From: Myxococcota bacterium
Lineage (GTDB): Bacteria > Myxococcota_A > UBA9160 > PR03
Length of the DNA: 38,440 bases
Direction of reading: 5' to 3'
Assembly (NCBI GenBank): GCA_028284525.1
Contig: JANQRO010000162.1
Location: 1-38,440, forward strand
The notes under the pieces: generated by a model
The model's database searches: none
What the model was told of the DNA's origin: nothing
Seen by the model: the letters and a program-made list of their open reading frames with translations, nothing else
Program-made: the position numbers and the translations under genes
In this document: positions 1 through 38,440 of the stretch, piece after piece
Layout: every line of letters starts with the position of its first letter
Position numbering within the stretch: position 1 is the first letter of the stretch

Positions 1-108
1 TTCCCCGTCGACGACGACCCGTGTGGGGGACGCGACCCCCTCGTCGGCAGCGACCCACACGGGCGCGGCGGCCCACAGAGCAACGGCGAGAGTGACGACA
101 CAACGCAC
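1..108 (-). CDS. Secreted protein of unknown function, N-terminal part (runs off left edge)
   Basis: Only the first 36 codons lie in the window. On the minus strand a GTG at 106-108 follows a GGAGGG ribosome binding site (115-120) by six bases. The peptide begins MRCVVTLAVALWAAAPVWVA and continues ADEGVASPTRVVVDGE, a textbook Sec signal: short positive start, hydrophobic core, small residues and a likely cut after VAA. The frame stays open to base 1. The function cannot be told from so short a piece; a periplasmic or secreted protein is the only supportable call. It is divergent from eutB across a 444-bp gap. Confidence 0.7.
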   Translation of the reverse strand, partial: MRCVVTLAVALWAAAPVWVAADEGVASPTRVVVDGE

Positions 109-298
109 GAGCAACCCTCCGGCTCTCTCACCGCCCGCGGGTACACGGTACCCCAGGCCGCCGCATCCCGGCGCCGGGGGGGAACTCGACGACGGCGCGG
201 TGTCGTCCGCTCCGCCTCTTCGCGGCGGCCCGTGCCCGAGCTCCGAACGCACGGACGTTTCACCCTGTGGCAGACGCCCGAGCGAAGTCCCCGGCGTA

Positions 299-316
299 GA
301 TCGGAGAAATCCGATC
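299..316. promoter_or_regulatory. Inverted repeat / hairpin with GAAA loop upstream of eutB
   Basis: GATCGGA (299-305) and TCCGATC (310-316) are exact complements separated by GAAA. As RNA this would be a 7-bp stem capped by a GNRA tetraloop; as DNA it could be a regulator site. It lies about 240 bases before the eutB start and 190 before the divergent gene, so either could be the target. Confidence 0.35.
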
Positions 317-424
317 GTCGCGGTCGCCCCCGGTGCCTACCGGCAGGCCCGCGGCCACCGGTCCTCCGCTCGTGTCGTCGTGTGGAGGGCCGGGCGGAGG
401 ACGTCACGGTGTTCCACTCGGTCG

Positions 425-447
425 CGCGGCGCGCGCCGCGGTAGCAT
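425..447 (+). promoter_or_regulatory. GC palindrome followed by -10-like hexamer upstream of eutB
   Basis: CGCGGCGC/GCGCCGCG is a perfect 16-bp palindrome (425-440), immediately followed by TAGCAT (442-447), which fits the TANNNT -10 pattern. No good -35 hexamer is visible at 16-18 bp. The palindrome would sit in the spacer, where a repressor could act. The call is weak because GC-rich palindromes arise easily in this base composition. Confidence 0.25.
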
Positions 448-552
448 AGATCGGGCGGTGGTCCGAGCGGGTCGGCGCCGCCGGACGATGCGCTGCCCGA
501 GGTGCTGCGCCGGCGCGCCGAGCGCCGGGCCCGTGGGAGGAGGCGCCGGACC

Positions 553-1950
553 ATGGCCTACCGCGTCGACCTCGGCGGGACTCGCCACCGCTTCGACGAC
601 CTGCCCACCCTGTTGGCGCGCGCGAGCCCGGCGCGCTCGGGGGACCGCCTCGCCGGAGTGGAGGCGCGCAGCGACGAAGAGCGGGTCGCGGCGCGCTGGG
701 CGCTGGCCGACCTCCCGCTGCGCGAGCTCCTCGACGCTCCCGTCGTGCCCTACGAGGGCGACGAGGTCACGCGTCTCATCGTCGACGGGCACGACGCCGA
801 GGCCTTCGCACCCGTGCGTTCGATGTGTGTCGGCGAGCTTCGCGACTGGCTGCTCTCGGACGAAGCCGACGGCCCTGCGCTCGCCGCCCTCGCGCCGGGG
901 CTCACTCCGGAGATGGCCGCCGCCGTCTCGAAGCTCATGCGCAACCAGGATCTCATCGCGGTGGCGCGCAAGATCCGGGTAGTCACCGCGTTCCGCAACA
1001 CGATCGGTCTCGCCGGTCGGCTCTCGGTCCGCATCCAACCCAACCACCCCACCGACGACCTGGCGGGAGTGAGCGCCTCGGTGGTCGACGGGCTCCTGCT
1101 CGGCTGCGGCGATGCCGTGATCGGGATCAATCCCGCGACCGACCGCCCGACCCACACTGCGGAGCTGCTGTACGCCCTCGACGACCTGATCGCCCGCTAC
1201 GGGATCCCGACCCAATCGTGTGTCCTGGCGCATCTGACGACGACCCTCGAGGTGATCGAAGCCGGCGCGCCCGTCGACCTCGTCTTCCAATCGATCGCGG
1301 GGACCGAGGCGGCCAACCGGAGCTTTGGCATCGACCTCGCGCTCCTCGAAGCCGGGTGTGACGCGGCGCGCGCCCTCGGCCGGGGAAGCGTCGGCGAGCA
1401 CGTCATGTACTTCGAGACGGGGCAGGGGAGCGCGCTCTCGGCCGGCGCCCACCACGGTTGCGACCAGCAGACCCTCGAGGCGAGGGCCTACGCCGTCGCG
1501 CGTCGCTTCGAACCGCTCCTCGTGAACACCGTCGTCGGCTTCATCGGGCCCGAGTATCTCTACGACGGCAAAGAGATCCTCCGCGCGGGTCTCGAAGACC
1601 ACTTCTGCGCCAAGCTCCTCGGCGTCCCGATGGGCTGCGACGTCTGCTACACGAACCACACCGAGGCCGATCAGGACGACATGGACGTCCTGCTGACGAC
1701 CCTCGGGGTGGCCGGCTGCAACTTCGTGATGGGGGTCCCCGGCGCAGACGATGTGATGCTCCACTACCAGAGCACCAGCTACCACGACGCCCTCTATCTG
1801 CGCGCCGCGCTGGGCTTGCGTCCGGCCCCGGAGTTCGAGGCCTGGCTCGGCGAGATGGGGATCCTCGACGACGCGGGGCGGGTGCGCCCCCAGCTCGGCG
1901 CAACGGACGGCGCGGCGCGTCTGCTCTCCGCCGCTGCGGGCCGTTCGTGA
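553..1950 (+). CDS. eutB: Ethanolamine ammonia-lyase large subunit
   Basis: EutB is the catalytic subunit of adenosylcobalamin-dependent ethanolamine ammonia-lyase, which converts ethanolamine to acetaldehyde and ammonia. The 465-residue protein spans the usual family length and carries signature stretches such as FQSIAGTEAANRSFG (245-259) and the YFETGQGSALSAGAHHGCD region (286-304). R160, Q162, N193, E288 and D363 fall where the substrate-binding residues R160, Q162, N193, E287 and D362 of the Salmonella enzyme lie. The ATG at 553 is preferred over in-frame starts further upstream because GGGAGGAGG precedes it by about eight bases and the upstream codons are an arginine run. Its stop overlaps the start of eutC (GTGA). 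No microcompartment, reactivase (eutA) or aldehyde dehydrogenase gene accompanies it here, so it probably works as a free cytoplasmic enzyme for nitrogen or carbon supply. Confidence 0.96.
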   Translation: MAYRVDLGGTRHRFDDLPTLLARASPARSGDRLAGVEARSDEERVAARWALADLPLRELLDAPVVPYEGDEVTRLIVDGHDAEAFAPVRSMCVGELRDWLLSDEADGPALAALAPGLTPEMAAAVSKLMRNQDLIAVARKIRVVTAFRNTIGLAGRLSVRIQPNHPTDDLAGVSASVVDGLLLGCGDAVIGINPATDRPTHTAELLYALDDLIARYGIPTQSCVLAHLTTTLEVIEAGAPVDLVFQSIAGTEAANRSFGIDLALLEAGCDAARALGRGSVGEHVMYFETGQGSALSAGAHHGCDQQTLEARAYAVARRFEPLLVNTVVGFIGPEYLYDGKEILRAGLEDHFCAKLLGVPMGCDVCYTNHTEADQDDMDVLLTTLGVAGCNFVMGVPGADDVMLHYQSTSYHDALYLRAALGLRPAPEFEAWLGEMGILDDAGRVRPQLGATDGAARLLSAAAGRS

Positions 1951-2708
1951 GCTCGCCGGGCGACCCGCTCGCGCGTCTCCGGGCGCTCACCCCGGCGCGC
2001 GTCGGTCTGGGTCGCTGTGGGGACGGGCTCCCCCTCCGCGCGCTGCTCGATTTCGAGCTGGCCCACGCCCGGGCCCGAGACGCCGTGCGCGTCGAGCTCG
2101 ACCCCGAGGCGCTGTGCGAAGAGGCGGCGCGCCGGCTCCCGGGACGGCGCTGCCAGGTCGTGCGCAGCGCCGCCTCCGACCGCGCCACGTATCTCCAACG
2201 ACCCGATCTGGGCGCGCGGCTCCACCCCGACGACGTGGCGACCCTCGTCCCCGGCGAGTACGACCTGTGCGTGGTGTTCGCAGACGGGCTCTCGGCGGGA
2301 GCGGTGCGGCGGCACGCCGTGCCGACCGCCGCGGCGCTCCTCGACGCCCACCCCGGCTGCTCGGTGGCGCCGCTGGTGGTGGCCCAGCGCGCGCGGGTGG
2401 CGCTCGGCGACCCGGTGGCGGAGCGCCTCGGTGCGCGGCTGGTGGTCGTGTTGATCGGCGAACGGCCCGGGCTCAGCAGCCCCGAGAGCCTCGGCGCCTA
2501 CCTCACCTTCGACCCGCGGCCCGGGCGCACCAACGCCGAGCGCAACTGCGTCTCGAACATCCGACCAGACGGCCTCGCCCCGGCGGCCGCCGGGGCCAGG
2601 CTCGCCATCCTGGCTGCCGCCGCGCTGCGTCTCGGGCTCTCCGGCGTGGGCTTGAAGGACCGCAGCGGCCGCGAACTCCCGGGGAGTGCCGCCGCGGCGA
2701 TCGAATAG
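1947..2708 (+). CDS. eutC: Ethanolamine ammonia-lyase small subunit
   Basis: EutC partners EutB to form the cobalamin-binding lyase. The GTG start at 1947 overlaps the eutB TGA in the four bases GTGA, so translation is coupled. This gives a 253-residue protein, shorter than the roughly 295 residues of the enterobacterial subunit because the N-terminal extension is short. The family hallmark near the C terminus is clear: NAERNCVSNIRPDGL, followed by an alanine-rich helix and GVGLKDRSG. The middle contains DLCVVFADGLSAGAVRRHA and LIGERPGLSSPESLGAYLTF, both typical of EutC. The gene ends 111 bases before the epimerase, with only a weak 5-bp hairpin after it. Confidence 0.95.
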   Translation: MSSPGDPLARLRALTPARVGLGRCGDGLPLRALLDFELAHARARDAVRVELDPEALCEEAARRLPGRRCQVVRSAASDRATYLQRPDLGARLHPDDVATLVPGEYDLCVVFADGLSAGAVRRHAVPTAAALLDAHPGCSVAPLVVAQRARVALGDPVAERLGARLVVVLIGERPGLSSPESLGAYLTFDPRPGRTNAERNCVSNIRPDGLAPAAAGARLAILAAAALRLGLSGVGLKDRSGRELPGSAAAAIE

Positions 2709-2819
2709 CCGGGGCGGCGTCACGCCGTTCCTCACCGGGGCCACCCACCGACCACACCCGTCCCGTCGGGGCCGTCGCGCGGCCCGCTTGCGGGACGCGG
2801 GCTCGCGGGAGGCTCAGCG

Positions 2820-3836
2820 ATGGATTGGTCGGTAAAGCACGTTCTCGTCACGGGTGGCTGCTCGTTCATCGGGTCTCACCTGGTCGACGCCCTGATCGGG
2901 CGCGGCGCCCGACTCCGGGTGGTGGACGATCTGTCGAGCGGGCGTCGCGAGCACATCGCCGCCCACCTCGACGCGGGGGACGTCGAGTTCCGGGAAGCCG
3001 ACCTGCTCGCTCCGGGAGTCGCCGAGCGCGCGGTGGACGGCATCGACGTCGTCTTCCACCTCGCGGCCAACCACGGGGGCCGGGGCTACATCGATCTCCA
3101 CCAGGCGGCCTGCGCGACGAATCTGGCCCTCGACGGGCTGGTGTTTCGCGCGGCCCACCGGGCCGGGGTGGAGCAACTGACCTTCGCGTCGTCGGGCTGT
3201 GTCTACCCGACGAGCCTCCAGACCGACCCCAGGGAGGAGATCTATCTCCGCGAAGACATGGTGAGGGCGCCCTACGAAGCCGACGACCTCTACGGGTGGG
3301 CCAAGCTCATGGCCGAGCTCACGCTGCGCGCCTACCACCGCGACTACGGGATGGCCTGCGCGTCGGCGCGCTATTTCACCGCCTACGGCGAGCGCTGTCT
3401 GCCGAACCACGCGGTGGTCGCGATGATCGCCCGGGCCTTCGTGCGTCAGGATCCCTTCGTGGTCTGGGGGACCGGCGAGCAGGTGCGGAACTGGACCTAC
3501 GTGTCCGACATCGTCGAGGGCACGATACGCGCGGCCGAGCGCATCCGCGACGGCAGCGCCGTGAATCTCGGCACGATGGAACGCACCAGCGTGATCGACG
3601 CAGCCCGCGCGATCCTCGAGCGCGCCGACCACGATTGCGAGATCCAGCCCGACCCGAGCAAACCGACCGGCCCCTACAACCGGGTGTGCGACAACGGCTA
3701 CGCGAAGCAGCTCCTCGACTGGGAGCCGCAGGTCGGGTTCGTCGAAGGGCTCGAGCGCACGATGGAGTGGTACTTCGCACACCACGATCGCCACGCGGTG
3801 GCCCGGGACCTCGAGCGGCAACTCACCGAGCGGTAG
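2820..3836 (+). CDS. NAD-dependent epimerase/dehydratase (nucleotide-sugar, extended SDR)
   Basis: A 338-residue extended short-chain dehydrogenase, probably acting on a nucleotide sugar. The NAD-binding Rossmann motif is TGGCSFIG (11-18), with a cysteine where glycine is usual (GGxGFIG). The catalytic set is S124/S125 in FASSGCVYP and Y158-GWA-K162. The SSGCVYP stretch, the HGGRGY loop and the RYFTAYGERC segment resemble GDP-mannose 3,5-epimerase-like or UDP-glucose 4-epimerase-like members, but the exact substrate cannot be told. A GGGAGG binding site sits eight bases before the ATG. The next gene on the same strand is a glycosyltransferase, so a role in surface polysaccharide or glycolipid assembly is likely. 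Confidence 0.88.
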   Translation: MDWSVKHVLVTGGCSFIGSHLVDALIGRGARLRVVDDLSSGRREHIAAHLDAGDVEFREADLLAPGVAERAVDGIDVVFHLAANHGGRGYIDLHQAACATNLALDGLVFRAAHRAGVEQLTFASSGCVYPTSLQTDPREEIYLREDMVRAPYEADDLYGWAKLMAELTLRAYHRDYGMACASARYFTAYGERCLPNHAVVAMIARAFVRQDPFVVWGTGEQVRNWTYVSDIVEGTIRAAERIRDGSAVNLGTMERTSVIDAARAILERADHDCEIQPDPSKPTGPYNRVCDNGYAKQLLDWEPQVGFVEGLERTMEWYFAHHDRHAVARDLERQLTER

Positions 3837-3906
3837 ACCCCGAGGTAGGCCCGTCGGGGGCCAAAAAAGGCGGTCACCGCGTGCGGGTTGCCGGCCACCT
3901 ACGACC

Positions 3907-5112
3907 ATGCGTCTCCATCCCGCTGCCGATTCCCCCTCCCGACGGATGCCCCGGCGCGGCGCACCGGGACGGCGGCCCCGCGTACGGCGCTTCGCGCTGC
4001 CGCGCTCCGCGGGGTCGCGCGACGGAGACTCGCGCCCGACGGCCCAGGGCACGGCGCCCAAGCTGAGCTTCGTCCTATGCTCTCGCAACGACGCCTACGC
4101 GGGCAACGCGTTGTGGCGGCTGCAGACCGCGCTGAACGTGCTGGGCGCCCAGGTCGCCCAGCTCGGCGATACGGCCCCCGGTGTCGAGGCGGTGGTCTGT
4201 GACTGGGGGAGCCCCGAGCGACCGCTTCGCGAGGTGCTGGCGTTGCGTCCCGAGGCCGCGGCGATCACCCGCGTCGTCGAGGTGTCGCCCGCGGTGGCGG
4301 CGGCCCACCAGCACGACAGCCCCTTCGCCGAGGTCGTGGCGAACAACGCGGCGATCCGCCGCGCTCGCGGCCGCTACATCGCGCGGATCGATCAGGACAC
4401 CTTGGTGGGAGGCGCCTTCCTCCGCCGCGTGCTCGCCCGACCCACGCCCGCTCGCTCGGGGGGGCGCTGCGAGCTCCTGTTCTCCCGGCGTCGCAGCATC
4501 CCGTACGCCTTTGCCCGCCGCAGCGTCGGCTTCGAGCGGGTCTGTGCCTTCCTCGACACCTACCACCGGATCCTGCCCCGAGAGGGGGTGGGCCAGCGGC
4601 CTTGGTTCGACGCGCCGGTCGGCGTGGTGGTCCTGCACCGCGACCACTGGGAGGCATGCCGGGGTTACGACGAGCGCATGCTCTACTGGGGATTCATGGA
4701 GACGGACCTGGCGCTGCGAATCCAGATGCGAGGCCGCGTCGTCGACCTCGAGCGGGAGCTCGGCTGTTCCTTCTACCACCTGGGCCACACGCGGAGTCGC
4801 TTCCAGGTGTCGCCGCGTTGCAAGAATCCACGGGTGGCGCCGCGGGTCTTCGCGCCGAACGACCCCTCCTGGGGCCTCGTCGACTACGACCTCCCGGTGC
4901 GTCGGGTCGCCGCGCGTCCCGTCGACGCCGCACCGGTGCCCCAGGGCGAAGCCCTGCGCTTCCTCCCCGCCGTGGTGGCCGAGCGGGTGTGGCAAGGTCT
5001 GATCGCCGTGTCCCGGCTCGCCCGGGGGGTCGCGAGGGGCGATCGGGTCGAGGCTACCGCCGCCGACCCCTCCTGGGGTTGGCTCGGGGAACCCGAGAGC
5101 CCACCGCGCTGA
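3907..5112 (+). CDS. Glycosyltransferase, family-2-like (GT-A fold)
   Basis: The protein begins its recognisable fold at residue 52 (KLSFVLCSRND), runs through a donor-binding region (VVCDWGSPERPL near 97-107) and has a DxD-type motif D162-Q-D164 in YIARIDQDTLVGG. FDAPVGVVVLHRDHWEACRGYDERMLYWGFMETDL matches the acceptor-side segment where GT2 enzymes read GG-[FY]-E-D, here GFMETD. No membrane segment is seen, so it should be cytosolic or peripheral. The first 50 residues are arginine-rich and low in similarity; the true start may lie downstream of 3907, since no good ribosome binding site precedes it. It follows the epimerase by 70 bases and probably uses its product. Confidence 0.8.
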   Translation: MRLHPAADSPSRRMPRRGAPGRRPRVRRFALPRSAGSRDGDSRPTAQGTAPKLSFVLCSRNDAYAGNALWRLQTALNVLGAQVAQLGDTAPGVEAVVCDWGSPERPLREVLALRPEAAAITRVVEVSPAVAAAHQHDSPFAEVVANNAAIRRARGRYIARIDQDTLVGGAFLRRVLARPTPARSGGRCELLFSRRRSIPYAFARRSVGFERVCAFLDTYHRILPREGVGQRPWFDAPVGVVVLHRDHWEACRGYDERMLYWGFMETDLALRIQMRGRVVDLERELGCSFYHLGHTRSRFQVSPRCKNPRVAPRVFAPNDPSWGLVDYDLPVRRVAARPVDAAPVPQGEALRFLPAVVAERVWQGLIAVSRLARGVARGDRVEATAADPSWGWLGEPESPPR

Positions 5113-5215
5113 GTCCGTCCGACCCCTCGCCTCGTTCCGCACCGACGAGCGCTGTGTCGGCTCGAGGTCGCCCGGCCGCCCGACGTCGGCACCGCGGGGC
5201 GACCCGCGTCGGCTC

Positions 5216-5235
5216 CCCGGCAAAGCCTGGCCGGG
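5216..5235 (+). terminator. Possible hairpin between convergent glycosyltransferase and lipoprotein genes
   Basis: CCCGGC (5216-5221) and GCCGGG (5230-5235) can pair around an 8-base loop. There is no T tract, so this is at best a weak terminator. The rest of the 150-base convergent gap shows nothing else. Confidence 0.25.
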
Positions 5236-5262
5236 TCCGGGGATCGTGGGGTGGGAGGGGTC

Positions 5263-5724
5263 CTACTGGAAGCTCATCTGATCGAGCTTGGCTTCGCGCG
5301 CCTTCTTGGCGTCGAACTCGAGCTGCCAGAGGTCGATGCGCTCGTGGTCCTCGTCGCTCAGCACGACGCTGTAGCCGTCGTCCTTGCTGACGATGCTGCG
5401 GAGCTCCCCGTCGCGCACAAGCGCGTAGAACATCTCGAAGCCGCCGTAGCCGCCAAAGGTGTTGCGCGCGTTCACCTCGACCGGGACGCCCCAGCCCTGG
5501 AACGCGACCTCCGCCACGCCGCTGCGGTGGGCGTAGGTCTTGCGTGGGACCCCGAAGCGGTACTTCGCGGCGCCGGGGTCCTTGAGCAGATCGCCGAAGT
5601 GCTCGAGGATCGGCCCGCGGATCGCCTTGGTCGGCGGGGGACCGTACTCGGTGCTGATCGGCGCCTGGTACGAGACACACGAGATCGCCGCGAGGGCGAG
5701 GAAGGCCAGAACGAGCCGGGACAT
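5263..5724 (-). CDS. Small lipoprotein of unknown function
   Basis: A 153-residue protein with a lipoprotein signal: MSRLVLAFLALAAIS then C16, so it is probably lipidated and attached to the inner or outer membrane. The ATG at 5724 is chosen because a GAGGAG site lies ten bases upstream and the signal starts there; a longer in-frame start at 5760 would bury the signal. The mature part has GPPPTKAIRGPILEHFGDLL, a GVPRKTYAHRSG segment, an FQGWGVPVEVNARNTFGGYGG region and a C-terminal charged helix. The pattern is that of small periplasmic proteins of unknown function in which a GGY.GF stretch faces an aromatic core. It lies downstream of the Rieske oxygenase pair on the same strand, after a 144-base gap, so cotranscription is possible but not certain. 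Confidence 0.8.
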   Translation of the reverse strand: MSRLVLAFLALAAISCVSYQAPISTEYGPPPTKAIRGPILEHFGDLLKDPGAAKYRFGVPRKTYAHRSGVAEVAFQGWGVPVEVNARNTFGGYGGFEMFYALVRDGELRSIVSKDDGYSVVLSDEDHERIDLWQLEFDAKKAREAKLDQMSFQ

Positions 5725-5764
5725 GGGGGAGCTCTCCTCAGGGCCGTGCATCGGCCCCACCCCC

Positions 5765-5868
5765 GGTGTCCTTGAGTCCGCCCAGGCGGCGCTGCGCGCT
5801 CGCTGCGCCCAGGCGGCACGGCCGCTGCGCAGGGGCTGCGCGGGACGAAGCCGCGGAGCGCCCGCGCC
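5765..5868. repeat. Short GC-rich repeats between lipoprotein and Rieske partner gene
   Basis: The 11-mer GCCCAGGCGGC occurs twice about 28 bases apart, and AGCCGCGGAGCGC near 5850 is identical to a 13-base stretch inside the unit of the tandem array at 29710-30090. This may be a decayed member of the same intergenic repeat family. Chance similarity in GC-rich DNA cannot be excluded. Confidence 0.3.
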
Positions 5869-6201
5869 CTAGTACCCCCGGCGCTCCATCGTGACGCGAC
5901 CGACGTCGTAGCCGTCGACGACCTGGACCTGCCCGAAGAGCTCGATCGCGGGCGCCACCTCGGCCAGCGCCCAGGTGAGCTGGAGCAGGGGCCGGTCGCG
6001 TTCGGCGATCTCCGCGAGGGGGACCTTGTCGAGGTACGCGAGGATCGATTCGAGACGCGGCAGCACGCCGTCGTAGAGCGTCTTGAGTTCCTCGAAGCTG
6101 CTCGCCTGACGCTTTGCGCAGCGCTCGGTCTCGGTCTCGTAGCACCAGTCCGCGAATCGCTCGAGGTCGCGGAACTCCTCCGGCCAGGTCGACTCAGCCA
6201 C
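5869..6201 (-). CDS. Small conserved partner of Rieske oxygenase (unknown function)
   Basis: A 110-residue, mostly helical protein beginning MAESTWPEEFRDLERFADWC and ending in a GYDVGRV strand. Its GTG start at 6201 lies inside the last codons of the Rieske gene, an 8-base overlap that implies coupled translation. From memory, similar small proteins (a PEEF.DLERFADWA-like start and an LAEVAPAIELF segment) sit next to Rieske-type hydroxylases in other bacteria, but no function is established. It is too short and too different to be the usual beta subunit (about 180 residues, SnoaL-like fold), and it has no cysteine pattern for a ferredoxin. A structural or substrate-handling accessory role is inference. 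Confidence 0.75.
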   Translation of the reverse strand: MAESTWPEEFRDLERFADWCYETETERCAKRQASSFEELKTLYDGVLPRLESILAYLDKVPLAEIAERDRPLLQLTWALAEVAPAIELFGQVQVVDGYDVGRVTMERRGY

Positions 6202-7519
6202 GGCTCGCTCCGTTGCCGTTCGCTCCGTTCCCGGTGGGGCCGTGGGAGCGCGACGGGGTCGCGAGGGGTCGGCCGTGGATCATCTGATCGACCACGTAGT
6301 GGCTGTGGCGCACCAGGATCTCCTCGTCCTGGATCGGGAACTCGGTCTTCGCCCCGGAGCGCAGCATCGATTGGGTCTGCTCGAGGGTGTTGCCGTCCTC
6401 GAGGATGATGTCCCGGAAGAGCACGTGGCCGTATTCCTGGTTGTAACGCTGACCGGCGGTCTCGGGCTTCGGGAAGTATTGGGTCGAGGTCCAGATCGTG
6501 CGGTCGACGTCGAGGGGCCAGAAATTGTGGGTGAAGTACGAGCCCTCCGAGACGTCGACGAAGAAGCAGGGGAAGATCACGTTCAGGTCGAGCACCCAGT
6601 CCTTCTCATCGGTGGGGTTGACGCTCGGCGGCAGGTTGCCCGCGTCGAAATCCTTGCGCAGCAGGAAGGCCCCGTGTCGGAAGGCGATCGCGGCGGCGGG
6701 GCTCGGCTGGATCTCGGCGTTGCCCCACAGCGACGCGCTGCCGTGACGCGGGTAGAGCCGGAGGTCGAGGATGTGTTGGTGCGGGTTGCCCGGCCCCGTG
6801 AACGAGTCGGGGATCGAGGTCTTGTGGAGGAACGCGACGTGGTAGGTCTCCTGGAAGGCGTCCTTCACCGCCTTCCAGTTGGCGCGGACCTCGGTCGACC
6901 AGGACGCGCAGGCCCCCGAGAACTCGCCAAAGGGGTAGCCCGTGAGGCTTTCGCCCATCCCGCCGAGGTACTCCGCCAGGGTCTCTTCGGGTGCGGGATC
7001 GACGTTGACGAAGATGAACCCCTCCCAGACGTCGCAGGCGACGGGTGCCATGCCGTGGTCACCGCGCTGGAAGTCGAAGAAGTGCTCTTCGTCGGGCACG
7101 TGACGAAGCTCGCCGTCGAGCCCGTACACCCAGCCGTGGAACTTGCAGGTGAAGCTCTTTCGGTTGCCCGCCCGATCCCAGCAGACCTTGTTGCCCCGAT
7201 GCGAGCACATGTTGTGGAAGGCGCGCACGGCGCCGTCGGCCCCGCGCACCACCAGGATCGAGGTTTCGCACATGGCGATGTCGAACACGAAGAAGTCGCC
7301 GGCGCTGGGCACCTGCTCGATCCGGCCCACGTTGAGCCACACCTTCTTGAAGATGTGCTCGCGCTCGAGCTCGAACTGCTCTTTCGACGTGAACACGTCC
7401 GCGGGCAGCGGGCCCGTGCCCAGGTGGGGGTAGCGGCTCGTCCACTTGGCGCGGCCGCTGCGCGGGGGAGGCTGCGGCGTGGCGGATCCGTTCGCGTTGG
7501 TGGTCGCGGTGGCGCTCAT
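6194..7519 (-). CDS. Rieske 2Fe-2S aromatic-ring-hydroxylating-type oxygenase, alpha subunit
   Basis: A 441-residue Rieske non-heme iron oxygenase. The Rieske cluster ligands are C105-S-H107 and C125-K-F-H128. The catalytic domain has NWKAVKDAFQETYHVAFLH, giving the bridging D220 and the iron ligands H227 and H232 with E224 between them. The length matches single-component alpha subunits. The ATG at 7519 is chosen for its GAGGAG site eight bases upstream; the frame is open further 5' but only with non-protein-like sequence. No ferredoxin or reductase gene is nearby, so electrons must come from elsewhere in the genome. The substrate is unknown; the surrounding BVMO, SDR and hydrolase genes suggest a cyclic or hydrophobic compound. 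The 3' end overlaps its small partner gene. Confidence 0.93.
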   Translation of the reverse strand: MSATATTNANGSATPQPPPRSGRAKWTSRYPHLGTGPLPADVFTSKEQFELEREHIFKKVWLNVGRIEQVPSAGDFFVFDIAMCETSILVVRGADGAVRAFHNMCSHRGNKVCWDRAGNRKSFTCKFHGWVYGLDGELRHVPDEEHFFDFQRGDHGMAPVACDVWEGFIFVNVDPAPEETLAEYLGGMGESLTGYPFGEFSGACASWSTEVRANWKAVKDAFQETYHVAFLHKTSIPDSFTGPGNPHQHILDLRLYPRHGSASLWGNAEIQPSPAAAIAFRHGAFLLRKDFDAGNLPPSVNPTDEKDWVLDLNVIFPCFFVDVSEGSYFTHNFWPLDVDRTIWTSTQYFPKPETAGQRYNQEYGHVLFRDIILEDGNTLEQTQSMLRSGAKTEFPIQDEEILVRHSHYVVDQMIHGRPLATPSRSHGPTGNGANGNGASRG

Positions 7520-7976
7520 GGTCGCTCTCCTCGAACCGTGGTCGGGTCGGCCGGGCCGGGATGGCCTCGGCAGCCTCGCATCATAGCCCGAAACCAGAGG
7601 AGGGAGAGATGGCGGCCGAAGACGTCGCTCCTCGACTTCGCTCGCGTGCTCGGAGCCGCTCCCCACGACAGGTGATCGCAGCGGACACCCGAGGTGCTCT
7701 GCTGGCTGGCGGTCGGCGACCACCCGTGGCCGAACGGCCAACACCGATCGTCGACGGCGGGTGGACGGCCAGGGCTCCAGTCGTGCTGGATCGACCGCTC
7801 TCCCTCGGCCCCGCGACAGAGCCACGGCTTGGCTGCGCGCGTCGTGCCCATCGGGCGCACACGCGTTGCGCGTGCGCTCCGCCGAGCGCGAGGCCGCGCT
7901 ACAGGGGCGTCCTCCGCCGGTCGATTTCTGGGGTGGCCCCGCGCGGCGGACGCCGCCGGGCCCCAAGGAGGAACCC
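7520..7976. other. Divergent intergenic region between Rieske gene and DUF2188 gene
   Basis: 457 bases. A 126-codon frame starts at 7609 behind a purine-rich GGAGGGAGAG, but its product is an arginine/proline run without protein-like pattern and it overlaps the DUF2188 start; it is not called. An imperfect dyad of GCGCAC/GTGCGC lies near 7856-7880. Promoters for both divergent genes must be here but none is clear. Confidence 0.5.
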
Positions 7977-8183
7977 ATGCCGAAGATGATGTCCTACGTC
8001 GTTCGCAGCTCTCCCGATGGCTGGATGGTGCAGCGCGAGGGGAAGAAGAGCCCCGAGAGCACCCACCGCAAGAAGGACGTGGCGGTTCGCAAGGGCCGCT
8101 CGCTGGCCAAACGCGCCCGCGGCGTCCTCAAGATCAAGGGGCGGAACGGGAAGATCCAGGCCAAACGCAGCTACGCGGCCTAG
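7977..8183 (+). CDS. DUF2188 family small basic protein
   Basis: A 68-residue, lysine/arginine-rich protein. The start ATG at 7977 follows a near-perfect AAGGAGG (7965-7971) by five bases. The sequence reads YVVRSSPDGWMVQREGKKSP, then a helix of the AVRKGRSLAKRARG type, then a final strand pair ending GRNGKIQAKRSYA. This strand-strand-helix-strand layout with PDGW.V..EG is the DUF2188 pattern. Its function is unknown; the positive charge would allow nucleic-acid contact, which is only a guess. It stands alone, flanked by a divergent Rieske gene and a hairpin just after its stop. Confidence 0.85.
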   Translation: MPKMMSYVVRSSPDGWMVQREGKKSPESTHRKKDVAVRKGRSLAKRARGVLKIKGRNGKIQAKRSYAA

Positions 8184-8191
8184 CGTTCCGG

Positions 8192-8210
8192 GCCCGGCGT
8201 CAGGCCGGGC
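8192..8210 (+). terminator. Hairpin just downstream of DUF2188 gene
   Basis: GCCCGGC (8192-8198) and GCCGGGC (8204-8210) form a 7-bp stem with a 5-base loop starting nine bases after the stop codon. There is no T run, as is common in GC-rich genomes. It could also end transcription arriving from the opposite strand. Confidence 0.4.
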
Positions 8211-8430
8211 GAAGACCCGCGCCGGCGTGTCGGAGGACGCGCCGGCGTTCTTCGTCTGGCGCGCTGGCGCGGTTGTCGAGACGGACGACGCGAAAGCCGT
8301 ACTCGACGCAGATCGCGACCTGCTCGTCGGGGTACTCGACCGAGCCGATCTGTTCCCCGAGGCCGGCGACGAGAACCCGGGGCGTCCCGTCTTCCGGGCC
8401 GATCACTTCGTAGTAGAGCTCGACGTAGGG
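8200..8430 (-). pseudogene. Remnant of an alpha/beta hydrolase (N-terminal fragment)
   Basis: On the minus strand, directly after the 2OG-Fe oxygenase stop, a frame reads LPYVELYYEVIGPEDGTPRV, then LVAGLGEQIGS, and further on YGFRVVRLDNR. These are the start of an alpha/beta hydrolase: the substrate-entry strand, an oxyanion-type loop written AGLG rather than HGLG, and the strand ending D-N-R. After DNR the sequence turns into arginine-rich filler and stops at 8200, so the nucleophile elbow, acid and histidine are all missing. No start codon or ribosome binding site fits the fragment; the first in-frame GTG lies inside the conserved strand. It looks like a deletion-truncated gene. A very small functional protein is unlikely. 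Confidence 0.5.
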
Positions 8431-8446
8431 AAGGAACCCGCGGGGT

Positions 8447-9505
8447 TCAGACCGCGCTGTCGGGCCGGTCGTCTTCGTAGTAGGGCGAGCGCCCGGGCTT
8501 GTGCTTGAGGTGGACGAACACCTTCTGGGAGAACCACTCGGTGTACTCGCGCACGGTGACCGGCCGGTACTGGGGTGGATGCTCCGCATCGCAGCAGGTG
8601 TCGACGCACTCGATCAGGGTGTCGGGACTCGGGCTGTAGAAGAAGGGGATCGCGTAGCGCTCGCGTCCCGAGCGGTTGAGCACGCGGTGGAAGGTCGCCT
8701 TGAAGCGTCCGTTGCTCCAGAGCCGCAGGATCTCCCCGGCGTTCACCAGAAATGTGCCCGGGAGCGCCGGGGCCTGGATCCAGTGCCCCTCGGCGGTGCG
8801 CAGCTCGAGCCCCGGCACCTCCGATTGGGCGAGGACGGTGATGAAATCGCCATCGATGTGGGGGGAGGCGTTGAACTGTTCCGCCTCGCAAGCCGTCGCC
8901 GGGTAGTGGGAGAGACGCAGGGTGCCCATCGGTTCGGTATCGAGGAAGGCCGCGTCGAAGAAGTCCTCTCGCAGCCCCAGCGAGACGGCGTACACCGGGA
9001 GGAGCTGGAGACACAGACGCTCGATCGCGTCGAAGTACGCGAGGGCCGTCTCGCGAAAGCCCGGCAGCCCCTCGGGCCACTGGTTGCCCCCCTGGTAGAG
9101 CGGATCCGGACCGCGATCCCGGCGCTGCTCGCGCCCGAAGAAGATCGCCTCGCCGAGGTCGGGTTTGCGGTCGGGCTCGTCGTCGCTGTACTTCGGCTGC
9201 TGGAGCCCGGCGGGCATGTAGCCGATGCCCCGATCGTTCACGAGCAGAGCCCGTTTGCGCGGCTCGGGTAGCGCGTGGAAGCGGGCGTTCTCGGCGAACA
9301 CGCGGTCGACGAGGCTCTGCGGGACACCGTGGTTGGCGACGAAGAAGAAGCCGATCTCCTCGAGGGCGCGTCGCACCTGCTCGGCGAGAGGGGCCAGGGC
9401 GTCGGGCTCCCCGGCCAGGAAGGGCCCCAGGTCGAGCACCGGGATCACGTCGCTGTCGCGGCGCTCCGCGGCCTCGCGAAAGATCGACGGGACGGCTTCG
9501 GGCAT
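8447..9505 (-). CDS. 2-oxoglutarate/Fe(II) oxygenase, isopenicillin-N-synthase family
   Basis: A 352-residue non-heme iron oxygenase of the IPNS/plant-type 2OG family. The N-terminal DIOX_N segment (VIPVLDLGPFL, residues 20-30; IGFFFVANHGVP, 51-62) is followed by the jelly-roll core. Iron ligands are H216-I-D218 and H273. R283 in RERYAIPFF is the expected 2-oxoglutarate-binding arginine, although the usual RxS is here RxA. Such enzymes hydroxylate, desaturate or cyclise small molecules; the substrate cannot be told. The ATG at 9505 starts the conserved protein. The gene follows the YdjM-like gene on the same strand after a 163-base gap in which nothing is recognisable, and its stop lies just before the hydrolase remnant. 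Confidence 0.9.
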   Translation of the reverse strand: MPEAVPSIFREAAERRDSDVIPVLDLGPFLAGEPDALAPLAEQVRRALEEIGFFFVANHGVPQSLVDRVFAENARFHALPEPRKRALLVNDRGIGYMPAGLQQPKYSDDEPDRKPDLGEAIFFGREQRRDRGPDPLYQGGNQWPEGLPGFRETALAYFDAIERLCLQLLPVYAVSLGLREDFFDAAFLDTEPMGTLRLSHYPATACEAEQFNASPHIDGDFITVLAQSEVPGLELRTAEGHWIQAPALPGTFLVNAGEILRLWSNGRFKATFHRVLNRSGRERYAIPFFYSPSPDTLIECVDTCCDAEHPPQYRPVTVREYTEWFSQKVFVHLKHKPGRSPYYEDDRPDSAV

Positions 9506-9668
9506 CGGAACCTCGCGCGATGAGTGGACTCTCGCGAGGATACCGGAAGCGCGTCGCTCGCCATGCGACGCGAACCCACGCGGGACGGCCCTCGTGTTGC
9601 GCACCGGCGACGACGCGGCTGGCCGCCGCCGGCCTCCAGCCCGGTCTCCCGGCGCACGGGTGCAGACG

Positions 9669-10778
9669 TCACGGGTCTGGAACGTCGCCATCCGCTTCGC
9701 CACCGGCGGATGGTTTCGGCGACCCGGGCTCGACGGGCCCGGCGAAGGCGCTGAAATCGCCCCAGGTCGCGCGCCACATCGCCGAGAGCACCGGTCCAAT
9801 GCGACCCCCCCGTCGTTGTGCGTAGCGCGCGACGGGTCCGCGGCGTCGGCCCGACGCGTCGTACACCGCCCGCACGCCCCAGAAGCCGCGCTCGGGGGCG
9901 TCGCCGGGAAACCCGTAGCGGAGGTCGTCCACTTCGACGATCGCGGTTCCCCGCTCGGGGCCGGCGCGCACGCGCCAGGTGATTTCGTCCATGGCGAACC
10001 AGCGAAAGGTGCGGCCCTCCCAGGTCGAGAGCAGCTCGTCGACACGCGGATCCTCGGGCGGAGTCGGGAAGCTCTCCCACCAGGCGTCGTTCCGCCGCCA
10101 CGGGGTGTAGAGCCCGACCCGCACCTCCGCGTCGGTACGCGCGACGAAGCGACGCAGCCAGGGCTGGAACACCGTCGGGTAGACGCGCACCGAGGCCCCC
10201 GAGATTCCCTCGGCGGCGATCGCCTGGCGCAGGTCGCGTTCGGCGCGTTCGTTCAGCCACACGCCGTAGCCCAGGTAGAGCGAGGAGACGGCGAGGGCCG
10301 CGAGCGCCGCACGGGTCGCGAGGCGCGGAGTGACCCAGCCCGCGAGCAGCCCGAGGGCCAGGAGCAAGGTGTAGAGGGGGTCGATGATGCCCACCCCGTT
10401 CCACGCGAAGCGCGCTCGCCAGAAGGGCGCGAAGAACTGGGTGCCGTAGGGGGTGAACACGTCGAGCAGCGGATGGGTGACGAGGACGAGGACGCAGAGC
10501 CAGATCCACGCGCGCAGGCGCTCCGGGGTTCCGTCGCGCCACTTCCACAGACACCAGCCGAGGAGCGGGCCCACGGCCGGCCCGAACCACAGGGCGTGGG
10601 TGGTGCCCCGGTGGTAGACGAGCTCGCCAAAGCCCGCGTGGAGGGGCGCGGCGAGGACGTCGAGGTCGGGGGCCATGCCGATCAGCGCGCCCCAGCCGAG
10701 GGCGCGGGGACCGAGGCTGCGCCCGACGCTGGCCCGGGCGACGGCCGCTCCGAGCAGGCCCTGGGTGATCGGCTCCAC
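9669..10778 (-). CDS. YdjM/YbcI-like membrane protein (putative metal-dependent hydrolase, DUF457 type)
   Basis: A 369-residue integral membrane protein. The N-terminal 160 residues hold the family pattern: acidic D38-L-D40 after a first hydrophobic segment, H56-RGTT-H61, and H102-PLLD-VFTPYGTQFFAPF. These histidines and aspartates are the proposed metal ligands. Several hydrophobic stretches (roughly 60-78, 92-106, 130-148 and 150-172) are likely membrane helices. The C-terminal half (about 175-350) looks like a soluble strand-rich domain on one membrane face. The function of the family is poorly defined. It starts with GTG at 10778 and has a TAGCCT hexamer (10788-10793) only nine bases upstream, so the transcript may have almost no leader. 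Confidence 0.85.
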   Translation of the reverse strand: MEPITQGLLGAAVARASVGRSLGPRALGWGALIGMAPDLDVLAAPLHAGFGELVYHRGTTHALWFGPAVGPLLGWCLWKWRDGTPERLRAWIWLCVLVLVTHPLLDVFTPYGTQFFAPFWRARFAWNGVGIIDPLYTLLLALGLLAGWVTPRLATRAALAALAVSSLYLGYGVWLNERAERDLRQAIAAEGISGASVRVYPTVFQPWLRRFVARTDAEVRVGLYTPWRRNDAWWESFPTPPEDPRVDELLSTWEGRTFRWFAMDEITWRVRAGPERGTAIVEVDDLRYGFPGDAPERGFWGVRAVYDASGRRRGPVARYAQRRGGRIGPVLSAMWRATWGDFSAFAGPVEPGSPKPSAGGEADGDVPDP

Positions 10779-10863
10779 GACCGGCGGAGGCTAGGGCTCG
10801 CCCACGCGATCGACCAGCGCGTATCCTCGGATGGGCTGTCCCCGGACGAGAGGGTTCGACGCG

Positions 10864-11292
10864 ATGGACATCGACGGCGCCTGTCACTGCGGCAACCTCC
10901 GCTATCGCTTCGACTGGCCCGGGAGCGACACCGAGATCCCCGTACGCGCGTGTCGTTGTGATTTCTGTCAGAAGCACGGCGCGGTCTACACCTCGCATCC
11001 CGAGGGCGTGCTCCGCGCCGAGGTGCGCGAGGCGGAGGCGCTCTCGCGCTACCGCTTCGGCCACGGCACCGCCGAGTTCTTTGTGTGCGCGCGCTGCGGG
11101 GCTATCGTCTTCGCGACGAGCGAGATCGACGGGGTGCTCCACGCCGTGATCAACGTGAAGACCTTCGAAGGGATCGACCGCGCGATCCTCGTCTCCACCG
11201 CGACCGACTTCGACGGGGAAAGCGTGGGCGACCGGCTGGCGCGGCGGCACCGCAACTGGGTGCGCGACGTCCGGATCCACGGTCTCCCCTGA
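10864..11292 (+). CDS. GFA-family zinc protein (glutathione-dependent formaldehyde-activating enzyme-like)
   Basis: A 142-residue protein of the GFA/CENP-V fold. Zinc ligands are visible as CHCGNLRY at the start, CRCDFCQKHG about 25 residues later and CARCG near residue 75. The family was named for Gfa, which speeds S-hydroxymethylglutathione formation, but most members have no proven activity. The ATG at 10864 puts MDIDGACHCG at the N terminus, as in relatives. An in-frame ATG at 10831 lies only three bases after the TATCCT hexamer (10822-10827) and would lack a leader and ribosome binding site, so it is less likely. The neighbouring cupin, SDR and BVMO follow on the same strand. Confidence 0.85.
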   Translation: MDIDGACHCGNLRYRFDWPGSDTEIPVRACRCDFCQKHGAVYTSHPEGVLRAEVREAEALSRYRFGHGTAEFFVCARCGAIVFATSEIDGVLHAVINVKTFEGIDRAILVSTATDFDGESVGDRLARRHRNWVRDVRIHGLP

Positions 11293-11356
11293 CCCCCCGC
11301 TCGGGGGGACGCGTCGCCCGCATGCCCGGGATCCGCGCCCGTGGTACCTGTGGGTC

Positions 11357-11837
11357 ATGCCCGAGTCCACCCCGGTCGCCGTCACCGCCGCCGACGCACC
11401 CCCCCCGCGTCCGCGCGTCCAACTATCCCGAGCCCTTCGCGTCGCGGATGGCGGGCCGCGAAAAGCGCCCCCTCGGCGATCTCTTCGGGCTCGGCGACTT
11501 CGGAGTCAACCTCACGCGGCTGCGCCCGGGCTCCGTGTCGGGGCTGCGTCACGCCCACGCGACCCAGGACGAGTTCGTCTACATCCTCGAGGGCCATCCG
11601 ACGCTGGTGACCGACGCCGGCGCAACCCGTCTCGCGCCGGGGATGTGTGCGGGGTTCGCCGCGGGGACCGGAGACAGCCACCACTTGATGAACGAGAGCG
11701 ACACCGACGTCGTCGTCCTCGAGATCGGGAGCCGCACGCCCGGCGACGCGGCGAGCTACCCCGACGACGATATCCAGGCCGTGCTCGGGGACGACGGGCG
11801 CTGGGCCTTCACCCACAAGGACGGGCGCCCCTACTGA
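11357..11837 (+). pseudogene. Cupin-domain protein interrupted by a frameshift at a C8 run
   Basis: The conserved cupin is read from about 11420: SNYPEPFASRMAGREKRPLG, then NLTRLRPGSVSGLRHAHATQDEFVYILEG with metal ligands H, H and E, and a second cupin motif with GDSHHLMNES. The protein ends THKDGRPY at 11837. No start codon fits that frame upstream. The ATG at 11357 opens another frame, MPESTPVAVTAADAPP. Eight C residues at 11399-11406 join them: with seven, the reading runs smoothly as TAADAPPRVRASNYPEP, giving a normal protein of about 159 residues. So one extra C breaks the gene, either in the organism or in the assembly. Relatives are small single-cupin proteins, probably sugar- or acid-binding or isomerase-like. 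It lies between the GFA and SDR genes, with gaps of 64 and 31 bases. Confidence 0.8.
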
Positions 11838-11868
11838 GGGGCGCGCCCCCCCGAGGAATGGAGACGAC

Positions 11869-12600
11869 ATGGGAGAGCTCGACGGACGCGTAGCCCTGAT
11901 CACCGGCGCCGCCCGCGGCCAGGGCGCCGCCGAGGCGCGGCTCTTCGCCGCCGAAGGCGCCACGGTGGTGCTCGGCGACGTACTCGACGCGGAAGGCGAG
12001 GCCACCGCGGCGGAGGTGGGCGGCGAGTACCACCACCACGACGTCCGCGACGAGGCGGCGTGGGACGCGCTCGTGAGCGGGACCCTCGCCCGCCACCGGC
12101 GTCTCGACGTCCTGGTCAACAACGCCGGGATCTTCCAGGGGGCGCAGCTCCTGAAGACCCCCACCGAGCTCTGGGACCGCATGATCGCCATCAACCAGAC
12201 CGGGGTCTTCTTCGGGATGCGCCGCGGCGCCGAGGCGATGATCGAGGCGGGTCACGGCGGGTCGATCATCAATGTCTCGTCGGTGGCCGGTCTCGAGGGC
12301 ATCTTTGGCGCGACGGCCTACGGCGCCACCAAGTGGGCGGTCACCGGGATGACCAAGACCGCCGCCAAGGAGCTCGGCCGCCACGGGATCCGGGTGAACT
12401 CGATCCACCCCGGGGTGATCGTCACCGACATGGTGACCGAGGCGATCGCGGGCGCCGAGGAGAAGATGGCCGCGCGCCAGCCGATCCGGCGTCTGGGCGA
12501 GCCCGAGGACATCGCCCAGATGGCCCTCTTCCTGGCGGGGGATCGCTCGAGCTACTGCAGCGGGCAGGCCTTCACGGTGGACGGCGGTATCCACGGATAG
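11869..12600 (+). CDS. Short-chain dehydrogenase/reductase (classical SDR)
   Basis: A 243-residue classical SDR with every key motif: TGAARGQG (12-19) for NAD(P), NNAG (83-86), S136/S137 and Y150-GAT-K154 for catalysis, and the PGVIVTDM loop near residue 180. Length and pattern resemble 3-alpha(or 20-beta)-hydroxysteroid dehydrogenase-like members, but the substrate is not certain. The aspartate in VLGDVLD after the second strand favours NAD(H) over NADP(H). It lies 119 bases before the long BVMO; an alcohol dehydrogenase making the ketone a BVMO then oxidises is the obvious link. A hairpin follows its stop at 12603-12624. Confidence 0.92.
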   Translation: MGELDGRVALITGAARGQGAAEARLFAAEGATVVLGDVLDAEGEATAAEVGGEYHHHDVRDEAAWDALVSGTLARHRRLDVLVNNAGIFQGAQLLKTPTELWDRMIAINQTGVFFGMRRGAEAMIEAGHGGSIINVSSVAGLEGIFGATAYGATKWAVTGMTKTAAKELGRHGIRVNSIHPGVIVTDMVTEAIAGAEEKMAARQPIRRLGEPEDIAQMALFLAGDRSSYCSGQAFTVDGGIHG

Positions 12601-12602
12601 GC

Positions 12603-12624
12603 GCGGATTTTCGCCGAAATCCGC
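12603..12624 (+). terminator. Hairpin between SDR and BVMO genes
   Basis: GCGGATTT (12603-12610) and AAATCCGC (12617-12624) pair perfectly around TCGCCG, starting two bases after the SDR stop. There is no T tract. It may end or attenuate transcription from the SDR, leaving the BVMO to its own promoter at 12639-12666. Confidence 0.45.
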
Positions 12625-12638
12625 CCCGATGGGGCTGC

Positions 12639-12666
12639 TTGCTCCGGTTCTACCGATCGGTATCAT
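12639..12666 (+). promoter_or_regulatory. Promoter with overlapping 12-bp operator palindrome upstream of BVMO
   Basis: TATCAT (12661-12666) matches the -10 consensus at five of six positions, and TTGCTC (12639-12644) lies 16 bases upstream as a weak -35. TACCGATCGGTA (12651-12662) is a perfect palindrome that fills the spacer and overlaps the -10. This is the classic place for a TetR-type repressor, and the ACCGATCGGT core resembles sites bound by that family. No regulator gene is in the window. Transcription would begin near 12673, leaving a leader of about 47 bases with AGGAG at 12706-12710. Confidence 0.5.
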
Positions 12667-12719
12667 TTCCGGTGGAGCTCCACCTCGCGAGCCCGACCCA
12701 CCCACAGGAGAGCACGACG

Positions 12720-14549
12720 ATGGCCACGGCGATGCAACCTGAAGCGAGCCACATCCCCACCGCAAAGGAGCTGGGCTTCGACCCGGCGGAGCTCCGCGAC
12801 CGCTACCGCATCGAGCGCGAGAAGCGGCTCCGCACGGACGCGAACAGCCAGTACAAGCAGATGAAGGGGGATCTCGAGCACTACGACGAAGACCCCTACG
12901 TCGAACCGGGCTTCACCCGCGACGCCATCCAGGAAGAGCTCGAAGTCCTGATCGTCGGCGCTGGCTTCGGCGGACTGCTCGCCGCGGCGCGGCTCCAGGA
13001 GCAGGGCATCGACGACTACCGCATCGTCGAGCGCGCCGGGGATGTCGGCGGCACCTGGTACTGGAACCGCTACCCGGGCGCCCAGTGCGACATCGAGGCG
13101 TACGTCTATCTCCCGCTGCTCGAGGAGACGAACTACATCCCGAAGGAGAAGTACTCCTTCCAGCCCGAGATCTTCGAGCACGCCAAGCGCATCGCGAACC
13201 ACTTCAACCTCTACGAGCGTTCGTGCTTCCAGACCCGGGTGAAGGAGGTGCGCTGGGACGAGGATGAAGGGCGCTGGACCGTCACGACCGACCGCGACGA
13301 CGTCTTCAAGGCGCGTTTCGTGATCATGTCGAGCGGCCCGCTGAACCGCCCCAAGCTCCCGGCCATCGAGGGCATCGAGCGCTTCAAGGGCCACACCTTC
13401 CACACCAGCCGCTGGGACTACGACTACACCGGTGGCGACTCGACCGGCGGGCTCACCAAGCTCAAGGACAAGCGGGTCGGGATCATCGGCACCGGCGCCA
13501 CCGCAATCCAGTCGGTGTCCCACCTGGGCGAGCACGCCAAGCACCTCTACGTGTTCCAGCGCACGCCCTCCTCGGTGGACCTGCGCGGCAACAGCCCGAC
13601 CGATCCGAAGTGGGCGAAGTCGCTCCAGCGGGGCTGGCAGATGGAGCGCAACGTCAACTTCTCGTCGATCCTCTCGGGGCTGCCGGTCGAGAAGGACCTG
13701 GTCGACGACGGTTGGACCGTGCTCTTCAAGAACCTCGCCAACCTGCTCTCGGGCAAGGGAGACTCGGAGCTCAGCGACGAGGAGATGGCCCAGCTCTCGG
13801 AGATCGCCGATTTCCAGCGGATGAACGACATCCGCGATCGGGTGACCTCGACGGTGGGCGACAACGACACGGCCGAGGCGCTCAAGCCCTGGTACGGCCA
13901 GTGGTGCAAACGCCCGACCTTCAACGACGACTACCTGCCCACCTTCACCCGGGACAACGTCACCCTGGTGGACACCAAGGGGCAGGGGGTCGAATCCGTC
14001 ACCGAGAACGCGGTGGTGGTCGACGGGGTCGAGTACGAGGTCGATTGTCTGATCTACGCCACGGGCTTCGAGGTCGGGACGGCCTACACGCGTCGCTCCG
14101 AGTTCGAGGTCTACGGTCGCGACGGCGTGTCGCTCACCGACTACTGGGGGAAGGGGATGCGCACCTTCCACGGTTTCCTGTCGAACGGGTTCCCCAACCT
14201 GTTCCACATGGGCTTCACCCAGACCGGTCTCTCACCCAACTTCACCTTCATGCTCGATGGCCAGTCCACCCACGTGGCGCACATCGTGTCCGAGGTGAAG
14301 AAGCGCGGGCTCAAGTCGATCGAGCCGACGGCGGAAGCCGAAGAGGGCTGGGTGCAGCTGGTGACCGCGCCGAACTTCATGACCGACTACCAGAGCACCT
14401 GCACCCCCGGCTACTACAACGGCGAGGGGAAGCAGGAGGGCACGGGCTTCCTCGAGTCCTTCTACCCCGAGGGCGCCGTGCTCTTCCAGAAGATGCTGGC
14501 CGAGTGGCGCGAGCAAGGCGACTTCGAGGGTCTCGAGTCCCGCGAGTAG
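12720..14549 (+). CDS. Baeyer-Villiger monooxygenase, type I, long form
   Basis: A 609-residue flavoprotein monooxygenase that should turn ketones into esters or lactones using FAD, NADPH and O2. An N-terminal extension of about 70 residues precedes the FAD Rossmann motif GAGFGG (80-85), then GGTWYWNRYPGAQCD, the BVMO fingerprint F222-KG-HTF-H228-TSR-W232-D, and the NADPH motif GTGATA (257-262). The extension and the D instead of P ending the fingerprint place it with the 600-residue group that includes cyclopentadecanone and steroid monooxygenases. The ATG at 12720 follows AGGAG by nine bases. It has its own promoter and operator-like palindrome, and the SDR upstream is a plausible pathway partner. 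Confidence 0.93.
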   Translation: MATAMQPEASHIPTAKELGFDPAELRDRYRIEREKRLRTDANSQYKQMKGDLEHYDEDPYVEPGFTRDAIQEELEVLIVGAGFGGLLAAARLQEQGIDDYRIVERAGDVGGTWYWNRYPGAQCDIEAYVYLPLLEETNYIPKEKYSFQPEIFEHAKRIANHFNLYERSCFQTRVKEVRWDEDEGRWTVTTDRDDVFKARFVIMSSGPLNRPKLPAIEGIERFKGHTFHTSRWDYDYTGGDSTGGLTKLKDKRVGIIGTGATAIQSVSHLGEHAKHLYVFQRTPSSVDLRGNSPTDPKWAKSLQRGWQMERNVNFSSILSGLPVEKDLVDDGWTVLFKNLANLLSGKGDSELSDEEMAQLSEIADFQRMNDIRDRVTSTVGDNDTAEALKPWYGQWCKRPTFNDDYLPTFTRDNVTLVDTKGQGVESVTENAVVVDGVEYEVDCLIYATGFEVGTAYTRRSEFEVYGRDGVSLTDYWGKGMRTFHGFLSNGFPNLFHMGFTQTGLSPNFTFMLDGQSTHVAHIVSEVKKRGLKSIEPTAEAEEGWVQLVTAPNFMTDYQSTCTPGYYNGEGKQEGTGFLESFYPEGAVLFQKMLAEWREQGDFEGLESRE

Positions 14550-14570
14550 CCGCGCCCGATTGCGACCAGA

Positions 14571-14606
14571 GGCCCGCCCGGGTACGCCCGGGCGGGCCTT
14601 GTCTTT
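14571..14606 (+). terminator. Strong intrinsic-terminator-like hairpin after BVMO
   Basis: GGCCCGCCCGGG (14571-14582) and CCCGGGCGGGCC (14587-14598) form a perfect 12-bp stem with a TACG loop, followed by TTGTCTTT. It separates the convergent BVMO and heme-c lipoprotein genes and is the best rho-independent terminator in the window. Confidence 0.8.
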
Positions 14607-14631
14607 GGCCGACCCCCGCCCGCGTTGGGGC

Positions 14632-16656
14632 CTAGCGGGCGAGCGGGTCGGGGCGGAGCTGGACCCAACCGACGTAGGACTGGGGCACTTCGGAGTGGAC
14701 GAGGGGGTCGAGGCCGTTGTTGAACCACAGGCCGCGTCCCTTCCACCCCGCGTCGGGATCGTCGATGCGGCCGTCGAGACCGCGGGTGTAGGTGTTGAGC
14801 GGGTAGGGGACGCGGATCACGGTGAAGGCTTCGCTGCGCGGGTCGAAGACCAGGAGCGAGTCCGAACCGGTCCCGTTCATCACGACCGCCCCGGCGCCCA
14901 TCCCGAGGGTGTCGAACTGGTCGACCCACACGTAGTAGTGAAAGTCGGCGCTGCCCACGCCCTCGCCCTCGGGGAGACCCGCGAGGCCGGGCCCGGGGCT
15001 GCGCCACAAGGTCCAGCCCTCGGGACATTGGTCGCCGGCGCCCCAGGTCTGGGCGCAGCGACGTCGGTCGAAGCGGGCGAGGTGCCCGCTGCCGCCGAGC
15101 GCCACCCAGAGGTTGCCTTCGCCGTCCACGTCGACCCCGCGCGGGCCGACGCCCGGTGTGGGGGGCCGGTACGCTTCGTGGCGGTCGCTCTCCGGGTCGT
15201 AGCGGAGCAAGAGCCCCGGCGCGTCCCAGGGCTCACCGACAAAGCCCCCGGGAGAGGCCGTCCACACCGAGCCGTCGCTGGGGTTCGGGATCACGCCGTA
15301 GTGAAAGCCCACGACCTCCGTGTCGGGCTCCCCGTCGCCGTCGCCATCGACCACCACCGCCGACCAGCCCTGCGCCTGCTCGAGGGTCTCCGGACGCGCG
15401 GGATCGTACTTCGCGGGGTCGAACCAGCCGACCACGCGGTCGTCGCCGCTGGTCCACAACACCCCCTCGGAGTCGAACTGGAGGTGGTGGGTGCCGTAGC
15501 AGGTGTCGATCAGCTCGAAGCTCCGGCTCGCGGGATCGTAGTAGCCGAGCTGGCGGTGGTGGTAGTGGTTGGCGATCTCGGGCGCTGCGCGACAGAACCC
15601 CGGCGCATCCTCCCCCCATTCGCGCCGCACCTGGGTCGTGATCCAGACGCGACCTTCCGCGTCCATCATCGGGTTGTGGGGGTTCGCCGGGTTGCGGTAC
15701 TTCCCCTCGAAGCCCGTGATCCCCGCCTGCGTGGGGCAGCCCAGCGACGCGAATCCGTAGGGGAGCTCCTGGTCGCTGCCGAGGGGCTTGTAGGTCTGCT
15801 CGCACCACGGTTGGTCGAAGCCTCCCAAGGTCGGGACCGGGATGCTCTCCGCCACGTGGGTCGTGGGGTCGAGGACCAGGATGTGGTCGTTGCCGATGTC
15901 GACCCCGTAGATCGGGCCGCCGGCGTTTCGGGTCGGGTCTCGTTTGTCCGTCGCGATCTCGTCGTGGGCGTAGGTGAACGAATCGCCCCACCCCCACTGG
16001 GTGATCACGACGTTGCGCTCGATACCGCTTGGTCGCGGTGGGGTGGGGGGTGTCGCGCCGCCCTGGATCCGCGCGCTCCACGCTTCGAGGGCGTCGAGCA
16101 GTCGCTCTCGCCCCAGGTGCTCGGCGACGGCGTTCATGTATCCCGCCTTGCGAAAGCCCAGATCGTAGACGGCCCGCGTGCGGCCCCGGGTGGTCGCGGA
16201 GCCCAGTTGATGACACAACACACAGCCGAGCTTCAGCTGGGTGACGAAGGCCGGGCTCGAGTCCGGCGGCTCGAAGAGCGAGAACCAGTAGTTGGCGGGG
16301 TAGATCGACGCGGCCTCGCGGGCGTCCCCCGCCGCCTGGACCGCGAGACGGAGCGACGCGCCGGGCGCGGCCGGCGTCTTGCCCGAGTCGCGCAGCCCGT
16401 AGCCGCGCACCCAGACCTCGTAGTCCGCGTTCGGGAGCTCGGGCAACACGAATCGTCCGTCGTCGTCGGTGACGACGATCTTGCGGTACGGCGTGGGGAG
16501 CGAGGCCGTCTCGGCGATGACCCACACCCCCGCTTCGGCGTCCCCTTCGCCGGAGACAACGACCCCTTCGATGAAGTTCGCTTCTTCCGGGGGGCTCCCG
16601 CAGCCCAGCGCGAGGGCCAGGGCCCACGCGATCGCGTGGATCGGACGCTTCGTCAT
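14632..16656 (-). CDS. Heme-c lipoprotein with carboxypeptidase-regulatory-like domain and Vgb-like propeller
   Basis: A 674-residue envelope protein. MTKRPIHAIAWALALALG then C19 is a lipoprotein signal. Residues about 28-105 (IEGVVVSGEGDAEAGVWVIA, then GRFVLPELPNADYEV) form a CarboxypepD-regulatory-like beta domain. A single heme-c site C145-VL-C148-H149 follows after ASIYPANYWFSL. From about 205 to 670 come repeated blade-like units (GPIYGVDIGNDHILVLDP, MDAEGRVWITTQ, DSEGVLWTSGDDRVVGWFDP, VDGEGNLWVALGG) as in virginiamycin-B-lyase/SMP-30-like propellers. A role as an electron-transfer or quinoprotein-like oxidoreductase is plausible but unproven; no PQQ motif was seen. It is the last gene of an operon with the GST and the shorter BVMO, 22 bases after the BVMO stop. 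Confidence 0.85.
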   Translation of the reverse strand: MTKRPIHAIAWALALALGCGSPPEEANFIEGVVVSGEGDAEAGVWVIAETASLPTPYRKIVVTDDDGRFVLPELPNADYEVWVRGYGLRDSGKTPAAPGASLRLAVQAAGDAREAASIYPANYWFSLFEPPDSSPAFVTQLKLGCVLCHQLGSATTRGRTRAVYDLGFRKAGYMNAVAEHLGRERLLDALEAWSARIQGGATPPTPPRPSGIERNVVITQWGWGDSFTYAHDEIATDKRDPTRNAGGPIYGVDIGNDHILVLDPTTHVAESIPVPTLGGFDQPWCEQTYKPLGSDQELPYGFASLGCPTQAGITGFEGKYRNPANPHNPMMDAEGRVWITTQVRREWGEDAPGFCRAAPEIANHYHHRQLGYYDPASRSFELIDTCYGTHHLQFDSEGVLWTSGDDRVVGWFDPAKYDPARPETLEQAQGWSAVVVDGDGDGEPDTEVVGFHYGVIPNPSDGSVWTASPGGFVGEPWDAPGLLLRYDPESDRHEAYRPPTPGVGPRGVDVDGEGNLWVALGGSGHLARFDRRRCAQTWGAGDQCPEGWTLWRSPGPGLAGLPEGEGVGSADFHYYVWVDQFDTLGMGAGAVVMNGTGSDSLLVFDPRSEAFTVIRVPYPLNTYTRGLDGRIDDPDAGWKGRGLWFNNGLDPLVHSEVPQSYVGWVQLRPDPLAR

Positions 16657-16678
16657 CGGAGACTCCTTCGTCGGTGGG

Positions 16679-18274
16679 TCAGCTCAACGCAAACCCCTCG
16701 TAGCCGCTGGCCTCTTCGTGGGCGCACTTCTCGCGGTAGGCCGGGCCGCCTCCCGCGTAGAACAAGAAGGCGCGTGGCTTGCCCGGGATGTTGCTCCCAA
16801 AGAACCAGGTGTTCACGTCCGAGCGCAGCATGTTCTTGATCAGCGAGTCGGCGTGTTTCGTCCATCCCTCTTCCGCTTCGGGGGTGGCCTCGATCCGCTC
16901 GTAGCCCTTCTCGCGGAGGTAGCCGATACACCGGCTCACGAACTCCGCCGTCACCTCGGCGCAACGGGTGAAGTTGCAAAAGACCGCTCCGTTCTCGATG
17001 AAGAAGTTCGGAAAGCCCACGGTTTGGAGCCCCATATAGGTGCGCGGCCCCTCGGCCCAGCGCTCCTGGATGGTCTGGCCGTCCACCCCGCGCAGGTCGA
17101 TCCGGGTGATCTCCCCGGTGACCGCGTCGAAGCCCGTCGCATAGACGATGACGTCGAGCTCGTACTCGGCGTCCGCGGTCTTCACCCCCTTCGCCGTGAT
17201 GCGCTCGATCGGCGCCTCGCGGACGTCCACCAGCAGGACGTTGTCGCGGTTGTAGGTCTCGTAGTAGTCGGTTTCGAGGGGGATGCGTTTGGCGCCGAAG
17301 TAGTGGTCCTTGGGGCAGAGCTTCTCGGCGACCGCCGGGTCGTCGACCCGCTCGCGGATCTTCTTGCGGACGAACTTGCAGTACTCCTCGTTGGCCTCGG
17401 GGTTCGTCATCAGGTCCTTGAAGTTCCCGAACCACTTCTTGAACCCCGGTTGGGCCCAGATCTCCTCGTAGAAGGCCTCGCGTTCTTCGGGGCCGACATC
17501 GAAGGTCGCGCGGGGGTCGGGCTCGTGGATGAACCCGGCCACGGTCTGGTTGCAGCGTTCGAAGATCTCGGGGTAGGAGCGTTTGATCTCGGCCTGACGC
17601 TTCGGGGTGATCTGCGCGTTGCGCAGCGGCGCACAGTAGTTGGGGGTGCGCTGGAACACCGTCAAGTGTCCGCAGGCCTCGGCCACGTGGGGGATGAGCT
17701 GGACCGCCGTCGCCCCCGTCCCGATCACACCCACCCGTTTGCCGGCGAAGTCGACCGGGTCCGCGGGCCAGCGCGAGGTGTGGAAGGACTCGCCGGCGAA
17801 GTCGGCGATGCCCGGGATGTCGGGCATGTGGGTGGCCGAGAGGATGCCCACCGCCGCGATCAGGTGCTGGGTGCGCGCGCGGCGCCCGCTCTCGGTCTCG
17901 ACGTCCCAACGGTTGGCCGTCTCGTCGAAGATGGCCGATTTCACGCGCTCGCCCAGCCGGATGTGGGGCCGCAGCTCGAACTTGTCCGCCATGAAGTTCA
18001 GGTACTGCTCGTTCTCGGGCTGCCCCGAGAACTCCTCCTTCCAGTCCCACTCCTGGAGGAGCTCCTCGGAGAAGCTGTAGGCGTAGGAGACGCTCTCCGA
18101 GTCGAAGCGCGCGCCGGGGTAGCGGTTCCAGTACCAGGTGCCGCCGACCCCGTCCCCCGCCTCGTAGATCTTGACGCGGAGGCCCCGCTGCAGGAGACAG
18201 TAGAGCTGGTAGAGACCGGTGACCCCGGCGCCGATCACCAGGGCGTCGAGCTCTTCGGGTGCGCTCTTCGACAC
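16679..18274 (-). CDS. Baeyer-Villiger monooxygenase, type I, short form
   Basis: A 531-residue FAD/NADPH monooxygenase of the cyclohexanone-monooxygenase-like size class. FAD motif GAGVTG (15-20), GGTWYWNRYPGARFD (44-58), the full BVMO fingerprint F159-AG-ESF-H165-TSR-W169-P170, and NADPH motif GTGATA (185-190) are all present. The C terminus carries YATGFDAVTGEI, where the family has its conserved ATG-[FW]-D. The product of such enzymes is an ester or lactone. It is preceded by a GST gene with a 13-base gap and followed by the heme-c lipoprotein, giving a three-gene operon on the minus strand. It is clearly a different subfamily from the long BVMO at 12720-14549, so the two probably have different substrates. 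Confidence 0.94.
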   Translation of the reverse strand: MSKSAPEELDALVIGAGVTGLYQLYCLLQRGLRVKIYEAGDGVGGTWYWNRYPGARFDSESVSYAYSFSEELLQEWDWKEEFSGQPENEQYLNFMADKFELRPHIRLGERVKSAIFDETANRWDVETESGRRARTQHLIAAVGILSATHMPDIPGIADFAGESFHTSRWPADPVDFAGKRVGVIGTGATAVQLIPHVAEACGHLTVFQRTPNYCAPLRNAQITPKRQAEIKRSYPEIFERCNQTVAGFIHEPDPRATFDVGPEEREAFYEEIWAQPGFKKWFGNFKDLMTNPEANEEYCKFVRKKIRERVDDPAVAEKLCPKDHYFGAKRIPLETDYYETYNRDNVLLVDVREAPIERITAKGVKTADAEYELDVIVYATGFDAVTGEITRIDLRGVDGQTIQERWAEGPRTYMGLQTVGFPNFFIENGAVFCNFTRCAEVTAEFVSRCIGYLREKGYERIEATPEAEEGWTKHADSLIKNMLRSDVNTWFFGSNIPGKPRAFLFYAGGGPAYREKCAHEEASGYEGFALS

Positions 18275-18287
18275 GGGTCTTCCTCCC

Positions 18288-18896
18288 CTAGGCCGCCATC
18301 GCCTTCTGGAACGCGGGCCGGGTCTCGAGCCGTTCGCGGTAGGCCTGGATGTTCTTCATGGTGTCGTCGACGCATCCGAGGCGCCCGGACATGTAGAGGG
18401 CGTGACCCAGCATGATGTCGGCAGCGGAGAACTCGCCGATGAGGTAGTCGCGCCCCTCGAGGGCCACCTCGACCGGAGCCAGCGCCTTGCCGAGGAGACG
18501 TTGCGCCTGTTCGAGCGCCTCTTTGTTCTGGCGCTCCGGCGGCAGCAGGATGGTCTGCACGACGATCGTGTTGATCGGCGGCATCACCATCCCCTCGCAG
18601 TAGTGGAACCACTGGAGGAACTCCGGGAAGAGCGGAGAGTCGACCGCCGGCTTGAGGGCGCCGTCGGTGTGGCGGGCGATCACGTACTCCACGATCGCTC
18701 CGGACTCGTAGATCGTGATCCCGTCGTCGTCGAGCACGGGGACCCGGCCCAGGGGGTGCCGCGCGCGGTGCTCGTCGGACTTCAGGTCCTTGGGATGGAA
18801 GTCCATCCGGTTGAGCTCGTAGGGAAGGCCGAGCTCCTCGAGGAGCCAGACGATGCGACCGGCGCGGCTGTTCGGGGCGAAGTGCAGGGTGAGCAA
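18288..18896 (-). CDS. Glutathione S-transferase
   Basis: A 202-residue GST. The N-terminal thioredoxin-like domain reads LLTLHFAPNSRAGRIVWLLEELGLPYEL, then LGRVPVLDDDG with the cis-proline and YESGAIVEYV with the glutathione gamma-glutamyl-binding E-S pair. The C-terminal helical domain holds YLIGEFSAADIMLG, the N-capping-box region. The start is a TTG at 18896: GGAGGA precedes it by six bases, and no ATG or GTG in that position gives the right N terminus. A -10-like TACTAT (18918-18923) lies 21 bases upstream of the TTG. As first gene of the GST-BVMO-lipoprotein operon it may detoxify electrophilic intermediates or take part in the pathway. Confidence 0.88.
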   Translation of the reverse strand: MLTLHFAPNSRAGRIVWLLEELGLPYELNRMDFHPKDLKSDEHRARHPLGRVPVLDDDGITIYESGAIVEYVIARHTDGALKPAVDSPLFPEFLQWFHYCEGMVMPPINTIVVQTILLPPERQNKEALEQAQRLLGKALAPVEVALEGRDYLIGEFSAADIMLGHALYMSGRLGCVDDTMKNIQAYRERLETRPAFQKAMAA

Positions 18897-18917
18897 GACG
18901 AGTCCTCCCGGGCGCCG

Positions 18918-18923
18918 ATAGTA
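18918..18923 (-). promoter_or_regulatory. -10-like hexamer for the GST-BVMO-lipoprotein operon
   Basis: TACTAT on the minus strand matches the -10 consensus at five of six positions. It is placed so that transcription would begin about 14 bases before the TTG start, just ahead of the GGAGGA site. No convincing -35 is visible. The 79-base divergent gap must also hold the peptidase promoter. Confidence 0.35.
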
Positions 18924-18975
18924 TCCGAGTCGCCGGGCCTCGGGAAAGCTATGGTCGGGCACCAGGAGTGAGCTC

Positions 18976-20094
18976 GTGTCGGTCCCGCCCCTCTCCCCGG
19001 TCCTTTCGATCCTCGTCGCCGCGGTCCTCGTGGCGCCCGACGCCCGGGGCGATGGGCACGAGGCGCTGGACCCGGCGCTCACGGTCCAGCACGGCCTTCC
19101 CATCGAGACCTCGTTCTCGACGCCGGTGCTGCGCTTCGACTTCCCCGAGATGCGGATCGGGACGGCCGAGTACCCCGACGGCCCTACGGGCGTCACGGTC
19201 TTCCACTTCCCGAGCAAGGCCCACGCCGTCGTCGACGTCCGCGGTGGCGCTCCGGGGACCCACCTGACCGCGGCACTCCGCAACGGCTACCGCGACGACC
19301 AACCCCCTTTTCTGGATGCCGTCTGTCTCTCTGGCGGCTCCGGCTACGGCCTCGAATCGATCTCGGGGGTGATGGCGGGGCTCCACGACACCCGGGGGCG
19401 TTCGGGCAAGTGGTACGACATCGGCATCGTCCCCGGCGCGATCATCTACGACTTCGGGCGCCGCGAGAACGGCATCCACCCGGACAAGCGGCTGGGTCTC
19501 GCCGCCTTCCGCACGGCGCAGCCCGGGATCTTCTACCAGGGCGCCCGCGGCGCGGGTCGCTCGGCGGGGGCCGGGTGGTATTTCGGCCCGCCCTACATGG
19601 AGCCATCGGGGCAGGGCGGGGCGTTTCGCCAGGTCGGGGACACGAAGATCGCCGTCTTCACCGTGGTGAACTCGAACGGCGCGATCGTCGATCGCGAGGG
19701 CGTCGTCCGCCGTGGCAACCGCGACCCCGAGACCGGCGTGCGGACCCGGATCGAGGACGACGTGCGGACGGGCGCCCGCCGCCCCTCGTGGGAGGACGCC
19801 CGCGGCAAGGCAACCACCCCGGGCGGGCTCACCCGCGCCACCACCATCACGCTCCTGGTCGTGAACCAGCGTCTCGGGTACGCCGATCTGCGTCGTCTCG
19901 CGATCTTCGTCCACACGAGCATGGCGCGGGCGATCCAGCCCTTCCACGCCGCGACCGACGGCGACACGCTCTTCGCGGTCTCGACGGCGAGTCACGACGA
20001 CCCGGGGCTGCGCTTCGCAGACCTGGCCAGCCATGCCGCCGACGTGGCCTGGGAGGCCGTGCTCGCCTCGATTCCCCTCGACCCGGAGCCCTAG
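18976..20094 (+). CDS. P1 family (DmpA-like) peptidase with N-terminal signal
   Basis: A 372-residue member of the P1/DmpA/BapA superfamily of Ntn-type aminopeptidases, which mature by self-cleavage. Family marks are the LSGGSGYGLESISGVM stretch (118-133), VPGAIIYDFG (152-161), and the segment GGLTRATTITLLVVN (283-297). There the threonine pair T289/T290 sits where the self-cleavage nucleophile (Ser or Thr) is found. Relatives trim N-terminal D-Ala, L-amino acids or beta-peptides. The start is a GTG at 18976 behind CAGGAG. Unlike most DmpA-type proteins, it begins with a hydrophobic leader (LSPVLSILVAAVLVAPDARG), so it is probably exported. Its TAG stop shares the palindrome CTAG with the stop of the opposite PPOX gene. 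Confidence 0.85.
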   Translation: MSVPPLSPVLSILVAAVLVAPDARGDGHEALDPALTVQHGLPIETSFSTPVLRFDFPEMRIGTAEYPDGPTGVTVFHFPSKAHAVVDVRGGAPGTHLTAALRNGYRDDQPPFLDAVCLSGGSGYGLESISGVMAGLHDTRGRSGKWYDIGIVPGAIIYDFGRRENGIHPDKRLGLAAFRTAQPGIFYQGARGAGRSAGAGWYFGPPYMEPSGQGGAFRQVGDTKIAVFTVVNSNGAIVDREGVVRRGNRDPETGVRTRIEDDVRTGARRPSWEDARGKATTPGGLTRATTITLLVVNQRLGYADLRRLAIFVHTSMARAIQPFHAATDGDTLFAVSTASHDDPGLRFADLASHAADVAWEAVLASIPLDPEP

Positions 20095-20540
20095 GCTCCG
20101 GCGAGGCCGTCCTCGCCGAACTCGTCGACAAAGTCCCAGGTGCGGATCGCCCCGGGCTCGAGACGCACGAGCTCCATGTCGTAGGCTTCGAAGCCCTTCG
20201 CGCGGGCCCGCCCGACGGTGTCGCCGTAGTACCGCACGGCGAGACGCACCACGAGCTCCTGGATGTCGGGTGGTCGCGAGAGCGCAACGGGTCCGCTCAC
20301 CTCGAGGCTGCGGAAGGGCGGGGCCTGCTCGGTCACCAGCACGCTCGCCTGGGGGTTGCGCGTGAGGTGCCGCGACTTCACGTCCCCGGCGAGGATCACG
20401 AGGTTGAACCCCCCGTCCCGCCACTCGTGCCACACCGGAGAGAGCAGGGTCTGGCCGCCGGGCCGCTGGGTGGCGAGCACCGCGAGGATCGGCCGCTCCA
20501 GGAGGTCGCCCAGCTCTTCGACCGCGAGCCGCGTGCGCAT
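20091..20540 (-). CDS. PPOX-class (pyridoxamine-phosphate-oxidase-fold) flavin/F420-type protein
   Basis: A 149-residue split-barrel protein. The N-terminal ELLERPILAVLATQRPGGQTLLSPVWHEW region and FNLVILAGDVKSRHLTRNP, with its K-x-R-x-L-x-x-N phosphate or cofactor loop, are typical of the PPOX class that includes F420-dependent reductases and biliverdin-type enzymes. Whether it binds FMN, F420 or heme cannot be settled from sequence alone. It is the last gene of an LLM-hydrolase-PPOX operon, three bases after the hydrolase stop, which favours an F420 link. Its TAG at 20091-20093 overlaps the convergent peptidase stop. Confidence 0.85.
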   Translation of the reverse strand: MRTRLAVEELGDLLERPILAVLATQRPGGQTLLSPVWHEWRDGGFNLVILAGDVKSRHLTRNPQASVLVTEQAPPFRSLEVSGPVALSRPPDIQELVVRLAVRYYGDTVGRARAKGFEAYDMELVRLEPGAIRTWDFVDEFGEDGLAGA

Positions 20541-20543
20541 CGT

Positions 20544-21425
20544 CTAGCCCTTCAGGTGCAGGTCGAACCACTCGAGGGCGTCGGTGGCGGAGCGCTTCAC
20601 CCAGTCGGGCTGGTAGATGTCGTAGTGCTCGATGGGGTAGCTCACCCAGCGCTTGGGCTCGCGGGCGCGCTCGTACACTTCGCGGTAGCGCGGTGCTTTG
20701 CAGAGATCGTCGTGGTCGGCGGCGATCAGCATCAACGCACGCGGCGCGATCTGGTCGGCCACGTCGATCGGCCGGTACTCGAGGGTCGCCTCGGCGCTCT
20801 CCCAGGAGATCTCGCTGTAGAACTCCGGCATCGCCTCGATCGCCGGCGCCAGGAACTGGGTGGTCTGGGCGCTGTTGAGGAGGGTCGCCACCGGCACCGC
20901 GTCCCCCGACCCGGTGAGTACCCGCTTGCGCCGGTCGTCGCTCAGGGTCTGGAGAAAGGCCGCGCGCTCGGCGTCGCTGTAGTTCTCGGTGAGGAGCTGG
21001 TAGCCGTTTCCGTACCCCACCTGGCCCACGGCGCACTTCACCCGCTCGTCCATGCCCGCGACGGCGACCACGTGGGCACCGCCGTTCGAGGTGCCCCAGA
21101 TCCCGATGCGCTCGGGGTCGATCTCCGGTTGGCTCTCGAGCCAGGTGATCGCGTTGCGGATGTCCTGGAGCTGCTCGCTCGCGATGATCCGCCACTTCGT
21201 CCCCTCGCTCCCGCCAAAGCCGCGGTAGTCGAAGCCGAGGGTCGGATAGCCCGCGTCCGTGAAGTACTCGGCGTAGTCGCGAAAGATCACCGAGCGAATG
21301 CCGCTGTAACCGTGACACAACACGATCCCCGGTCGCGGGGCACTCCCCTCGATGTCGTCGGGGAGGTAGTAGTCGGCCTCGAGCTTCGAGCCCTCGCTGT
21401 AGAAGTGGACGACGCGTTCTTGCAC
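20544..21425 (-). CDS. Alpha/beta hydrolase (dienelactone-hydrolase/acetyl-xylan-esterase-like)
   Basis: A 293-residue hydrolase. The oxyanion loop is CHGYSGIRS (37-45) and the nucleophile S113 sits in the elbow GTSNGG. The likely acid is D237-D240 (AADHDDL) and the base H267 in IEHYDIY. GYPTLGFDYRGFGGSEG is a strong family marker. It probably cleaves esters, lactones or amide-like bonds. It lies 27 bases after the LLM gene and three before the PPOX gene, suggesting the three act in sequence, for example oxidation, hydrolysis and reduction of one compound. Confidence 0.9.
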   Translation of the reverse strand: MQERVVHFYSEGSKLEADYYLPDDIEGSAPRPGIVLCHGYSGIRSVIFRDYAEYFTDAGYPTLGFDYRGFGGSEGTKWRIIASEQLQDIRNAITWLESQPEIDPERIGIWGTSNGGAHVVAVAGMDERVKCAVGQVGYGNGYQLLTENYSDAERAAFLQTLSDDRRKRVLTGSGDAVPVATLLNSAQTTQFLAPAIEAMPEFYSEISWESAEATLEYRPIDVADQIAPRALMLIAADHDDLCKAPRYREVYERAREPKRWVSYPIEHYDIYQPDWVKRSATDALEWFDLHLKG

Positions 21426-21452
21426 GGGTGGGTCTCCCCTGGGTGGCGTTGG

Positions 21453-22331
21453 TTAGCGGTAGTGCTCGACGGTGGGCGCCCAGAAGTCGAGAAACTTCAG
21501 CACGGCCTCCTCGTCGTGGAGGTCGAAGGCGGGCGGCCCGACCACGACCCGCTCGACACCGAGCTCGGCGTAGCTGTCGAGTCGTTCTCGCGGCGGCTTG
21601 CCCCACGCGAAGATCGTGATGCCGATCGCGCTCGGGTCGCGCCCCGCCTCCGACGCGAGTCGCCGGAAGTACCCGACCCGGTCAGGGATGTCGGGGCGTC
21701 CCTGGTCGTTCTTCAACCCCGCGTCGATCGGGCACCAGTGGTCGGCGTACTCGGCGGCGTGTTGGATGCCGATCGGGCCCGCGTTGCCGAGGGCGATCGG
21801 GATGCTGGGCTGCACCGGCTTGGGGTACACCCACGACTCGGAGAAGCGCTCCCAACGCCCCGCGTAGGCCGGGGTCTCCTCGCGCCAGATCGTGCGCAAC
21901 GCATCCACCCGCTCGCGCATCGCCTTGTAGCGCAGGGCAAAGGGGAGGTCGGGCCGGTGGTGCGCGAGCTCCTCGGCGTTCCACCCGACCCCGATCCCCA
22001 GCAGCAGCCGACCTTCGGAGAGCACGTCCACCGTCGCGGTCGTGCACGCGAGGTCGAGGAGGTCGTGCTCGAGGAGGAGACAGATCCCCGTCGCCAGAAT
22101 CAGCGAATCGGTCGCTTCCGCAGCCGCCGCGAGGGACGTGAAGGGGTCCATCATGTTCCAGTACCCCGGCGGCAGCTCTCCGCCGCCGGGGTAAGGCGAC
22201 ACCCGCGAGGTCGGAATGTGGCTGTGCTCGGGGACCCAGATCGAGTCGAAGCCGCGGTCCTCGAGGGCGCGCGCGGCCTTGGCGGGAGAGATGCCCGAAG
22301 CGTGATTGAGCGAGAGGTAGCCGAAACGCAT
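21453..22331 (-). CDS. LLM-class (luciferase-like) flavin/F420-dependent oxidoreductase
   Basis: A 292-residue TIM-barrel protein of the bacterial luciferase superfamily. MRFGYLSLNHASGISPAKAA, FDSIWVPEHSHIP and LLGIGVGWNAEELAHH are hallmarks of the actinobacterial-type F420-dependent members of about 290 residues. The cofactor may be F420 or FMN; sequence alone does not decide. The ATG at 22331 is preceded only six bases upstream by TATCAT, so the mRNA may lack a leader and no ribosome binding site is seen. It heads an operon with a hydrolase and a PPOX protein. Confidence 0.9.
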   Translation of the reverse strand: MRFGYLSLNHASGISPAKAARALEDRGFDSIWVPEHSHIPTSRVSPYPGGGELPPGYWNMMDPFTSLAAAAEATDSLILATGICLLLEHDLLDLACTTATVDVLSEGRLLLGIGVGWNAEELAHHRPDLPFALRYKAMRERVDALRTIWREETPAYAGRWERFSESWVYPKPVQPSIPIALGNAGPIGIQHAAEYADHWCPIDAGLKNDQGRPDIPDRVGYFRRLASEAGRDPSAIGITIFAWGKPPRERLDSYAELGVERVVVGPPAFDLHDEEAVLKFLDFWAPTVEHYR

Positions 22332-22337
22332 GGCGCG

Positions 22338-22343
22338 ATGATA
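22338..22343 (-). promoter_or_regulatory. -10-like TATCAT six bases before the LLM start codon
   Basis: On the minus strand the sequence reads TATCAT-CGCGCC-ATG. A sigma-70-type start would fall at or next to the ATG, giving a leaderless or nearly leaderless mRNA. The same arrangement, with the same CGCGCC spacer, occurs at 36561-36572. Confidence 0.45.
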
Positions 22344-22474
22344 CAGAGCGCCGCCCCCGGGATCCCCCCAGATCGGATCGCGGGCCACGACACGTCGACT
22401 CCGCGCGCGCTGGCACCGGTGCTCGATGCGCGCTCGAGCGACGCCCGAGCGCGCCGCTACGCTCCCGCGCCGGA

Positions 22475-23293
22475 ATGTCCCCTCCCGCACTGGCCCACGA
22501 GCTCCACCCCGGCCCCGCCGACGCGCCCTTTCTGCTGATGGTGCACGGGATGATGTCGAGCCGCGCCCAGTGGGGCCCGAACCTCGCGGCGCTCTCCCGG
22601 GTGGTGCGGCCCGTAGTCGTCGAGCTCTGGGGGCACGGCCGCTCGCCTAGCCCCGACGATCCGGCGGCGTATACCCCCGACGCGTACCTCCGCGCTTTCG
22701 AGGCCCTCCGCGGCGAGCTCGGCGCCGAGCGCTGGATGCTCTGCGGCCAGTCGTTCGGCGCGACCCTCACGATCCGCTACGCGCTGCGCTTCCCGGAGCG
22801 CGTCCTCGCCCAGGTCTTCACCAACTCGGTCTCGGCGCTGGTCGGCCCCGACGCCGAGGCGCGCGCGCGACGCGGGGTCGCGAAGATGGCCGCGGCCGTG
22901 GAGGCCCGCGGGCGGGCGGCGATCGACGCGCACCCGCCTCACCCCCGCAACGCCCGACGGCTCTCCCCGGCGATCCAGGATGCGCTGGTGCGCGACGCCG
23001 ATGCGCTCGACCCCGCCGGGCTGGTCCATCACCTCCGGGTGACGGCGCCGGTCGCGTCGCTCCACGCCGAGGTCGGGCGTCTGCGTGTCCCGACCCTCCT
23101 CGTGTGTGGCGAGCGCGAGGGGCGCTTCGAGCGCTACCGGCGTTTCGCCGGGCAGACGATCCCCGGGCTCGAGGTGGCGGGGCTCGAGGCCGGCCACGCG
23201 GTGAACCTCGAGGCGGCGGCGGGCTTCGACGACGCGGTCACGGCCTTCCTGGGCCGACATCTCCCGTCGCGGCCACGCGACGAGGGGGTCTAG
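22475..23293 (+). CDS. Alpha/beta hydrolase
   Basis: A 272-residue canonical alpha/beta hydrolase: oxyanion loop VHGMMSSRAQW (23-33), ELWGHGRSPSP (50-60), nucleophile S93 in GQSFG, and catalytic H241 in AGHAVN. The acid position reads CGEREGRF, with glutamate rather than the usual aspartate. The fold marks are those of haloperoxidase-like or meta-cleavage-product-like hydrolases, but the substrate is unknown. No ribosome binding site is visible, and a TACGCT hexamer ends 11 bases before the ATG, so a very short leader is likely. Its stop shares the CTAG palindrome with the convergent amidohydrolase. Confidence 0.88.
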   Translation: MSPPALAHELHPGPADAPFLLMVHGMMSSRAQWGPNLAALSRVVRPVVVELWGHGRSPSPDDPAAYTPDAYLRAFEALRGELGAERWMLCGQSFGATLTIRYALRFPERVLAQVFTNSVSALVGPDAEARARRGVAKMAAAVEARGRAAIDAHPPHPRNARRLSPAIQDALVRDADALDPAGLVHHLRVTAPVASLHAEVGRLRVPTLLVCGEREGRFERYRRFAGQTIPGLEVAGLEAGHAVNLEAAAGFDDAVTAFLGRHLPSRPRDEGV

Positions 23294-24720
23294 GACCCGA
23301 GGAGCGCCGCGGCCTCTCGCTCGACCGAGGTGCCCCGGAAGAACTCCGGGTTCGACTCGCCCCAGAAACGCACTGGGTTGGTGAACACGAAATCGCGGAA
23401 GTCGTCGGCGTTCATCAGACCCGTCTCGACCAGCTCGTGGGCCTCGGGCAGGACGCCCGCCATGTCGGCCACGTCGAAATGGCCGATGTCGGAACCGAAG
23501 AGGGCGTGGAGCGGGTCGCCAAAGGGCAGCGTCTTGCGGTCGAAGGCGAGGGCGTTCATGCGGTCGTCGGCCTCGCATCCGAAATAGAAGTTCTTGGCGA
23601 AGAGTGCGCTGAAGTCCCGCTTCGACTCGATCTCGCAGGCCGAAAAGTCGTCGAGGTGCTCGACTCCGCCGGTTTCCACCGCCCCCTTCGACGTGTAGGC
23701 GAGGTCGAGGGCGGCGCCGCCGCGCAGGGCATCGACGATCGCGGGGCCCCCGTAGCGGCCCGCGAGCTCTTCGAGGAGCGCCTCGTCGAGGTTGGCCGGG
23801 TTCACCTCCTCGAGCGCCTCGAGGTTGCGTTTCTCCCAGTGCTCGATGAGGTCGGCGTAGAGCTGGGCGGCCCAGCCGACACCGCCTTCGAGAAAGGCGA
23901 ACTTGAGCGTGGGGAACCGCCGGGTGACCCCGCCGAGGAAGAGCGCCTTGCAGACCGCTTCCCCGGCGGATGCGAAGTGACCCACGTGGTTGTAGACGAA
24001 GTTCGACGGAGAGTTGCGCAACGCGTAGCCCCGACCGCCGGAGTGAAAGGTCGGGACGACGCCGAGCTCGACACACTTCGCCCACACCGGGTCGTAGTCG
24101 TGGTCGCTGTCGATGCCGAAGACCTCGTGCCAGGTGCCCTTGCCCCCCTCCGCCGTCTCGAACGATCGGCGGATCATGCTGGCCATCAACACGACCTTGA
24201 GGCCGAGTTCGCCCACGGCGTGCTCGAGCTCGGCGATGGCCTCCTCGGGCGTGTGCATCGGGATCACCGCCGCGGGCGTCATGCGGTCGGCGACGTCGGC
24301 GAAGTGCTCGGCGCTGAAGACGTTGAAGGCGCGCGCCGTGACGCGACGCACCTCGGTGTCCTCGTTCGCCGTGACGACGAGACCCATCGTCGGGTAGAGG
24401 ATGCCGAAGTCGATCCCGAGCTCGTCCATCCGCTCGTGGAGCAGCCGTGGCAGCATCGCCGTCGCGCGGTCGCGGGTGTTCTTGGTCGGCAAGGCCCAGA
24501 ACGCCTGCTGGCCGATCCGCCGTCGGCGTCGCTCGGCCAGCGACATCGACAGGTGCTCCTCGACCATGTTGGCGAAGGTGGAGAAGCCCTGGACGGCCTT
24601 GTCGCCACCGATCTGTCGCATCCGCTCCCGCACCTGCGGCCCGAACTCGAGCCAGTGTCCATCGGCATCGACGACGGGGTGGGAGAGCTGGGAACGAAGC
24701 TCGGACGCGCTCGCGGTCAT
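23290..24720 (-). CDS. Amidohydrolase-2 family metal-dependent hydrolase/decarboxylase
   Basis: A 476-residue TIM-barrel protein of the amidohydrolase-2 family (ACMSD-like). VVDADGHWLEF (16-26) gives the first metal site, with D-x-D-x-H (D18, D20, H22) instead of H-x-H. H226 in FHSGG, H244/H247 in YNHVGH and D410 in GSDIGHFDV supply the others. GILYPTMGL and FAFLEGGVGW are typical of large members found beside oxygenases in aromatic and terpenoid degradation. Many relatives are decarboxylases or hydratases rather than amidases. The start at 24720 begins at the conserved N terminus; upstream frames are open but not protein-like. It lies 119 bases after the di-heme cytochrome gene, behind a strong hairpin, so it likely has its own transcript. 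Confidence 0.9.
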   Translation of the reverse strand: MTASASELRSQLSHPVVDADGHWLEFGPQVRERMRQIGGDKAVQGFSTFANMVEEHLSMSLAERRRRRIGQQAFWALPTKNTRDRATAMLPRLLHERMDELGIDFGILYPTMGLVVTANEDTEVRRVTARAFNVFSAEHFADVADRMTPAAVIPMHTPEEAIAELEHAVGELGLKVVLMASMIRRSFETAEGGKGTWHEVFGIDSDHDYDPVWAKCVELGVVPTFHSGGRGYALRNSPSNFVYNHVGHFASAGEAVCKALFLGGVTRRFPTLKFAFLEGGVGWAAQLYADLIEHWEKRNLEALEEVNPANLDEALLEELAGRYGGPAIVDALRGGAALDLAYTSKGAVETGGVEHLDDFSACEIESKRDFSALFAKNFYFGCEADDRMNALAFDRKTLPFGDPLHALFGSDIGHFDVADMAGVLPEAHELVETGLMNADDFRDFVFTNPVRFWGESNPEFFRGTSVEREAAALLGS

Positions 24721-24800
24721 CGGGGCCTCCTCGGCGGAGCCACGGTGTCCGGAGGATCCGGGGGGCCCGCGCGGGAGAGGATACCCGAGCGGCGAGGTCT

Positions 24801-24836
24801 CGTGGGCGCTCGCGGGTCGTTCCGCGAGCGCCCACG
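24801..24836 (-). terminator. 15-bp perfect hairpin after the di-heme cytochrome gene
   Basis: CGTGGGCGCTCGCGG (24801-24815) and CCGCGAGCGCCCACG (24822-24836) form a perfect 15-bp stem with a 6-base loop, ending four bases from the cytochrome stop. There is no U tract on the minus strand, but the stem is the longest in the window and probably terminates or stabilises that mRNA. Confidence 0.65.
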
Positions 24837-24839
24837 CGG

Positions 24840-26681
24840 TCAGGGCAGCTCGGGCGTGTAGGCGATGCTGCGTCGCAACGCGACGATGTGCGATCGCACC
24901 TGCTGGAGCAGGTAGACGTCTCGCTTCTTGACCGCGAACTCCATCCGCCACTTGAGGCTCGGGATCTGGAATCGCTGGATCGAGTAGAGCGGCTTGCCCG
25001 TGTCGCACTTCAGGCTCGTGAAGGGATCCTCGACCCCGTTCATCCCGCCACCACCGTAGCCGGGGAAGGCGCCGTACCCGGGGAGCGTGCCGTAGCCTCC
25101 GTAGCCGCCACCACCGTACGAGCCGAGGTGGCCCGACTTCTGTTTGCGCGGCGCGAGCACGTCGACGACGTCGTCGAGGTTGAAGCCACAGTGCATCGCG
25201 GCCAGGTCGGTGCGCACGTTCTCGCCCTGGTTGTAGTAGTGGATGCGGTCGATCGTCTCGTCGATCAGTCGTTCGCAGTCGCGCAGACTGTAGAAGGCGC
25301 TCATCGCCCGCAGCGTGCGGCCCATCTCGGCGATCGAGTACTCGCCCATCGCATCGAGGAAGTCGTCGAGCTCGTCGATGTGTTGGTTGCCCGAGCGGTC
25401 GCCGTTCGCGGGGATGGAGAGGAGCCCCTGGAGCGCGGTGTGGATCTCCGAGGTCGTGAACGGCTCCCGGAAATAGAAGGTCGAGGCGCCTTCGATTCCA
25501 CCACAGGCTTCGATGTCGTCGCCGCCCCCGTACTTCGTGCTGATGATGGCGCTGTTGTGAAAAAAGATCTCCTTGCGGGTCGCTTCGATCAGCGGCTGGA
25601 TGTTGAAGGCCTCGAAGCCCCCTCCACCACCCGGCGGAACGATGAACCCCCCCTCGTCCTCGGGTAGGAAGACGCCGGTGAGGGCGCTGAGACGCTCGGC
25701 CTCGTGGTTCACGTCGGAGTGCTGGAGGATGTTGGGCCCGACTCGCGTGGTGCTGGTGGGCCCAAAGCCGGCCCCGCCGTGCTGGTGACAGATGTTGCAG
25801 CTGGCTTCGTTGCTCAGGTACACGGCCTTCCCGGCCTCGGCGCCGGCGTCCTTGAAGAACATCTCGAAGCCGAAGTCCGGGTGTGTCGTGTCGGTCTGGC
25901 GGTTCTTGAGAAAGAACTGCTCTCGCCGCCCGAGCCACTGCGAGAAGATGTCGAGGTCGTCGAGCTCCTGGGGGGTGGCAAAGCGGAAGTCCGGGGTCTC
26001 GCCGGGACCGGCGTTCTGCGCGGCGACCCGGGCCAGCGTCTTGGGGAAGTGCTGGGCGATCGCGCCGTTCGGGAAGGCGCGGAGGGTGCCGTCGGCGTCG
26101 GGGTCGATGTTGCCGTGGTGGGGATTCGTCGGCGCCGCGTTGCCTGCCCAGCCCACCCGCACGACGGGTCCGAAGACGGTCGTGAGGTCGCCTTCCGCCC
26201 CGTGGAAGGGAGCGAAGGGCCCATCCAGGCGAGCGAGCGGACCCACCGTCATCGAGCCCCGGAAGAAGGGGCCGTGGGTGCCCGGGTCGTCGTCGGGCGG
26301 TTGCGCCAGTCCGCCTTCCACGTTGAAGAGGGCGCGCTCCAGCACCCAGGTGTCGTTCTCGAGCTGGGGCACCGTGCTCGCGAGCACGAGGGCTTTGTCC
26401 GACGGGCTCATCTTGGCGATGACGCTCGGGTAGATGTTGTACTGCTCCTCGGGGAGATGACAGGTCTTGCAGGTGCGGCCGTTGCCGTCGAAGGTCTCCT
26501 CGGTGAAGACCTCGAACCCCCGGTCGATCATCTGGAGCTGCTCGAGGCTGAGGTCTGCGGCGGCCGGTGTGACCACCAGACAGGCGGCGACGCCGACGGC
26601 GATCTTCCCGCCGAGTGCGGCCCGCCTCCTGCGAGGTGAGGGTGCGGGTCGCAATTCCGTTCTCCGATCCAGTCGGGTCAT
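24840..26681 (-). CDS. Di-heme c-type cytochrome (CCP/MauG- or RoxA-like), exported
   Basis: A 613-residue exported protein. A charged start (PRRRR) then ALGGKIAVGVAACLVVTPAAA gives a signal peptide cut near residue 42. Two heme-c sites are present: C71-KT-C74-H75 and C295-NI-C298-H299. Their spacing of about 220 residues and the total size recall di-heme peroxidase-like oxidoreductases and the larger rubber-oxygenase-type enzymes, but no family can be fixed. Residues 520-547 form a glycine/tyrosine-rich flexible stretch (GGGGYGGYG, then PGYGAFPGYGGGG), unusual in this superfamily. The ATG at 26681 is preferred over one at 26702 because AAGGGAGAG precedes it by four bases. A structured leader lies at 26748-26790. 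Confidence 0.88.
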   Translation of the reverse strand: MTRLDRRTELRPAPSPRRRRAALGGKIAVGVAACLVVTPAAADLSLEQLQMIDRGFEVFTEETFDGNGRTCKTCHLPEEQYNIYPSVIAKMSPSDKALVLASTVPQLENDTWVLERALFNVEGGLAQPPDDDPGTHGPFFRGSMTVGPLARLDGPFAPFHGAEGDLTTVFGPVVRVGWAGNAAPTNPHHGNIDPDADGTLRAFPNGAIAQHFPKTLARVAAQNAGPGETPDFRFATPQELDDLDIFSQWLGRREQFFLKNRQTDTTHPDFGFEMFFKDAGAEAGKAVYLSNEASCNICHQHGGAGFGPTSTTRVGPNILQHSDVNHEAERLSALTGVFLPEDEGGFIVPPGGGGGFEAFNIQPLIEATRKEIFFHNSAIISTKYGGGDDIEACGGIEGASTFYFREPFTTSEIHTALQGLLSIPANGDRSGNQHIDELDDFLDAMGEYSIAEMGRTLRAMSAFYSLRDCERLIDETIDRIHYYNQGENVRTDLAAMHCGFNLDDVVDVLAPRKQKSGHLGSYGGGGYGGYGTLPGYGAFPGYGGGGMNGVEDPFTSLKCDTGKPLYSIQRFQIPSLKWRMEFAVKKRDVYLLQQVRSHIVALRRSIAYTPELP

Positions 26682-26747
26682 GCCACTCTCCCTTGCTGTC
26701 ATCGCTGCAGCGCGTCTTGGCCTTCTGGCCTCCTTGGGGGGCGTCTC

Positions 26748-26790
26748 ACCTGCGGGACCCTTCGGAGACGGGGATCTCCGACCCGCAGGT
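26748..26790 (-). promoter_or_regulatory. Nested hairpin in the 5' leader of the di-heme cytochrome gene (candidate cis-regulatory RNA)
   Basis: Read on the minus strand: ACCTGCGGG, T, CGGAGA, a TCCCCG loop, TCTCCG, AAGGGT, CCCGCAGGT. The outer arms pair perfectly over 9 bp and the inner arms over 6 bp, with an asymmetric internal loop (one base against six). A further GGCC-AGAA-GGCC hairpin follows at 26719-26730. The element lies 67 to 110 bases before the start codon. It does not match glycine, cobalamin or c-di-GMP riboswitch consensus that I can recall. It could be a protein-binding leader, an attenuator or an unassigned riboswitch. Confidence 0.5.
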
Positions 26791-26848
26791 CCGCCTACAA
26801 AGTGCCCGTTTCGATGGGGATTGCGCCGGTATTTCCACAACGGAAACC

Positions 26849-26865
26849 CGGTAGTGCCCCTACCG
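26849..26865. promoter_or_regulatory. Operator-like dyad CGGTAG-N5-CTACCG upstream of the cytochrome gene
   Basis: CGGTAG (26849-26854) and CTACCG (26860-26865) are exact inverted repeats around five bases, next to a second dyad TTTCC-N5-GGAAA (26832-26846). The position, about 170 bases upstream of the cytochrome start and ahead of the structured leader, fits an activator or repressor site. No regulator gene is nearby. Confidence 0.35.
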
Positions 26866-27042
26866 ACTCTCAGGGATGCGGGCGGGCCCTCGGGGACGGT
26901 CGCGCCGCTCGGAGCGGTCTTCCGGGGGTAGGGCGCTCGCAGCGCGACCGCGTCGCTCCCGTCGAGCCGCGATCGCGGCGCCCCGTGCGCAGTCGAGACG
27001 CGGGACAACCGGCTGGCGGCGAATCGCGTCTGCGGCTGCGTC

Positions 27043-27966
27043 TCAGGCCGGGACTTCGCCTTCGACGATCGTCCGCCACATCTCGCGGCGATATCCGTCG
27101 TGGTCGTTGGAGGCGTGGTGCATACAGGCGCGGTTGTCCCAGAGCGCCAGCGTCCCGGGCTCCCAGCGCAGCCGACAGGTGTAGAGGGGCTGGAGGATGT
27201 GGCCGCACAAGAAGTCGACCAGCGGGCTCGCCTCCTCGGTGCGGAGTCCCTCGATGCCCACGGTGTAGGTCGGACACACGTAGAGGCTCTTCGCGGCGGT
27301 CTTCGGGTGGGTGCGCACCAGCGGGTGCACGGCGCCGTCGACCAGGGTGCGCTCCTCGACGTCCATGTCGATCGACGTGACCTTGACGTCCATCCCGTCG
27401 GGGGTGTGCCGGCGCAGTCCCGCCAGCACTTTGCGCGCGGACATGTGCACCTTGAGCCCCACCAGGAGCTCCTGCATCCCCGGGCTCAAGGTCTGGTAGG
27501 CCAGCTCGGTGTTGGCGTAGAGGGTGTCGCCGCCATAGGGGGGGATCTCCGCGCCGTAGAGCAGGCTCACCGCCGGCGGGCGCTCGAGAAATGGCGAGTC
27601 GGTGTGCCAGTTGCCGCCAAAGATCATCGGCGAGCTCTCGTCCGCCTCCTTCACCACCCGCTGGACGTTGGGGTGCCCCTCGACCCCCGCCGTGTAGGCG
27701 TCGACGCCGAAGTTCCCGAAACGCAAGGTCAGCTTCTCCTGGTCCTCGAAGCGCGCCTGTTGGTCGCGCAGGTACACCATCTTGTGGCGGTAGAGCGCGT
27801 GTTCGAGCTCGGCGAACTGCGCGTCGTCGATCGCGCGGATGTCGATCCCGCGAATCTCGGCGCCCATCGCGCTGGAGAGCGGAAGTGCCTGGAGGTGCCG
27901 GTAATCCGCGGCGCGGTTGTCGAAGCGGCCGGAGGGCTGGGTGTGCGGGGCCTCGAGGATCGCCAT
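27043..27966 (-). CDS. TauD/TfdA-family 2-oxoglutarate-dependent dioxygenase
   Basis: A 307-residue Fe(II)/2OG dioxygenase. The family metal triad is H121-T-D123 in GGNWHTDSPF and a histidine at 283 in ACMHHASND, followed by the 2OG-binding arginine in YRREMWR. ALSSAMGAEIRGIDIRA is the usual N-terminal strand. Such enzymes hydroxylate next to sulfonate, ether, sulfate or carboxyl groups and release them; the substrate is unknown. The ATG at 27966 has GGGGAG just upstream. It is divergent from the small gene at 28023, with only 56 bases between them. Confidence 0.92.
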   Translation of the reverse strand: MAILEAPHTQPSGRFDNRAADYRHLQALPLSSAMGAEIRGIDIRAIDDAQFAELEHALYRHKMVYLRDQQARFEDQEKLTLRFGNFGVDAYTAGVEGHPNVQRVVKEADESSPMIFGGNWHTDSPFLERPPAVSLLYGAEIPPYGGDTLYANTELAYQTLSPGMQELLVGLKVHMSARKVLAGLRRHTPDGMDVKVTSIDMDVEERTLVDGAVHPLVRTHPKTAAKSLYVCPTYTVGIEGLRTEEASPLVDFLCGHILQPLYTCRLRWEPGTLALWDNRACMHHASNDHDGYRREMWRTIVEGEVPA

Positions 27967-28022
27967 GGCTCCCCGAGTATGCACCAGGTACTCTGGAGCG
28001 CCGAGCGACGCGGAGGCAGACC

Positions 28023-28211
28023 ATGGGCGAACACACCCCGAAGGACGCCCCGAATCGACCCGAAGACGCTGCCCGCAGCCCCGAAGACGCGGCGCAGACC
28101 CGCGCCCGGGTCGGCGCCAACATGAGCTACTGGGCGAGACGGATGCGGAAGTACGCCGCTCCGGCCGAACCCGCGCCCAAGCCCACCGCGGAGCCCGAGG
28201 AGACGCCGTGA
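28023..28211 (+). CDS. Small protein of unknown function coupled to a DDN-like gene
   Basis: A 62-residue protein: an acidic/proline start with repeated P-E-D-A-A units (NRPEDAARSPEDAAQ), a central amphipathic stretch RARVGANMSYWARRMRKYAA, and a proline/glutamate-rich tail. GGAGG precedes the ATG by eight bases. Its TGA overlaps the GTG of the next gene in GTGA. Composition and size suggest a disordered linker or membrane-edge peptide around one basic helix. The tight coupling to a deazaflavin-type reductase suggests a partner or assembly role, but this is inference; I do not recognise a family. Confidence 0.65.
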   Translation: MGEHTPKDAPNRPEDAARSPEDAAQTRARVGANMSYWARRMRKYAAPAEPAPKPTAEPEETP

Positions 28212-28663
28212 GCGAGCGGGCCCGGGGTCCGGGTCGCCCTCCGCCGCGCTGGCTCCTCAAGACGTTGACCCGCATCCACCTGCTCGCGAACCGTCTGAGC
28301 GGCGGGCGTCTCGGGAACGACCTGGGTGGGCTCCCCATGTGCTTCGTCGAGATGACCGGCGCGCGGAGCGGGCGCCCGCTGTCGGTGCCGCTGCTCCACA
28401 TCCCCTACGGTGAGGGGGTGCTCCTCGTCGCCACCCAGGGTGGTGCGCCCACGGACCCGGTCTGGACCCACAACCTGCGCAAGCACCCCGATATCGCGGT
28501 GGTCCGTTCCGGCGAGCGCCGCGCCCTGCGCGCCCGCGCCGCGAGCCGCGACGAGAAGCGCGAACTCTGGCCGATCTGCGAGGCGGCCTATCCGACCTTC
28601 GCCCAGTATCGCCGACGCACGACCCGCGACATCCCGATCTTCGTATGCGAGCCCGCGTCCTGA
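28208..28663 (+). CDS. Nitroreductase/deazaflavin (F420)-dependent family protein, DDN-like
   Basis: A 151-residue split-barrel protein related to the F420H2-dependent quinone reductase Ddn. The N-terminal basic helix (RWLLKTLTRIHLLANRLSGGRLG) often contacts the membrane. Then come the cofactor-binding core CFVEMTGARSGRPLSVPLLHIPYGEGVLLVATQGG and WTHNLRKHPDI, the family signature WxHNLxxxP. It starts at GTG 28208, overlapping the stop of the upstream small gene. Members reduce quinones or nitro compounds with F420H2, or bind related flavins. Confidence 0.88.
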   Translation: MSERARGPGRPPPRWLLKTLTRIHLLANRLSGGRLGNDLGGLPMCFVEMTGARSGRPLSVPLLHIPYGEGVLLVATQGGAPTDPVWTHNLRKHPDIAVVRSGERRALRARAASRDEKRELWPICEAAYPTFAQYRRRTTRDIPIFVCEPAS

Positions 28664-28883
28664 CCGAGCCCACATCAGCAACGCGATCAGTCCAGCCCCG
28701 GTGTTGGTCACCGTCCCGTGCCGTGCCCCGCGGCGGCATGCACGTTCTCTCGGTGATGGGTCGTGCCGCTCTGGCTCGCGGATCTCTTCGACGAGGCGAC
28801 GAGCGCCCGGGTGAGCAGCGCCCTCGCGGGAATCGCGGTGGGCGGATTCTTCTCGTGGAACCGCTACACGGAACGAGGTGTGA
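28664..28883 (+). other. Intergenic region between DDN-like and crotonase genes
   Basis: 220 bases. From 28763, just after a stop, about 37 codons with strongly GC-ending third bases read PLWLADLFDEATSARVSSAL, then AGIAVGGFFSWNRYTE; after that the codon pattern breaks down. This may be a scrap of a lost gene; it has no stop of its own before the crotonase. Nothing else is seen. Confidence 0.3.
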
Positions 28884-29705
28884 ATGGAGCTCAAGGCCAC
28901 ACGCATGGACATCGCCGACCGGATCGGCACGATCCGGCTCTCCCGGCCCCACCGCCGCAACGCCTGGACCGGCCGGATGCACACCGAGTACCGCTGGTGT
29001 CTCGAGCAGCTGAACGACGATCCCGCGGTGGGGGCGATCGTCGTCACCGGCGAGGGCGACAGCTTCTGCGTGGGCGCAGACTCCCAGGCGCTCGAGGGCC
29101 ACGTCGAGCGCGGGGGCTACGACCCGGGCACCCCGGATCCGCTGGCCCAGCCCGGCTACGGCACTGCCCCCGAGTTCGACGCCACCTTCGCCTTCCACTT
29201 CGGGTTGCGGAAGCCGGTGATCGCGGCGCTCAACGGGGCCGCAGCTGGCGCGGGTCTGGCGCTCGCCTGCTACGCCGACCTGCGCTTCGCGGTGCCCGGC
29301 GCGAAGCTCACCACCGCCCACGGCAAGCTCAACCTCCCCGCCGAGTTCGGGCTCTCCTGGCTCCTCCCCCGCATCGTCGGTCTCACCCGCGCCAACGATC
29401 TCCTGCTCACGAGCCGCGTCTTCCTGAGCGACCAGGCCTACGAGTGGGGGATGATCAACGAGCTGGTGGATCCCGGCGAACTCGTCGCCCACGTCCACGA
29501 CTACGCCGCGCGACTCCTGGAGTCCGTGTCGCCCAACTCGCTGCGGCAGACGAGATGGCAGATCTACCGCGACCTCCACCGCGACGTCGCCTCCGCCGTG
29601 CGCGACTCCGAAGCGATGGTGAACGGAATGATGGGCGAACCCGACTACGCCGAAGCGGTCCGTGCCTTCCTCGAAAAGCGCCCTCCGAAGTGGGGCCAGA
29701 GCTGA
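28884..29705 (+). CDS. Enoyl-CoA hydratase/isomerase family protein (crotonase fold)
   Basis: A 273-residue crotonase-fold protein. The CoA-binding and oxyanion regions are present: ADRIGTIRLSRPHRRNAW, VVTGEGDSFCVGADSQAL and ALNGAAAGAGLALACYADLRFA. The catalytic region reads LNLPAEFGLSWLLPRIVG, with a glutamate where the second catalytic acid of hydratases lies and the FGLSWLLP form seen in many uncharacterised members. It may hydrate, isomerise or cleave an acyl-CoA; the exact reaction is not certain. GAGGTG precedes the ATG. The 3' end is followed at once by the tandem-repeat array. Confidence 0.9.
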   Translation: MELKATRMDIADRIGTIRLSRPHRRNAWTGRMHTEYRWCLEQLNDDPAVGAIVVTGEGDSFCVGADSQALEGHVERGGYDPGTPDPLAQPGYGTAPEFDATFAFHFGLRKPVIAALNGAAAGAGLALACYADLRFAVPGAKLTTAHGKLNLPAEFGLSWLLPRIVGLTRANDLLLTSRVFLSDQAYEWGMINELVDPGELVAHVHDYAARLLESVSPNSLRQTRWQIYRDLHRDVASAVRDSEAMVNGMMGEPDYAEAVRAFLEKRPPKWGQS

Positions 29706-29709
29706 CCGG

Positions 29710-30090
29710 CAAGCGCAGCGGCGGCAGCCGCGGAGCGCGCAGCGTGGGCGAAGCCCACGCGAAGTCAGACAGCGGGACACCGCAGATCTGGGCGCACCGA
29801 GCGGCAAGCGCAGCGGCGGCAGCCGCGGAGCTCGCAGCGTAGGCGACGCCCACGCGAAGTCAGACGGCGTCAAGCGCAGCGGCGGCAGCCGCGGAGCGCG
29901 CAGCGTGGGCGAAGCCCACGCGAAGTCATACAGCGGGACACCGCAGAGCTGGGCGCACCGAGCGTCAAGCGCAGCGGCGGCAGCGGCGGAGCGCGCAGCG
30001 TGGGCGACGCCCACGCGAAGTCAGACAGCGTCAAGCGCAGCGGCGGCAGCCGCCGCGCAGCGTGGGCGACGCCCACGCGAAGTCGCACAG
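29710..30090. repeat. Tandem palindromic-repeat array (about 161-bp superunit)
   Basis: Five copies (R1-R5) of a 59-66-bp unit that starts CAAGCGCAGCGGCGGCAG begin at 29710, 29805, 29871, 29966 and 30032. A 30-bp spacer (S) starting GGACACCGCAGA follows R1 and R3. The order is R-S-R, R-S-R, R: two exact-length 161-bp superunits (29710-29870 and 29871-30031) plus a last copy lacking four bases. R1 and R3 differ by one base. Each R holds a strong dyad, GTGGGC-GAA-GCCCAC in odd copies and GTGGGCG-A-CGCCCAC in R4 and R5 (R2 has one mismatch). The array fills the gap between two convergent genes and probably forms bidirectional hairpins. No open protein is credible, although the minus strand repeats the peptide DFAWASPTLRAPRLPPLRL. 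Confidence 0.9.
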
Positions 30091-30099
30091 CTCGAGACC

Positions 30100-30966
30100 C
30101 TAGAGCGAGAGCAAGCCACCCCCCGCAACGAGTAGCTCCCCGCTGATGTAGTCGGATTCGGGGGTGCAGAAGAGGTAGACCGCACCCGCCGCCTCCTCGG
30201 GGGTACCGGGTCTGCCGAGCGGGATGTTCTGCACGACGTGGTCGCGGGTGCGTTGGTCGAAGCCCACCCGGTAGTCGCTGCCGCCGACCTCGATGGTGGC
30301 GATCTCGTCGCCCTCCCACACCTGGGTGAGCCGGGTCTCGATCAGCCCGAAGGCGACGCAGTTCACGTTCACCCGGTACCGGCCCCACTCTTTGGCGAGG
30401 GTGCGGGTGACGCCGATCAGCGCCGCCTTGGCGGCGGAGTAGCCGATCTGGGTGGCGCCGCCGTAGAACCCCGAGACGGACGAGATGTTCACCACCTTGC
30501 GGTGGTGGCTCGTGCCCGCTTCGCGCTCCCGGGCCGCGGCATCGCGGAGGAAGCGCGACGCGGCGCGGAGGATCCGGAAGGGCGCGGTGGCGTGGACGTC
30601 GAGCATCGCCTGCCACTGCTCGTCTCCGGTCTTCCGGATGCTGCTGTTCCACACATAGCCGGCGTTGTTCACCACGATGTCGAGACCCTCGAAGCGCTCG
30701 AGGGTGTGCGTCACCACGCGCTCGCCGTAGTCGCGCTCGGTGACGTCTCCGGGGAAGGCACTCGCGTGTCCGCCGGCGGATTCGATCTCGGCGGTCACGA
30801 CGTGGGCCGGGTCGGCGTCGAGGTCGGCCACCACGACCGACGCGCCGGCGGCCGCGAGCTTGCGCGCCAGCGCGGCGCCGACGCCGCGGCCGGCGCCCGT
30901 GACGAGGGCGACCCGGCCGTCGAGCTGACCGGGTCGCGCAGAGGGAGCGGGGACGGGAGTCGACAT
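30100..30966 (-). CDS. Short-chain dehydrogenase/reductase (FabG-like)
   Basis: A 288-residue classical SDR: TGAGRGVG (23-30), NNAG (100-103), S162/S163, and Y176-SAA-K180 for catalysis. DLDADP after the second strand favours NAD(H). A charged insertion at about 138-155 (RFLRDAAAREREAGTS) and a longer loop around 215-240 set it apart from the minimal fold. The substrate is not certain. A TAGACT hexamer lies seven bases upstream of its ATG with no ribosome binding site, so a near-leaderless mRNA is possible, although the gene also lies 20 bases after the hydroxyacid dehydrogenase stop and could be read from the same operon. Confidence 0.92.
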   Translation of the reverse strand: MSTPVPAPSARPGQLDGRVALVTGAGRGVGAALARKLAAAGASVVVADLDADPAHVVTAEIESAGGHASAFPGDVTERDYGERVVTHTLERFEGLDIVVNNAGYVWNSSIRKTGDEQWQAMLDVHATAPFRILRAASRFLRDAAAREREAGTSHHRKVVNISSVSGFYGGATQIGYSAAKAALIGVTRTLAKEWGRYRVNVNCVAFGLIETRLTQVWEGDEIATIEVGGSDYRVGFDQRTRDHVVQNIPLGRPGTPEEAAGAVYLFCTPESDYISGELLVAGGGLLSL

Positions 30967-30973
30967 GGCGCGC

Positions 30974-30979
30974 AGTCTA
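30974..30979 (-). promoter_or_regulatory. -10-like TAGACT seven bases before the SDR start
   Basis: Minus strand TAGACT-GCGCGCC-ATG. This resembles the short-leader arrangement at 22338 and 36567, including the GCGCC just before the ATG. It lies inside an apparent operon gap, so it could be an internal promoter. Confidence 0.35.
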
Positions 30980-30986
30980 TCGCGCC

Positions 30987-31985
30987 TCAGCGACTCCCCT
31001 GAAGACGCGCGGTGCCGGCCTCGGGGTTGGCGCAGCTCGGCGGGATCTCGCCACGCCGCACCGCCTCGATGCCCCGAGCCACCGCGTCGGCGATGCCCCG
31101 AAAGCTCCGCTTGGTTCCGCCCCCGATGTGGGGCGTGGGGATCACGTTCTCGGCGAGAAGCGGATCGTCGGGGTCGAAGGGCTCGTCCCAGAAGACGTCG
31201 AGCCCCGCGCCCGCCACCCGACCGTCGCGCAGCGCCTCGAGCAACGCGTCGTAGTCGATCACCGGTCCCCGGGCGATGTTCACGACGAACGCACCGGGCT
31301 TGATCGCCGCAAAGGCCTCGCGCCCCATGAGGCCGATGTTCTCGGGGCTCGCCGGCGCGCCGACCACGACGAAGTCGGCCTGGGCCAGGACCTCCGCCGT
31401 GCGCTCGGCGCCCACGTGGAGGTCGAGGGGGACGCGGGGGTCACGGGGACGCGAGCCCGCGGGGCCGTGGCGCGAGATCGCGAGGACGCGACACCCGAAG
31501 CCCGCCAGGCGCCGGGCGATCTCCTCGCCGATCCCGCCGTAGCCCAGGATCGCCACCGTGCTCTCCCACAGACAGCTGCCGAGCCCCGATCCCACCTGGC
31601 GGTTGCGAAAGCGCTCGAAGGCCCCGGGGATGTCCCGGGCCAGCATCAGCAGGTGGGCGATCGCGAGCTCGGCCACCGATTCGGCGTTCCCGGTGCCGAC
31701 GCTCGGGACGTTCGCCACCAGCACCCCGGCGGCGGTCGCCGCGGGGATGTCGACGCCGTCGAGCCCCACCCCGAACTGGTGCACGAGCTTGAGCCGGGGC
31801 TTGGCCAGGGCCTCGGAGGTGATCTTGGCGATCGCGGGGATCAACACGTCGGCGCGCTCGGCGTGGGTCGCGACTTCGTGGCGGCCGCAGGCGAACACCT
31901 CGTCGTCGGGCAGCCGCTCTTGGAGCGAGGACACCAGCCGGCTGCCCTCGGTGATGCAGACCCCGATGCGGAAGGGATCGGCCAC
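30987..31985 (-). CDS. D-isomer-specific 2-hydroxyacid dehydrogenase
   Basis: A 332-residue NAD(P)-dependent dehydrogenase of the D-2-hydroxyacid family. The Rossmann motif is GYGGIG (148-153), and the catalytic triad is R239 in NIARGPVID, E268 in FWDEPF and H286 in TPHIGG. The N-terminal FGVGLDGVDIPAA is the usual substrate-domain strand. It probably interconverts a 2-keto acid and its D-hydroxy acid (glyoxylate, phosphoglycerate or similar). The start is a GTG at 31985, only six bases after the stop of the AKR-like gene, so it is translated from the same message. It is followed 20 bases later by an SDR. Confidence 0.92.
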   Translation of the reverse strand: MADPFRIGVCITEGSRLVSSLQERLPDDEVFACGRHEVATHAERADVLIPAIAKITSEALAKPRLKLVHQFGVGLDGVDIPAATAAGVLVANVPSVGTGNAESVAELAIAHLLMLARDIPGAFERFRNRQVGSGLGSCLWESTVAILGYGGIGEEIARRLAGFGCRVLAISRHGPAGSRPRDPRVPLDLHVGAERTAEVLAQADFVVVGAPASPENIGLMGREAFAAIKPGAFVVNIARGPVIDYDALLEALRDGRVAGAGLDVFWDEPFDPDDPLLAENVIPTPHIGGGTKRSFRGIADAVARGIEAVRRGEIPPSCANPEAGTARLQGSR

Positions 31986-31991
31986 GGCGCG

Positions 31992-33056
31992 CTACGCGAA
32001 GTAACGCGACGCGGTGGTCGCGGCGGCCACGTTCTCCTGGAGATGTGGCAGCGACTGCATGTCGGCGTTCACCACGTCGAGCCCGTGGGCCAGCACGAAG
32101 GCGTAGCTGCGCTGGAAGGGCGAGAGCCCCGAGCGCAGCACGTCGGCGCTGTAGAACTCGTCGAAGGCGTCGGGCTTCGCGCGGCCGAGGAAGCGACGGC
32201 CGGCGAGGTAGCGACCGGCCTTCATCCCGACCAGGCCGATGCCGGCAGCGCGGGCTTCGTCGAGCACCGGGCGCAGCGCCGTCATCGGCGGCGAGCCCTC
32301 GAGGATCGAGCGATTCTTCCAGTCGTACCAGCCGCCCGGGGTGATCGCGATCATCGCGAGGGAGTAGGCCCCGCTCGCCGTCACCGTGCGCAGCACCGCC
32401 TCGGTGTTCTGATGGGTGCTGACGCCCAGGTGCTTCACCTTGCCCGCGTCCCGTGCGGCCTCGAAGGCCCGGCGGATCTCGTCGCTCCCCACCAGATCGG
32501 TGTTGTTCGCAGCCATCACGTAGTAGGCGTCGACGTGGTCGACCTGGAGCTCTTGCAGGCTGGCATCGAGCTGACTCGACCAGGTCGCGGCCAGCTCCGC
32601 GCGACGCGCCGTCGAGAGTGCCTCTCCCGGCTCGATGTCCCGCGAGGGCACCGCCTTCGAGATCAGAAAGATCTCGTCCCGGTGACGTCGCAGGAAGGGG
32701 ACGAGGTTGGCCTCGGCGTCGCTGTAGTAGCCCCGGTAGCCCACGTCGAAGACGTTGATCCCGGCGTCGAAGGCGGCGTCGAGGAGGTCGTCGCGACGTC
32801 GGCGCGAGAGCGCGGCGCCACACCCAAACACCAGCCGGCTGGCGTTCCACCCGGTGCGTCCGAGGGTGCGGTAGGTCATCTCGGGCCACTCGAGCCCCGT
32901 CCGGGCGTAGTCGCGGGCCGCCGCCACCGCGGCGCGGGCGTCGCCGGAGGAGAGCAGGGTGCGGCCGCTGATGGCCACCATCGCGAGGAGCTCGAGGAAG
33001 CGGCGTCGGCTGGTGACGGGCAGGGTGGGCTCGGGACGCTCGGATGTGTCGGTCAT
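31992..33056 (-). CDS. Tat-exported aldo/keto-reductase-like protein with altered catalytic residues
   Basis: A 354-residue protein whose N terminus carries a Tat signal: S16-RRRF-L followed by LELLAMVAISGRTLL. The remainder is an aldo/keto reductase barrel (YRTLGRTGWNASRLVFGCG, IFLISKAV with the active-site lysine K134, VKHLGVSTHQN). The catalytic aspartate is present as D104 in NVFD. The tyrosine expected five residues later is a glycine (Tyr at +3, +6 and +7 instead), and the histidine of the usual LHWP is a methionine (YYVMAAN, M181). It may therefore have lost normal reductase chemistry or use other residues. GGAGGAG lies just before the ATG. It is the first gene of an AKR-hydroxyacid dehydrogenase-SDR operon. 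Confidence 0.85.
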   Translation of the reverse strand: MTDTSERPEPTLPVTSRRRFLELLAMVAISGRTLLSSGDARAAVAAARDYARTGLEWPEMTYRTLGRTGWNASRLVFGCGAALSRRRRDDLLDAAFDAGINVFDVGYRGYYSDAEANLVPFLRRHRDEIFLISKAVPSRDIEPGEALSTARRAELAATWSSQLDASLQELQVDHVDAYYVMAANNTDLVGSDEIRRAFEAARDAGKVKHLGVSTHQNTEAVLRTVTASGAYSLAMIAITPGGWYDWKNRSILEGSPPMTALRPVLDEARAAGIGLVGMKAGRYLAGRRFLGRAKPDAFDEFYSADVLRSGLSPFQRSYAFVLAHGLDVVNADMQSLPHLQENVAAATTASRYFA

Positions 33057-33219
33057 CGGGCTCCTCCGGCGGGACGGTCTCCATTCTAGGGGGGGCCTCG
33101 GCGCGCGGCGAGCGCTGGCGCGCTCCGCGGCCACCCCCCCGGTCCTGCGCGGGCAGGTCGCGCGCGTTCCGCAGCGCCGGTGACCCGGTAGACTCTGCGT
33201 CGTAGCTCGGGAGCGGCTC

Positions 33220-34275
33220 ATGCGATTCGGGATCTTCTCCACCGTCACCAAAGCCGACGAGCGCAGCGTCCAACAGCTCTTTCGCGAGAACCTCGAGCAG
33301 GTGGAGCTCGCCGAACGGCTCGGCTACGACAGCTTCTGGTTCGCCGAGCACCACTTCTCCACCTACAGCATGATCGCCTCGCCCAACCTGATGGTGGCGT
33401 CGGCGGCGCAGCGCACCGAACGCATCAAGCTCGGCCCGGCGGTGAATGTCTTGCCCTTCCACCACCCGATCCGGCTGGCGGAAGAGGGCGCCATGCTCGA
33501 CATGATGAGCGACGGCCGTCTGCTCTGGGGCATCGGGCGTGGCATCCAGCTCGGCGAGTTCGTGCCTTGGGAGGTGGACCCCGAGCAGAGCCGCGAGATC
33601 TTCGACGAGACCCACCAGGCGGTGATCCGCGCCTGGACCCAGCCCTCTTTCTCCTACGAGGGCCGACACATCCACGTGCCCGAGACGAGCCTCGAGATCC
33701 GCCCGGTGCAGCAGCCCCACCCCCCGGTCTGGACCGCGGGTCTTTCGGAACCCTCGGTGCGCTGGGCAGCGTGGCGGAACTACCCGATCATGGAGGTCTA
33801 CACACTGCTCCCCACCATGCAGCAGCACTGGGAGATCTACCAGAAGGTGAGCGCCGAGTGCGGCCACACGATCGACCACGTGGGGCTCGTCCCGACCCGC
33901 CACGTCTACCTGGCCGAAAGCGATGAGCGGGCCAAGGCCGAGGTGCTGCCGACCCTCGCCACCCGCTGGGAGCAACTCCTCAAACTCGCCAAGCCGGACG
34001 AGACCGCCCAGACGGCCTCCTTCGAATACCTGAAGGGCACCTTCGACGCGGCGGCCCGGGGCGATCTGAGCGAGCTGATGGACCTCGGGATGCTCCTGAT
34101 CGGCACCCCCGAGACGGCGATCCGTCTGATCAAGCGTCACCAGGAGTTCCTTCCACAGCTCCAGTACATGATCCTCTTCTTCGCCTACGGAACTCTCACC
34201 CAGGCCCAGATCTGCAACTCGATGCGCCTCTTCGCGGAAGAGGTGATGCCCGAATTCTCGGAGGAGACCCGATGA
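33220..34275 (+). CDS. LLM-class flavin-dependent monooxygenase (luciferase-like)
   Basis: A 351-residue TIM-barrel flavoprotein of the bacterial luciferase superfamily. FGIFSTVTKADERSVQQLF, YDSFWFAEHHFSTYSMIASP and LWGIGRGIQLGEFVPWEVDP are typical of two-component, FMNH2-using members. The family reaction inserts one oxygen next to a carbonyl, sulfonate or other group, or adds hydroperoxide to an aldehyde. A TAGACT (33189-33194) and a GGGAGCGG site precede the ATG. Its stop overlaps the start of the next gene (ATGA), which with the following two genes makes a four-gene set likely to act together. Confidence 0.93.
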   Translation: MRFGIFSTVTKADERSVQQLFRENLEQVELAERLGYDSFWFAEHHFSTYSMIASPNLMVASAAQRTERIKLGPAVNVLPFHHPIRLAEEGAMLDMMSDGRLLWGIGRGIQLGEFVPWEVDPEQSREIFDETHQAVIRAWTQPSFSYEGRHIHVPETSLEIRPVQQPHPPVWTAGLSEPSVRWAAWRNYPIMEVYTLLPTMQQHWEIYQKVSAECGHTIDHVGLVPTRHVYLAESDERAKAEVLPTLATRWEQLLKLAKPDETAQTASFEYLKGTFDAAARGDLSELMDLGMLLIGTPETAIRLIKRHQEFLPQLQYMILFFAYGTLTQAQICNSMRLFAEEVMPEFSEETR

Positions 34276-34934
34276 GCGCGACGACACCCTGGTTCGGCAC
34301 CCCCCGGGACCCCGGGGTGGTGCCGATCAAGAAGAACCTCTTCGAAGAGGTGATCCACGCCACCGGAGACCTCGAGCTGGTCCCGGTGTTCCCCTACCTG
34401 GGGGACGGCGCCATCGTGCCCTGTCTCAGCTACGCGATGGGCGGTGGCGGCGCCAAGAAGTTTCAGTTCTTTCACGCCAACGACGTGCCCGAGGTGATGA
34501 TCTGTCTCTCCGAGCACAACAGCGCGCTGCGCGCCGGCATGTTGATGTCCTTCCCCGACCTCCACGGGGTGAACAATTTCCTGAAGGACGTCGACGACGA
34601 AGACGCCTACATGCTGGTGGTGGTCGCCATCCGCATGCGGGAGGGTGCGCAACACGAGGGCTTCCTGATGCGCTGTCGCGAGTGCAACGAGCCGGTGTTC
34701 CGCCTCGACCGCGACATCAAGGAGGGACCCGAGCGCCCCTACTACCCCGAGTTCTACGCGTTGCGGCTCTACGCCGATGCCGTCGACCAGTTCAACGCCT
34801 CCGACCGCACCTGCGCCAAGTGCGGGACGGTCCAGGAGCCCTTCCCCCAGGACCAGCTCGGCTGGAAGCGCTACGCGCGTCAGGTCGAGCTGGCCAACCG
34901 CGCCCGCGCCGCCGTCGAAGCGCAGGGCGTCTGA
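34272..34934 (+). CDS. Zinc-ribbon/cupin-like protein resembling 3-hydroxyanthranilate dioxygenase, copy 1
   Basis: A 220-residue protein coupled to the LLM gene by an ATGA overlap. The C-terminal part has the paired cysteines of the extra metal site of bacterial 3-hydroxyanthranilate 3,4-dioxygenase: C135-RE-C138 and C181-AK-C184, separated by an aromatic helix (PYYPEFYALRLYADAVDQF). The N-terminal part (about 30-130) is strand-rich. Instead of the cupin H...E...H iron set it has FFHANDVPEVMICLSEH, so the dioxygenase iron site is not recognisable. The resemblance is one of layout and motif and is inferred, not proven. It probably forms a heteromer with the next gene's product and serves the LLM enzyme. 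Confidence 0.7.
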   Translation: MSATTPWFGTPRDPGVVPIKKNLFEEVIHATGDLELVPVFPYLGDGAIVPCLSYAMGGGGAKKFQFFHANDVPEVMICLSEHNSALRAGMLMSFPDLHGVNNFLKDVDDEDAYMLVVVAIRMREGAQHEGFLMRCRECNEPVFRLDRDIKEGPERPYYPEFYALRLYADAVDQFNASDRTCAKCGTVQEPFPQDQLGWKRYARQVELANRARAAVEAQGV

Positions 34935-34937
34935 GAC

Positions 34938-35504
34938 GTGGCCATGGAAGCCAAACGCGTCGTCCAGCTCTTCCAGGAGGCGGAGTCGGCCTGGGGCTCC
35001 TTCGACGACTTTCCGGCCCTCGAGCCTCGGGTCGACCCGATGCCCCACCTGAGCCGCAACACCGTCTCCCAGCCCTTCTACCTCGCGAGCGAGAGCGACC
35101 AGACCCTGGTGAACGTCTCGGGCGAAGGGGAGATCTGGTTCGCCGGCGAGCGTCCCGAGCGCATGCAGCTCGTCGCCGGGGACAGTGTCTACCTCCCGGC
35201 CGGGGTGCCGAGCCGCGTGATCACCCGCACCCCGAGTCTCCAGGTGCGTCTCAAGGCGCATCCCCCGGCGCGGGAGGCGGTGGCGTGGTACTGCCAAGCC
35301 TGTCAAGCGCTCGTGCACTGGCACGATGTCGGCGCCGACGTGGACGTGCCGCAGGACGAGTACTGGCGAGCGGTGGAGCACTTCAACCGCGACGAGGCGG
35401 CGCGCGCCTGCGGCGCCTGCGGCGCCGCCCATCCCCTCGCCGAGCTCGGCGACATCGCCTGGCCCGAGGTGGCCAAGGCGATCCGCGCGGCGCAGGAGAC
35501 CTAG
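34938..35504 (+). CDS. Zinc-ribbon/cupin-like protein resembling 3-hydroxyanthranilate dioxygenase, copy 2
   Basis: A 188-residue protein starting three bases after copy 1; GTG 34938 is better placed behind AGGGCG, with ATG 34944 as an alternative. It follows the 3-hydroxyanthranilate dioxygenase layout: QPFYLASESDQTLVNVSGEGEIWFAG as cupin strands, GDSVYLPAGVPSRV as the second cupin motif, and WYC119-QA-C122 ... C158-GA-C161-G-AAHP as the zinc-ribbon tail. The iron ligands are gone: no H-x-x-x-x-x-E in the first motif, and the histidine of PAGVPH is a serine. It is clearly a paralogue in type of copy 1. A binding or scaffold role within an LLM complex is the best inference; it is unlikely to cleave rings by itself. 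Confidence 0.75.
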   Translation: MAMEAKRVVQLFQEAESAWGSFDDFPALEPRVDPMPHLSRNTVSQPFYLASESDQTLVNVSGEGEIWFAGERPERMQLVAGDSVYLPAGVPSRVITRTPSLQVRLKAHPPAREAVAWYCQACQALVHWHDVGADVDVPQDEYWRAVEHFNRDEAARACGACGAAHPLAELGDIAWPEVAKAIRAAQET

Positions 35505-35541
35505 CGCGCCGCGGAGGGGAGACGGGACGCGGAGCGTCGGG

Positions 35542-35547
35542 TAGGGT
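35542..35547 (+). promoter_or_regulatory. -10-like TAGGGT six bases before the ytoQ start
   Basis: The sequence reads TAGGGT-CTCGCC-ATG and no ribosome binding site is present. It fits the same short-leader pattern as 22338 and 36567, so ytoQ may be transcribed on its own despite lying only 49 bases after the cupin-like gene. Confidence 0.35.
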
Positions 35548-35553
35548 CTCGCC

Positions 35554-35994
35554 ATGGACTGGACCGTCTACCTCTCCGGGGAAATCCACACCGACTGGCG
35601 CGAGCGTATCGAGACCGGGGCGCGCGCGGCGGGGCTCCCGGTTCGCTTCACCTCGGCGGTCACCGACCACGCCGCCAGCGATGCGGCGGGGGACGTGCTC
35701 GGCAAGGAGCGCGAGCCCTTCTGGCGCGATCACAAGTCGTCGAAGGTGAACGGGATCCGCACCCGGACCCTCCTGGAGCAGTGCGACGTCGCGGTGATCC
35801 GCTTCGGCGACAAGTACAAGCAGTGGAACGCGGCCTTCGACGCCGGCTACTGCGCCGCCAAGGGGAAGCCCTACGTCACCCTCCACGACGAGGACATCGT
35901 CCACGCGCTGAAAGAGGTCGACGCGGCGGCCATGGCCTGGGCCCAGACCCCGGAGCAGGTGGTCGAGATCCTCCGCTACGTCACCCGCCTCTAG
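35554..35994 (+). CDS. ytoQ: YtoQ family protein (nucleoside-deoxyribosyltransferase-like fold)
   Basis: A 146-residue protein matching YtoQ almost throughout: VYLSGEIHTDWRERI, VRFTSAVTDHAASDAAGD, FWRDHKSSKVNGIRTRTLLE, RFGDKYKQWNAAFDAGY and EVDAAAMAWAQTPEQVVEIL. The fold is that of nucleoside 2-deoxyribosyltransferases, with the expected acidic and asparagine residues, but the physiological reaction of YtoQ is not established. It follows the LLM/zinc-ribbon genes by 49 bases on the same strand, which may or may not mean a shared role. Confidence 0.92.
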   Translation: MDWTVYLSGEIHTDWRERIETGARAAGLPVRFTSAVTDHAASDAAGDVLGKEREPFWRDHKSSKVNGIRTRTLLEQCDVAVIRFGDKYKQWNAAFDAGYCAAKGKPYVTLHDEDIVHALKEVDAAAMAWAQTPEQVVEILRYVTRL

Positions 35995-36044
35995 GCGGCG
36001 TCGCGGGGCGGCCGGTGGGTCGCCGGAGCGCTCCCCCGCGCGCG

Positions 36045-36560
36045 CTAACGACGCTTCAGCTCCACCACCGGGATCGTCCGCTCGGTGTTCTTCTGGTACT
36101 TGGCGAAGATCGGCATTCCCGCGCAGATCTGCTCGAACAGATGATCGCGGTCGCTCCCCGCGGTCACCGCGGCGCGCGCCGGAAAGGTCTCGCCGTCGAG
36201 CTCGACCTCGACGTCCGGGTGCGCGACGAGGTTGTGGTACCAGGGCGGGTTGCGCACCGACCCCCCCATCGAGGCGATCAGCAACAAGCGATCGTCGACG
36301 CGGGCGTAGGCGAGGGGGACCGTGCGTCGGGCGCCGCTCTTGGCACCGGTGGTCGTGAGGATCAGACACGGCATCGCCGCGAGCTCCCCGGAGAGCTTGC
36401 CGCCGTTTTTCCGGAGCTCGGCCATCACGGCGTCGTTCACCTGCTGGGTGATCGTGCCCGCGCGCTTCCAGGCTGCGGAGCCGGGGCCGTCGTCGGCGGC
36501 GACCTGCTTGGACATCTTGATGAGTTCGTCGTTGGTGAGACGGAATGTGTCGTCTGCCAT
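36045..36560 (-). CDS. Nitroreductase/deazaflavin (F420)-dependent family protein, DDN-like
   Basis: A 171-residue split-barrel protein. LILTTTGAKSGARRTVPLAY and WYHNLVAHPDVEVEL with its WxHNLxxxP signature are the family marks. The extended N terminus (residues 1-45) is a charged helix bundle. It is a second, clearly different copy beside the one at 28208. TAGCAT (36567-36572) lies six bases upstream of the ATG with spacer CGCGCC, so the message may be leaderless. It probably reduces a quinone or nitro compound with F420H2, if this organism makes F420. Confidence 0.9.
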   Translation of the reverse strand: MADDTFRLTNDELIKMSKQVAADDGPGSAAWKRAGTITQQVNDAVMAELRKNGGKLSGELAAMPCLILTTTGAKSGARRTVPLAYARVDDRLLLIASMGGSVRNPPWYHNLVAHPDVEVELDGETFPARAAVTAGSDRDHLFEQICAGMPIFAKYQKNTERTIPVVELKRR

Positions 36561-36566
36561 GGCGCG

Positions 36567-36572
36567 ATGCTA
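36567..36572 (-). promoter_or_regulatory. -10-like TAGCAT six bases before the DDN-like start
   Basis: Minus strand TAGCAT-CGCGCC-ATG, 14 of 15 bases identical to the arrangement before the LLM gene at 22331. No ribosome binding site lies between. A leaderless or nearly leaderless transcript is suggested. Confidence 0.45.
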
Positions 36573-36610
36573 CCCCACCCGTGTCTCGCCGCGCGGCCCC
36601 GCCGAGATCC

Positions 36611-38440
36611 TCAACGAGCGGGAAGCTCGGCGAGCACGCGGCGGGCCGAATCCGCGACAGGCCCCACGGCGAAGGGGCGCTCGAGGGTGCGACGCGCCTC
36701 GTCCACTCGCGACTGCCCGGCGAGGAGGAGCGCCAGGTTCACCGCCGCTTCGCCGAGCTCCGGTGCGTGCGAGAGCGTCCGGCGGTAGACCGCCTCGGCG
36801 CCGACGCTGTCGCCCCGGCCTTGCAGACTTCGCGCCCAACCGAGCATCAGGTTGCGGTAGCGGCGCCGCAGCAATGCCGACGGCGCGGCGGCGAGTCCCG
36901 TTTCGAGTCGCGTGGCCCGGCTCTCCGGATCGTGCTGCGCGAGCAACCGCTCGTCGATCAGCGCGTCGCGGGTCGCCACGGCCGCCTCCGCGACCGCGTG
37001 GCCCGAGGCGTCGCCCGCGAGGTAGGTCGTCGGCGTCTCGAGGCCGTCGCGGACGGCCGCGAGGATCTCGCGGGATTGATCCCGACCGACGGCCCGCCCT
37101 GCGGCGAACTCGAGGAAGGGACGGTCGTCGACGAGCAGCGCGGCGTCGGCGCTCCAGACGGCGAGCCCGGTCGGGCCCATCGCGAAGAGCGAGAGCCAGT
37201 CCGCGGGTGCGACGAGGGCGTTCGCGGCGAGGTCCTCCCCGACGCCTCGCGCCGCGACGCGCGCATCCAGCAGACCCGGATCGAGGGCGAAGGGTTCGCG
37301 CTGCAGGATCAGGATCCCGTCGCGGTCGTCGAGCCAGAGCGAGGCCTGGGGAAAGACCTCGAGGGCGGCGCGCACCAGCGCCCGGGTCTCGGCGACGCCC
37401 TGGCCGTAGAGGGGCACCCACTGGGCGACGACCCCGCCGTCGGCGAGGGCGGCGCGGGCCTCGCGGTAGAACTCCACCGAGTAGAGATTCGAGGTGCCCA
37501 CGGTCCAGGCCTGCAAGGGCTCGAGGACGATCAGGTCGTAGCGATCGCGGGTCGCGCGCAAAAAGGCGCGGCCGTCGTCCCGGTGCAGGGTCACGCCGGG
37601 GCGTTCGAAGAGCCGGTCGGCCGCGTCGGCGAACCAGCGTTTCGAGAGCGCGACGACGCCGGCGTCGATCTCCACACAGTCGAGGGTGTCGAAGCCGTGG
37701 CGGTGGGCCGACGCAAAGGTCTGTCCCGTGCCGAGGGCGATCCCCAGGGCCTTGCGCGGTTCGGCCACGAAGAGCGCCGGCAGGTGGCCCAGACCGCGGT
37801 GCCCGCCTCCCGTCCCCGCGACCCACACCGAGTTGATCCACAGACGGCGTCGGCCCGCGCTCGTCTCGGTCACCATGACGCCGCTGTCGCGGCCCTCGCG
37901 GAACTCGAGGACACGCTCGCCGGGTTCGAGGTGGGCGCGGTAGATCGCGCGCGGGACGTCGGCCAAGACGACCGAGGCGAGCGCCGCCGTCGCCGGCGCG
38001 ACGAGGGCGATGCGGGGTCGCACTCCGTGTCCGGCGAGCGCCCACCCGGCGACGCCGATCAGGGTCGCGGCGAGGGCGAGGGTCGCCCCCGCGCTGCCCA
38101 ACGCGGGGAGCAGCGCGAACGCGGCGGCCGTGCTTCCGACGACACAGCCCGCCGTATTGGCCGCGTAGAGGTCTCCAAAGCTCTCGGCGCCGCCCCGACG
38201 GTTGCGCTCGAGGGCGACCAGCGTCGGGAGCACCGCCGAGATCGCCGCGGCGCCCGGCACCAGCACGAGGGCGAGGAGGAGCACGCCGAGAGGGGAGTTG
38301 CCCGCCGCGATCGCGTCCTGCAGGGCCGGCGCGTCGGCGAGCCGGGCGAGCGCCGCGGGCACGGCGCCCAGGGCGAGCGCGCCGAGGCCGCAGAGGACGG
38401 CGACGAGCGCGCGCAGCGCCGCGACCGGATCCGGCGCGCG
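36611..38440 (-). CDS. Fused membrane/spermidine-synthase-like protein with C-terminal TPR-like tail (5' end beyond window)
   Basis: At least 609 codons, open to the right edge, so the true start lies outside. The N-terminal part has hydrophobic helices (VAALRALVAVLCGLGALALG, then GVLLLALVLVPGAAAISAVL) and the family stretch SFGDLYAANTAGCVVGSTAAAF of fused MFS/spermidine-synthase proteins. The cytosolic domain has a SAM-type fold: GIALGTGQTFAS, DCVEIDAGVVALSKRWF, then DDGRAFLRATRDRYDLIVLE. It lacks evidence for polyamine specificity, and many relatives have no known substrate. The last 90 residues (RYRNLMLGWARSLQGRGD, then EAAVNLALLLAGQSRVDEARRTLE) look like tetratricopeptide repeats. Confidence 0.85.
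   Translation of the reverse strand, partial: RAPDPVAALRALVAVLCGLGALALGAVPAALARLADAPALQDAIAAGNSPLGVLLLALVLVPGAAAISAVLPTLVALERNRRGGAESFGDLYAANTAGCVVGSTAAAFALLPALGSAGATLALAATLIGVAGWALAGHGVRPRIALVAPATAALASVVLADVPRAIYRAHLEPGERVLEFREGRDSGVMVTETSAGRRRLWINSVWVAGTGGGHRGLGHLPALFVAEPRKALGIALGTGQTFASAHRHGFDTLDCVEIDAGVVALSKRWFADAADRLFERPGVTLHRDDGRAFLRATRDRYDLIVLEPLQAWTVGTSNLYSVEFYREARAALADGGVVAQWVPLYGQGVAETRALVRAALEVFPQASLWLDDRDGILILQREPFALDPGLLDARVAARGVGEDLAANALVAPADWLSLFAMGPTGLAVWSADAALLVDDRPFLEFAAGRAVGRDQSREILAAVRDGLETPTTYLAGDASGHAVAEAAVATRDALIDERLLAQHDPESRATRLETGLAAAPSALLRRRYRNLMLGWARSLQGRGDSVGAEAVYRRTLSHAPELGEAAVNLALLLAGQSRVDEARRTLERPFAVGPVADSARRVLAELPAR

Follow-up and report, generated by a model that had tools for sequence, protein, structure and literature searches.

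A conserved gene pair beside a luciferase-like monooxygenase gene of a Myxococcota bacterium may encode a two-subunit, iron-dependent cupin oxygenase

Three closely set genes in a Myxococcota contig

Do a luciferase-like monooxygenase (LLM) and two small cupin-like proteins encoded directly behind it form one enzyme, or do the two small proteins constitute an enzyme of their own? This question is raised by a locus in a 38,440-nucleotide contig of a Myxococcota bacterium, hereafter the window. The original prediction, made from the window's sequence alone, proposed a three-part oxygenase in which two iron-less relatives of 3-hydroxyanthranilate 3,4-dioxygenase (HAO), each with a zinc ribbon, would assist the LLM. 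The features considered here are as follows.

33220–34275, + strand: first gene of the operon, encoding the LLM, a luciferase-like (LuxA-type) flavin monooxygenase of 351 aa
34272–34934, + strand: copy 1, cupin subunit of the HAO fold (220 aa), metal motif present, putative catalytic subunit
34473–34493, + strand: copy 1 codons H68 to E74, H-x-N-x3-E motif, invariant in homologues (H68, 34473–34475; N70, 34479–34481; E74, 34491–34493)
34563–34565, + strand: copy 1 codon H98, invariant, putative third metal ligand
34674–34823, + strand: copy 1 Cys4 site (C135, C138, C181, C184), invariant
34938–35504, + strand: copy 2, HAO-like cupin of 188 aa, metal site apparently lost, putative non-catalytic partner subunit
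35292–35420, + strand: copy 2 Cys4 site (C119, C122, C158, C161), invariant

As predicted, the three genes are closely set and co-directional: the LLM gene and copy 1 share a four-base ATGA overlap (34272–34275), and a gap of three bases separates copy 1 from the GTG start codon of copy 2 at position 34938, a start that is backed by the alignment with the related locus L028. Both small genes are real, since both families are conserved across phyla, and the paralogy between the two copies is distant (E 1.6e-13).

The operon is directly followed by a gene for a YtoQ-family protein (35554–35994, + strand), and a convergent gene encodes a deazaflavin (F420)-type nitroreductase-family protein (36045–36560, − strand). 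Elsewhere, the window is rich in oxygenase genes, with a Rieske-motif protein (6197–7993), a Baeyer-Villiger-type flavoprotein identified by eye (16679–18274) and a second LLM (21453–22490), all on the minus strand. A GC-rich tandem repeat with units of 66 and 161 bases (29710–30091) is flanked by genes for an enoyl-CoA hydratase and an SDR.

Both copies resemble HAO in predicted fold

AlphaFold2 single-chain models of both proteins were confident (pLDDT 89.6 for copy 1 and 88.0 for copy 2), and with Foldseek the top PDB match of either copy was bacterial HAO, followed in the case of copy 2 by the small subunit of hydroquinone 1,2-dioxygenase (5m26_C, 4zxa_A). The predicted HAO-like layout was thus confirmed, for copy 2 also by direct sequence match (NF009763, 6.8e-11; PDB profile, 1.5e-10) and for copy 1 by profile comparison (E 1.1e-12). 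Searches against Pfam placed copy 1 in no family above cut-off and gave copy 2 only a sub-threshold match to Cupin_2. Like HAO/NbaC, both copies combine a cupin fold with a C-terminal Cys4 site, so that the paired CxxC motifs foreseen for the second and third proteins are indeed present in each. Membership in the HAO family itself was rejected, as both copies scored far below the curated cut-off of TIGR03037 (145.95 bits), with 35.2 bits for copy 2 and 12.9 bits for copy 1. Moreover, HAO is encoded by a single gene and carries an HxDx3E motif, whereas the pair comprises two co-dependent genes, one of them degenerate, and carries HxNx3E. The arginine of HAO's HSPQR motif is missing from copy 1 and, judged by this residue, the substrate of the pair is therefore probably not 3-hydroxyanthranilate.

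Zinc as the metal of the Cys4 ribbons was an assumption of the original prediction; each site would probably hold either rubredoxin-like iron or zinc. A rubredoxin iron has reportedly been described for a bacterial extradiol dioxygenase (reference 46 of PMC10143591), in a site that we take to be equivalent to the Cys4 site of HAO.

The metal motif is kept in copy 1

We collected homologues by genome searches, by a scan of genome contigs and from plasmids, and aligned 24 sequences per copy. In copy 1, H68, N70, E74, G89, H98 and the four cysteines were invariant in all 24 sequences. H68 and E74 align on the histidine and glutamate iron ligands of genuine HAOs (L073–L075), which were taken from some of the very genomes that carry the pair. 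H98 is offset by approximately two residues from the third ligand of HAO; its invariance, together with its strand in the structural model, points to it as the third metal ligand of copy 1. In copy 2 the Cys4 site was likewise invariant, whereas the metal positions varied (Y/H/F/W at position 48, Q/T/S/V/N at 55 and S/T/H at 92), and a serine, S92, occupies the place of HAO's last histidine ligand, the histidine of PAGVPH, precisely as had been noticed beforehand. The claim that both proteins lack the iron ligands consequently held for copy 2 and failed for copy 1, for which the invariant H68, N70, E74 and H98 led us to reject it. As far as can be read from the alignments, the metal site is lost in copy 2 only.

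The two copies behave as an obligate pair

In all, 27 genomes or records carry the pair, at 30 loci (the window, L005–L031, L071 and L072); many of these loci are contigs of metagenome-assembled genomes (MAGs), some with short flanks. The open reading frames of the related loci came from a simple caller, with tblastn and a profile search confirming the members of the pair. Copy 1 lies directly 5' of copy 2 at 28 of the 30 loci. An Eremiobacterota MAG carries a fusion of both in one 419-codon reading frame (L027:8001–9260), with the copy 2 half first and the second CxxC of this half eroded, and the genome of Enhygromyxa SWB007 has split the pair and kept both members, copy 2 directly after a gene for an SCO4226-like small protein (L008:7695–8549) and copy 1 on another contig (L110:6803–7642, − strand). 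The pairwise identities of the two copies were correlated (r = 0.77, a value reached in none of 5000 permutations), in part owing to how closely the species are related. The two copies hence behave as an obligate pair, and the earlier suggestion that they form a heteromer is probably correct, given the tandem arrangement, the fusion, the retention of both copies after the split and the correlated identities.

The hosts of the pair belong to Myxococcota, Pseudomonadota and Actinomycetota, and include MAGs of Chloroflexota and Eremiobacterota; Burkholderia sp. IMCC1007, Sphingobium sp. AntQ-1 and Phaeobacter gallaeciensis are among the carriers. The pair was present in 3 of 237 genomes of a phylum sample, in 6 of 318 genomes of the Minicystis class and in 2 of 346 of the Mycobacterium class; within the order, 2 of the 80 genomes searched matched clearly. 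This rare and patchy occurrence suggests horizontal spread. A scan of viral contigs yielded no copy 1.

The LLM gene is joined to the pair only in the window

The identification of the first gene as an LLM gene was borne out by a full-length match to PF00296 (9.6e-63; 212.8 bits vs a gathering score of 27.9) and by its nearest PDB chains, which are of the luciferase-alpha type. Compared with bacterial luciferase-like monooxygenases, the protein is a full-length, luciferase-alpha-like member that stays below each NCBIfam subfamily cut-off among the matches listed.

A conserved association of the pair with LLM genes, the absence of which was to count against the three-part proposal, was not found when we checked the gene neighbourhoods. 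The LLM adjoins the pair in the window alone, which rules it out as a conserved partner, and a profile search of the 30 loci found further LLM genes in L011 and L012 only, approximately 6.6 kb from the pair and on the opposite strand. In L028 and L071, the two nearest relatives, the slot of the LLM gene ahead of copy 1 is taken by an SCO4226-like gene; the pairs closest to that of the window are those of Minicystis (57% and 47%) and of G411/L071 (55% and 43%). Among 80 genomes of the order, no candidate orthologue of the LLM was closer than 39% identity; a search of 310 Minicystis-class genomes at 1e-60, run without positive control, gave no match, and on plasmids the identity was 34% at most. 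Because of the missing adjacent LLM elsewhere, the SCO4226-like gene in the nearest relatives and the lack of a close orthologue, the LLM gene is, by these sequence comparisons, a local addition to the pair, and the three-part enzyme therefore loses comparative support. A functional tie between the LLM and the pair that is local to the window's operon is possible, and the LLM probably works as a separate FMNH2-dependent monooxygenase.

The two Defluviicoccus MAGs with LLM genes near the pair show an arrangement of their own, in which the LLM gene is followed by a [2Fe-2S] ferredoxin-like reading frame and the gene of a third HAO-like ribbon protein (L011:14176–16286 and L012:14148–16231, both − strand). 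This third protein, encoded a few kb from the pair, also carries an H-x-N-x3-E motif (WHINDQQE), and no further relatives turned up in a draw of 337 genomes of the class.

Likeness to hydroquinone dioxygenase

Hydroquinone dioxygenase is a heterotetramer of two different cupin subunits, only one of which has a functional metal site (PMC10306065, PMC3222310). The pair resembles this type II hydroquinone 1,2-dioxygenase (PnpCD/HqdAB) in having two unlike cupin subunits, one with and one without an HxNx3E site, and we found the HxNx3E pattern also in five PnpD-type proteins from four genomes, all of which carry the pair. Membership in the PnpCD family was nevertheless rejected: a Pfam search did not match the N-terminal domain of PnpD (PF18191) in copy 1, and comparison of copy 1 with PnpD by hhalign gave an E of 0.27, that is, no profile similarity. 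Copy 1 is also shorter (220 aa, against approximately 350 for PnpD), and both copies of the pair carry Cys4 sites, unlike PnpCD. By analogy, the pair is best read as PnpCD-like in its way of working and outside the PnpCD family.

Proposed enzyme and competing explanations

Judging by the neighbouring genes, the pair often sits in aromatic-acid catabolic settings. An SCO4226-like small protein is encoded near it at 13 loci and a TAXI/NMT1-like protein at 10; the examples of the latter that we read had no obvious signal peptide, and we presume that this neighbour may be 4,5-dihydroxyphthalate-decarboxylase-like. Further recurrent neighbours are class II aldolase/dihydroxyphthalate-decarboxylase-like, FAH, VOC and MhpA-type proteins.

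We propose, with a probability of roughly 0.6, that the pair is a two-subunit, iron-dependent cupin oxygenase of the HAO fold, composed of a catalytic and a degenerate subunit, and that the LLM is separate from it. This reading is based on the invariant motif of copy 1 and the lost site of copy 2, the alignment with HAO and the structural models, the HxNx3E of PnpD, the pairing and the aromatic-catabolic neighbours. In the enzyme that we infer, copy 1 would bind the catalytic metal through H68, E74, H98 and probably N70, and copy 2 would be an obligate partner comparable to the small subunit of hydroquinone 1,2-dioxygenase. Together they would use O2 to oxidise an aromatic compound, probably a hydroxylated or carboxylated one, and the LLM would probably act before or after them in a short local catabolic route.

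Such an enzyme could be a plain ring-cleaving (extradiol-type) dioxygenase that, like HAO or PnpCD, takes no external electrons, and this version has a real, if less than even, chance of being right. Its nearest relatives in fold and sequence are ring-cleaving dioxygenases, and no redox gene was found in the searched flanks at 22 of the 30 loci, the window included (five of the 22 with less than approximately 3 kb on one side). At the other eight, electron-transfer genes lie within approximately 5.5 kb of the pair: a flavodoxin (L020, L022, L025, L026, L030), an HcaD/AndAa-type ferredoxin reductase (L022, L025, L030), an FdxA-type ferredoxin with a thioredoxin-reductase-like flavoprotein (L018, L023) and a VanB/BenC-type reductase that starts four bases 3' of copy 2 (L031). 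For a plain dioxygenase these could simply re-reduce the active-site iron or serve other enzymes, and XylT-type ferredoxins do re-reduce the oxidised iron of catechol 2,3-dioxygenase; however, the reductases of L022 and L031 lie within the same operon, and the clusters of L023, L026, L030 and L072 already contain a VOC extradiol-type gene. The two-subunit oxygenase might, more tentatively, depend on a reductase, in which case electrons from flavodoxin, ferredoxin or a VanB- or HcaD-type protein would reach the iron of copy 1, perhaps via the rubredoxin-like Cys4 site. The redox partners of four different kinds and the position of the L031 reductase argue for this version. So does a search for Rieske and P450 motifs in the flanks of L018, L022, L023, L025, L026, L030 and L031, which gave nothing convincing: L018 and L030 each had a single loose regex match, which overlaps another gene (in L030 one that is annotated as a permease and lies on the same strand). 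The absence of a redox gene from the flanks of most loci argues against it, and we know of no cupin oxygenase of this reductase-dependent kind. We also regard as rather doubtful a fuller scheme in which a cupin oxygenase draws on external electrons, with interchangeable flavodoxin, ferredoxin and reductase partners acting possibly via built-in rubredoxin-like centres, and an LLM that took the adjoining slot in the lineage of the window.

Cupins are diverse in function, and the pair could instead be a non-oxygenase enzyme (an isomerase, hydrolase or decarboxylase) of the same pathways; passages of a paper on riboflavin catabolism, in which LumY, a protein with a cupin annotation, functions downstream of ring opening (PMC12746152), count in favour of this. 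Given that the nearest relatives are dioxygenases and that redox partners recur, we consider it unlikely. The three-part flavin oxygenase of LLM and two iron-less cupins is very improbable: the overlapping genes of the window are probably co-translated, but copy 1 has kept its metal motif and the LLM is not beside the pair elsewhere.

Novelty and implications

The two-subunit oxygenase proposed here appears to lack a published counterpart, in line with the initial impression that the locus matched no described system. The open-access literature searched, a body that excludes most subscription journals, yielded no HAO-type oxygenase of two subunits with such features. Nor is the pair described in the passages searched of PMC9836352 (on an anthraquinone degrader), PMC10293998 (on a fusaric-acid degrader) and PMC12746152 (on riboflavin catabolism). 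On annotated plasmids both copies are entered as 'hypothetical protein'. The pair thus represents a widespread and apparently uncharacterised two-subunit enzyme that is often part of aromatic-degradation clusters. It would show the HAO fold evolving a split into a catalytic and a degenerate subunit that resembles the one in hydroquinone dioxygenase. If the link to the reductases is functional, it would also reveal a new way of driving O2 chemistry at a cupin iron, and an electron-fed enzyme would add another reductase-dependent architecture for aromatic oxygenation beside the Rieske and P450 systems.
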